A stretch of DNA of 36,516 bases, from IMG/VR virus record IMGVR_UViG_3300023171_000030, positions 1 through 36,516 of that record; one strand, 5' to 3'. The position numbers and the translations under genes are program-made. Shown here in pieces: positions 1 to 36,516 of the stretch (within the stretch, counting starts at the first letter, position 1; every line of letters begins with the position of its first letter). The stretch is from a virus. Under the pieces are notes generated by a model. It was given only the letters and a program-made list of their open reading frames with translations. It searched no databases and had not been told where the DNA came from.

Positions 1-212
1 CAGGGATTATAAAAGTTCCTGATAATTTAAAGGTTAAATGTGGCGAAATCTACACGGTCAGTCAAGAGGTTACAGGCTACAGAGGCGTGAAGAAATACCA
101 ATTACACGAAAAACCTAAAAACTGTAGATATGAGAAAGAATATTTTTCTCCTCTCTCAGATATAGAAGCCTTAGAAGCCGATTCAATTCACTTAGAAGTT
201 ATAAAATCATGA
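1..212 (+). CDS. Partial hypothetical phage protein (C-terminal part)
   Basis: An open frame enters from the left edge (first full codon at 3) and stops at TGA 210-212, giving about 69 residues and no in-frame ATG. It ends in SIHLEVIKS. The stop overlaps the next start as ATGA, the coupling used throughout this array, which supports a real gene. The visible part is a small, soluble, probably beta-rich domain (KVKCGEIYTVSQEVTGYRG). I cannot assign a function. Confidence 0.6.
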   Translation, partial: GIIKVPDNLKVKCGEIYTVSQEVTGYRGVKKYQLHEKPKNCRYEKEYFSPLSDIEALEADSIHLEVIKS

Positions 213-448
213 AAAAACATTTTACCCTTTGGAACTTATTTTTAATAATCAGTTTTAGCGCAATTTCATATTTTGCGTATGATCTGCACCAACTACAAAA
301 ACGCATCGATCACGACGAACTATTTTATAATCGTGTAGAATACCTAATTAACGAGGGATACACGTTTGAAGCTGCAAAGCATATTGCAAAAGTTGAGCTG
401 GGAGATATTCCAGCGGATGCAGAATATAACGCCTTAATGGAAGACTAA
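209..448 (+). CDS. Small membrane-anchored hypothetical protein
   Basis: 79 residues. One hydrophobic segment at about residues 7-23 (LWNLFLIISFSAISYFA) follows a short positive start (MKKH), so it is probably a single-pass inner-membrane protein. A charged helical tail follows with the segment EGYTFEAAKHIAKVELGDIP. It overlaps the preceding stop by 4 nt. No family recognised. A role at the envelope is inferred only from topology. Confidence 0.7.
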   Translation: MKKHFTLWNLFLIISFSAISYFAYDLHQLQKRIDHDELFYNRVEYLINEGYTFEAAKHIAKVELGDIPADAEYNALMED

Positions 449-480
449 AAAACTAATATTTACTTATAATACATAACATC

Positions 481-1005
481 ATGGAAACTTTAACAAAAAA
501 CCAATCAAACAATTTAAAATATACAAAAACTATCGTTAGAGAAAACGGTGAAAATTTAGTAATAAATATTCGTTTAAATGATGAATGTAAAAATGGTCAT
601 CAAGATTTTTCAATAACAGGAGAGTTATATGTAAGCAAAAGTAGATCAGACAGAAATTGTATTTCTTGTGGGTGTATTCATGAAGAAATCTTAAAATCAG
701 CGCCCGAATTTAAGATGTTTGTTGATTTACATCTTTCCGACTACAATGGTGCTCCAATGTATGCAGTTGAAAATGGGTATTATTGGCTACATAAAAACAA
801 AGAAAATGCAATTAATTATCTTAGAATTTCAGAATTAGAATATACAGAGCTTATAAACGCAAAAGGTAAAGGTGAGTTTACTGTTTTGTTAGGTAGTTTG
901 GGTATTACTAAAAGATGGAAATCAGAAGCGAAAAAAGCAATTAAAGAAATGGAAAAACTAACTGGATTTGAGTTTTTAAATGATAGTACAAAATCTAATT
1001 TCTAA
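481..1005 (+). CDS. Conserved phage hypothetical protein with Cys cluster
   Basis: 174 residues, soluble. The central part resembles a protein family I recall from Bacteroidota phages and plasmids, around NGHQDFSITGELY, a GCIHEEILK segment and FVDLHLSDYNGAPMYAVENG. Cysteines 60, 63 and 65 (CISCGC) could bind metal, but the spacing fits no standard zinc finger. The C-terminal part (LLGSLGITKRWKSEAKKAI) is helical. A 32-nt gap separates it from the upstream gene, one of the few breaks in the early array, but I see no clear promoter there. Function unknown. Confidence 0.75.
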   Translation: METLTKNQSNNLKYTKTIVRENGENLVINIRLNDECKNGHQDFSITGELYVSKSRSDRNCISCGCIHEEILKSAPEFKMFVDLHLSDYNGAPMYAVENGYYWLHKNKENAINYLRISELEYTELINAKGKGEFTVLLGSLGITKRWKSEAKKAIKEMEKLTGFEFLNDSTKSNF

Positions 1006-1010
1006 TAGTC

Positions 1011-1202
1011 ATGACAAATTATAAAATAGCAAAAGACAAAACTCGTTCACATGCTGAATATGTTAAAGTTCAATTTAGAGGAGATTTACCCGAAATAAGA
1101 CAAAATATAAATGATTATGCGGATAGCATCGGCAGAGATTACGATTTAAACGATTATCAAAAGAATTTGTTGTCTAATTATGTTTGCAAATTACACCCTT
1201 AA
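1011..1202 (+). CDS. Hypothetical small protein
   Basis: 63 residues, mostly helical and charged (YVKVQFRGDLPEIRQNINDY). It starts 5 nt after the preceding stop and is followed 12 nt later by the next gene. No signal peptide, membrane segment or recognised domain. Confidence 0.6.
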   Translation: MTNYKIAKDKTRSHAEYVKVQFRGDLPEIRQNINDYADSIGRDYDLNDYQKNLLSNYVCKLHP

Positions 1203-1214
1203 TAAAAACAAATC

Positions 1215-1400
1215 ATGAAAAAATACACAGTAGCAAAACCTTTTTCTTTATTGGAAAAGGTTTTAATGATGGAGAACGACGAAATTTATGCGGAACAAGT
1301 TCGCGAAATGTTTCACATTTACTCTCCTAAAACACGAAAAAGAATAGGTAGTCTAACCGCTAGGACATTTGAGGATTTTGTTCAACCCGTAAAATCATAA
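1215..1400 (+). CDS. Hypothetical small protein
   Basis: 61 residues with an ATG preceded by AAATC. It is basic in the middle (SPKTRKRIGSLTARTFEDF), which could contact nucleic acid, but no domain is recognised. It sits tightly packed in the small-gene array (2 nt to the next start). Confidence 0.55.
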   Translation: MKKYTVAKPFSLLEKVLMMENDEIYAEQVREMFHIYSPKTRKRIGSLTARTFEDFVQPVKS

Positions 1401-1402
1401 TC

Positions 1403-1597
1403 ATGCAAGCAAAAGAAACAGGAAAGTATTATTTCGGCTATTATTATGATGGCAAATCAATTGGAACAACAGCAACAATAAAAAATCGAAAAAATACAGC
1501 AAATCCAATACAAAGAGAATTGCTTGAAAACCTACCTAACACGGGCAAAAACAGAAAGCAAAATACTCATTTAAAGAAGAGCAAAAAACGTAAATAG
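1403..1597 (+). CDS. Hypothetical small basic protein
   Basis: 64 residues, very basic, with a Lys/Arg-rich C-terminal tail (NTHLKKSKKRK) and an aromatic N-terminus (GKYYFGYYYDGKS). It might bind nucleic acid through charge alone. No family recognised. It is flanked by 2-nt gaps on both sides, which supports reading it as part of the operon. Confidence 0.5.
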   Translation: MQAKETGKYYFGYYYDGKSIGTTATIKNRKNTANPIQRELLENLPNTGKNRKQNTHLKKSKKRK

Positions 1598-1599
1598 TC

Positions 1600-1968
1600 A
1601 TGAAAAAGCAAACTTTCACATTAAAAAAACATATTAATTCAGAGATAAAAGCGGGCGACAAAATTGTTGTTTGGGATGGTTCCGGATTTACTCCGTTAGA
1701 TCACACAGAAGAAGAACTATATATTGTTTGTTCGTATCCTGAATTAACCGGAATTGAAAACAAAATACAAAATATTGTAGGCGAGGTAATTTATACAGGT
1801 ATTCAAAACAATATTTGTATGGGGTGTTTAGGAACTGTATATCAACAGGATATTGTAATACAATTGGGAGACGGACTGTTTAGAACTTGTTCGGATTTTG
1901 TTCGAAAATACGATCCTAACAAGCTAAACAAATCAAGAGAAAAAATAAACTATTTACCATTTTATTAA
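1600..1968 (+). CDS. Conserved phage hypothetical protein
   Basis: 122 residues. It has a beta-barrel-like start (IKAGDKIVVWDGSGFTPLD), a middle segment YPELTGIENKIQNIVGEVI and a repeated strand pattern ending in DIVIQLGDGLFRTCSDFV. I recall similar proteins from Bacteroidota phages without a known function. SH3-like or KOW-like folding is possible but not shown. No membrane segment. Confidence 0.7.
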   Translation: MKKQTFTLKKHINSEIKAGDKIVVWDGSGFTPLDHTEEELYIVCSYPELTGIENKIQNIVGEVIYTGIQNNICMGCLGTVYQQDIVIQLGDGLFRTCSDFVRKYDPNKLNKSREKINYLPFY

Positions 1969-1974
1969 ACAGCC

Positions 1975-2100
1975 ATGAAACTAACAACCAACAGAGGGTT
2001 TTATACTCTTAATTTCGGATTGTACGAAACTCACTTTTTATGTGCTTCGGACTTAATAGCTTATTTAGGAAATATTAATTTAACCATTCAACAAAACTAA
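1975..2100 (+). CDS. Very small hypothetical protein (41 aa)
   Basis: ATG at 1975, six nt after the preceding stop, encodes 41 residues beginning MKLTTNRGFYTLNF and ending LTIQQN before TAA 2098-2100. The next gene starts 2 nt later. The even spacing on both sides and the lack of any other gene in this 134-nt gap are the main support. No recognised family. Confidence 0.5.
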   Translation: MKLTTNRGFYTLNFGLYETHFLCASDLIAYLGNINLTIQQN

Positions 2101-2102
2101 AA

Positions 2103-2537
2103 ATGAAAAATTTAACTATAGAATCAGCAAAACAATTTTTAAAAGATAACGGTTATTTTGTTGAAAACCTTTGGAGTATTCACGATGTTAAAAATGATTA
2201 TGAATGTACGGATGAAGAAGCACAAAACTTACTAAACGAGGTTTTAGATAGTGAACGAATTAAACAAGAAATAAACGAGAGTATTGACTTAACCGCTTCA
2301 ATGTGGAATATGCCTAAAAAATCAAAGTATTTCCTTATTTCTGGTTATTGGAAAGATACAAACGAAAACTTTAAAAACTACATAGTAAAAGAATTACACG
2401 ATGTAAAAGAAGATGAGGATAATAAGTTGTTTTTGCATGGGTTAGATGAAGAAACTTTAAATCAACTTATTAACGAGGGACGGTATTCTGCTTTTGATTT
2501 TGTCGTTCTTTCATACGAAGAAACAACCTTAAATTAA
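2103..2537 (+). CDS. Conserved hypothetical protein, two-part
   Basis: 144 residues. The first half (about 1-65) matches a pattern I recall in Bacteroidota mobile-element proteins: a helix, NGYFVENLWSIHDV, then CTDEEAQNLLNEVL. The second half (about 76-144) is a separate alpha/beta piece (YFLISGYWKDTNENF, then SAFDFVVLSYEE), so the gene may be a fusion of two small phage modules. Function unknown. Soluble and acidic. Confidence 0.65.
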   Translation: MKNLTIESAKQFLKDNGYFVENLWSIHDVKNDYECTDEEAQNLLNEVLDSERIKQEINESIDLTASMWNMPKKSKYFLISGYWKDTNENFKNYIVKELHDVKEDEDNKLFLHGLDEETLNQLINEGRYSAFDFVVLSYEETTLN

Positions 2538-2542
2538 AAGTT

Positions 2543-2782
2543 ATGATACAAGAAATAAAAACAATCGAACACGTTAAACAATTCGCTAAAGACTTAATCT
2601 CTGACGAGTGTATTTTTCATCCCGATGATGATTTTAATGACTTTGTTAACTTTGAAACAAAATCCAAAGCTTTTACTACAGAGGAAGCAGATTTAAGAAA
2701 TGACCTAATGAGTCAATGCTTTGCTGTGTGCGAAAAAGAACAATTAGACATTTACGAAATAATGCTTATTCAAAAACATTAA
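2543..2782 (+). CDS. Conserved small acidic protein
   Basis: 79 residues, acidic and helical, with DDDFNDFVNFETKS in the middle. It starts 5 nt after the preceding stop. A longer ORF in another frame begins inside its 3' end, but that ORF's true start is the ATG at 2794. Function unknown. Possibly a small protein acting on a host factor, which is only an inference from size and location. Confidence 0.6.
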   Translation: MIQEIKTIEHVKQFAKDLISDECIFHPDDDFNDFVNFETKSKAFTTEEADLRNDLMSQCFAVCEKEQLDIYEIMLIQKH

Positions 2783-2793
2783 AACTAAACAAA

Positions 2794-3024
2794 ATGAAAA
2801 AAGATCTTTATTTTTTAATCGCTTTATTATCATGCGTTTTTATGACGCTTTTATTCTCCTTTATGGTGTTTATTGTTATGTTGGACATGATAAAAGAGAA
2901 AGCTAAACCAGAGTACAAAATCGAACTCCTAACCTTTCCCAATATCAAAGCGGAGAGCAACGGAGAGATTCACCAAATGGAAGTGTATGACCTGGAACAA
3001 TTTGTTTTATCTAACGAACTGTAG
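2794..3024 (+). CDS. Small membrane protein
   Basis: I choose ATG 2794 (after CTAAACAAA) over an upstream non-ATG start because it begins MKKDLYFLIALLSCVFM, a typical basic start plus membrane segment, and avoids a 67-nt overlap. The product has 76 residues. A long hydrophobic stretch at about residues 6-29 spans the membrane. The charged remainder (about 45 residues) would lie outside or inside the cell. A cysteine at 14 could suggest a lipobox, but the following MTLLFSFMV is hydrophobic, so a transmembrane helix is more likely. Confidence 0.65.
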   Translation: MKKDLYFLIALLSCVFMTLLFSFMVFIVMLDMIKEKAKPEYKIELLTFPNIKAESNGEIHQMEVYDLEQFVLSNEL

Positions 3025-3026
3025 TT

Positions 3027-3155
3027 ATGGAAGAGAGAAAACCTGAGTACGAAAATGAAGCCGAATATAAATATAACATCATTGTAATCCTGATTGTAAT
3101 TTTAGGGTTCATAATACATTCAAACTATGAAAAAATTATTGCTCTATTTCGTTAA
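3027..3155 (+). CDS. Very small single-pass membrane protein (42 aa)
   Basis: ATG at 3027 follows the preceding stop by 2 nt. The product starts MEERKPEYENEAEYKY, then has a hydrophobic helix (NIIVILIVILGFIIHS) and a short basic tail ending in ALFR. The 3' end overlaps the next gene by 29 nt. The acidic-head plus helix design fits an N-out or N-in single-span peptide. No family recognised. Confidence 0.5.
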   Translation: MEERKPEYENEAEYKYNIIVILIVILGFIIHSNYEKIIALFR

Positions 3156-3405
3156 ATGTGTAAATTCATTTGCGAATGATAAACTAACTGCAGAGCAAGA
3201 AGCAGAAACGATTTTACGATACCTTCTTTTTAAATCTGACCCATTACACACTTTAAGTGTAAACGAAGCTTTACAGCGCCAATTAAAAGCTGAAATGATC
3301 AAGTTACGAACTCAATACAGTTCCATCTGCTTTAAAATCGAAGAAGTTTATCCTTCGGAACCAGTAAAAATAATTCACAAACTAGAAGATTCAACTAAAA
3401 ACTAA
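3127..3405 (+). CDS. Hypothetical helical protein
   Basis: 92 residues. The N-terminus is mildly hydrophobic (MKKLLLYFVKCVNSF), and the rest is amphipathic helix (LTAEQEAETILRYLL). It overlaps the preceding 42-residue gene by 29 nt. A cleavable signal is unlikely because no clear small-residue cleavage site follows. Function unknown. Confidence 0.6.
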   Translation: MKKLLLYFVKCVNSFANDKLTAEQEAETILRYLLFKSDPLHTLSVNEALQRQLKAEMIKLRTQYSSICFKIEEVYPSEPVKIIHKLEDSTKN

Positions 3406-3409
3406 TATC

Positions 3410-3529
3410 ATGGCAACACTTATTTTATTATCAGTAATTTTTGTATTGTATTTCTTTTACGATACTATTCAAGAATATTTATTCGGAGGCAAAAGTTGCA
3501 CTCCGGCAGAACTTAAATCTTTTATATAA
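3410..3529 (+). CDS. Very small membrane protein (39 aa)
   Basis: ATG 3410 gives 39 residues. It begins with a membrane segment (MATLILLSVIFVLYFFY) and ends in a short soluble tail (KSCTPAELKSFI). Its stop TAA 3527-3529 shares a base with the next ATG (TAATG), the coupling seen elsewhere in this array, which supports real translation. No family recognised. Confidence 0.55.
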   Translation: MATLILLSVIFVLYFFYDTIQEYLFGGKSCTPAELKSFI

Positions 3530-3777
3530 TGGAAATAGAAACGGTAACATTACATGATATGCACGAGAATGTATTTTTCATGATAAACAACAAAATAGAA
3601 CAGTCTAAAATTTCAAGGGTAGAAGTAGTTGTAAAACACATATTAGAAAATCCTTTTAAGGTGACTTCTAATGTCAGGATAGAAATAACAGAACGATATG
3701 AGGTTTTAGGTGTTTTAGGTTCATACAGAAAAGAAGAATTATTTAAAACAAAAAGCGAATTGCTAAAATCGATTTAA
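3529..3777 (+). CDS. Hypothetical small protein
   Basis: 82 residues, soluble, with alternating beta segments (ISRVEVVVKHIL and VTSNVRIEITERYEVLG). It is coupled to the upstream 39-residue membrane gene by TAATG. No recognised domain. Confidence 0.6.
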   Translation: MEIETVTLHDMHENVFFMINNKIEQSKISRVEVVVKHILENPFKVTSNVRIEITERYEVLGVLGSYRKEELFKTKSELLKSI

Positions 3778-3788
3778 TCAAAAAAATT

Positions 3789-4049
3789 ATGAAAAAGCTG
3801 TTTATTATACCAATTATGATTTTATTTATTGGTTGTGATTATTACAAAGACGAATCTATATACAGACCTGCTTTCGAGGAAGAATCTTATTATATGGTTA
3901 GAGTTTTTGGTCCGCAGGGATTTACAAATCAAGGAGCACTGAAAGTTTATTATTTGCCTATGGAAGCTATTACAGATAAAAAAGTTGATAGCGTAAACAA
4001 AGTAGCTGATAAATATATCGAAAATTGTAAAAAATATACAAAAAACTAG
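3789..4049 (+). CDS. Phage-encoded lipoprotein, possible surface-exposed type
   Basis: 86 residues. The N-terminus is a classic lipoprotein signal: MKK, a hydrophobic core (LFIIPIMILF) and a lipobox ending I-G-C with the lipidated cysteine at residue 16. The next residues are DYYKDES. In Bacteroidota, a lysine followed by two acidic residues shortly after the cysteine is an export signal that moves lipoproteins to the outer face of the outer membrane, so KDE here may mark a surface lipoprotein. The mature part is about 70 residues. Small phage lipoproteins are known to block receptors and exclude superinfecting phage. That role here is inference. Confidence 0.75.
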   Translation: MKKLFIIPIMILFIGCDYYKDESIYRPAFEEESYYMVRVFGPQGFTNQGALKVYYLPMEAITDKKVDSVNKVADKYIENCKKYTKN

Positions 4050-4053
4050 CGTC

Positions 4054-4239
4054 ATGAATCAGCCACCACCACCACCATTTAACTGCGTACAATTTTCGCC
4101 TTGTTGGTGTTCAGTAGCAGGGCGTGAAAACAACCCGAATTGTAAAACGGGGCTATCGATTCAAAGTGATTTGTTTGCGTTTTTGTTGGTTGCTGGAATA
4201 TTGCGTTATATGTCAGTGTTTAAAATGTTTAAAAGATAA
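4054..4239 (+). CDS. Proline-stretch small membrane protein
   Basis: 61 residues starting MNQPPPPPFNCV, with the prolines encoded by a short CCA repeat. Four cysteines lie at about 11, 17, 19 and 30. A C-terminal membrane helix (LFAFLLVAGILRYMSVF) ends in a basic KMFKR. Short Pro-rich proteins with a terminal hydrophobic helix are common in Flavobacteriia, but I cannot name a family. It follows the lipoprotein gene by 4 nt, so the two may act together at the envelope. Confidence 0.55.
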   Translation: MNQPPPPPFNCVQFSPCWCSVAGRENNPNCKTGLSIQSDLFAFLLVAGILRYMSVFKMFKR

Positions 4240-4243
4240 AATT

Positions 4244-4483
4244 ATGAGTTTAGAACAGGAAAACATTGCTGTTAAAATAGGGAGTTTGATTAAGTCAAAG
4301 CGAAAGAGCAAAAAACTTACGCAAAAAGACTTATCGGTTTTAATGTGTGGGAATTCAGATTTGCATACGCTGATCTCCCGCGTAGAAAACGGAGCGCACG
4401 AAGGAGTCCCTTTGAATAAAATAAACTCCATCCTGTTGGCTCTAGGAATTGACTTAATTAATTTAATAACTAATACAAAATAA
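4244..4483 (+). CDS. Small XRE-like helix-turn-helix regulator
   Basis: ATG 4244 follows the preceding stop by 4 nt and gives 79 residues. An in-frame upstream start exists at 4124, but it would overlap the proline-rich gene by 116 nt. The helix-turn-helix core runs from about 11 to 70: IGSLIKSKRKSKKLTQKDLS, then a recognition-helix region around SDLHTLISRVENG, then LNKINSILLALGIDL. This is a Cro/CI-type fold of minimal length, with no oligomerisation or protease domain. It is the only recognisable transcription factor in the window. Because it lies within the plus-strand array rather than at a divergent switch, it may be a Cro-like or anti-activator protein rather than the main repressor. 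Confidence 0.75.
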   Translation: MSLEQENIAVKIGSLIKSKRKSKKLTQKDLSVLMCGNSDLHTLISRVENGAHEGVPLNKINSILLALGIDLINLITNTK

Positions 4484-4487
4484 TATC

Positions 4488-4700
4488 ATGGAATTTATAG
4501 TATCAAACAAAGAAATAGAAGAAACAAAAGCTTACAAGGGATTGGACAAAATGTTTCAAAACCTAGTGCTAAAACTAGCCAATAAAAAAACAATTAGTCA
4601 CGGATTAATTAGTTTTAGAAACACAAATACTATTCCTGGATCTATAGGAGGTAATAATCTGAGAGTTTTGAAGGAATTAATTGAGCTTGAAAAAAAATAG
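4488..4700 (+). CDS. Hypothetical small protein
   Basis: 70 residues, basic, helical at both ends (KMFQNLVLKLANKK and LRVLKELIELEKK). It follows the helix-turn-helix gene by 4 nt, so it could be a partner of the regulator, but no domain is recognised. Confidence 0.55.
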   Translation: MEFIVSNKEIEETKAYKGLDKMFQNLVLKLANKKTISHGLISFRNTNTIPGSIGGNNLRVLKELIELEKK

Positions 4701-4703
4701 GTT

Positions 4704-5084
4704 ATGTCAAAAAAGATAATCTTAGGAAACACTTATTATACTTCTTTTGGAAAGGAGTTTATTCCTGTTTCAATGGAAAAAGGAAAGTTAAAACCGAAAA
4801 TGAATTTTTGGGCGGACAACACAAGGGAATGCTCTAGGTATATCGACAAAAATGGAAATCGAATAAAAAAAACCAATCTATATCTCGACAAGTTTGGATA
4901 CTTAAAGATTGGACATATTGTTTCTCATGAAGATTACAGCTGTGAAGAATTTGTAATTATCAGCATTAACAAAGAACAAGAAATGGTTTATACAAAAGGA
5001 GGCAAAAATGGGACTTGGGACAATCATATTGATTTAATAATTCGATTAGGCAAAAACAAAAAATCTTTTACTATTAAAAAATAA
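4704..5084 (+). CDS. Hypothetical protein
   Basis: 126 residues, basic, beta-rich by appearance (KIILGNTYYTSFGKEFIPVS; FGYLKIGHIVSHEDYSCEEF). There is no signal peptide or membrane segment. It starts 3 nt after the preceding stop and ends 5 nt before the next gene. Function not recognised. Confidence 0.6.
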   Translation: MSKKIILGNTYYTSFGKEFIPVSMEKGKLKPKMNFWADNTRECSRYIDKNGNRIKKTNLYLDKFGYLKIGHIVSHEDYSCEEFVIISINKEQEMVYTKGGKNGTWDNHIDLIIRLGKNKKSFTIKK

Positions 5085-5089
5085 ACACC

Positions 5090-5914
5090 ATGAAAACTTA
5101 TCACAAAACTCTTACTGACGAACAAGTTTTAAAAATTTATTCTCAATATTCACGCTTGTATTGGTTAAATACCAAAAAAACACTTCAAAATACAACTATC
5201 GAAGAAGCGATGAAAGAATTTGACTTTAATGATATGTTTTTTGAATATGTAAATCAAGTAAGCAAAGATTGGACAGAAGAACAGGGTGTGTTTTGGGATG
5301 ATCACATGGACATGTTTGACGTTGAAAACTATTTTGTTCCAGATAAAAAGATTATTGGCGAAAGCACTTGGATTAAACTTAAAACTACAAACGGCTATGA
5401 ATTACATTTAGCAAAACGTTCTCTTAGAAAAAGACGATGGAATGAAGTTATTACGGAGCTTTTAAAGCAATCAACTAGGATTAATATCCAAATTAGAAAA
5501 AAGCTAGATGCCGGAATTCTTGATACTAAAAAACTAGAATCAAAGTCAAAAGAAATTAAAGCTGAACTAGATGAAGCCTATATACGCAGATCGATTGGAA
5601 TACCGCCTTATGAAGTTAAAATAAGGAGAACTAAAACAACATATGAGTATTTGCTGCCATTTCAATATGAAATCATGGATGTAGAGGAAACAGTTGATAA
5701 TTTTGTAAATGGTATAAAACAAATTACAATTAAATCATTTTTTAATTCAGATAATAAGGATAAAATTTTCTACTTACGCACAAGAGGTATTCCAGAAAAG
5801 ATTGCAATTGTACTTAGTTCCTTAAAGGACTGTTATTTTAAAATTGATATTGCATCAATGTGGGAAGAATATAATCAGCAAATCAGAAATTCTTTTCAAG
5901 TTATCTCAAAATAA
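5090..5914 (+). CDS. Hypothetical protein, 274 aa
   Basis: A larger unknown gene just before the recombinase. The N-terminal third is helical and aromatic (LKIYSQYSRLYWLNTKKTL; WTEEQGVFWDDHMDMFD). A basic middle (LAKRSLRKRRWNEVITELL) leads into a likely coiled coil (about 150-165), and the C-terminal part contains FYLRTRGIPEKIAIVLSSL. The basic centre could bind DNA. Its position 8 nt before the integrase might suggest an accessory role in recombination, but I see no excisionase-like domain, so this is weak inference. Confidence 0.6.
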   Translation: MKTYHKTLTDEQVLKIYSQYSRLYWLNTKKTLQNTTIEEAMKEFDFNDMFFEYVNQVSKDWTEEQGVFWDDHMDMFDVENYFVPDKKIIGESTWIKLKTTNGYELHLAKRSLRKRRWNEVITELLKQSTRINIQIRKKLDAGILDTKKLESKSKEIKAELDEAYIRRSIGIPPYEVKIRRTKTTYEYLLPFQYEIMDVEETVDNFVNGIKQITIKSFFNSDNKDKIFYLRTRGIPEKIAIVLSSLKDCYFKIDIASMWEEYNQQIRNSFQVISK

Positions 5915-5922
5915 ATAAAATC

Positions 5923-7182
5923 ATGAATATAACATTTTCACTTCAAGGAAGAAAGGAGGTTAAAAAACTCCTTGTAAGGATACGTTTTAGTAAATTGGAC
6001 ATATCCTGTAGTTTGAACATTATGTTGACGGAAAACGAATGGAATAACGATAATCAAAGCGTTATTGACAATCCCGAAGTAAACATTTCTATTCAGCAAT
6101 TGAAAACAGACATTTTGCGATCTTATAATAAAGATTTTTGCAACGGAATATTGATTGATAAAATTTGGCTTTCCTGTGTTATTAAAAGCAGTTTTAATCG
6201 CCCAAAAGAAGAATCAAAACTAATAAACCCAAATCACACTATTTATTTCGTTGATTTCGGTTTATGCTGGCTAGAAAACTTTGCAGATGATTGGAATGTT
6301 TCCAGTAAGAAAAAAATGGGTGTTCCGCTCCAGAACCAGTACAAGAAATTCATTTCTATAGTTTCGGAGTATGAATCAGTAATTTCGGAGCGACTGCAGT
6401 TGAGAAACATTAGAATTTCGGACCTAAAATCATTTGCCGATTATCTGGAAACCGAATTTTATCAGACATCCACGATCGAAAGACACGTTGGCCGGTTCCG
6501 ATTTTTCCTCAATCGAGCACTCGAGCACAATATCGAAGTAAGTAATTCGTTTAAACAAAGAATATACTTTGATAAAGATGATGATGTCGAAGGGGTTTAT
6601 TTGAATGAATCTGAAATACAAAAAATTATCGATCACGATTTTTCAGATAATCACGATCTGGATATTACAAAGCAGAATTTCTTGATAGGAATATTTACTG
6701 GTCTAAGAGCAGGAGATTTTTTAAATCTGGACACGTCGAATATGTCTCAGGGAGTTTTTAAAATTAAAACTCAGAAAACTGGCGCGCGCGTAGTTATCCC
6801 AATTCATCCAGAAGCAAAAAAAGTAATTGATTCTAATTTCGGAAATCTTCCACCAAAAATAAATAAAACCGATTTCAACATACATATAAAAACTATTTGC
6901 CAAATATGTGAAATTGATAACCAGATTTATGGAAAACTTTTCGACAGAAAACGTAAAAGAAAGGTATTTGGATATTATAAAAAATATCAGCTTATTTCCT
7001 CGCACGTTTGCAGGAAAAGTTTCGCCTCACTTTATTACGGCAAAGTAGAAGATTCAGTACTAAAATCTATCATGGGATGGAGCAAAAACAGCAATATGTT
7101 ATCACATTATAACAAAACAAGTAAACAAGAATATGCTGAAATAATGCATAACAAATGGAATAATTTTGAAAACAACATATAA
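5923..7182 (+). CDS. int: Tyrosine recombinase / phage integrase
   Basis: 419 residues, the usual length for Bacteroidota phage and conjugative-element integrases. The N-terminal arm-binding-like region (1-100) and a SAM-like core-binding domain (about 105-210) precede the catalytic domain. Catalytic residues can be placed: Arg262 in FTGLRAGD, Lys285 in TQKTGAR, His361 and Arg364 in SSHVCRKSFAS, Trp386 in MGWSKNS replacing the usual second His, and nucleophile Tyr396 in LSHYNKTS. The set is complete. It would catalyse site-specific integration or excision, implying a temperate life style. It lies in the middle of the plus-strand array, and I see no att-like repeats beside it. Confidence 0.93.
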   Translation: MNITFSLQGRKEVKKLLVRIRFSKLDISCSLNIMLTENEWNNDNQSVIDNPEVNISIQQLKTDILRSYNKDFCNGILIDKIWLSCVIKSSFNRPKEESKLINPNHTIYFVDFGLCWLENFADDWNVSSKKKMGVPLQNQYKKFISIVSEYESVISERLQLRNIRISDLKSFADYLETEFYQTSTIERHVGRFRFFLNRALEHNIEVSNSFKQRIYFDKDDDVEGVYLNESEIQKIIDHDFSDNHDLDITKQNFLIGIFTGLRAGDFLNLDTSNMSQGVFKIKTQKTGARVVIPIHPEAKKVIDSNFGNLPPKINKTDFNIHIKTICQICEIDNQIYGKLFDRKRKRKVFGYYKKYQLISSHVCRKSFASLYYGKVEDSVLKSIMGWSKNSNMLSHYNKTSKQEYAEIMHNKWNNFENNI

Positions 7183-7219
7183 TCATAAAACAATACAAGA
7201 CTTAAAGCCTAATTGGTAT

Positions 7220-7540
7220 ATGATTTTAAGCACAAAAGAAAAGCTTAAAATTCAATCTGATTTAGTAGCTGATAGAAAGAGAATGCTAGAAGATAAACCA
7301 AATCCATTGCCTTCCAGTATGATATTAGCAAAAGAAACTAATAATTCAACAACTAAAGGCAATACTTATACGGTGCTAAATCATTTCTGTACATTAGTGT
7401 GTACAATTTATTCCTGTGAATGGCATCAATTCGTTACGTTTAAAAACAAATACGGACACACTGTAAAAATGAATCTTAGAAAGTTTGACGTGGTTAGAGA
7501 AATAAAACCAGAACGTAAATTCGAAATACTAAACAAATAA
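7220..7540 (+). CDS. Hypothetical protein
   Basis: 106 residues from ATG 7220 (MILSTKEKLKIQSDLV). The frame is open further upstream to a TTG at 7166 that would add 18 residues and overlap the integrase by 17 nt; the ATG is preferred but the start is uncertain. The C-terminal half is a compact beta domain (NTYTVLNHFCTLVCTIYSC, then WHQFVTFKNKYGHTVKMNL). Function unknown. Confidence 0.6.
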   Translation: MILSTKEKLKIQSDLVADRKRMLEDKPNPLPSSMILAKETNNSTTKGNTYTVLNHFCTLVCTIYSCEWHQFVTFKNKYGHTVKMNLRKFDVVREIKPERKFEILNK

Positions 7541-7569
7541 TTTAATGAACTTTAATTTAAATAAATATT

Positions 7570-9009
7570 ATGCCTAAAGAAAAATTAGAATTACTGAATT
7601 TGGAGAAATTTTCAGTTATGCAGCTTCCGGAACTGCAAGGTAAAAAAGAGGAAATTAAATCTGTAATAGATGCAAATCCTGTTATAGAAATAATCAGCAC
7701 TGAAACATACGAGGCTGCAAAAAAGAGTAGGACAGCCGTAAAGTCGTTGCGAACAGGGTTAGAAAAGGAGCAAAAAGACGTAAAGCGTAAAATTAAAGAA
7801 CGTATTTTGGATGTCGTTGACAAAGAATATGACTCACTTGTTATCGATGTCAAAATACAGGAAACTCTTCGTCAGGATTCTGTAGATGTCTGGGAAGCCG
7901 AAATTGAAAAAAGGCGATTAGAAAAAATTCGTCTGGAACAAGAAAGAGTTGATAATATCAAATTACTTCTTTCTACTTACTCAGGTGAATGGAAAGCAAA
8001 ATTCAGCTCGTTAGTATTCGGAGACATAGAAAAGGTTTCTGGTGAGTTCTATGAGTCCTATACAAGTTACGACGCAACAACTCTTCAAGAGTTTGAAAAA
8101 TCATTTCCTCTAAAAGTAGAAGAACTTACAGATATTCTAAATAACAAAATAGTTCTTCTGGAAGATGCGGAAAATGCCCGTTTAGAAAAAGAAGAGTTTG
8201 AAAAACAAAAACTTGATCTTAAGCGAAAAGAAGAAATCAAAGAGAGTATTGATGTTTTCTACTCTACATGGGATAGAAAAATTATTGCCCTTTCCGATAG
8301 TGATTATTTAGCTGCTTTAAAGGAATTTAATGAAGCTCCAGATGCTGATTACCAGGAACTCCAAGATGATTTCGAAGAACGAAAAGGAAGACTTAAACAA
8401 TCATTCATTGAGAAAAGGGCTTTCTTGGATATGTCTAAAAAACTAAAGCAGGAAGAGGAAAAAGCGTTAAGAGAAAAAGAAATCGCTGATCGTAGACAAG
8501 CTAAAATTGATGCCGAGCAACAAAAACTCGCCCAAGAAAAAGCTGATTTTGAATTGGTAAAAAAAGAGCAAGAAGAAAAAAGCGCTCACCAATTAAAAGT
8601 AGATAGCAGAATTCAACAACTTGTAGATCTGGGCCTGAAATTCGATTTCCAACAAACATTTGTCGGACACGAATATTTTATTGATGTCCTGGATATTAAA
8701 ACCTACGACGATTCCAAATGGGATAAAATGATTTCTGATATCGAAAACAGAATCGCTAATCCTGTCGAAGAAGTTGCTGCTCCAGAAAAAGAAGACGAAA
8801 AAGAAGTGCTAATAGTTGCCGAGCCAGTTAACGAGTCTTTGGTAGAAAAATTAATCCCTATCGTTGAAAAACAGAATCTAGTAGATTTAAAAGAAGCACA
8901 AAAAGAGGCTTCATGGGATAATATATTCAACGACTTCAAACTTTCTGGCGAAAAATCATTGTCCACGTGGCTAAAAACAAATTATAATGCACCAACTAAA
9001 ATCAACTAA
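7570..9009 (+). CDS. DUF1351-like coiled-coil phage protein
   Basis: 479 residues. Residues about 20-130 resemble the DUF1351 region found beside phage recombination genes: IEIISTETYEAAKKSRTAVK, then a long Lys/Glu helix (EKEQKDVKRKIKERILDVVD). Two long coiled coils follow at roughly 105-130 and 195-350, rich in E, K and Q. The C-terminal part ends in LSTWLKTNYNAPTKIN. The gene opens the recombination module (BT4734-like domain, nucleotidyltransferase, NdpA, Rad52, YqaJ), which is where such proteins usually sit. The exact function of the family is not known; a scaffold or accessory role in recombination is inferred. Confidence 0.7.
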   Translation: MPKEKLELLNLEKFSVMQLPELQGKKEEIKSVIDANPVIEIISTETYEAAKKSRTAVKSLRTGLEKEQKDVKRKIKERILDVVDKEYDSLVIDVKIQETLRQDSVDVWEAEIEKRRLEKIRLEQERVDNIKLLLSTYSGEWKAKFSSLVFGDIEKVSGEFYESYTSYDATTLQEFEKSFPLKVEELTDILNNKIVLLEDAENARLEKEEFEKQKLDLKRKEEIKESIDVFYSTWDRKIIALSDSDYLAALKEFNEAPDADYQELQDDFEERKGRLKQSFIEKRAFLDMSKKLKQEEEKALREKEIADRRQAKIDAEQQKLAQEKADFELVKKEQEEKSAHQLKVDSRIQQLVDLGLKFDFQQTFVGHEYFIDVLDIKTYDDSKWDKMISDIENRIANPVEEVAAPEKEDEKEVLIVAEPVNESLVEKLIPIVEKQNLVDLKEAQKEASWDNIFNDFKLSGEKSLSTWLKTNYNAPTKIN

Positions 9010-9010
9010 A

Positions 9011-9619
9011 ATGCAAAGAAAAATTATTGCTTACAGTAGCGTTTACGAACGTAAAGAAACAAAGGAATTCGAATTTATTGACTTGATTAAAAATCAATCC
9101 ACAATATTTGAATCTTTTGGTATTTATAATTATGTTTATGAACTAGATCGAATCAAAACCATTTCAGACAAAGAAGAAAGAAATCAAGCGAAGCGAAGTT
9201 ATATTCCAGCTGTTGATTTATCAATGAGTGGAGTACTTTCAATTGACATTGACGGGATTTTTAATAATCAAGATCTAAAGTCTAAGATCATAAAAAAACT
9301 ATCAAACTTGAATTCATGTTTTGCAGCAATGGAATCAGTAAGCGGAAATGTTGTCGCTTTTTTTAAATACGAATGTACAACCGTAGAATTTCCTTTCCTT
9401 TATTATAAAATTTACTTGGAACTCACATTGCTTCTTTCGGTAAATATAGATTTTCTTCCGGAAATCGGAAGACTTCGTTATGTGAGTATTGGAGAACTTT
9501 TCCATTATAATGAACATAGTGAAGTTTTGGACGAGGTAATGGAATGCGAAACGCTGCCATACATAAACACCCAAGTAGGTAAAAAGAAAGCCCGGGACGT
9601 AAGATACGGTTCTAATTAA
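9011..9619 (+). CDS. BT4734 / VirE N-terminal-like domain protein (primase-like)
   Basis: I start at ATG 9011, one nt after the preceding stop. An in-frame ATG at 8987 would overlap by 23 nt. The 202 residues resemble the BT4734/VirE N-terminal domain: KRSYIPAVDLSMSG, then the acidic strand SIDIDG (Asp79, Asp81), then MESVSGNVVAFFKY, and later GRLRYVSIGELFHYN. In larger proteins this domain precedes a primase-helicase or VirE-type domain. Here it stands alone with no helicase part. The role may be priming or single-strand DNA handling, inferred from neighbours. Confidence 0.6.
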   Translation: MQRKIIAYSSVYERKETKEFEFIDLIKNQSTIFESFGIYNYVYELDRIKTISDKEERNQAKRSYIPAVDLSMSGVLSIDIDGIFNNQDLKSKIIKKLSNLNSCFAAMESVSGNVVAFFKYECTTVEFPFLYYKIYLELTLLLSVNIDFLPEIGRLRYVSIGELFHYNEHSEVLDEVMECETLPYINTQVGKKKARDVRYGSN

Positions 9620-9633
9620 TTAAACTAAAAACC

Positions 9634-10545
9634 ATGCAATTAAAAACGATAAAAAAGGTTCTTGTAACAAAACTTGAAGACTGGTTAACATCTATTACAG
9701 ATGTTAACCTTAGAAAAGAAGTAAGGGATAATCTTCTGGTTTCCGGAGGATCAATCACTTCTATGCTTTTAAATATTCCAGTGAATGATTATGATATTTA
9801 CATCAAAGACATGAATGTTTTAATCAGACTAGCAAAGTACTATGTCAATTCAGATGAAGTTTTAGATGGAAGGAAAAGAAAAGAATATCTTAAAAAACAT
9901 ACTGAAATTTCAAATTATAACATTGAAGATGATAGTTCCGAAATGGCGGTACGTTTGAAAAATCTAAAAGAGGATCAGGTAAAATTAAACATTCAATCTA
10001 TTGGAGAACGAAAAGATCTTGTTAAAGATGCCGGAGGAGTTCCTTTGAAATATCAAGTTTCTTTTTTATCTCAAAACGCAATCTCTTTAACTGATGATAT
10101 TCAGATTGTATTGCGCTTTCATGGAGATGCCGAGCAAATTCATAAAACATTTGACTTCATTCATGCTACAAACTATTTCACGTTTGAAGATGGACTTGTA
10201 ACAAATAAGGCTGCCCTTGAATCAATACTTACAAAGTGTTTGAAATATCAAGGAAGTCTTTACCCATTAACTTCTATTATCCGATTGAAAAAATTCATTC
10301 ATAGAGGCTGGACAATAAATGCTGGCGAGATGTTAAAAATGATGTTTCAAGTTAGTGAATTGAATTTAAAAGATCCGCAAGTACTTGAAGAACAGTTAAT
10401 TGGAGTGGATGTAGCCTATTTTGCTGTCCTGATCGATATACTTAGAGGTATGAATCCAGAAAAACTAGACAGCCACTCTTTAAACACAATTATTGATCGT
10501 GTTTTCAATGAGTATGACGAACCAAATGATCAAGAACCAGTTTAA
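9634..10545 (+). CDS. Nucleotidyltransferase-fold phage protein
   Basis: 303 residues. The Pol-beta-type nucleotidyltransferase signature is clear: a Gly-Gly-Ser at 38-40 (LLVSGGSITSML) followed by NDYDIYIK with Asp52 and Asp54. A later FDFIHATNYF can supply the third acidic residue. A helical C-terminal region (LTSIIRLKKFIHRGWTINAG) follows, as in a protein I recall from many unrelated phages. The substrate is unknown: it could modify an RNA or a protein, or be an enzymatically altered relative. The first 76 nt of the gene contain a perfect 11-bp inverted repeat (9683-9709). Confidence 0.8.
   Translation: MQLKTIKKVLVTKLEDWLTSITDVNLRKEVRDNLLVSGGSITSMLLNIPVNDYDIYIKDMNVLIRLAKYYVNSDEVLDGRKRKEYLKKHTEISNYNIEDDSSEMAVRLKNLKEDQVKLNIQSIGERKDLVKDAGGVPLKYQVSFLSQNAISLTDDIQIVLRFHGDAEQIHKTFDFIHATNYFTFEDGLVTNKAALESILTKCLKYQGSLYPLTSIIRLKKFIHRGWTINAGEMLKMMFQVSELNLKDPQVLEEQLIGVDVAYFAVLIDILRGMNPEKLDSHSLNTIIDRVFNEYDEPNDQEPV
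9683..9709 (+). repeat. Perfect 11-bp inverted repeat inside the nucleotidyltransferase gene
   Basis: GGTTAACATCT and AGATGTTAACC are separated by ATTAC, giving an 11-bp stem with a 5-nt loop that starts 49 nt after the start codon. There is no T-run after it, so it is not a standard terminator. It could fold in the mRNA or be a dyad for a DNA-binding protein. Confidence 0.7.
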
Positions 10546-10563
10546 TCCTTAAAACAAATACAC

Positions 10564-11619
10564 ATGATTAATTTATTCAATGCACAAATACAATATATTT
10601 CCATTCATAAGATTGGAAATAAGAGCCGTAACGAGTCAATATTCTTATCGGACGAACCATATAAGCTAAGTGACGAAATTGTCCCGCTTATCAAAGAATT
10701 CTTTCTTAAACCGTTTAGAGATAAAGAAGAAGTTTATTATCAATTCGCTCATGATGTTGATATCGAATACAACGAAATGTTTGTTTCTGTATCCAGTATT
10801 TTTGAAAACCCTTCAATAGTACATAATGCATCAAGATCAATCACAAATCATCTTTTCGAGCAGGGAGGACATCCACATATTAAGTCAGGAGAAGTTTACG
10901 TTGTTCATTTCACAAATCTTTCAATTGACAACAATATAGTTGATGCCATCGGAATTTTTAAATCGGAAATTAAAAACGACTTCTTAGAATTAGAAGAAAA
11001 CGGCAGCCACTTGGATATGATTTTAAAACAAGGAATTTCCTTGGACAAATTAGACAAAGGCGCGCTTATCTTCAATTACAAAAAAGAAGATGGTTACAAG
11101 ATTCTGGTTCACGATTCTAATCGCTATGACTCTCGTTACTGGCTCGAACATTTTCTCTCCGTGGATGCTTTTGAAGACGAAAATTTCCTGACCAAAAAAT
11201 ATTTAAAATTTGCTCAGGATTTCGCCAAAGAAGTTGTTGCTCCGTCCGAAGACAAAAAAGAAGAAGTAATGTTCATGAATCGTTCTATGAATTACTTCGC
11301 CAAAAACGATGAATTCGAAGAATCTGCTTATCTGAATGAGGTTCTGGACAATCCAGATCTGATATCAGAATTCAAAAATTTCAAGGTGGATAAAGGCGAA
11401 AAATATTCAATCGAAGACGTTTCGAGCTTTCCAATTTCAAATACTGCAGTTACAGATGCCCGACGAAAATGGAAAGGGACAATTGCTCTTGATACTGGAA
11501 TGACAATCAAAATGGATTTCATTAATCCGGAAAGCGCTGAGAGGTTCTTAGAACGCGGATGGGACGAAGAAAAACAAATGTACTATTATCTTTTATATTA
11601 CAATAAAGAAGAAAAATAA
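10564..11619 (+). CDS. NdpA/YejK-like nucleoid-associated protein
   Basis: 351 residues, close to the length of the 37-kDa nucleoid-associated protein family (PF04245, E. coli YejK about 335). Recognisable family segments are GIFKSEIKNDFLELE from about residue 130, LDKGALIFNYKKEDGYKI at 163-180, SRYWLEHFLSV at 190-200, then a KYLKFAQDFAKEVV helix and FMNRSMNYFAKND. Family members bind DNA in the bacterial nucleoid. In a phage it might organise replicating phage DNA or interfere with host chromatin, which is inference. It sits between the nucleotidyltransferase and the Rad52-like gene. Confidence 0.85.
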   Translation: MINLFNAQIQYISIHKIGNKSRNESIFLSDEPYKLSDEIVPLIKEFFLKPFRDKEEVYYQFAHDVDIEYNEMFVSVSSIFENPSIVHNASRSITNHLFEQGGHPHIKSGEVYVVHFTNLSIDNNIVDAIGIFKSEIKNDFLELEENGSHLDMILKQGISLDKLDKGALIFNYKKEDGYKILVHDSNRYDSRYWLEHFLSVDAFEDENFLTKKYLKFAQDFAKEVVAPSEDKKEEVMFMNRSMNYFAKNDEFEESAYLNEVLDNPDLISEFKNFKVDKGEKYSIEDVSSFPISNTAVTDARRKWKGTIALDTGMTIKMDFINPESAERFLERGWDEEKQMYYYLLYYNKEEK

Positions 11620-11621
11620 TT

Positions 11622-11843
11622 ATGACAAAACACAAAAACACTTATCAGGGCAAAGTCTCTGATAAGTTAACTTCTATGGAAGTCGGAGAAAGTTTTAGTA
11701 AAAAAGAATTCATTACAGACACTTGGCAAGATTACAATTATTTTATCTGCCGATCGTTCGATGTATTCTTTACCTATTCCAAAAAGAATTTTCCGGACAA
11801 AAAATTCAGATGTATTAAAGGATTTATTCACAGAATAATATAA
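11622..11843 (+). CDS. Hypothetical small protein
   Basis: 73 residues, basic, starting 2 nt after the NdpA stop. Segments include SMEVGESFSKKEFITDTW and FTYSKKNFPDKKFRCIKGF, suggesting a small winged or beta fold, but no family is recognised. Codons 7-16 carry a 9-bp inverted repeat. Confidence 0.6.
   Translation: MTKHKNTYQGKVSDKLTSMEVGESFSKKEFITDTWQDYNYFICRSFDVFFTYSKKNFPDKKFRCIKGFIHRII
11640..11667 (+). repeat. 9-bp inverted repeat at the 5' end of a small gene
   Basis: ACTTATCAG and CTGATAAGT flank a 10-nt loop (GGCAAAGTCT), beginning 18 nt after the start codon of the 73-residue gene and 49 nt before the Glu/Gly-rich middle. No T-run follows. Possible mRNA hairpin or operator. Confidence 0.55.
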
Positions 11844-11848
11844 ATATC

Positions 11849-12577
11849 ATGGCAGAAAATAGCGATTTAGCCCTTGTAAATGCAGAAGACTTAAGTTTAG
11901 TTGATAATAATAGCTTAAATAAAAATCAATTAGCTTTAATTCTAAAAAAAACTCCGAAACAGTATGTAAAACAAAGAGCCGCTAAAGGTGGTGGAACATG
12001 GGATTATGTTTCTGGAGGCTACATAAAAAAATGCCTTAACCTTATGTTTGGCTGGGACTGGGATTTTGATATAATATCTGATCAAATATCATTTGGAGAG
12101 GTTGTGGTAAAAGGAAAATTAACTTGTCGAAGTAATGGAAAACAAATTGTAAAAACCCAATACGGCAACAAAGAAATACTTTATAAAACTGAAAAAGTTT
12201 TCAATCCAGACGGAACACCAAAGATGGTAGAAAAGTACGGTAAACAAGTTCAGGAAACACGACCAAGCCAACAGCCCTTATCAATTGGAAATGACTTCAA
12301 ATCCGCTGCTACCGACTGCTTAAAAAAGTGTGCTGCTGAAATTGGAATTGCTGCGGACATTTACAACAAAGACGATTTTAGGGAAATAAAAGTAGATACA
12401 AGCAATGATTCAGATTCCAAGTATATGGAAATACTGGAACTTTTCGATGAAATAGCCGATTTTATCCCTGCGGAAGAATTTGATAATGTGAAACGAGTAA
12501 TTGACAAGCAGGAAAAAAATAGCTACGACAAAATTCTTAGGGACTTAAAAAAGTGGAAAGATGGCATTATCAAATAA
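11849..12577 (+). CDS. Rad52-like single-strand annealing protein
   Basis: 242 residues, the usual size for phage Rad52/22-type annealing proteins. The N-terminal pattern QLALILKKTPKQYVKQR, the WDYVSGGYIKKCLNLMFGWD strand-helix and above all GNDFKSAATDCLKKCAAEIG at 147-166, where the family has its 'K-A-A-x-D-x-x-K-R' helix, point to Rad52 rather than RecT. It would anneal complementary single strands made by the adjacent exonuclease. It overlaps the YqaJ-type gene by 17 nt, the usual two-component recombination pair. Confidence 0.82.
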   Translation: MAENSDLALVNAEDLSLVDNNSLNKNQLALILKKTPKQYVKQRAAKGGGTWDYVSGGYIKKCLNLMFGWDWDFDIISDQISFGEVVVKGKLTCRSNGKQIVKTQYGNKEILYKTEKVFNPDGTPKMVEKYGKQVQETRPSQQPLSIGNDFKSAATDCLKKCAAEIGIAADIYNKDDFREIKVDTSNDSDSKYMEILELFDEIADFIPAEEFDNVKRVIDKQEKNSYDKILRDLKKWKDGIIK

Positions 12578-13394
12578 AAGAACCGGAATGATTACTTCTA
12601 GTGAAATTGTGGCTCTTACTACAAATGGAAGGCGTGATATGACGGAGGAAGAGCAAAAAGCCTACAAGTTAGCAAATCCATCAGGAACTCGAAAAACAAT
12701 TGATGGACCAGGAGTTCCATTCTACACTTACGTAGAAGAATGTATTATCGAAAGATTTTATAAGCATTCCTTGGAAAACGACATGGAAGTAAAAGCTATG
12801 GCATGGGGAAAGCTTTGCGAGCCAATTGTCCATAATCTGCTTCCAAACGAGTATATTCTACATTCAGATGAAACAGAAATTCATCCTTTATATCCGGAAT
12901 GGAGGGGCACAGCGGATGGTACAAAGCTAATTGAAGACTCGGTTGTCGACACCGTTACCGATATCAAATGCCCATTAACCCGTAAGGCTCATTACAACCT
13001 AATAAAAAGGCTTTATCATTTTGATGGATTACTCGCTGTTAAAAAAAGGTTTATCGATGGAAATGTTATTATCCAACAAATCCGAAAAGATTCTAAGGAA
13101 GGGGAAAAGTATTATTGGCAACTCTGTAGTAACGCTTGTATCTTAGGTGCAAAATATGCCGAACTAATAGTTTTCATGCCTTACTACGAAGATTTAGAGG
13201 ATATTCAGTTATACAACAGTCAACTTCCGGAACCATATTGGCTAGTTGCCCGCGCAAAAGAAGGAGAGCTTCCTTATATCGACCGTGAAACTGGAATTGA
13301 AAACGTAAACATTATTCGCTTTCAAGTACCTCAAGCCGATAAAGATTACCTTACTTCAAGAGTTGTTTTAGCAATCGAAGAAATAAACAAATAA
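12561..13394 (+). CDS. YqaJ-type viral recombinase (exonuclease)
   Basis: 277 residues. The start (RTGMITSSEIVALTTNGRRD) is the 'S-x-I' opening of YqaJ-family nucleases of the PD-(D/E)XK superfamily. The active site can be placed: Glu87 in WGKLCEPIV, Asp119 in RGTADG, and Asp134-Ile-Lys136 in VTDIKCPL. It should resect double-strand ends 5'-3' to expose single strands for the Rad52-like partner encoded immediately upstream (17-nt overlap). A hairpin in the 49-nt gap after it (13405-13426) may mark the end of this module. Confidence 0.88.
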   Translation: MALSNKRTGMITSSEIVALTTNGRRDMTEEEQKAYKLANPSGTRKTIDGPGVPFYTYVEECIIERFYKHSLENDMEVKAMAWGKLCEPIVHNLLPNEYILHSDETEIHPLYPEWRGTADGTKLIEDSVVDTVTDIKCPLTRKAHYNLIKRLYHFDGLLAVKKRFIDGNVIIQQIRKDSKEGEKYYWQLCSNACILGAKYAELIVFMPYYEDLEDIQLYNSQLPEPYWLVARAKEGELPYIDRETGIENVNIIRFQVPQADKDYLTSRVVLAIEEINK

Positions 13395-13404
13395 TTTAAC
13401 CCCT

Positions 13405-13426
13405 CCTGCCTTGTGATATAGGCAGG
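13405..13426 (+). repeat. Intergenic hairpin after the recombination genes
   Basis: CCTGCC and GGCAGG form a 6-bp GC-rich stem around TTGTGATATA in the 49-nt space between the YqaJ-type gene and the next ORF. There is no T-run after it on either strand, so it is not a standard intrinsic terminator; processing, stabilisation or protein binding are alternatives. Confidence 0.5.
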
Positions 13427-13443
13427 AATTAAAACTAAAAATC

Positions 13444-13653
13444 ATGCAAACAGCAATTCAAATTCTTTATAATGAAATAATTGGAGACGATGATGTTTTA
13501 GATATGCCAATAGAATTTATTCAAAAAATAACTTCAAAATTCGCTAAAGCAATGGATAAAGAAAAAGAACAAATAATCAATTCTTTCGATCTAGGTTCGG
13601 TTAGCGAAATTCAAGGTGAACATTATTATAACGAAACATATACAAAACCATGA
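13444..13653 (+). CDS. Hypothetical small helical protein
   Basis: 69 residues, acidic and helical (LPIEF-like DMPIEFIQKITSKFAKAM, then DKEKEQIINSFDLG). It ends in an ATGA overlap with the next gene. Short phage proteins of this layout are common, with unknown function. Confidence 0.6.
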   Translation: MQTAIQILYNEIIGDDDVLDMPIEFIQKITSKFAKAMDKEKEQIINSFDLGSVSEIQGEHYYNETYTKP

Positions 13654-13829
13654 CACTAGAAGACATACTTGATGTGGAGTACGAAATTGTTCGTTTCCAA
13701 AAGAAGCTACAGGCAGCCAAACTAAGAATTGCCTCCGACGAATACGCAATACGTGGATGCAAGGAAACTGGAGCCGTAAAACGTGGCGCACTAGACCTAA
13801 AAAATGAATTAACTAAAATAACACGATAA
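13650..13829 (+). CDS. Small coiled-coil hypothetical protein (59 aa)
   Basis: ATG 13650 overlaps the preceding stop (ATGA), and its own stop TAA 13827-13829 overlaps the next start (TAATG). The 59 residues begin MTLEDILDVEYEIVRFQKKL and are almost entirely amphipathic helix with a basic tail, so a small coiled coil is likely. The coupling at both ends makes translation very likely. Confidence 0.65.
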   Translation: MTLEDILDVEYEIVRFQKKLQAAKLRIASDEYAIRGCKETGAVKRGALDLKNELTKITR

Positions 13830-14158
13830 TGGCAGAAGTAAAAAGCAAATCATATACATTGTATTCGGAAAACGGATCTTGGCTTGGACAAGTTGTAATA
13901 ACAAATGACGGAATGTTTGGTTCCGTAACTGATTGGGGTAATTTTTCTTATTCATGGCGTTCTTTTGGAGATTGTTTCAGGACATTTTTAATTGGACTTA
14001 ACGAACAATATTTTGGAGGAAAATTAGCAACTGGCATGGGATATATTGTCTACAATAAAAAAGTAGAAAAGTCATGCATTAATTACGCTGAAAAAATTCT
14101 TCCGGCTCTGAGAAAAGCATTGAAAGAAGATTTAGAAAAAAATCCAGAGTGGATTTAA
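13829..14158 (+). CDS. Conserved phage hypothetical protein
   Basis: 109 residues. The motif DGMFGSVTDWGNFSYSWRSF, followed by FRTFLIGLNEQYFGGKLATG and a C-terminal helix (INYAEKILPALRKALKED), matches a family I recall from many tailed phages, without a known role. It is coupled to the 59-residue gene and is the last gene before the promoter-like region at 14169. Confidence 0.75.
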   Translation: MAEVKSKSYTLYSENGSWLGQVVITNDGMFGSVTDWGNFSYSWRSFGDCFRTFLIGLNEQYFGGKLATGMGYIVYNKKVEKSCINYAEKILPALRKALKEDLEKNPEWI

Positions 14159-14168
14159 AATAAATACT

Positions 14169-14176
14169 TATATTTG
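14169..14176 (+). promoter_or_regulatory. Bacteroidota-type -7 promoter box before the replication genes
   Basis: TATATTTG fits the Bacteroidota -7 consensus TAnnTTTG and lies in the largest true gap of the plus-strand array (14159-14328). A TTG-like -33 box at the right distance is not clear (TGG at 14151). Transcription would begin near 14182, a few bases before the pseudoknot-capable segment. Confidence 0.45.
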
Positions 14177-14189
14177 CATTAGTATTGAA

Positions 14190-14300
14190 GTCGAGAGCAG
14201 TACAAATCCCACCTAAAAATATTACACAGATTCCTATTGATGAAGCCCTCTCGACAACGGCTGATTCAATAGGATTTCTTGCTATTAATCAACTAATAGT
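14190..14300 (+). ncRNA. Structured leader RNA with pseudoknot potential
   Basis: Within the 170-nt gap before the 72-residue gene, CCTATTGA (14233-14240) pairs with TCAATAGG (14266-14273), and AGCC (14244-14247) with GGCT (14259-14262), leaving a 3x3 internal loop that can hold tandem G-A pairs. The 11-nt hairpin loop contains CTCTCGAC (14248-14255), exactly complementary to GTCGAGAG (14190-14197). The result is an 8-bp pseudoknot. A further 6-bp hairpin follows: CTATTA 14282-14287 with TAATAG 14294-14299. It could be a cis-acting leader of the replication operon or a separate small RNA. Confidence 0.55.
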
Positions 14301-14328
14301 TTACTGGAACTCAAAACCTTTAATTATC

Positions 14329-14547
14329 ATGGCTAAATTCGACCTAAAATTTCTTTGTTGCCACGGATCTGGCGATACCATCAAAGTGGAATATTTAAAA
14401 CAAGTTGACTCTGAATTCAACGAACACTGGATTAGTATTCAAATAGAACAGGAAGGTAAAATGGTTCCAATTGCATTAGACAAATCTACAGCAATTAAAT
14501 TCGCTAAAACACTTCGAACTGAAATCAATAAAATTAATACTGTATGA
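14329..14547 (+). CDS. Small protein related to the gene at 21548
   Basis: I take ATG 14329 (after TTATC) as the start, giving 72 residues. The frame is open back to a TTG at 14185, but that stretch is the structured leader. The C-terminal part, ISIQIEQEGKMVPIALDKST followed by AIKFAKTLRTEI, is similar to the 62-residue protein at 21548 (ISLDKETAIKFANALLK), so the phage carries two copies of a beta-beta-alpha type module. Function unknown. It is the first gene of the replication-initiation operon. Confidence 0.65.
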   Translation: MAKFDLKFLCCHGSGDTIKVEYLKQVDSEFNEHWISIQIEQEGKMVPIALDKSTAIKFAKTLRTEINKINTV

Positions 14548-14550
14548 TTT

Positions 14551-15462
14551 ATGGAACAATTACCTTGGTTTAAGTTCACTCCTAAAGACTGGATGATGGG
14601 TAAAATACAAAAATGCCCAGAAGTTACACAAGCTAGATTTATGAGATTGAATTCTGTTTATTGGAATAAAAAGTGTGTTCTTTCGTATAATGATGCTGAA
14701 ATTGAAATTGATAAAGAGCATTTAGACTGTTTGATTTCAAAAAGAGTTATAAAATGTTTTAATGATTTTATTGTAATAGATTTTTTAAACGAACAATTAG
14801 ACGATATTCAGAACGATAGCACTGACAAAAGTAGATCTGGGGAAATAGGCAACTTAAAACGTTGGCATCCCTTAATTCACGAGAGATATATGAAAAGAGA
14901 AATAACTTTAGATCAAGCTTTATCTATCGCATACCCATCGCACCCCGATCGCACCCCGATCGCACAGGTATCGCAAAACATCGCAGATATAGATATAGAC
15001 AAAGAAGTAGATAAGACAAAGAATAAGAATCTTAATACTATACTAAATAATTCTCTTTTGTCCGAAATTAAAATTTCTGACGATAAGTTGTTTTTTATTA
15101 TCAATGATTTAAAAATTGATGCTGACGAAAAGTTAATTTCTTATTTCGATATAGCCAGGAATTTTCAATTACTTTTTATTAAAAATCTAAAAGAAAAAGA
15201 ATCGCCTTTTGCTGTACAGGAAAAAGCTACTTATAAAAATTATATTCCTTCAATTCGGATAATGATTGAAAAAGAAAACGTAACTATAGAAAATCTTAGA
15301 GATGCATATAATTTCCTTAACAGCAAAGAAGGAGATTTTTGGAAGCCAAACATTTTATCTACTTCAAAACTAAGAGAACAGATATCGCAACTATTAATTC
15401 GAAAAAAAACAATACATAATGGATCAAAACCAGAAACCGCTAACAGAACAAGAAACCGATAA
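14551..15462 (+). CDS. Phage replication initiator (O/DnaD-like) carrying iterons
   Basis: 303 residues. The N-terminal domain (1-110) begins LPWFKFTPKDWMMGKIQKCP, as in phage replication proteins with a DUF1376/winged-helix-like front part. A hydrophilic linker at about 115-165 separates it from a helical C-terminal domain that ends with SKEGDFWKPNILSTSKLREQ, the closing segment of many O/DnaD-like initiators that contact the helicase loader. Six ATCGCA repeats lie inside the gene at codons 126-145, in the linker, as in lambda O where the origin is within the initiator gene. It overlaps the DnaC-like loader gene by 44 nt. Confidence 0.8.
   Translation: MEQLPWFKFTPKDWMMGKIQKCPEVTQARFMRLNSVYWNKKCVLSYNDAEIEIDKEHLDCLISKRVIKCFNDFIVIDFLNEQLDDIQNDSTDKSRSGEIGNLKRWHPLIHERYMKREITLDQALSIAYPSHPDRTPIAQVSQNIADIDIDKEVDKTKNKNLNTILNNSLLSEIKISDDKLFFIINDLKIDADEKLISYFDIARNFQLLFIKNLKEKESPFAVQEKATYKNYIPSIRIMIEKENVTIENLRDAYNFLNSKEGDFWKPNILSTSKLREQISQLLIRKKTIHNGSKPETANRTRNR
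14926..14985 (+). repeat. Iteron array: six ATCGCA repeats, probable replication origin
   Basis: ATCGCA occurs at 14926, 14937, 14948, 14959, 14970 and 14980, i.e. spacing 11, 11, 11, 11 and 10 bp, one helical turn each. Repeats 3 and 4 share the full 11-mer ATCGCACCCCG. AT-rich DNA with GATATA repeats follows immediately (14985-15070), which can serve as an unwinding element. The array sits in the linker-coding part of the initiator gene. No CRISPR-like spacers. Confidence 0.82.
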
Positions 15463-16312
15463 AAGTTTGCCGGTAAATAAAATTGATTTAGATTTTGGCT
15501 TCAACAGATATAATTTTCTAAAATCACTAAATCAAGATGATTTGTCTGAATTAGAAATTAATCAAATGAAAGATTTTGAAGAAATTCATTTTCAGTCAGA
15601 AGAGCAAAAAGAGAATCAAAAAATATATTGGCAGAAAGTTAGAGAATCAGTTGTAGAAGTTGAAAAAACATTTACAAAAAAAGAACTCTGGAATACTTTT
15701 CTTAAAACATTTAAGGAATTGCATGGAAAAGAATTTATTTATGATGGTGAAATTTTAGAAAACATCAAGCCTATAATGTACTATTTCTTAAAAGATGAAA
15801 ATTTCTTTTTCTGCAAAAACTTGTCAGGATTATCAGAACCAAGTTTTGATAAAGGCATATTACTTATTGGGAATTTCGGAAATGGAAAAACCGCTGTAAT
15901 GGCTACTTTTGAGAAAATATTTAAAGGCGTTAAATCTAAAACATTCAAAGGATATTCTACAAATGAAGTTGTAAACCTTTTCGAGAAAATAAATCCCGCT
16001 TCAAATGAGCAAGTAATTACAAGGCCGGAATTTGATAAAATGATGAATACAGGGAAACGTTATTTCGATGATATTAAAACTGAGCGCCATGCTTCAAACT
16101 TTGGCAAAATGAATTTAATGAAGGATATTCTTGAAGTCAGAGAAAAAAACAATCTGCTCACCCATGGTAGTTGCAATTTTAAAGACGGATGTGAAAATGA
16201 TATTCCGGCTGCTCTTGATGAATTTGAAGAAAAGTATGGAAGTAGGCTTTATGATCGTATTTTTAAAATGTTTAATATAATTGAGTTTAAAGGAAAAAGC
16301 TTTAGGCGTTAA
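15419..16312 (+). CDS. DnaC-like helicase loader (AAA+ ATPase)
   Basis: 297 residues. The AAA+ core is clear: Walker A GNFGNGKT at 151-158 within LLIGNFGNGKTAVMATFEKI, Walker B RYFDDI at 214-219, a sensor-1-like LLTHGSCNF near 247, and the closing YGSRLYDRIFKMFNIIEFKG that carries the arginine-finger region of DnaC/IstB-type proteins. The 130-residue N-terminal part would bind helicase or initiator. It overlaps the initiator gene by 44 nt, the usual O-P type pairing. It should load the host replicative helicase, since no phage helicase is visible in the window. Confidence 0.85.
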   Translation: MDQNQKPLTEQETDKSLPVNKIDLDFGFNRYNFLKSLNQDDLSELEINQMKDFEEIHFQSEEQKENQKIYWQKVRESVVEVEKTFTKKELWNTFLKTFKELHGKEFIYDGEILENIKPIMYYFLKDENFFFCKNLSGLSEPSFDKGILLIGNFGNGKTAVMATFEKIFKGVKSKTFKGYSTNEVVNLFEKINPASNEQVITRPEFDKMMNTGKRYFDDIKTERHASNFGKMNLMKDILEVREKNNLLTHGSCNFKDGCENDIPAALDEFEEKYGSRLYDRIFKMFNIIEFKGKSFRR

Positions 16313-16324
16313 AAATAAATAGCC

Positions 16325-16543
16325 ATGACAGTACAAAGCGCCATAGCCCGACTGGAGAAGATCAGAGGGATTGCCCATCAAGATCTTTCCATTTTTCAAG
16401 AAACTCCGATCAGAGATATTTTGAAGCACCGAAAACAAGCTGCGGTCTTAATTGACAAGGGCGCAGATTATCACCAAGAAGAAGCTCTTATGAGTATTAT
16501 TGAACATTGTGAAGTAACTATTAAAAAATATTTATACCTATGA
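16325..16543 (+). CDS. Hypothetical small helical protein
   Basis: 72 residues, helical, with an ATGA overlap to the next gene. Segments include ARLEKIRGIAHQDLSIFQET and EEALMSIIEHCEVTIKKYL. No domain recognised. Confidence 0.6.
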   Translation: MTVQSAIARLEKIRGIAHQDLSIFQETPIRDILKHRKQAAVLIDKGADYHQEEALMSIIEHCEVTIKKYLYL

Positions 16544-16992
16544 AATTAATATCAATGACCAAATTTGTTTTGCAAGACATCCAAGATTCTTTAGATAAGG
16601 ATGCTGCGGATATTCACAGAGATTATGCTAGATTTCTAGACCAACCTTTAACTTTAGGAATGTTTGTTCCTTGTAAAAAAGTTAATGGTGTTTGGGTTGT
16701 TTTGGAAAAACCCGAATGTAGTTTAGGGAACAAATGCGCAAGCCCTCCATGTGTAGAATACCAAGAAGCAAAATACAGAGTTTTGTTTGAGGGGTTTGAG
16801 ATAAAAGACCACAAAAATCATAAAACGATTAAATTAAAAGACGCTGATTTCAATGTTTTTTGGAATAAAGGATGTGAATTAGGATGGTATTTGTCAATAG
16901 GAATCAAAACCATCGAAGACATTTCAAAATATAATTTACAACTTACCGAAACCGCACAAAAACAAATCGGATATGAACAAGTACTATTTTGA
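16540..16992 (+). CDS. Conserved phage hypothetical protein
   Basis: 150 residues. The centre contains three cysteines (CSLGNKCASPPCVEYQEAKY) and aromatic segments (LFEGFEIKDHKNHKTIKLK), a layout I recall from Bacteroidota phage proteins of unknown function. The N-terminal part is helical (FVLQDIQDSLDKDAADIHRD). Overlaps its upstream neighbour by 4 nt and the next gene by 20 nt. Confidence 0.65.
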   Translation: MKLISMTKFVLQDIQDSLDKDAADIHRDYARFLDQPLTLGMFVPCKKVNGVWVVLEKPECSLGNKCASPPCVEYQEAKYRVLFEGFEIKDHKNHKTIKLKDADFNVFWNKGCELGWYLSIGIKTIEDISKYNLQLTETAQKQIGYEQVLF

Positions 16993-17143
16993 ATACTGGT
17001 ATAGGCACGGAAAAGAAGAGCAAGATTTTGACACTGCCGAAATAGAAGATAAAACAGAATCAGGAGCCTATCTTCAAGTAAAGGAAATACGAAAGTGGGT
17101 ATTCGGGATAAAATTAATTAGTATTAACGATGTCCCTGTATAA
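16973..17143 (+). CDS. Hypothetical small protein (56 aa)
   Basis: ATG 16973 lies inside the end of the preceding gene (20-nt overlap). The product has 56 residues, beginning MNKYYFEYWYRHGKEEQDFD and ending INDVPV at TAA 17141-17143, with 14 nt overlapping the HNH gene. Aromatic N-terminus and a YLQVKEIRKWVFG strand-helix. It fills an otherwise empty 137-nt interval, which supports it. Function unknown. Confidence 0.55.
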   Translation: MNKYYFEYWYRHGKEEQDFDTAEIEDKTESGAYLQVKEIRKWVFGIKLISINDVPV

Positions 17144-17648
17144 TAGAAATCAACAACGAATCGCTATGGAAGATAAATTTAAACTTTGGCTACAGCAAAA
17201 CGGAGCAGAAATTCTTCCCTGTACAAACGAATTTGAATTGATTCGTTTCGAGGGATCGGAAACCGGTGTAAAATACAAATCGGGTAAGTATTCCAATCCC
17301 TATGCCCAAAATGCTTTTATTTGTTTTACAACCGGTAAGAAATGGGATGGAAGACCTTTAAATGTTGGCAGGAAAGCTAATTATAAGAAAGAAAAAGAAG
17401 CTTTGGTTAAAAGAGATGGGTGCCATTGTTTTTATTGCGGTAAACCGTTGTTGGATGATATTACACTAGAGCATTTAATATCTCTTACTTCTGGAGGATT
17501 GAATAATTTATCAAATATGGTTTTAGCCCACGAAGATTGTAATAACTTTATGGGGCATAAGCCTTTAAATGAAAAAGTAAATTATGCTTTAAGAATGAGA
17601 ATGGAAAATTTAAAAAATAGTATTAACGGAATAAATGTAGAGCCATGA
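17130..17648 (+). CDS. HNH endonuclease
   Basis: 172 residues. Treble-clef zinc and HNH elements are visible: Cys100 and Cys103 (CFYC), Glu114-His115 in TLEHLISLTSGG, Asn129 in LSNMVLAHEDCNNF and Cys137, the second CxxC replaced by a single Cys/His arrangement. The final HKPLNEKVNYALRMRMENL is helical. Small free-standing HNH proteins in phages can be homing nucleases or take part in DNA packaging or recombination. Nothing here decides which. It ends in an ATGA overlap with the next gene. Confidence 0.8.
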   Translation: MSLYNRNQQRIAMEDKFKLWLQQNGAEILPCTNEFELIRFEGSETGVKYKSGKYSNPYAQNAFICFTTGKKWDGRPLNVGRKANYKKEKEALVKRDGCHCFYCGKPLLDDITLEHLISLTSGGLNNLSNMVLAHEDCNNFMGHKPLNEKVNYALRMRMENLKNSINGINVEP

Positions 17649-18073
17649 TTAATAAAAAGAAATTAAGCGAAATGTCAGAAAGAGATGCGTGGGAAATATT
17701 TAGAATTCATGCGGATGATGGATATTTTAAATTCCCTTTTTATCATGCTACCCAAGATAATGGATGGAGAACAACAAATAGTTTTCAATGCCATATTTTA
17801 GAAGCTAATAAGGAAAAGTTATTTGAATTGTTTGATATTGACGAAGAGTTTTATTCTAAAATAGAAAACCCAATGATTGTTGTTTCACGTGATGCAACTT
17901 TATCTGATGGAACTTTTATTAAAGACGCGAGTTCTGATAAATTAAAACAATTCCTTAGAAAAACTTACGGTTATAAAAATTCAGAATTAAAAAGAGGAAA
18001 ATCAAATGCTATATTACTTGAAAAAGGAATAGTCTTTACTCAGCATTTTAAACCTAAATATAAATTATCATGA
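17645..18073 (+). CDS. Hypothetical protein
   Basis: 142 residues, soluble. Segments: ERDAWEIFRIHADDGYFKFP, then a middle helix with LFELFDIDEEFY and a basic C-terminal portion ending KPKYKLS. It overlaps the HNH gene by 4 nt and the KOW-like gene by 4 nt, so it is part of a tight cluster. No domain recognised. Confidence 0.6.
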   Translation: MINKKKLSEMSERDAWEIFRIHADDGYFKFPFYHATQDNGWRTTNSFQCHILEANKEKLFELFDIDEEFYSKIENPMIVVSRDATLSDGTFIKDASSDKLKQFLRKTYGYKNSELKRGKSNAILLEKGIVFTQHFKPKYKLS

Positions 18074-18243
18074 AAGTAGGACATCGAGTAAGACTAATCG
18101 GAACTTACACAGAAGATAAATACAATCCAAAAGACATTGAAGGAACTATAGTTTCAATTACTGGAGATTACAATCCAATTCTTGTGCTTTGGGACAACGG
18201 AATACGAAATAGCTATGTAGCTAAAAGCCTTGAATTAGTATGA
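18070..18243 (+). CDS. Small DUF4314/SH3-like protein (57 aa)
   Basis: ATG 18070, 57 residues, flanked on both sides by 4-nt overlaps. The sequence pattern GHRVRLIGTYTED, DIEGTIVSITGDY and LVLWDNGIRNSYV is that of the small SH3-like barrel seen in DUF4314 proteins and similar phage genes. Such barrels often contact nucleic acid. A function for this copy is not known. Confidence 0.65.
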   Translation: MKVGHRVRLIGTYTEDKYNPKDIEGTIVSITGDYNPILVLWDNGIRNSYVAKSLELV

Positions 18244-18632
18244 AAGCAGATAAACTAGAATTAAAACATATTGCTGGGTATCTACCTTATGGACTCAAAA
18301 TGATGTCGCAGAATGATTTTGTATCTCCTTTAATTAGGGATTTAAGAGTTGATGGATTTCAATTTATGATTGATACGCGTAAACCAATACTGCGCCCAAT
18401 TTCTGACCTCATAAAAGAAATTGAGGTTAATGGATATAAATTTATACCAATGCACTTTTGGGACGACAAAAAAAGAATAGAATTGCTTCAAAATTGTTCA
18501 ACAGATTATACTTATTGCGAATATTTAGAACACTTTATATTCGAAGAACTTTACAAGTGGTATTTTGATGTTCATGGATTAATTCCTGCCGGTTTAGCAA
18601 TCGATATTAATTCATTAAATAAAAATGCCTAG
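18240..18632 (+). CDS. Conserved Bacteroidota phage hypothetical protein
   Basis: 130 residues. The pattern LKHIAGYLPYGLKMMSQ, then ILRPISDLIKEIEVNGYKFI and a C-terminal FDVHGLIPAGLAIDINSL occurs in many Bacteroidota phages and prophages as far as I recall. Function unknown. Overlaps the next gene by 8 nt. Confidence 0.75.
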   Translation: MKADKLELKHIAGYLPYGLKMMSQNDFVSPLIRDLRVDGFQFMIDTRKPILRPISDLIKEIEVNGYKFIPMHFWDDKKRIELLQNCSTDYTYCEYLEHFIFEELYKWYFDVHGLIPAGLAIDINSLNKNA

Positions 18633-19023
18633 GTGCTTATCGTGTAATCAGAAATTCGTTCCAAAAGTTTTTTTACAAAAATTCTGTGAGGATCAAGAAT
18701 GTATTTCTGCTAAATTAGAATATCAGGCAAATAAAATATCCGGAACTAAGAAGCCACAAAAGGCAATAAAAAAGGTTTCGGAAAAACGTTCTATAGAAAA
18801 CCTGCAGTATTCCGCAGACCGAATAGTTTTTCTTGGAAAGCCGGAAAACAAGATTTGCCCGATAACAAAAAAACCGACTGTAGAGGTTCATCACACTTAT
18901 TCAGGTAAAGATAGAGCAAAATATTATTTGGATTCATCTACATGGCTTGCTGTAAGCCGAGAGGGTCATAACTGGATTCATTCCCATCCGAAAGAAGCCA
19001 GAGAGTTAGGTTATTTAAAATAA
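18625..19023 (+). CDS. Zinc-finger HNH-like protein (NinG-like)
   Basis: 132 residues. The N-terminus has a zinc-binding pattern (Cys4, Cys7, Cys21, Cys26: CLSCNQKF and FCEDQEC). The C-terminal domain has CPITKKPTVEVHHTYSGKDR, then WLAVSREGHNWIHSHPKEAR, resembling the HNH-type core of recombination endonucleases and of a phage protein widespread in Bacteroidota. The paired HH and later HNxxH could form the active site. It may cut branched DNA, but that role is inferred from the neighbouring RusA-like and HNH genes. Confidence 0.65.
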   Translation: MPRCLSCNQKFVPKVFLQKFCEDQECISAKLEYQANKISGTKKPQKAIKKVSEKRSIENLQYSADRIVFLGKPENKICPITKKPTVEVHHTYSGKDRAKYYLDSSTWLAVSREGHNWIHSHPKEARELGYLK

Positions 19024-19035
19024 ACACATAAAAAT

Positions 19036-19527
19036 ATGTCAGAAATAAAATTAACAATTCCATTATTGACTCACGTTCGAAAAACGAACAACAAAATTAA
19101 AGCCGACAAGTACATGAAGATAAACAACCAGGCTATTTACGATGGGAGTTTGAATCATTTCTCACGCGCAATTGTTGTGAATCATCTACATGAGCATTTC
19201 TCAGATAATATTGATCCCGAATTTAAAGGATTAAATATTTCCTCGAATAACATTTCGCTTCTATATGAATTTCATACCGTTTTAAATCATGGAGATGTTC
19301 GACGCTTGAAAACCGGAATATCTTGGAACCCACCAAAGAAAGATTACTCTCCGTCTTGGGATTTAGATAATCTGGCTGATTTATGGACTAAAATAGGAAA
19401 TGACACCTTAGTTTTAGACAATGTAATAAAACAGGACACTGTTGCGTTTATAAAAGAAAAGACTTGTCGTTTTGTGGAAATAAAGGAATTGTTCGACGCT
19501 AGAATAGAAATAACTATAACTTATTAA
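19036..19527 (+). CDS. RusA-like Holliday-junction resolvase (tentative)
   Basis: 163 residues. Acidic residues are placed as in RusA: Asp109 and Asp111 in SWDLDNLADLWTKIG, then NDTLVLDNVIKQDTVAFI with Asp123, Asp128 and Asp134, followed by a basic strand and the closing RIEITITY. RusA proteins are about 120 residues, so this one has an extra N-terminal part. If correct it would resolve recombination or replication branches from the Rad52/YqaJ pathway. The match is on pattern only and should be treated as tentative. Confidence 0.5.
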   Translation: MSEIKLTIPLLTHVRKTNNKIKADKYMKINNQAIYDGSLNHFSRAIVVNHLHEHFSDNIDPEFKGLNISSNNISLLYEFHTVLNHGDVRRLKTGISWNPPKKDYSPSWDLDNLADLWTKIGNDTLVLDNVIKQDTVAFIKEKTCRFVEIKELFDARIEITITY

Positions 19528-19530
19528 ATC

Positions 19531-19824
19531 ATGGAAAATTTAACTCCAGGTTATCCGTTGCCAAAAACAAACACTCAGGAAAAGTGGAAGAATGTTATTG
19601 ATTTTGAAGAGTTTTATCAAATAAGTAATATTGGAAGATTTAAAATAAAAGAGCGTATTGTTAGTAAAAACAAAATTGGGCAAAGATTAGTTCCAGAAAA
19701 AATAACTACAGGAACTGTAACTGGTGAGATAGGAAATCAATACAAATGTGTTTCTATGTCTAAGAACGGTATTGAAAAAAAACAAAAGACTTCATATATT
19801 AGTTGCCATTCATTTTGTTCCTAA
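19531..19824 (+). CDS. Frameshifted NUMOD4-HNH-AP2 endonuclease, N-terminal fragment
   Basis: 97 residues. The N-terminal part has the NUMOD4 motif (EKWKNVIDFEEFYQISNIG, then GRFKIKERIV), which binds DNA in homing endonucleases. The frame then reads into SYISCHSFCS and stops at 19824. The rest of the enzyme continues in the next frame from the A8 run at 19775-19782, so one base is in excess relative to an intact gene. The two parts should be read as one gene, whether by mutation, assembly error or slippage. Confidence 0.75.
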   Translation: MENLTPGYPLPKTNTQEKWKNVIDFEEFYQISNIGRFKIKERIVSKNKIGQRLVPEKITTGTVTGEIGNQYKCVSMSKNGIEKKQKTSYISCHSFCS

Positions 19825-20116
19825 TCCACATAATCTAAAAATTGTGAATCACATAGACTTAGATAGCTTTAATAATCATTATTCTAATCTGGAATGGGTT
19901 AATACAATGGAAAATGTATGTCATGCTTTAAAGAATAAAAAAATGTCCTCTCCTTATATTGGAGTTATGAAAGTAAAGAAAACTGGTAGATATTCATCCC
20001 GGATTACAAATAATGGAATCAGAATTGTCTTAGGTACTTTTGACGAAGAAATAGACGCTTATAATGCAAGAATAGCGTATCAGGAAAAACATAATATATT
20101 AAATAGATACAAATAA
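19775..20116 (+). CDS. Frameshifted NUMOD4-HNH-AP2 endonuclease, C-terminal fragment
   Basis: Second part of the endonuclease in the +1 frame after the A8 run. It encodes KRLHILVAIHFVPNP, the HNH core VNHIDLDSFNNHYSNLEWV (the NH-ID-D-NN-NLEW pattern) and an AP2-like DNA-binding domain: SPYIGVMKVKKTGRYSSRIT, then GIRIVLGTFDEEIDAYNAR. The frame is open upstream to a GTG at 19748, but those residues are not part of the fold. With seven instead of eight A residues the whole gene would read through as one protein of about 194 residues. It sits directly before the clamp operon. Confidence 0.75.
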   Translation, partial: KKNKRLHILVAIHFVPNPHNLKIVNHIDLDSFNNHYSNLEWVNTMENVCHALKNKKMSSPYIGVMKVKKTGRYSSRITNNGIRIVLGTFDEEIDAYNARIAYQEKHNILNRYK

Positions 20117-20133
20117 CACTTAAATCAAATAAA

Positions 20134-20442
20134 ATGAATCAACAAATTTTTAATGAATTGGAAACGATAAATAAATTGTTCCATTACAAAACGGAAAACA
20201 TTTTAAATTACATCACGAAAAACTTAAATTCAATTTCAAAACTAGAAAGCAGAATAACTGATCTAGATGAAGAGATTGATTCACTTACAGAACAAGTACA
20301 AGATAGACCAAATTGTTTCGAATACCCTGATGGTTTTCAAGATAATATTGTGACCGTTTCTGCTTTGGAAAAAATGTTTGCAAACCTAGACAGAATTCCG
20401 GTGGATAAATTAGATGAATTTGTGGATAAATACGCTGTATAA
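20134..20442 (+). CDS. Coiled-coil hypothetical protein before the clamp gene
   Basis: 102 residues. A central coiled coil (ISKLESRITDLDEEIDSLTE) is followed by a conserved-looking C-terminal part (ALEKMFANLDRIPVDKLDEF). Its stop shares one base with the dnaN start (TAATG at 20440-20444), so the two are translationally coupled. No function recognised; a clamp-related role is only suggested by position. Confidence 0.6.
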   Translation: MNQQIFNELETINKLFHYKTENILNYITKNLNSISKLESRITDLDEEIDSLTEQVQDRPNCFEYPDGFQDNIVTVSALEKMFANLDRIPVDKLDEFVDKYAV

Positions 20443-21521
20443 TGAGTACAATAACCGTAAATAGTATTGATTTATTAAAATCAATCAACGTAGTAGCTCC
20501 TGTTGTAAAAGACAGGACTACTCTTCCGATATTGAGTAATTTGCTGATTAGTGTATCCGGAAACGAACTCAAAATAACGGCCTACAATCAAGAAACTAGA
20601 GCAAGTATAACAATGAAGATAGAAAGCGATGAAGAGTTCTCGTTTTGCGTATCGAAATCACTTCTTCATAGTATTTTGTCTAGTTTGCCAAATGTTGATT
20701 TGTCGATTAGTTTTGCTAAAACCACTTTGAGCATTTCTTCAAAAATAGGAGATTACAGCCTACCTACAGAAGAGGCAGTATTTTTTCCTGAAAGCCCAAA
20801 CTTAGGTGATCTGGATTCATTTAAAGTAGATTCTCAGTTGTTCGTGGACGGAATCCAGAAAGCAATTCCTTATGTAGATTCACTGACAGACAATCTAAAT
20901 CGTATTTTAATAAAATCTGAGGACTCGAAACTAAATATTGCCGGCATGAGCAAGGTTTCCATTTACGAAAAGAAATTCGATTACAATGGAGATGATGTAG
21001 AAATTATGCTTACAACGGAATCTGCCAAATTCATTAGCCAAACCATAAATACTGATTCCGATTTATCTATTAAGTATAATTCTAATTTCTTTTGTGTGTA
21101 TTTCGATAACATAACTATTGAATCTATTCAATTAGCTGTAAAATCGCCTCCTTACGGAAAGCTACTTGATAGTATTAAAGAGGAAAACATTTTAAAAATT
21201 AGTCGCGAATTATTTTTAGGATGCGTGAAAAGATTTTCTGCCGTATCTGATAAGGATAGCAAGTTTTTGGTCATGGAAGTTTCTAAGAAAAAAATTACTT
21301 TGTCTTATGAAAATGACTTTCTAAAACATACCAAAAAAGAGGAAGTAACTGAGTTTGAATACGATGGAATCGAGGTTAGAATCGGGTTAAATATCAATCA
21401 GCTAAGAACTATTTTGAGTACTCTGGAAGAAGATGTGACAATGTATTTTAGCGCACCTGATCGACCTGTCCTATTTGTAGAAACTCATACTAGAATATTG
21501 TTTTCTCCAATGAAAGTTTAA
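20442..21521 (+). CDS. dnaN: DNA polymerase III beta sliding clamp (phage DnaN)
   Basis: 359 residues, close to the usual length of about 370. The N-terminal domain is typical: LLKSINVVAPVVKDRTTLPI, then LSNLLISVSGNELKITAYN, and VSKSLLHSILSSLPN. The second and third domains follow with SLTDNLNRILIKSEDSKLNI and VSKKKITLSYEN, ending in TRILFSPMKV. As a dimeric ring it tethers polymerase to DNA. No polymerase or clamp loader is seen in the window, so host loader and host polymerase are probably used. A protein encoded two genes later carries a clamp-binding-like C-terminus. Confidence 0.9.
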   Translation: MSTITVNSIDLLKSINVVAPVVKDRTTLPILSNLLISVSGNELKITAYNQETRASITMKIESDEEFSFCVSKSLLHSILSSLPNVDLSISFAKTTLSISSKIGDYSLPTEEAVFFPESPNLGDLDSFKVDSQLFVDGIQKAIPYVDSLTDNLNRILIKSEDSKLNIAGMSKVSIYEKKFDYNGDDVEIMLTTESAKFISQTINTDSDLSIKYNSNFFCVYFDNITIESIQLAVKSPPYGKLLDSIKEENILKISRELFLGCVKRFSAVSDKDSKFLVMEVSKKKITLSYENDFLKHTKKEEVTEFEYDGIEVRIGLNINQLRTILSTLEEDVTMYFSAPDRPVLFVETHTRILFSPMKV

Positions 21522-21547
21522 GTGTAAATTATTTATAAGACAAGATT

Positions 21548-21736
21548 ATGGCATTCACAAAAGATATTTTAATAGAAGAAGAAAGTACGAATATAATTGT
21601 AAGTAATGAACTTAAATTTATTCAGATAGTTTTTGAATCAGATCAATTAGACGGAATCATTTCTTTAGATAAAGAAACTGCAATTAAATTTGCTAATGCA
21701 TTATTAAAACAAGCAAAAGCAATAAAACCAAAATAA
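21548..21736 (+). CDS. Small protein related to the gene at 14329
   Basis: 62 residues. ISLDKETAIKFANALLKQAK is similar to IALDKSTAIKFAKTLRTEIN of the 72-residue protein at 14329, so the two are likely paralogs. A short beta-beta-alpha module is suggested. It is coupled to the next gene by TAATG at 21734-21738. Function unknown. Confidence 0.65.
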   Translation: MAFTKDILIEEESTNIIVSNELKFIQIVFESDQLDGIISLDKETAIKFANALLKQAKAIKPK

Positions 21737-21951
21737 TGCTAAATCTAACAAAAACCTATCATCGTAAAAAACAAATACTTTACGATGAATCAGGATCAGA
21801 AATTCTAAGATTCAAGGACAAGATGCCGGATGGTGAAAACTTCACAGGGCCACTAATCGAAAACATGAACAACTACATTAGAATCTATCCTGAAAGAGTA
21901 GAGGTTATTGAGAGTAAAAAAGAAACAAATGTTCAAATTAATTTATTTTAG
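21736..21951 (+). CDS. Small protein with C-terminal clamp-binding-like motif
   Basis: 71 residues, basic N-terminus (MLNLTKTYHRKKQILYDESG). It ends ETNVQINLF: QINLF at the very C-terminus matches the bacterial beta-clamp-binding pentapeptide pattern (Q-L-S/D-L-F; Q-x-x-L-F). The phage clamp is encoded just upstream, in the same operon, so this protein may bind the clamp and, for instance, direct it or block host partners. Whether it prefers the phage or host clamp cannot be told. Fold unknown. Confidence 0.65.
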   Translation: MLNLTKTYHRKKQILYDESGSEILRFKDKMPDGENFTGPLIENMNNYIRIYPERVEVIESKKETNVQINLF

Positions 21952-21953
21952 CT

Positions 21954-22376
21954 ATGAGTCAAATAAAATTTAGAGGTAAAACACAAGATTCAAACGAATG
22001 GGCTTACGGTTTTTTTTATGAACAAAAAATGCTTTATGGAAGCCATGCTACAATAATCGCAACAGTGAAAGAACCTAATGATTGGGATGATGAAGAGCAA
22101 AAACATTTTCATATAAAAAGAGATACATTAGGGCAGTTTTCCGGATTAATAAGTAAAACAGGAGTTGACGCATATTACGGAGACATAATCGAATTTCAGA
22201 ATACCGAAGGTCATCGTCTTGTGAAATCACTGTCTTTTTGCGTCAAAACACAATCTACCATGATTGGCGAAAACTGGACTTATAATGATTTATGTAACTC
22301 AGGATTCATTCAGCCCAGCGTATTGGAATTTGACATTATAGGAAATGTTTATGACAATCCAGAATTGCTTAAATAA
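21954..22376 (+). CDS. YopX-family phage protein
   Basis: 140 residues. The start IKFRGKTQDSNEWAYGFFYE, the middle TLGQFSGLISKTGVDAYYGD and the end FDIIGNVYDNPELLK are the signature of the YopX family (PF09643) found in many phages of Gram-positive and Bacteroidota hosts. It may be a DNA-binding or modification-related module; the family's function is not established. Its stop overlaps the next start by one base (TAATG). Confidence 0.9.
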   Translation: MSQIKFRGKTQDSNEWAYGFFYEQKMLYGSHATIIATVKEPNDWDDEEQKHFHIKRDTLGQFSGLISKTGVDAYYGDIIEFQNTEGHRLVKSLSFCVKTQSTMIGENWTYNDLCNSGFIQPSVLEFDIIGNVYDNPELLK

Positions 22377-22582
22377 TGCCTCGTAAAGCGATGGACAAGG
22401 CTCAGATAACACCTGAGCTTATGAAACAACAAAAAGACATGCGTGCTTTTCTTCGGGGCCAGCCGGAAATTACATGGAAGGAGATTCGCCCATTAGGATT
22501 TTCAGTAGATATTTCCACCATTCCAGAGAACGCAGCCGAAGAATTTTTAAGAATATGTTATCAACACGAAACTAAAAAATAA
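22376..22582 (+). CDS. Hypothetical small protein
   Basis: 68 residues, basic, with QKDMRAFLRGQPEITWKEIR and a following FSVDISTIPENAAEEFLRIC. Coupled to YopX by TAATG, so likely part of the same unit. No domain recognised. Confidence 0.6.
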   Translation: MPRKAMDKAQITPELMKQQKDMRAFLRGQPEITWKEIRPLGFSVDISTIPENAAEEFLRICYQHETKK

Positions 22583-22585
22583 ACA

Positions 22586-22891
22586 ATGGAAAACGAAAAA
22601 GAATTACAAGAAGCAAAAGACTTAATTAACCGTTACGGACAAAAAGTTTATCCGTTTGAAGGGTCAGGATACTTAACAGGAAATGAAAGTAATCAGGCTA
22701 AATTTAGTAATGGAAAAACAGAAGCTTTATATTTAGCCGATAGAATGCTTTCAATTAGAATTCCATATACGCAAGACAGAATATCAAATTCATTTTGGTT
22801 CGATCACAATGCTTATTGGGTTAGCGTAAGAACTATTTTAGAACAAATAAAATACGAAGATGTTGAATGGGAATTTAAATATGTGAAATAA
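22586..22891 (+). CDS. Hypothetical protein
   Basis: 101 residues with an aromatic C-terminal half (RISNSFWFDHNAYWVSVRTI; VEWEFKYVK). It starts 3 nt after the preceding stop. No signal peptide or membrane segment. Function unknown. Confidence 0.6.
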   Translation: MENEKELQEAKDLINRYGQKVYPFEGSGYLTGNESNQAKFSNGKTEALYLADRMLSIRIPYTQDRISNSFWFDHNAYWVSVRTILEQIKYEDVEWEFKYVK

Positions 22892-22892
22892 T

Positions 22893-23201
22893 ATGAAAAC
22901 AGCAGTAGATTTAATTAAAGAAGAGAGAATAATTAAGCAAATAGGTAAATATGGTTTCACGGCAGAACATCATGCTAAAAATCCCCAATGGTATGATAAG
23001 GGCCAACTTATTGAAGCTTCGATAAAATTAAGCTATACAATACCTAATGATGAAGCTCCAGAAAACTGGAGTCCTGAATGGTTTTCAAAATTATGCAATA
23101 AGCCTCACCAAGAAAGATTAATTATTTCAGCAACGCTATTAGCTTCTGAATGGGATAGATTAGAGTATTTAAAACACAATAACACTGGAGACAGGGTTTA
23201 A
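22893..23201 (+). CDS. Conserved phage hypothetical protein
   Basis: 102 residues. TAVDLIKEERIIKQIGKYGF, then AEHHAKNPQWYDKGQLIEAS and ERLIISATLLASEWDRLEYL match a family I recall from many tailed phages, where the conserved order is an ER-start, an HH-N segment and an LIxAExxRL end. No biochemical role is established that I know of. Confidence 0.75.
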   Translation: MKTAVDLIKEERIIKQIGKYGFTAEHHAKNPQWYDKGQLIEASIKLSYTIPNDEAPENWSPEWFSKLCNKPHQERLIISATLLASEWDRLEYLKHNNTGDRV

Positions 23202-23214
23202 AAACACAATAATT

Positions 23215-23523
23215 ATGGATAAGCAATTTTGGGAGGCTTTATTTGAAAGTTATCCGCAAGCAGTAAAAGAGTTTTATGATTTTATAGACAAGTATAAGTC
23301 AATTAATAATTGGGATAAATTGTTTAAAAAAGATATTAAATTTCATCATATACCAGTAGAGTTGCAACTTGGGGTATGGATATTATTCTTAAATGAACAG
23401 GGTTGTGGGAACTTTGAAGAATACACCATAGGCCCTGATGTGTTTGAATCAGAAAGCATGTGGGAAACTACTAGTGAGTGGTTCAGAGATAGAGAAATTA
23501 ATATTAATATTGAAAAGTCATGA
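23215..23523 (+). CDS. Hypothetical protein
   Basis: 102 residues, soluble and acidic: WEALFESYPQAVKEFYDFID, PVELQLGVWILFLNEQGCGN and a WETTSEWFRDREI end. Its stop overlaps the next start (ATGA). No domain recognised. Confidence 0.6.
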   Translation: MDKQFWEALFESYPQAVKEFYDFIDKYKSINNWDKLFKKDIKFHHIPVELQLGVWILFLNEQGCGNFEEYTIGPDVFESESMWETTSEWFRDREININIEKS

Positions 23524-24320
23524 AAATAAAAATAAACAAAGAACAAATAGTTTATCTAAACTCACTTGATACTCCAGAAGCCAAAAAAGAATTTCTAATG
23601 AATTGCTTCTTACATCAGTTTGAGGATGTATTAAAAAACGAGTATAAGGAAGAAGTAGAAGACTATCCATACGATAGACTAATTGCTATGGGAATAGCTA
23701 TTGCATCAAGAAGAGAAAAGCCAGACATAGAATATGTTGATCCTATTGATGAAGAGACGCTTCAAAAAATGAATGATCTTAAAGAATTTGGAATCATTTT
23801 TCCTCAGAAAAGAAATTACACAATAGGAGAACTAGTTGATAAGGTAACTGAGATGTCAGTTGATAAAATTGAAAAAGAAAACCTTCTTAAGTTTGACTTA
23901 CCAAAAGGCAATCAAAATAAAATATTCAAAGAACAATATCCTGTTTCAAATAGAGGAGAGCCTTTAGTAGATGTTACAGGAAAGCAAGTCCCATTAAATC
24001 ACGAATCACTATCTAAAGAACAGTTAAAGGATATAACAAAACCAACTGTTCCCAAAAACTTTTTGGATAAGTGGTTAGACGAAGGTATTCACGTTACGGA
24101 ATATGGAGTAAGACCCATTCATAATTTCAAACTGCTTGAAGAATTTAAAAACTATGAACCTCCACATCCAGATAAAGTAAAAAAGTACACCAAAGAAGAT
24201 TTAGAAAAAGCATTTAATAATGCTAGAAACATAAATCCTCTCACTGGAGTTATGGGAGATAGATATTTTAAGTATGCTTTATTCGAAGATTATCTAAAAG
24301 AAATAATCCCTAGTAGCTAG
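23520..24320 (+). CDS. Hypothetical protein, last gene of the plus-strand array
   Basis: 266 residues, charged. The N-terminal half is helical (AKKEFLMNCFLHQFEDVLKN), and a Lys-rich middle leads to KYTKEDLEKAFNNARNINPL. It is the last gene before the convergent junction; its final codons fall inside the bidirectional terminator-like hairpin. No membrane segment, no recognised domain. It could be an internal virion or scaffold-like protein but there is no evidence for that. Confidence 0.6.
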   Translation: MKIKINKEQIVYLNSLDTPEAKKEFLMNCFLHQFEDVLKNEYKEEVEDYPYDRLIAMGIAIASRREKPDIEYVDPIDEETLQKMNDLKEFGIIFPQKRNYTIGELVDKVTEMSVDKIEKENLLKFDLPKGNQNKIFKEQYPVSNRGEPLVDVTGKQVPLNHESLSKEQLKDITKPTVPKNFLDKWLDEGIHVTEYGVRPIHNFKLLEEFKNYEPPHPDKVKKYTKEDLEKAFNNARNINPLTGVMGDRYFKYALFEDYLKEIIPSS

Positions 24321-24331
24321 CTAGGGATTAT
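24303..24331. terminator. Bidirectional terminator-like hairpin between converging gene blocks
   Basis: ATAATCCCTAG and CTAGGGATTAT form a perfect 11-bp stem around the 7-nt loop TAGCTAG. On the plus strand it is followed by AAATTATTTAATTT; read from the minus strand it is followed by TTTCTTTT. The stop of the last plus-strand gene is within the loop and the minus-strand gene ends 8 nt further on, so it can end both transcripts. Confidence 0.8.
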
Positions 24332-24338
24332 AAATTAT

Positions 24339-27300
24339 TTAATTTGGAGTAGGTGGTTTTGGCGGTGAAGGTAACTTCAGTCCAGAACCTTTTTCTTTTT
24401 TATCTGATTTTGGCTTAGAAGAATAATTCTGAACGTTTCCTAATCCAGTAATTGAAAGAGCTGTTAAGAATGATTTAACCATATCAGGATCTTCTTTTAC
24501 GGCATCCCTAACAGATCCTAAGAAAATAGGATACATTGAGAAAGCTTCATCTTCCGAAAGTGTTTGCCCAAAATCGTTCACTCTTTCTATTTCTCCTGTT
24601 TTTTCATTTAATTTAGGAGTTGAAGTCATATAGTGATGGAACATTTGAAACCCAGGAGATTCTTTATTTATCAAAAATCTAGTTGTAGCATCGAATCTGT
24701 TTTTAATTCCATACTGCTCTTCTCCCATTTTATAAATAGAACCATCGGCACGTTTTACTTGTTCATCAAAGAGTCTTGCATATAAGGTGATTAATGGAAC
24801 ATATCCCCCCCATGGATCATATCTCAGTTTGCCAATTTTTAATTTTCCGAAATCAGAACTTCTTGGATCTTTTTCAATCGTTAGTTCTTCATCATCATCG
24901 TCTTTATAAGCGTTATATGCTGCCGTTAACAAAGCCATTGTTGCCATTGTAGAAACTGCTGACTTTAAAAATGTAGCCATGGCCATTTTATTTGCCACAG
25001 ATACTTTATTGTAGTTTCCGGCTTTAAAATCAGAAGACATAACTTGTTGTCTTACATACCAAATAGGATTAAGTTGTTGAAATACAGAAACAGCATTTTT
25101 AAACGAGAAGAAAAACACATTCAAAAGTTTCTGGTTCATTTCAAATCCGGCCGGCTTCGCTCTTCCAGAAAATGTCCTAATATAGCTTGCCAAAGCCTCA
25201 TAGTCTTCCGGATGATTTATCGGGTCTTTACCTTCCGCTTTAAGCCTATCTACTCCACGGACAAATTCTTCAAATCTTAATTGATTTCCATAAGCAGAAA
25301 GACCTCTTTCAACTGCTTCAAAAGCATTAACATTTTTCCATTGTTGAGATCTTGAAATTTTATCTTTCTCAGTTATTTCAAGTTTGTTTGTAGCAAATTT
25401 ATTATACTGTTTTTTAAATTCATCTATCAAAGTATCTCCAATAGATTTTCTTTTAGTATCTGTAAATTGCTTCCCTTTTTCACCTCCAAAATATCTTGTA
25501 CCTATCATGGTAGCATTCCAGATGAAGTTCAATAAATTTCCAGAGGCCATCTCCTCACGAACTTCATTTCTTAAATCAGGTTGTGTAATACCAATATCTA
25601 GTTTTTTAGCTAATGGAAAGTCGGGATGCCCGATCAACTGAGACATTGATTTGTCTGCTTTCTGCTGAGAACCAATAGAGCCAAACAGTTTCCAGAACTT
25701 TTTACCTAACTCTTTTGGATTTCTTAATAATTCAGAATAAGTAAAACCTCGAAGTTGAATACCAATTAAACCTAAATCCAACGAAGCTTTAACCGCACGA
25801 AGCAATCCTAAAGATTCAAGAGCAGCGTCTAAAAACTTTCTAGCTTTAGTTCTGTTTTTTAATTCTTGAATGTATTTAAGTTTCTCGAAATGCTCATAAA
25901 TTTCCTCTCTTTCAGCGCGTAAATTATTCAATTCATTGTCAGCTAAAATAGGTTTTACTTCTTTTTTAGCGAAATCTTTGTTTTTAATCCTTTCTTCTAA
26001 GTCTGAAATTTGCTTTTTAGCCCTAGTTTTAGCTGTTTTTAAGCGTTTTTCTTCTACTAGCCCAGCTTCTTCTCTCAAAATTTGTTTAGCAGCAAGAAGA
26101 CCTTTTTTCTGTGCTCTAAGATTTTCTAGTTTAGCAGAATTTAAAGCAGATGGTTTTTCTTTGTAAGCAATGTTTTGCGTATCGATTTCTTCTTGTAGCT
26201 TAGATATTGACTTTTCTAAAGTAGATTCTGCGCGCGATATTTTTTGTTCTTCCGTTAATTCCGGTTTTCCAACCAAATCATCTAATGTTTTTCTTTTTTC
26301 ATCACGAATAGATTTTAATGTTTCAGCCTCAGCATCAAGTTTAGTTTCAGTTCTTTCAACTTTCCTTCTTTCTCCGTTTGCTATTTGCTTATCTAAGTCT
26401 TCAATCTGATTTTTAAGATTTGATTTAATTTTATCGATAGCGGTTGCCCATTGCTCTTCTAAGTTAACCGATTCAAGCCCCAGCTCCTTCGCTAAGCGAT
26501 TAACTTCTTTCCTCAACTCTCTTGCTTGTTGCTCCGGTTTTTGACGCTTTAAACCGCTTTTTTTAGGCATTTCTCCATTTAAAACATCTTCATAAGCAGA
26601 AAGCAGTCTTCCGTATTCTTTTAAACGATTTATTTTACTGGTAATTTCATCCTTATTTGGATTTATTTGTTTTCCGTATCCAGTTAGTGCATCACGAATA
26701 TCGCGTATGTCAACATCTGGGAATTCTACTGAAATATCTTCTTTTATTTTTTGAGAAATAACATCTATGTCCGTTTCTCCGGCTTCTACATAATCTCTAA
26801 ATAATTGATTTGGAATTTTTATTTTCCCGTTTTCATCTATAGTTACTTTTGGTTGTTCTTTTTTAGAAACTTCATTAAATATAGCTTCTGCTTCTTTAAA
26901 TAAATTAGGCATGTGCTTTTTCGCTCCATCTCCAATTTCTTTCAAAACTTGTTTAGAAAAATTAGTCAAATCTCCTTTGGCAGCTTTAAAAGTCAATCCT
27001 AAATATTCTCTAAATTCTTTGTCGGCCAACATTGTAGCAACGCTGGTAACATCATTCAATCTTCCAAAGAATTTATTTCGTAATTCTTTTTTTCTTGACT
27101 GTTCTTTTTCTGTTAACCCAGATTTATCCTTAGTAGAAATTTCCTTTTTTCTCGAAAGATCTTCTTGAATATTTTTGATTGCTAATTCTTCTTCGGCTTT
27201 AGTCGCGCGCGATTCGGCTTCTTTAATTCTTTCCTCAACATCCTTTAACTGATTGGTTAGTTTTTCAAATTCAGCCTTAACTTCCGCAGGAATTTCCCCA

Positions 27301-30300
27301 TTGATATCATTGGCTTTATATTCCCTGATCAGTTTTGATAAATTGTATTTTAAAGATTGATCTTTGTTATAGATATAATTCATTATAGCAAGTCCCTGAG
27401 CTGATTTACGCACCGCGTTATCAAAGTCGTTTGATAATTCCTGAAACTTAGCAATAAGAGCCTCCCTGTCTTCCGGATTATTTAACGATTCTTTATCTAT
27501 TTCTGTTTTAAGCTTATTAAGAACTTCATTATAAACAAGCATCTTCATGTCTGTTTCTTCTATAAGATCGTTTTTTAGCGCATTTATTGCTTCAACAGTA
27601 CCAACTTCATCTACAAATGAAACAGCTTCGGCATCAGCCTTAGATTGATTTCTTACATCATAGCTTTCGTTCAGTTCTTTTAATGAGTCTGTGATATCTT
27701 TTTCGTTACCTCCTTCAATTAATCTGGAAAGCAAAGTTCTTTTTCCTGGTTTACGTTCAAAATCATTCTTAGGTTTTGCCTCTTTTTCAACTTTTTCCTT
27801 GTCCGGCTGAACTTCTTCATTGTTTGGCTGTTCTTTAGGTTTATTTTCAGTCTCAATGGTTTCTTTTTTTACTTCAACTTCTCTTTCACTTGGATTAGGC
27901 TCAACGGTTTTAGAAACACTTCTTTCGACAATATCTTCTTGTTCGGTAGTTCGTACTTCATCCACTGGCTTAACTCCAGATCGAACACCTCCATCAGTAT
28001 TAGTATTTGATTTCTGTATTGTTTCATTTTCGTTAACCTTAACAGTTTTAGTATAATCTTGTTTGCTTATGACCGGAACCACCTGCTCTTCGGAAATTTT
28101 AAATATATTGTCCATTTGGGATGATATCTCTTTAATTTTAAGATGGTTTAAATTCGAAATCCCTAACATCCCAAGGATTTCTTTCCATACCTTGCTTACA
28201 ATATTGCTTTCTTTATACTGAGAAGTTCTTCCGATATAATCTCTAAATTTTTTGTTAGAAACAAATTCAGCAATAAATTCATCTTCATTGGTAAGCCCAT
28301 AATTGAATGTTTTTGATAGTTTAGAAGAGTTTTCTAAATAATCATTTATTGTGTGTTTTAATAAACGATAAGATTCAACTTGGTCTTTTGTTAATACTTT
28401 TTTCATCTCTTCCATGTTATTGGAAAGATTATCATACGCGATCACAGAAGCCGCATGAACTGCTTCATGGAATAAAACTTTATCTTTTGAAGATTCATTA
28501 AACAGGTTAACTAAGTTAGATATTTCTATCTTGTTTTTTCCTGCATCAAATATTCCTGCAGTTTGTACGTCTTTAAGTAAATCACCAGTATCTACTATAA
28601 ATTTAGACTGCAATGTTGTGTTGTCTGGTATTGCATCTATTATATTTTGTGGAACATTGATTCTTTTCAACTCTTTTTTTAGAGGACTTTCGGTTTTTAT
28701 CTCCTCGACCTCTTGTGTTTCATTTGTTGGTTCTTGTATTTCGGCTTGTGGTTTGGCTTCGGTAGCTCCGGTAACAACTGTTTCTGATTTAACTTCATCT
28801 GTGATTTGATTTGAATAGTTTTTATTTGCTCTTTCTGTTATTTGTTCATTAGTAATCTCAATGTTTTTTTTACCTTCCGGATTAAGCTCTTCTGTTAGTT
28901 GTTTTAAAGCCTCTCGCTTAAGTTTATCCTGTTCTTTTATAGGCAGCACATCTACTTCCGAAATAGATCCTTCTAATATTTTAGACTTTAAATCATTCGC
29001 CTTGGTGTATTCAGTTTTTAAATTATCTAATAATATTTGTTTAGTTTCAGTAGTTGTACTTGGATCTAGTTTTATTTGTTTCGCTTTTTCTTGTGTAGAC
29101 TCTGTGATGTCAATAGACTTCAACAATTCTTCTTTTACTTTTGGCGATAGAGATTCTACATGTTCAACATTTTTTTGAACAAGATTTCTGTTTGTATCAA
29201 TTAAACCATCAATGGTTTTGGTTATTTCCTGTTTTGATTCCGGAGATAACTCGGGATTTTGAAGTTCATTCTGTAAATTAAAGACTTTTTTGTTATTGGT
29301 TTTTATCGTGTTTTTATCCTGGTAATTTGTCACTTGTTGAATTCCTTTTAATCCTGCGCCAAAAACAGCTCCTCCAAACGCGCCTCCAATAAAATCATCG
29401 GCCATGGTCTGATAAATATTATAATCGGCCGGCTTAACTCCCGTAGCCACATCCACTGCGTTTTCGGCAACTCCTTGAAAAGCTTCCTCTAATCCCTCTC
29501 CAGACATAGACGCTAATAATGGATTTTTCAGCAAAGCATTTTTATAATACTCGCTTAATCCATCTTTCAAAATAGTTACTGCCTTTTTACTTCCTTCTCT
29601 TTCAACAAGGCCTCTTGCAGCTGCTCCAATACTACCGGTCCCTAATGACTCAGTTGCTCCCTGAATTAATCCGGTAGCCAATGCATTTGCAACTCTGACA
29701 TTATTATTCATTTCCGAATTTTCTTCTTTTAGTTGCTCGTTTTTACCAGCACCAAACATCATAGATGAAGCAGCGATTAATTGGGGAGCTTTCATTGCTG
29801 CTCCACCAACCATAATAGAGGTAGTTGCCGGCAATGATTCAGCAAAACTATTGGTTAACTGATCAAATCCTCCGCTGTAATCTCCATTCACGAATGAATC
29901 ATAAATACCATCTTGATATTTTATATCGGTTTCTAAAGATTTTTGTTTTAATCCTGAAACTTCTTTTTTGTAGTAATCTTTTACTGCATTATTAACCCCA
30001 ACTGTTTTTTTAAACTCTTCGGAATTAGTTCTAAAACTAGGCAGATTAAAAGTATCGGCTATTGCGTTTTGAGGTATAGCAAAAACATCATAAACTAATT
30101 CAGGAATTGAAGCAATATCAGCGCCTAGTTGAGAGCTTCCAGTAGCTAGTCTATCGGTAAGCGCACCAATTTTACTATAGTTTTGTCTTTCTCGTTCACG
30201 AGCCTTAGAGGCTTCTTTGAAAGCTTCTTGCTCTTTATTTATTTTTGATAATTCATCCGTTTTTTTAGATATTTCATCTTGATTTTCTGGAGTGACTGTT

Positions 30301-30650
30301 CTGTCCGACAGTTCATCTTCAAGTTCTGCTTTTCGTTGAAGAGTTTTAGCGTTTTTGTCCAAAAAGGTTTTTAGTTCTTTGTTTACTTTAGGCACAGCAG
30401 TTTTAGGAGGATTAATTGTTTTTAAATCCTCCTTAGATAAACCGGTAAAAGTTTTTATTTTAGTATCTGGCCCACCCGCAGAACCAGTAGTCGGTTCCAA
30501 AACCAATTCTTTCTTTTGAATAATAGAAGTAGAAGGGTCTTTTTTTTTTACTTCATCAAAAGGCAAATCTGGATTAAATGCCGGTTTTTCTGATGAAACT
30601 TCTTCATAAGCTTTATTTGGATCGAATTTAGGTTTTTTAGGTTGCTCCAT
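24339..30650 (-). CDS. Giant polyvalent virion protein with HEAVH zincin-like motif
   Basis: 2103 residues, minus strand. The N-terminus has a repeated short motif (FDPNKAYEEV, FNPDLPFDEV) and a Lys/Glu-rich region. Two hydrophobic stretches lie at about 275-305 and 415-435. Residues 728-732 read HEAVH (in FHEAVHAASV), with Glu795 in EDEFIAEFV as a possible third metal ligand, as in zincin-like domains of phage polyvalent proteins. Long coiled coils span about 1100-1250 and 1400-1650. A hydrophobic segment near 1890 (TMATMALLTAAY) precedes the C-terminal domain. It is the last gene of a podovirus-like block after two ejection-type proteins and probably enters the cell with the DNA. Confidence 0.75.
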   Translation of the reverse strand: MEQPKKPKFDPNKAYEEVSSEKPAFNPDLPFDEVKKKDPSTSIIQKKELVLEPTTGSAGGPDTKIKTFTGLSKEDLKTINPPKTAVPKVNKELKTFLDKNAKTLQRKAELEDELSDRTVTPENQDEISKKTDELSKINKEQEAFKEASKARERERQNYSKIGALTDRLATGSSQLGADIASIPELVYDVFAIPQNAIADTFNLPSFRTNSEEFKKTVGVNNAVKDYYKKEVSGLKQKSLETDIKYQDGIYDSFVNGDYSGGFDQLTNSFAESLPATTSIMVGGAAMKAPQLIAASSMMFGAGKNEQLKEENSEMNNNVRVANALATGLIQGATESLGTGSIGAAARGLVEREGSKKAVTILKDGLSEYYKNALLKNPLLASMSGEGLEEAFQGVAENAVDVATGVKPADYNIYQTMADDFIGGAFGGAVFGAGLKGIQQVTNYQDKNTIKTNNKKVFNLQNELQNPELSPESKQEITKTIDGLIDTNRNLVQKNVEHVESLSPKVKEELLKSIDITESTQEKAKQIKLDPSTTTETKQILLDNLKTEYTKANDLKSKILEGSISEVDVLPIKEQDKLKREALKQLTEELNPEGKKNIEITNEQITERANKNYSNQITDEVKSETVVTGATEAKPQAEIQEPTNETQEVEEIKTESPLKKELKRINVPQNIIDAIPDNTTLQSKFIVDTGDLLKDVQTAGIFDAGKNKIEISNLVNLFNESSKDKVLFHEAVHAASVIAYDNLSNNMEEMKKVLTKDQVESYRLLKHTINDYLENSSKLSKTFNYGLTNEDEFIAEFVSNKKFRDYIGRTSQYKESNIVSKVWKEILGMLGISNLNHLKIKEISSQMDNIFKISEEQVVPVISKQDYTKTVKVNENETIQKSNTNTDGGVRSGVKPVDEVRTTEQEDIVERSVSKTVEPNPSEREVEVKKETIETENKPKEQPNNEEVQPDKEKVEKEAKPKNDFERKPGKRTLLSRLIEGGNEKDITDSLKELNESYDVRNQSKADAEAVSFVDEVGTVEAINALKNDLIEETDMKMLVYNEVLNKLKTEIDKESLNNPEDREALIAKFQELSNDFDNAVRKSAQGLAIMNYIYNKDQSLKYNLSKLIREYKANDINGEIPAEVKAEFEKLTNQLKDVEERIKEAESRATKAEEELAIKNIQEDLSRKKEISTKDKSGLTEKEQSRKKELRNKFFGRLNDVTSVATMLADKEFREYLGLTFKAAKGDLTNFSKQVLKEIGDGAKKHMPNLFKEAEAIFNEVSKKEQPKVTIDENGKIKIPNQLFRDYVEAGETDIDVISQKIKEDISVEFPDVDIRDIRDALTGYGKQINPNKDEITSKINRLKEYGRLLSAYEDVLNGEMPKKSGLKRQKPEQQARELRKEVNRLAKELGLESVNLEEQWATAIDKIKSNLKNQIEDLDKQIANGERRKVERTETKLDAEAETLKSIRDEKRKTLDDLVGKPELTEEQKISRAESTLEKSISKLQEEIDTQNIAYKEKPSALNSAKLENLRAQKKGLLAAKQILREEAGLVEEKRLKTAKTRAKKQISDLEERIKNKDFAKKEVKPILADNELNNLRAEREEIYEHFEKLKYIQELKNRTKARKFLDAALESLGLLRAVKASLDLGLIGIQLRGFTYSELLRNPKELGKKFWKLFGSIGSQQKADKSMSQLIGHPDFPLAKKLDIGITQPDLRNEVREEMASGNLLNFIWNATMIGTRYFGGEKGKQFTDTKRKSIGDTLIDEFKKQYNKFATNKLEITEKDKISRSQQWKNVNAFEAVERGLSAYGNQLRFEEFVRGVDRLKAEGKDPINHPEDYEALASYIRTFSGRAKPAGFEMNQKLLNVFFFSFKNAVSVFQQLNPIWYVRQQVMSSDFKAGNYNKVSVANKMAMATFLKSAVSTMATMALLTAAYNAYKDDDDEELTIEKDPRSSDFGKLKIGKLRYDPWGGYVPLITLYARLFDEQVKRADGSIYKMGEEQYGIKNRFDATTRFLINKESPGFQMFHHYMTSTPKLNEKTGEIERVNDFGQTLSEDEAFSMYPIFLGSVRDAVKEDPDMVKSFLTALSITGLGNVQNYSSKPKSDKKEKGSGLKLPSPPKPPTPN

Positions 30651-30653
30651 GAT

Positions 30654-32273
30654 TTATTCGTATTCGCCAGTGGCCGTGTTTAATGTATAAGTTATTCCGT
30701 TTTGAACTACCTGCTTAGGCTTTGATTGTGGTTTTGCTACTTTCTTAGAAACTGTTGTAGTTTTTTTAACTCCAGCTTTGTTCCTAAAGAATTCATCTGC
30801 TTCCACAGTGCTCGTAAATAATTCTCCTGTATCCGGATTAGTAATAGTTAAAATACCAGTTTCAACTTCATTTGCTTTTGCCCCTTGTCCGCTTGTTTTA
30901 TAGTTTGCTTTACGTGGTTTTTGAGGAAGATAGTCAGAAGTTGTTGGTTTGTAATTTGGATCTTTTGCTACTTTTGATTTTCCTTCTGCGGTAAGTACCC
31001 AATCTTCTGGATTGTCTTGTTCAAATGAATATGTAAGAGTTCCATCTTTATGGACAATAACTTCTTTTAAAGCATTTTTAAATCCAGTTTCATCTTTAGA
31101 TCCTTTGTCGGCTACTGGAATTATTTTATCTTCTACTTTTACTTTTACCCCATTGTCTGTATATCCTTCTTTGGCTACAGTTTTAGGAGATCCTATTTTT
31201 GCCTCTTTTGCTTTTGCCTCTTTTATTTTTTGAGCTTCTTCCCTATCTTTTCTAGCATTATCCTTAGCTCTTTGAGCCTGATCATTTCGTTCTTTCTGAA
31301 CTGCTAATTCATAGTTTGCTTTTTTATAATCAGCTTCTTCTGATTTAGTAGAAGGAGTAGTACTTTTTAAAACTTCCTCAAAATAATCAGAAGCCTGTTG
31401 TTGTATTTTAGGATCAGTATAATTTACTGGGTTTTCCGGATCTAAACCAAGTTTGTCTAAAGCGAAATACATAGCAGATCTATTTGAGATAGCTTCTTTC
31501 GCCATAGATTTTGCTACTTCTTCGGCTCCTGGAGTATATTTTTCAGTTACCTCTTTATTGCCAACAAGTTTTTTTACTTCTCGTTCCTTTCCAACGCTTT
31601 TTTGAAACTGATCAATAAAACCTTTTTCTCCAGAAACATTGAATTTATCAACAGGAGTTAAGAGATCCATTAATTGTTTTTTGTTCAAGTCTTTGTATAA
31701 AACTTTTGTAACGTTTCCGTTATCGTCTTTGTCAATTAATGTATATCTAGGGTTTCCGTTAGCATCATTACTTTGCATGATATTTCCGGCAGTCATTTTA
31801 GCTAAAACATCTTTTACTTTATTAAAGCTGGCAGGATTATAAGCTTTTTCGTTTGTTTGAAGCTCTTGGACTTTTAAATTTAAAGCCTTAGGCATCTCAT
31901 TTACATTGTTAACACTATTCATTGCATTTCCAGCAATAGCCAAGTATTTTTTGTCTCCCGTTTTTTGATAATTATCCTGTGCTTCCGCATAAGTATTTTT
32001 TGCATTCTCCACAGATTGTCTATTAGAAGCATCTAATCCAGTTCCCGTGCTTATGAATTTGTATTTTTCATTGAACTCGGAAGCGTCATTAAAATCTCGT
32101 CTTCTTTGCTCTTGTTGATACCTTTCATCTTCAATTTTTTGTCTCTCTTTTTGGAGTTTTTCTGCACGAAATCTGGTAACGCTTTCTTCAACTCCTTGCG
32201 CAGCCTGACCCACATAGTTTTGTGTAGGATTAATAGTTAAATATCCAGATGTGCCTCCTATTGGTCCTGCCAT
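30654..32273 (-). CDS. Putative internal virion / ejection protein
   Basis: 539 residues, minus strand. A Gly-rich start (MAGPIGGTSGYLTINPTQNY) is followed by a long Arg/Lys/Glu/Gln coiled coil (about 34-65) and a second one around 330-370 (NARKDREEAQKIKEAKAK). The C-terminal part has small beta domains (TGILTITNPDTGELF) and a Pro/Lys-rich linker. Layout and position between a 197-residue Ala/Gly-rich protein and the giant protein parallel the three internal core proteins of T7-like phages. The parallel is by architecture, not by sequence. Confidence 0.65.
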   Translation of the reverse strand: MAGPIGGTSGYLTINPTQNYVGQAAQGVEESVTRFRAEKLQKERQKIEDERYQQEQRRRDFNDASEFNEKYKFISTGTGLDASNRQSVENAKNTYAEAQDNYQKTGDKKYLAIAGNAMNSVNNVNEMPKALNLKVQELQTNEKAYNPASFNKVKDVLAKMTAGNIMQSNDANGNPRYTLIDKDDNGNVTKVLYKDLNKKQLMDLLTPVDKFNVSGEKGFIDQFQKSVGKEREVKKLVGNKEVTEKYTPGAEEVAKSMAKEAISNRSAMYFALDKLGLDPENPVNYTDPKIQQQASDYFEEVLKSTTPSTKSEEADYKKANYELAVQKERNDQAQRAKDNARKDREEAQKIKEAKAKEAKIGSPKTVAKEGYTDNGVKVKVEDKIIPVADKGSKDETGFKNALKEVIVHKDGTLTYSFEQDNPEDWVLTAEGKSKVAKDPNYKPTTSDYLPQKPRKANYKTSGQGAKANEVETGILTITNPDTGELFTSTVEADEFFRNKAGVKKTTTVSKKVAKPQSKPKQVVQNGITYTLNTATGEYE

Positions 32274-32278
32274 AATTG

Positions 32279-32872
32279 TTAATATTTAGATTTCCAACCA
32301 ATTTTACTTGGTACTGATGTTCCGGCTCCAGTGAATTTCGGTTTTGTAGTATCTTTTGGTTTTATAGTAGAAACACCTGCGCTTGCAGCCATTCCGGCAC
32401 CCTGTATCATGTTCCCGATTCCTTGTTGTTGTGCATCATTGGCTGCATTATATTGGCTAGATAAAGCTGCTAATTTTGCTCTATTTCGTTCTTCTTGTGT
32501 CTGTCTGATTCTAGCACTATCTTCTGCTTTTAGTGCATCAATATCTTTTTGTTGTTGATCTAAATCAGCAGATATTTCTCTATTAACAGCTTGACTTCCG
32601 GCAGCGACACTTCCAATTCCTGCAAGTGTCGCTCTAGTTCCGGCTCCTTGTAAAGCAGCCGTTTGAGTTGCTTCTAAAACAGATTGTCCTTCTTGTCTAT
32701 TTTTTGCACCAATAGTAGACACTTTAAGTTGTTCCGCAATATTTTCTAAAGGAACCTCTTTCATATTCGCAGCTTCACTTGCAAGTTTCTTTTTATCTTT
32801 TGCTGCTTTACTTGCTTTCACGCCTCCTGCTATCGCAGTAGCTGCTCCAACCCCAACTGCTACCCAACTCAT
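32279..32872 (-). CDS. Putative small ejection protein (T7 gp14-like layout)
   Basis: 197 residues, minus strand. The N-terminus MSWVAVGVGAATAIAGGVKA is a Gly/Ala-rich hydrophobic segment that could insert into a membrane. It is followed by Ala- and Gln-rich helices (VLEATQTAALQGAGTRAT) and a repeat-like second Gly/Ala segment (IGNMIQGAGMAASAG). Small internal virion proteins of podoviruses, which form the first part of the ejection conduit, have this look. Overlaps the cupin gene by 4 nt. Confidence 0.7.
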   Translation of the reverse strand: MSWVAVGVGAATAIAGGVKASKAAKDKKKLASEAANMKEVPLENIAEQLKVSTIGAKNRQEGQSVLEATQTAALQGAGTRATLAGIGSVAAGSQAVNREISADLDQQQKDIDALKAEDSARIRQTQEERNRAKLAALSSQYNAANDAQQQGIGNMIQGAGMAASAGVSTIKPKDTTKPKFTGAGTSVPSKIGWKSKY

Positions 32873-33324
32873 TGATTATCAGTATTTTGTATTTTTAATA
32901 TTTTATTTTTCATGTCCTCTGTTAGATATGGATTATCATTTTTTTCAATAATTCTTTCTTCTATTTGTTCTAATGTTTCATTATCTGGATTAGGGTGTGA
33001 TGTTGCCCATATACAATCTTCCATAACTAACAGAACTCTTCTTGTTCCTGGCTCTGTAATCCCGATGTGTGGTGCCTCTAAAATTTGTTCAACTCCATCA
33101 ATCCAAACAGTAGCCTTTCCTTTTAATATGAAATACTGGTGTTGTGTTTTATGAATTTTAGAAGTTATAAAAGCTCCAGCCGGCATAAAAATTTCTCTAA
33201 CATACATTCCATCAGTAAAACGATTTGTAACCGGACAATCTATCACTGGAAAATTTTCCAGCATTACTGATTCTAGTTCGTCTATACTATGATTTATTAC
33301 TGTGCTTGAAATATCTTGATTCAT
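32869..33324 (-). CDS. Cupin-domain protein in the tail gene cluster
   Basis: 151 residues, minus strand. A single cupin barrel is recognisable: motif 1 around GAFITSKIHKTQHQYFILKG (His58, His62) and motif 2 around ITEPGTRRVLLV, with His110 later, so metal binding is plausible. Similar small cupins sit beside tail genes in a number of tailed phages. They may act as a structural plug or a sugar-binding part of the tail. Which applies here is not known. Starts 9 nt after the upstream tail gene. Confidence 0.75.
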   Translation of the reverse strand: MNQDISSTVINHSIDELESVMLENFPVIDCPVTNRFTDGMYVREIFMPAGAFITSKIHKTQHQYFILKGKATVWIDGVEQILEAPHIGITEPGTRRVLLVMEDCIWATSHPNPDNETLEQIEERIIEKNDNPYLTEDMKNKILKIQNTDNQ

Positions 33325-33333
33325 TAGCGAATT

Positions 33334-36300
33334 TTAAGTATAACTTTTTATTACATTGCTATTAAAAGCATACACTTCTGTTTTTGTATTTTTCGATATA
33401 GATGCAGTTACTAACATATGGTATCCTAACAAACCTTGTGATTCAGCACTTTTTGATTTAGAACACATTACATAATCTCCTGAAACTATGTTTGCAACAC
33501 TTGTCAAAGTTAGGGAATTTTCCGTTTTGTTTTGAATAATACCTACAACTTGATTTGAAAGGTTTACTATTGTGTCTCCAACAGAAACTTCTCCCTCTAA
33601 TGAAAATGAGAAATTAAGGATTAATCCGTCTATTGTACAGTTTCCAATTCCTTGAACTGTTAGACTGGCATTATCAATTATTGCATTAGAAGTCCTTGGA
33701 TACGCTCTAAAAACACCTTCCTGCTTTTGAAAGTCATTTGAATTTATAAATCCAGATTCTAAATCAGTTTTAAGTTCTATTTGCCAAGGATCAGTTCCTT
33801 CTATTTCTAAATTTTTATATATTTTTCTTTCACTTGGATTTTGCGAAAAATTAAAAACAAATTTGCTTAAAAATTCTTCTCCATAAAATGTATTTCTTCC
33901 GTTTGGCTGATTGTGCTCATAAATTTCTCCATTTTTAAACGAGAAGAATTTACTGTTAACTCTACACATATCTTCCGGATTGAAAGTCAATCTACCTAGC
34001 CATCCATCATCTAGATCGGAATAAACCCATGTAACGTATTCAGTGGTATTGAATTTCACGTTCAAAATATATACATCATGGTATTGATCGTACCTTCCAA
34101 TTACCTGATTAATCACATTGTCTCTGAATAGTTTTTTGAAATAATTAGTCATTTTTTGACTAGAAATTTCAAACAAACCATTATTCGTTTTCTTCATGAC
34201 AACTCCTCTTTTTACATCGGAATGATAAATAGTGCTTGCGTATATGTCAAAGCTTTCAGGATTCATAGATATTCCATATTCTCCCTGATAAGTGTCTTGA
34301 ATACCTAAAACATCCTCAATTTTGGACAAGTTGCTAGTGCCATCTGCATTGAATAAGATATCTTTCCCGTAATAAATAATAGAGTCCTTGTCTTCTTGCA
34401 AAACTTGAAGATTAGTATCAAGCCCTTTTATTTTATAGATAGGTCCATATGACTTATCTATATCGTCTTTGAAATTAGCTAAATAAAGATTGAACTCATT
34501 TAATTTGTTTACATTGGTATTGGAATTATATACACCGGAGTAAGTGATATCAGCAAATCTATTTATCTGCTTGTATTCATCTTCACTTACTGCAGTAGGG
34601 CTAAAGTCGATGCTAACGTATTTTTCATTGAAACCATCTCTAATTTGATGGCTCTCAGCTCCATTTCCCTGAACATAACAATTAAATGTTTTGGCTAATA
34701 AGTGATTCGTAAATTGATGCTCGCCATCTGTAACAGTGAAAATATCTGGAGTTTCATAAAAAATATCATTTGGAGTTTCTTTTCCTAATGTTTCAAATAC
34801 AAAATATCCACTAATACTTCTAAGCAATAAGTTAGCGTCCAAGAAACCTCTTCTTGTTGTTCCGTTTCCGGCAGCCGTTCCCTCTATCCTTAAATAGTAT
34901 TGCCCTGCTGGATCTGCAACAAATTGTCTTGATCCAAACAGATAAACAAATCTTCCTTTAACCATTTCTTTTCCAAAAATACCACCCGAAGTTCCTTGAA
35001 AAACTATTCCTGCTAATTCAGCATCATAATAATCTTTAAAATTGGCATAATTATCATTGACAATAAAGGTTCTATTGTAATCATTACGCTCACTATCTCT
35101 ATGATAATCACTATGTAGATTTATAGTTAATTCTGAACCTTGAACTATCGGTACATCTGTATAAATTACTGGATCTCCGCTTGGAGCAGAAAAAATATTA
35201 CCGCCTAAATAAGAAAATGGTCGATCATTTTGAGTAGCAGTATTATCTTCGCTATATCTGAATTCATCTTCACCATAGTCAATACTAAAGCCTTCCGGTC
35301 TTATTTTCATATAGACACCGGCTTGCTCAGTAATTAAGTTTCCGTCATTATCTTTGTTTCCGACTATAAAATCAGCTTCTTGTGTTTTAATCTCAATTAC
35401 TTTTGTTTTAGTTACATTCGCAATAGGATTGTACACGTCTTTCTTAACAAGGAGCAAATCACCTTCGCTTACTTTGTTTCGATTAACTCCATCCAATCTA
35501 ATCCATCTGTATATTCCGTCTTTGTAGAATATGCTGGCGTAAATTTCTTCGTAAGGACCTCTGTTTTCTTTTATTCCAAATTTATAAGTGTTTGCCCAAA
35601 CTGGAGGTTTTTGAGTTGAAGGAATATTTACAGAAATTATATTTTGTGTAATACTATTTTTGATCGGAATAAAAATAGTATTGTTCGTGCTTGTTAGTGC
35701 TGTTGTCTTTCTTCCATACTTGTCCTTGTAAATCATACAAATTTCATAACTTCTATATGATTTTAAGCTTTTTTTACTTCCCAGAGATTCAATAGAAGAA
35801 ACAGTAACAACATTTCTAAAGTATTCGTTTACAAAAACATTTGGATCTGGATCGACTTTTTCTATCTCATACCTAACAGTAGGAAAAACTATTTCTATTA
35901 CATTGGCATTGATAACGTTTAATTTGAAACCATTATAAATAAAAGGAATAATTGTATCGTCTGGAATTTGCAAAGATGTACCCTTTAAAAAGTCGCTAAA
36001 ATAATTTTCTAAATTATCCTTAAACCCATTAGAAGTGTCTTCTACTAAATCCTGAATATTTGCATAGTCTTTATCTAAAATAAAATTATAAGTGTTGTTA
36101 AATAAATCCTCTGTTATGTCCTCCCCAATAATATAAGTCCCCTTTATATTAAGAGTTATATATATTATAGATCCGGCTATAAAATCAGAAGTTGAAAAAT
36201 TTAATTGTACTTTACCATTGGTGATAACACTAGAATCAAATGGAGAAACAGAATTAAGCGGAGTTACGGTTACGTTATTAGAAACAAACGAATTTGTTAT

Positions 36301-36516
36301 TAGATTCAATGTATAGTCAGGAACCACCTTGTTTCCGTTTTTATCAATCAAATCTTTATTTTCCTTATAGTTTCCGCTCATAACTCTATTTCCGGCTATT
36401 GTCGCAGCAACTTCGCTTTCAGGAACATTATCAAATGATCTGAAATATTGATCTAGTGGCAAAGGAGTATAAACTTTGCTATTGCTAAATTGAATAGTCT
36501 GAGTAGTATTATCCGG
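33334..36516 (-). CDS. Large tail / muzzle-like structural protein, partial
   Basis: Minus strand; the frame stays open through the right edge of the window, so the N-terminus is missing. A TTG at 36460-36462 is probably not the real start. At least 1060 residues are visible. Near the visible start, FDNVPESEVAATIAGNRVMS and GNYKENKDLI form a GNR-x-x-x-GNY motif that I recall from tail-stabilisation or muzzle proteins of Bacteroidota podoviruses, including crAss-like phages. The rest is beta-rich with no coiled coil or membrane helix, ending in VKSYT-like beta segments. It opens the visible part of the virion block. Assignment by motif memory, not certain. Confidence 0.6.
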   Translation of the reverse strand, partial: PDNTTQTIQFSNSKVYTPLPLDQYFRSFDNVPESEVAATIAGNRVMSGNYKENKDLIDKNGNKVVPDYTLNLITNSFVSNNVTVTPLNSVSPFDSSVITNGKVQLNFSTSDFIAGSIIYITLNIKGTYIIGEDITEDLFNNTYNFILDKDYANIQDLVEDTSNGFKDNLENYFSDFLKGTSLQIPDDTIIPFIYNGFKLNVINANVIEIVFPTVRYEIEKVDPDPNVFVNEYFRNVVTVSSIESLGSKKSLKSYRSYEICMIYKDKYGRKTTALTSTNNTIFIPIKNSITQNIISVNIPSTQKPPVWANTYKFGIKENRGPYEEIYASIFYKDGIYRWIRLDGVNRNKVSEGDLLLVKKDVYNPIANVTKTKVIEIKTQEADFIVGNKDNDGNLITEQAGVYMKIRPEGFSIDYGEDEFRYSEDNTATQNDRPFSYLGGNIFSAPSGDPVIYTDVPIVQGSELTINLHSDYHRDSERNDYNRTFIVNDNYANFKDYYDAELAGIVFQGTSGGIFGKEMVKGRFVYLFGSRQFVADPAGQYYLRIEGTAAGNGTTRRGFLDANLLLRSISGYFVFETLGKETPNDIFYETPDIFTVTDGEHQFTNHLLAKTFNCYVQGNGAESHQIRDGFNEKYVSIDFSPTAVSEDEYKQINRFADITYSGVYNSNTNVNKLNEFNLYLANFKDDIDKSYGPIYKIKGLDTNLQVLQEDKDSIIYYGKDILFNADGTSNLSKIEDVLGIQDTYQGEYGISMNPESFDIYASTIYHSDVKRGVVMKKTNNGLFEISSQKMTNYFKKLFRDNVINQVIGRYDQYHDVYILNVKFNTTEYVTWVYSDLDDGWLGRLTFNPEDMCRVNSKFFSFKNGEIYEHNQPNGRNTFYGEEFLSKFVFNFSQNPSERKIYKNLEIEGTDPWQIELKTDLESGFINSNDFQKQEGVFRAYPRTSNAIIDNASLTVQGIGNCTIDGLILNFSFSLEGEVSVGDTIVNLSNQVVGIIQNKTENSLTLTSVANIVSGDYVMCSKSKSAESQGLLGYHMLVTASISKNTKTEVYAFNSNVIKSYT

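Follow-up and report, generated by a model that had tools for sequence, protein, structure and literature searches.

This locus raises the question of what kind of RNA leader lies between a predicted promoter and a 72-aa protein gene in the window (the whole stretch of 36,516 nucleotides analysed here, from IMG/VR record IMGVR_UViG_3300023171_000030), and of what that RNA might do for the phage. The initial annotation had proposed a simple leader pseudoknot controlling the translation of a replication initiator. We focused on the fold of the leader, its conservation in related phages and the genes that it precedes. There is very strong evidence for an RNA in which two hairpins pair through their loops and a terminator-like U-run comes next.

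In the window, all parts of the leader lie on the plus strand. The -7 promoter box of the Bacteroidota type TAnnTTTG (TATATTTG, 14169–14176) is followed, at the expected transcript start, by hairpin 1 (14182–14203), in which a 6-bp stem, GUAUUG(AAGUCGAGAG)CAGUAC, closes a loop that contains the kissing strand K5 (GUCGAGAG, 14190–14197). An A/U-rich linker (14204–14231), reading AAAAAUAUUACA in the window and AAAANAUUAUA in many homologues, leads to hairpin 2 (14232–14274), whose 11-nt loop carries the second kissing strand, K3 (CUCUCGAC, 14248–14255), in its 5' part. This hairpin had been described as an interrupted stem with a tandem G-A internal loop, and so it is: an outer stem of 9 bp and an inner stem of 4 bp flank a 3x3 loop, UGA/GAU, in which U.U, G.A and A.G face each other. 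A U-rich tail (UUUCUUGC, 14275–14282), weaker in the window than in relatives, comes directly after it. The exact complementarity noticed earlier between 14190–14197 (GTCGAGAG) and 14248–14255 (CTCTCGAC) is real, correctly placed and conserved. Hairpin 1, however, had been overlooked, and because 14190–14197 sits in its loop, the fold is an intramolecular kissing-loop complex and not a plain pseudoknot. A further 6-bp hairpin that had also been reported is present in the window (14282–14287 / 14294–14299) but was not seen in the homologues inspected. A box C/D-like kink-turn, brought to mind by a stem that reads UGAUGA...CUGA, was set aside, the internal loop being symmetric and varying (GGA/GAA, UGAA/GGAU).

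Comparison with shuffled sequences shows this fold to be more than chance. Folding of 14169–14340 as a whole was equalled by 3 of 200 shuffles (z -2.3), and hairpin 2, which has a stability of -18 to -19 kcal/mol (-18.1 kcal/mol in the window), found no equal among 200. A scan for two hairpins with complementary loops gave the window leader 60.5, a value that none of its 200 shuffles reached (maximum 50.5), and four homologues likewise scored above all 200 shuffles of each. As for the promoter, the motif TAnnTTTG has 47 occurrences in the window, where 56 would arise by chance. Only its retention by relatives, a short way upstream of hairpin 1, gives the box meaning: the strict motif lies within 20 nt upstream of that hairpin in 54 of the 59 leaders described below, against 5% in shuffles. 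The earlier call of a promoter box with a structured leader behind it is supported.

The element is shared by many phages. BLAST with the leader found Flavobacterium phages of the lillamy, morran, mumin and snusmum groups, and BLAST with the adjoining gene found Olleya phage Harreka_1. All these homologues have one layout—-7 box, hairpin 1, A/U-rich linker, hairpin 2 with a purine-rich internal loop, U-run—and loop pairs that differ from phage to phage but always match: GUGAGAAG/CUUCUCAC in morran9-1, GUGAGACG/CGUCUCAC in filifjonk9-1, GUGGAACG/CGUUCCAC in mumin6-1 and GUGGUGG/CCACCAC in Harreka_1. Between filifjonk and mumin, where stems and linkers are nearly identical, two kissing pairs differ and each is compensated. 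Through an alignment of the 72-aa protein encoded downstream, 80 IMG/VR loci were retrieved, in most of which the two-hairpin scanner found the element upstream of the gene; the scanner-positive loci, four reference phages and the window together give 59 unique leaders, with 34 distinct loop sequences and 6–10 Watson-Crick pairs. The scanner missed 16 items. Kissing pairing is visible on inspection in L013, L032, L035, L046, L047, L077, L082 and L087–L089; the leader of L025 is cut off near the contig end, that of L041 looks like a variant, and L050 and L051 have the element further upstream. L056 and L061 have none directly upstream of the 72-aa gene, and the L056 record holds a covariance-model match about 670 nt further up, unconfirmed by the kissing scanner. 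Nearly all of the 80 loci have the layout given above. In morran9-1 (MN812219.1), the hypothetical protein annotated as morran91_gp042 (14157–14300) overlaps the two-hairpin RNA, and the call is probably spurious.

The geometry of these leaders is regular. The -7 box ends 3–7 nt before hairpin 1 in 50 of the 59, and hairpin 2 ends 41–57 nt before the ATG of the 72-aa gene in all but two. The linker measures 12–23 nt in most leaders and 28 nt in the window. Among the seven linkers of at least 26 nt, six contain a mini-hairpin of 5–6 bp, the window being the exception, against 1 of 52 shorter ones; long linkers folded up in this manner, as if to hold the effective span constant, fit kissing within one molecule. 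A correlation between linker and stem length (-0.41) was dropped, being partly an arithmetic effect of the scanner's stem extension. No Rfam 15 family matched the window element or the elements of those related loci that were scanned, at gathering or permissive thresholds, and our literature search found no paper joining kissing loop, phage, leader and Flavobacterium; a paper on Flavobacterium phages makes no mention of RNA, promoter or terminator (PMC7077304). Bacterial genome contigs searched with the 72-aa protein as query gave no relative.

Covariation shows that many related phages keep the fold across hundreds of compensating changes and, at the same time, bears on whether it exists as RNA. 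In alignment A4 of 34 rep-class leaders, covering 31 pairs, 93.2% of cells are paired, a share that falls to 79% in shuffles and to about 40% with slid partners; two-sided changes affect 24 of the 31 pairs (143 two-sided cells), and none of 500 shuffles reached the alignment on any of five measures. Helix 1 has 88% of its cells paired and two-sided changes in four of seven pairs, the outer helix of hairpin 2 has 92% and 12 of 14, and the kissing helix has 98.9% and six of eight, with 63 two-sided cells and not a single one-sided one. RNAalifold, unable to draw both this helix and the stems, selects the kissing helix by itself. The homing-endonuclease class, 14 shorter leaders, shows covariation of its own (two-sided changes in 14 of 17 pairs). 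The initial annotation had staked its leader on compensatory changes in both helices among homologous phages, and these are abundant. G-U pairs account for 67 of 695 paired cells in the stems and for none of 269 in the kissing helix, where their absence is partly a bias of the scanner, which demanded six contiguous Watson-Crick pairs; even so, 7–9 contiguous Watson-Crick kissing pairs can still be read in scanner-missed loci (in L077 by eye). Kissing arms so strictly Watson-Crick are also what a DNA-level inverted repeat, an operator or origin with no role as RNA, would show. We give that reading hardly any credence, since the hairpin stems hold many G-U pairs and one-sided changes, which are typical of RNA, and all parts are co-oriented with the promoter and the gene. 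In pairs of relatives, kissing pairs diverge about as fast as stem pairs and thus give no sign of diversifying selection; the idea of hypervariable, diversifying loops was rejected.

The conserved neighbour of the leader is the gene for the 72-aa protein (14329–14547, plus strand), which lies outside the RNA. In this protein family the C-terminal helix (LDKSTAIKFAKTLRTEINKI) is nearly invariant and the middle highly variable (window and L010–L089, mostly at 1501–1700). AlphaFold2 predicts a beta4-alpha fold (mean pLDDT 86.5), and the best matches of the model are Pur-alpha repeats and PC4-like proteins, with middling values (Foldseek TM 0.6–0.75; VIA Z up to 7.1, rmsd 2.1 over 61 residues). 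This suggests that the protein shares the PUR/PC4-like single-stranded nucleic-acid-binding fold, a statement about its predicted fold and not its function. The family matches only PHROG 33177, of unknown function, and adjoins replication genes. Co-evolution of the loop sequence with the variable middle of the protein was considered and rejected (partial r 0.04, p 0.16). Comparison with homologues also identifies a degenerate mini-hairpin before the ATG in the window, GG(AACUCAAAA)CC (14306–14318, plus strand). Its homologues, NGG(UAUCUUAAAA)CCN, have covarying stems and stand mostly 8 nt before the ATG (near 3146–3162 in L003, for example), with AGG/CCU, CGG/CCG, CCG/CGG and CAG/CUG among the variants of the 3-bp stem. 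The mini-hairpin is kept with the gene in L056 and L061, where the kissing element is not directly upstream, and is a possible translational operator. Elsewhere in the window we noted a phage DNA polymerase III beta clamp (20442–21521; Pfam PF00712, PF02768), a very long minus-strand ORF of 2103 aa (24339–30650) that runs convergent to the early region, and a tyrosine integrase (5923–7182), so that the window phage may be temperate, unlike its mumin-group relatives, which have been reported as lytic only. In morran9-1, an Rfam DUF805b RNA (RF02914, 52 bits; L003 1675–1709) lies just upstream of the start of gp040, a ParB-like gene (Pfam PF02195).

Where hairpin 2 ends, 85% of the 59 leaders have at least six T in nine positions, against 6% in background, and the U-run abuts hairpin 2 in both the rep and the homing-endonuclease classes. 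It is tied to the hairpin and not to the start codon, because the distance to the ATG is 41–57 nt in the rep class and mostly 7–24 nt in the endonuclease class; a U-run that keeps its place behind hairpin 2 at ATG distances of both about 12 and about 47 nt speaks for termination more than for a part in ribosome binding. A stable hairpin followed by a U-run is the anatomy of an intrinsic terminator, the U-run being weak in the window itself. Hairpin 2 of the window and that of morran9-1 both went unreported in a simple terminator scan, which accepts loops of up to 8 nt and so excludes a hairpin of this kind. The same distances bear on the proposal that the element is an mRNA 5'-end stabiliser or translation element, in which the kissed structure would block 5'-dependent decay or offer a U-rich stretch to the ribosome. 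The position of hairpin 1 at the predicted transcript start would suit such a role, as would the short spacing before endonuclease genes, but in the rep class the U-run keeps to the hairpin and not to the ATG, and protection could be had from a plain 5' hairpin, which would leave the kissing helix superfluous; we regard this proposal as rather improbable.

There is moderate evidence for a function, which would be regulated termination. The specific reading that we favour, tentatively and at close to an even chance, is that of a cis-acting leader RNA combining a self-contained promoter with a conditional terminator (an attenuator), the choice between termination and read-through resting with loop kissing. 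Transcription would start at hairpin 1; hairpins 1 and 2 would fold and their loops would kiss through 7–9 Watson-Crick pairs; hairpin 2 and the U-run would thereby place an intrinsic-terminator-like structure between promoter and gene, at which RNA polymerase would either terminate, releasing an RNA of roughly 85–120 nt, or read through into the gene. The loop-loop contact would set this choice during RNA synthesis. A separate small RNA, the alternative already named in the initial annotation, keeps some chance because hairpin 2 with its U-run resembles an intrinsic terminator. The terminated RNA would then be the product, and its loops would act in trans by pairing with other RNAs or with the leader itself, in the manner of antisense copy control or of phage immunity. 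Its promoter and terminator-like ends do bracket an RNA of about 110 nt, and the copies within one genome, that of hattifnatt9-1, have different loops (GTGAGACG, GCTTCGAC and GTCGTCG). Each loop is sequestered in cis, however, with its complement in the same RNA, and the loops diverge no faster than the stems. Lysogenic immunity in particular is a weak candidate and was discarded, since carriers of the mumin group are reported to be lytic only (PMC7077304). On balance, the chance of a trans-acting product appears small.

In some phages the element occurs two or three times, and it is not confined to replication genes. R1, a covariance model of the two hairpins built on rep-class leaders only, revealed, together with the scanner, more copies with different loops inside the same genomes, at one to three copies per genome. 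Those of hattifnatt9-1 stand at 9372 (helicase), 13312 (NUMOD4 endonuclease) and 14346 (rep region). In other phages, the gene that follows a copy codes for an ERF recombinase, a replication protein or a NUMOD4/HNH homing endonuclease. R1 also detects the endonuclease class (E 2e-4), and the element precedes 25 of 97 loci with relatives of two homing endonucleases, against 2 of 232 control stretches. It is rare before ERF relatives (3 of 80), an occasional association. NUMOD4/HNH endonucleases of Bacteroidota phages were seen to travel with their own promoter and kissing-hairpin leader at 13312–13390 of L105 and likewise at L253, L260, L275, L318, L324, L326 and L330, the leader standing about 10–24 nt before the ATG.

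Since copies also precede helicase, ERF, replication and NUMOD4/HNH endonuclease genes, the element is not specific to Rep, and the Rep-specific copy-control role first suggested for it is not supported. A leader pseudoknot governing translation of the replication initiator in the style of IncI-alpha plasmids agrees with the location upstream of replication genes in the window and many relatives, but the rep-class element ends 41–57 nt before the PUR-like 72-aa gene and not at an initiator, and there is no conserved leader peptide; we judge such control very improbable. The leader is likewise not protein-coding: only in the window is the frame that leads into the 72-aa gene free of stops, eight relatives having 1–5. 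Homing-endonuclease genes carry the element along in different phages; the attenuator-like leader that we favour therefore probably needs no partner-specific phage protein and probably serves Bacteroidota phages as a self-contained cassette for their early genes. Against it, a homing endonuclease that brought a strong terminator into an early operon would do damage to the genes downstream unless read-through were efficient. More speculatively, the element may represent a large, undescribed class of RNA-only switch of Bacteroidota phages—promoter, 5' hairpin and terminator hairpin, with a private kissing code for each gene—that is spread by endonucleases and whose equally coded RNAs compete in trans so that gene dosage is read. 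We consider this doubtful; if true, each gene in a genome would have its own orthogonal kissing code.

Set against what is known, the element is a kind of phage leader RNA, putatively an attenuator, that has no Rfam entry and is very widespread. A structured RNA with this much covariation and yet no Rfam entry is an uncommon find, and this one is short, almost universal beside one gene family and easily mutated. It offers a handle on early-gene control in Bacteroidota phages, where promoters and ribosome-binding sites are unlike the E. coli ones, and may serve as an RNA-only regulatory part in Bacteroidota. Purine, lysine and cobalamin terminator riboswitches also combine a loop-loop tertiary contact with an adjacent terminator hairpin in a promoter-proximal RNA. 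Unlike in these riboswitches and in attenuators, the kissing partner in our element is the terminator hairpin's own loop; its kissing pairs are, moreover, not conserved in sequence, and no conserved ligand pocket is evident. The kissing loops of ColE1 RNAI/RNAII and the IncI-alpha repZ pseudoknot belong to plasmid copy-control RNAs, with which the element shares loop pairing that is Watson-Crick throughout and a place in the leader ahead of replication functions. It differs from them in having both loops in one RNA, in needing no antisense transcript and in also preceding non-replication genes, and it lacks two defining traits of the IncI-alpha type of H-type pseudoknot, a single-stranded partner and a translated leader peptide. 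P4 CI RNA and P1 c4 RNA, which act in trans for lysogenic immunity, are likewise short structured RNAs in a phage operon leader and tied to premature termination, whereas carriers of the kissing element include phages reported to be lytic only (PMC7077304).

The closest functional precedent is put of phage HK022. The put RNAs are RNA-only elements of about 70 nt with two stem-loops, present in two copies per genome, with putL located just after an early promoter (PMC9378689). This precedent provides the main rival to the attenuator, in which the two-hairpin RNA, made first, would act as a processive antiterminator, binding the elongating RNA polymerase and carrying it past the terminator-like hairpin of the RNA itself and past terminators further on. 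A put-like role would agree with the pair of hairpins at the start of the transcript, the one to three copies per genome, the link to early genes and the apparent autonomy, but we hold it to be unlikely. The U-run lies directly behind hairpin 2 in 85% of rep-class elements, whereas put needs none; no loop-loop kissing helix has been described for put, and the word kissing or pseudoknot does not occur in the paper on it (PMC9378689); and the window has no clear excess of downstream terminators to be read through (9 found, 9.2 expected). Compared by description and not by sequence, put thus differs in having neither a U-run terminator nor a described kissing helix, and in its hosts. What the two have in common is more than one copy per genome and a pair of stem-loops close to an early promoter and to the start of the early transcript, which in our element places hairpin 1 only 3–7 nt past the -7 box.

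Follow-up and report, generated by a model that had tools for sequence, protein, structure and literature searches.

This segment of a phage initiator gene is very probably a replication origin, built like ori-lambda inside gene O. Six copies of the word ATCGCA follow one another there, and the choice of word probably depends mainly on a short GNLKRW motif encoded upstream in the same gene, alternative motifs with matching iterons serving initiators that have other N-terminal domains. The window, i.e., the whole 36,516-nt stretch of DNA analysed, is a 36.5-kb viral contig that encodes an integrase, and the source of the array is a temperate phage. The features concerned, in window coordinates, were as follows.

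14551..15462, plus strand: initiator gene P0001, 303 aa (open reading frame; C-terminal PHROG matches)
14551..14838, plus strand: N-terminal domain, residues 1-96, modelled with a winged-helix-like fold (AlphaFold model; phrog_29280 match)
14848..14865, plus strand: GNLKRW motif, residues 100-105, putative reader of the iterons (motif class predicts word; helix 96-105 of the model)
14926..14931, plus strand: iteron 1, ATCGCA (exact word match)
14937..14942, plus strand: iteron 2, ATCGCA (exact word match)
14948..14953, plus strand: iteron 3, ATCGCA (exact word match)
14959..14964, plus strand: iteron 4, ATCGCA (exact word match)
14970..14975, plus strand: iteron 5, ATCGCA (exact word match)
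14980..14985, plus strand: iteron 6, ATCGCA (exact word match)
14986..15085, no strand assigned: AT-rich DNA containing GATATA repeats, putative unwinding region (76% AT; function suggested by position)
15217..15447, plus strand: DnaD/O-like C-terminal region, residues 223-299, putative site of contact with helicase or loader (phrog_2514, 1.2e-8; phrog_4880, 4.7e-8)
15419..16312, plus strand: DnaC-like helicase-loader gene P0002 (phrog_3277, 5.6e-10)

All six copies were exact and began where the initial annotation had placed them (14926, 14937, 14948, 14959, 14970 and 14980); their measured spacing of 11, 11, 11, 11 and 10 bp agreed with its description of repeats one helical turn apart. As a plain word, ATCGCA was not enriched (10 in the window, 11.6 expected). 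When the initiator gene was shuffled synonymously 5,000 times, at most 3 copies were reached, compared with the 6 seen, and among 200 Markov sequences as long as the window the best hexamer array at 10-12-bp spacing also had 3. No other hexamer array with at least 4 copies at 10-12 bp was detected in the whole window. Copy 1 was located at codon 126 of the 303-aa reading frame and copy 6 in codons 144-145. Because the period is 11 bp, the copies occupied all three codon phases and encoded unrelated peptides (IA, SH, DR, IA, SQ and IA for copies 1 to 6). The six core positions were invariant and the spacers differed, which together with the three codon phases indicates that selection acts on the DNA; the conserved entity of the array is DNA, not peptide. 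It is extremely improbable that the array is a functionless protein-level repeat or a tandem repeat left by replication slippage. Bacterial chromosomes do hold 11-bp ATCGCA tandem repeats outside initiators, but such an account does not fit the use of three codon phases or the recurrence of arrays in homologous linkers and their near-absence from upstream controls, and a tandem or coding repeat was ruled out by the synonymous shuffles, which never reached six copies, and by the invariant core with variable spacers.

Residues of about 223-299 of P0001 matched DnaD-like, replisome-organizer and O-like PHROGs, the phrog_2514 match (1.2e-8) covering residues 225-295, so that the array occupies linker-coding DNA of an O/DnaD-like initiator gene (codons 126-145), as had been stated. 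A relation to the lambda O family did not extend over the whole of P0001; only the C-terminal ~70 residues matched O-like/DnaD-like PHROGs. No Pfam family matched P0001 in the Pfam search, and no match was obtained to the Rep family of iteron plasmids. The adjoining gene at 15419-16312 matched DnaC-like families, confirming the helicase loader expected next to the initiator, and its product shared 43% identity with loaders from flavobacterial phages. Among named relatives, those nearest to both initiator and loader were phages of Flavobacteriia. Elsewhere in this 36-kb genome, the phage encodes a sliding-clamp homologue (DNA polymerase III beta) at 20442-21521 (Pfam DNA_pol3_beta, phrog_947), and two very long minus-strand reading frames spanned 24339-30650 (2103 aa) and 33334-36462 (1042 aa). 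GC skew was tried as an origin sign and discarded as uninformative; it tracked gene direction, with a flip near 24.3 kb.

The lambda origin contains four 18-bp iterons; the array of the window differs from it in having six 6-bp cores at 10-11 bp. In lambda and Stx phages, direct iterons plus an AT-rich tract are located in the middle of the initiator gene and the loader gene comes next (PMC7466680). The window has the same layout as this lambdoid O/P module, with iterons and AT-rich tract inside the initiator gene, the repeats between the two domains of the protein and the loader gene directly downstream. A lambda-like iteron origin within the initiator gene, as first proposed for this DNA, remains the best reading in view of the DNA-level selection, the DnaD/O-like C-terminus, the DnaC-like neighbour and the arrays in relatives. 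In iteron plasmids (RepA/RepE type), initiator-bound direct repeats are likewise about one or two helical turns apart, but they usually lie outside the rep gene, whereas those of the window lie inside the initiator gene. Arrays of sites within a gene can in principle act as transcription roadblocks, and the array might be an operator at which the protein binds inside its own gene and regulates the replication genes. We regard this as very unlikely: the arrays are in the linker, away from the promoter; the AT-rich repeat stretch comes after them; in several unrelated phages the next gene encodes a loader or helicase; and the anatomy equals that of ori-lambda (PMC7466680).

As an origin, the segment would work by binding, melting, helicase loading and contact of the motif with bases, all of which are steps that we infer. 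P0001 would bind all six ATCGCA copies, whose spacing of one helical turn is expected to align the bound molecules on one DNA face. The AT-rich stretch next to the iterons would then melt, and P0001, through its DnaD/O-like C-terminus, would recruit the replicative helicase together with the DnaC-like loader encoded next to it. GNLKRW, located where the N-terminal domain ends, would mainly set the word read, and phage initiators with other N-terminal domains would use alternative motifs and matching iterons.

The window as a whole had an AT content of 0.67, compared with 0.42 within the array and 0.76 over the 100 bp that follow it. Of the AT-rich DNA with GATATA repeats reported after the array, the AT-richness itself was upheld (76% over 14986-15085) as a moderately unusual property; 6% of 100-bp windows were equally AT-rich, so the flank alone is only moderately unusual and the AT-rich tract that lambda-type origins have beside their iterons is present to a moderate degree (top 6% of windows). 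The sequence AGATATAGATATAG was located at 14985-14998. Each initiator family had its own short-period repeat downstream of the arrays. The repeats GATAAG, AGTAAAGGAAAG and TGTTAATGATAATG past the iterons (window 14986-15085 and linkers L403-L562) exceeded synonymous expectation, and these family-specific repeats resembled the DnaA-trio/DRE element. In Bacillus subtilis, the DnaA-trio strand is the complement of 5'-CTACTATTACTTCTACTA-3', and its complement is the DnaD recognition element (PMC10201434). When three families were pooled, GTA, TAA, AGT, ATA and TAG were the trimers most above synonymous expectation on the strand past the arrays, and these are trimers of the DnaA-trio strand in the oriC unwinding region of B. 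subtilis. In contrast to that oriC, the window had no DnaA-box cluster (two scattered TTWTNCACA matches, below chance), and the trimer enrichment was not significant in the window's own gene (TAA/TAG, 8 vs 5.9, p 0.13). It might be conjectured that the DnaD-like C-terminus binds a trio-like strand.

The initial annotation considered the iteron sequence and 11-bp period particular to this phage, which was contradicted when (ATCGCA N5)x3 was found in 103 IMG/VR stretches, for the most part in the linkers of initiator-like genes whose N-terminal domains differ; the reversed word was found in 17. In most of the 103, the array was located at about codon 105-135 of a sense reading frame of 250-300 aa, in all three phases, and the surrounding frames varied widely in their N-terminal domains, which included DUF1376 and Lin1244_N. 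For the reversed word, only 1 of 17 stretches was inside an initiator-like frame (L274). Comparison of the same gene in related phages, a check suggested at the outset, showed that relatives with the same N-terminal domain retained ATCGCA arrays in the same linker (L120-L123, L127). Cousins with a V/I..RW motif had GATACA/AATACA repeats in place of ATCGCA. Linker ATCGCA arrays were also observed without GN..RW in other winged-helix-type initiators (L051, L059/L153, L063, L064, L070, L073 and L087). Four-copy ATCGCA arrays in genome contigs were mostly tandem repeats outside initiators, the only initiators being L153 and L208, and no relative was detected when genome contigs were searched with the N-terminal alignment. 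A dispersed repeat family with ATCGCA arrays at 11 bp was present on many contigs per genome in Bacteroidales bacterium RUI194 and SUG1147 (L151-L230); these small tandem arrays would often read TNRTPIAFQSHTNRT if translated and were unrelated to initiators.

Genes of the DUF1376 type (PF07120, including YdaU, annotated as primosomal protein I), of the Lin1244_N type (PF14297, also annotated as DUF4373) and of a third phage group, which we take to be DUF6291-like, shared the plan of the window's gene: an N-terminal domain, a short motif, an iteron array and a repetitive linker, often with a helicase or helicase-loader gene next to them. Their N-terminal domains had no detectable sequence similarity to that of the window. 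In many ATCGCA-bearing frames, AGxxGNxxRW stood directly before the array, and in cousins other words accompanied other motifs. Initiators were collected with N-terminal domain queries only, from which the motif was left out for DUF1376, Lin1244_N and DUF6291-like genes; the query for the window type included the motif region. The census comprised 227 genes (157 non-redundant) in four N-terminal families. Arrays of at least 3 copies were present in 137/212 homologous linkers and in 3/207 upstream control stretches, the first figure overstating true iterons since 6-bp codon repeats give rise, as harmonics, to some of the DUF1376 and DUF6291-like arrays; the word test is independent of this count.

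ATCGCA was found in 14/20 genes with GN..R and in 0/207 others, or in 13/18 and 0/139 when non-redundant genes were counted (p 2.5e-15), and ATCGC occurred downstream of the motif in all 18 non-redundant GN..R genes. The window's gene belongs to this proposed GN..RW-ATCGCA class, with GNLKRW at residues 100-105 and the array in codons 126-145. After exclusion of the contigs that had suggested the rule, the association was still 8/13 vs 0/138 (p 2e-10). Among non-redundant genes, SA..R was associated with TCAAC (17/39 vs 3/118), xA..RW with AATGC (18/31 vs 6/126), x[VI]..RW with AATAC (4/9 vs 2/148) and GGRP with AACCC (9/23 vs 1/134); each association was significant across two or three N-terminal families, with the reservations that the motif classes are coarse regular expressions, that about half of the genes in these four classes fail a strict two-copy spacing rule, and that the census itself supplied the words besides ATCGCA, near-prospective status being limited to ATCGCA and the isolate set below. 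With motif labels permuted within families, a maximum of 43 matches was obtained compared with 86 observed, and the numbers were practically the same when only DNA downstream of the motif was used. Cross-family pairs shared a repeated hexamer in 21.4% of cases when the motif was the same and in 6.0% when it differed, a result reached in 0/1000 permutations. Third codon positions of the GN..R motif showed only 33% agreement when families were compared, and the first iteron lay 4 to 142 bp past the motif (60 bp in the window's gene), indicating that the motif is a shared protein element and not one recently moved piece of DNA. The segment GNLKRWxxxIYxxxxxxxIxLEEA was common to the window type and DUF6291-like genes despite their differing N-terminal domains, and by its sequence resembles a portable cassette.

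Twenty named phage records were chosen by N-terminal homology alone for a prospective check, and 15 had a classifiable motif. The predicted word, required at least 2 times within 160 bp, was present in 13/15, and non-predicted words in 2/60 cells (p 8e-11). Enterococcus phage EF62phi (GAEKRW) had four ATAGCA at 11 bp, fitting a finer rule, GA..RW-ATRGCA, that was derived from census genes. Both misses were near-misses: elemoC (GNLKKY) had TCGCA/AGCGA, and a Porphyromonas phage had one AATACA plus GATACA. Among bacterial-chromosome loci, the rule fitted L276, L278, L280, L291 and L310 and failed in L277, L282, L283 (partly masked) and L292.

On balance we favour a modular recognition code, in which a six-residue helical motif, encoded within the initiator gene immediately ahead of the origin, would read the iteron in a large set of initiators. 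The proposed pairs are GN-ATCGCA, GA-ATRGCA and GM-ATAACA (few cases for GA and GM), [AS]A-AATGCA, V/I-AATACA, SA..R-TTCAAC and GGRP-AACCC. A lambda-like intragenic origin is a known arrangement, and the short recognition module appears to be undescribed; our literature search, which covered open-access papers, found lambdoid origins and no motif-iteron rule.

In the AlphaFold model of P0001, pLDDT was about 90 at residues 20-80 and the motif was in helix 96-105, past the winged-helix-like domain. In the model of the Lin1244_N initiator L413, a long helix (90-119) ended with the GN..RW motif. Confidence of the models near the motif was modest and Foldseek matches were weak, mostly to winged-helix proteins, so contact of the motif with bases is something we only infer; a sequence search of solved structures yielded no usable relative. 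A rival with some weight, though unlikely, is an origin at which the winged-helix part of the N-terminal domain reads the iterons and the motif merely marks word-specific subfamilies. Both models have the winged-helix-like fold, another winged-helix type without GN..RW still has ATCGCA arrays, and the specificity of lambda O is usually ascribed to its N-terminal part. Such a reader is hard to reconcile with the same word and motif across N-terminal domains that have no detectable sequence relation, or with the different words that accompany different motifs within one N-terminal family. From the sequences, GN..RW is evidently not the sole means of reading ATCGCA (L051, L059, L063 and L064).

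The motif-reading code would provide a likely function and a likely origin for widespread phage families known mainly as DUFs (DUF1376, Lin1244_N/DUF4373 and DUF6291-like), and would make replication origins predictable from sequence in many unannotated phages. It amounts to a simple, testable rule on the choice of a DNA word by a short peptide, and would explain how initiator-origin matching is kept while the rest of the protein is shuffled. If true, replication specificity could be switched by exchange or mutation of one short segment holding both reader and site.

Initiators with other words were also observed. Lin1244_N initiators of Pseudoalteromonas, Vibrio and Escherichia phages (L566, L567, L568 and L569) were without the motif and had GTCATGA/TCATGAC sites in the linker. 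Two named marine phages had clear arrays in the initiator gene: nine AAAGCA at 11-12 bp in Polaribacter phage Danklef_1 (L009, 2330-2430) and four GGAACA at 11 bp in Tenacibaculum phage Gundel_1 (L007, 2058-2096).
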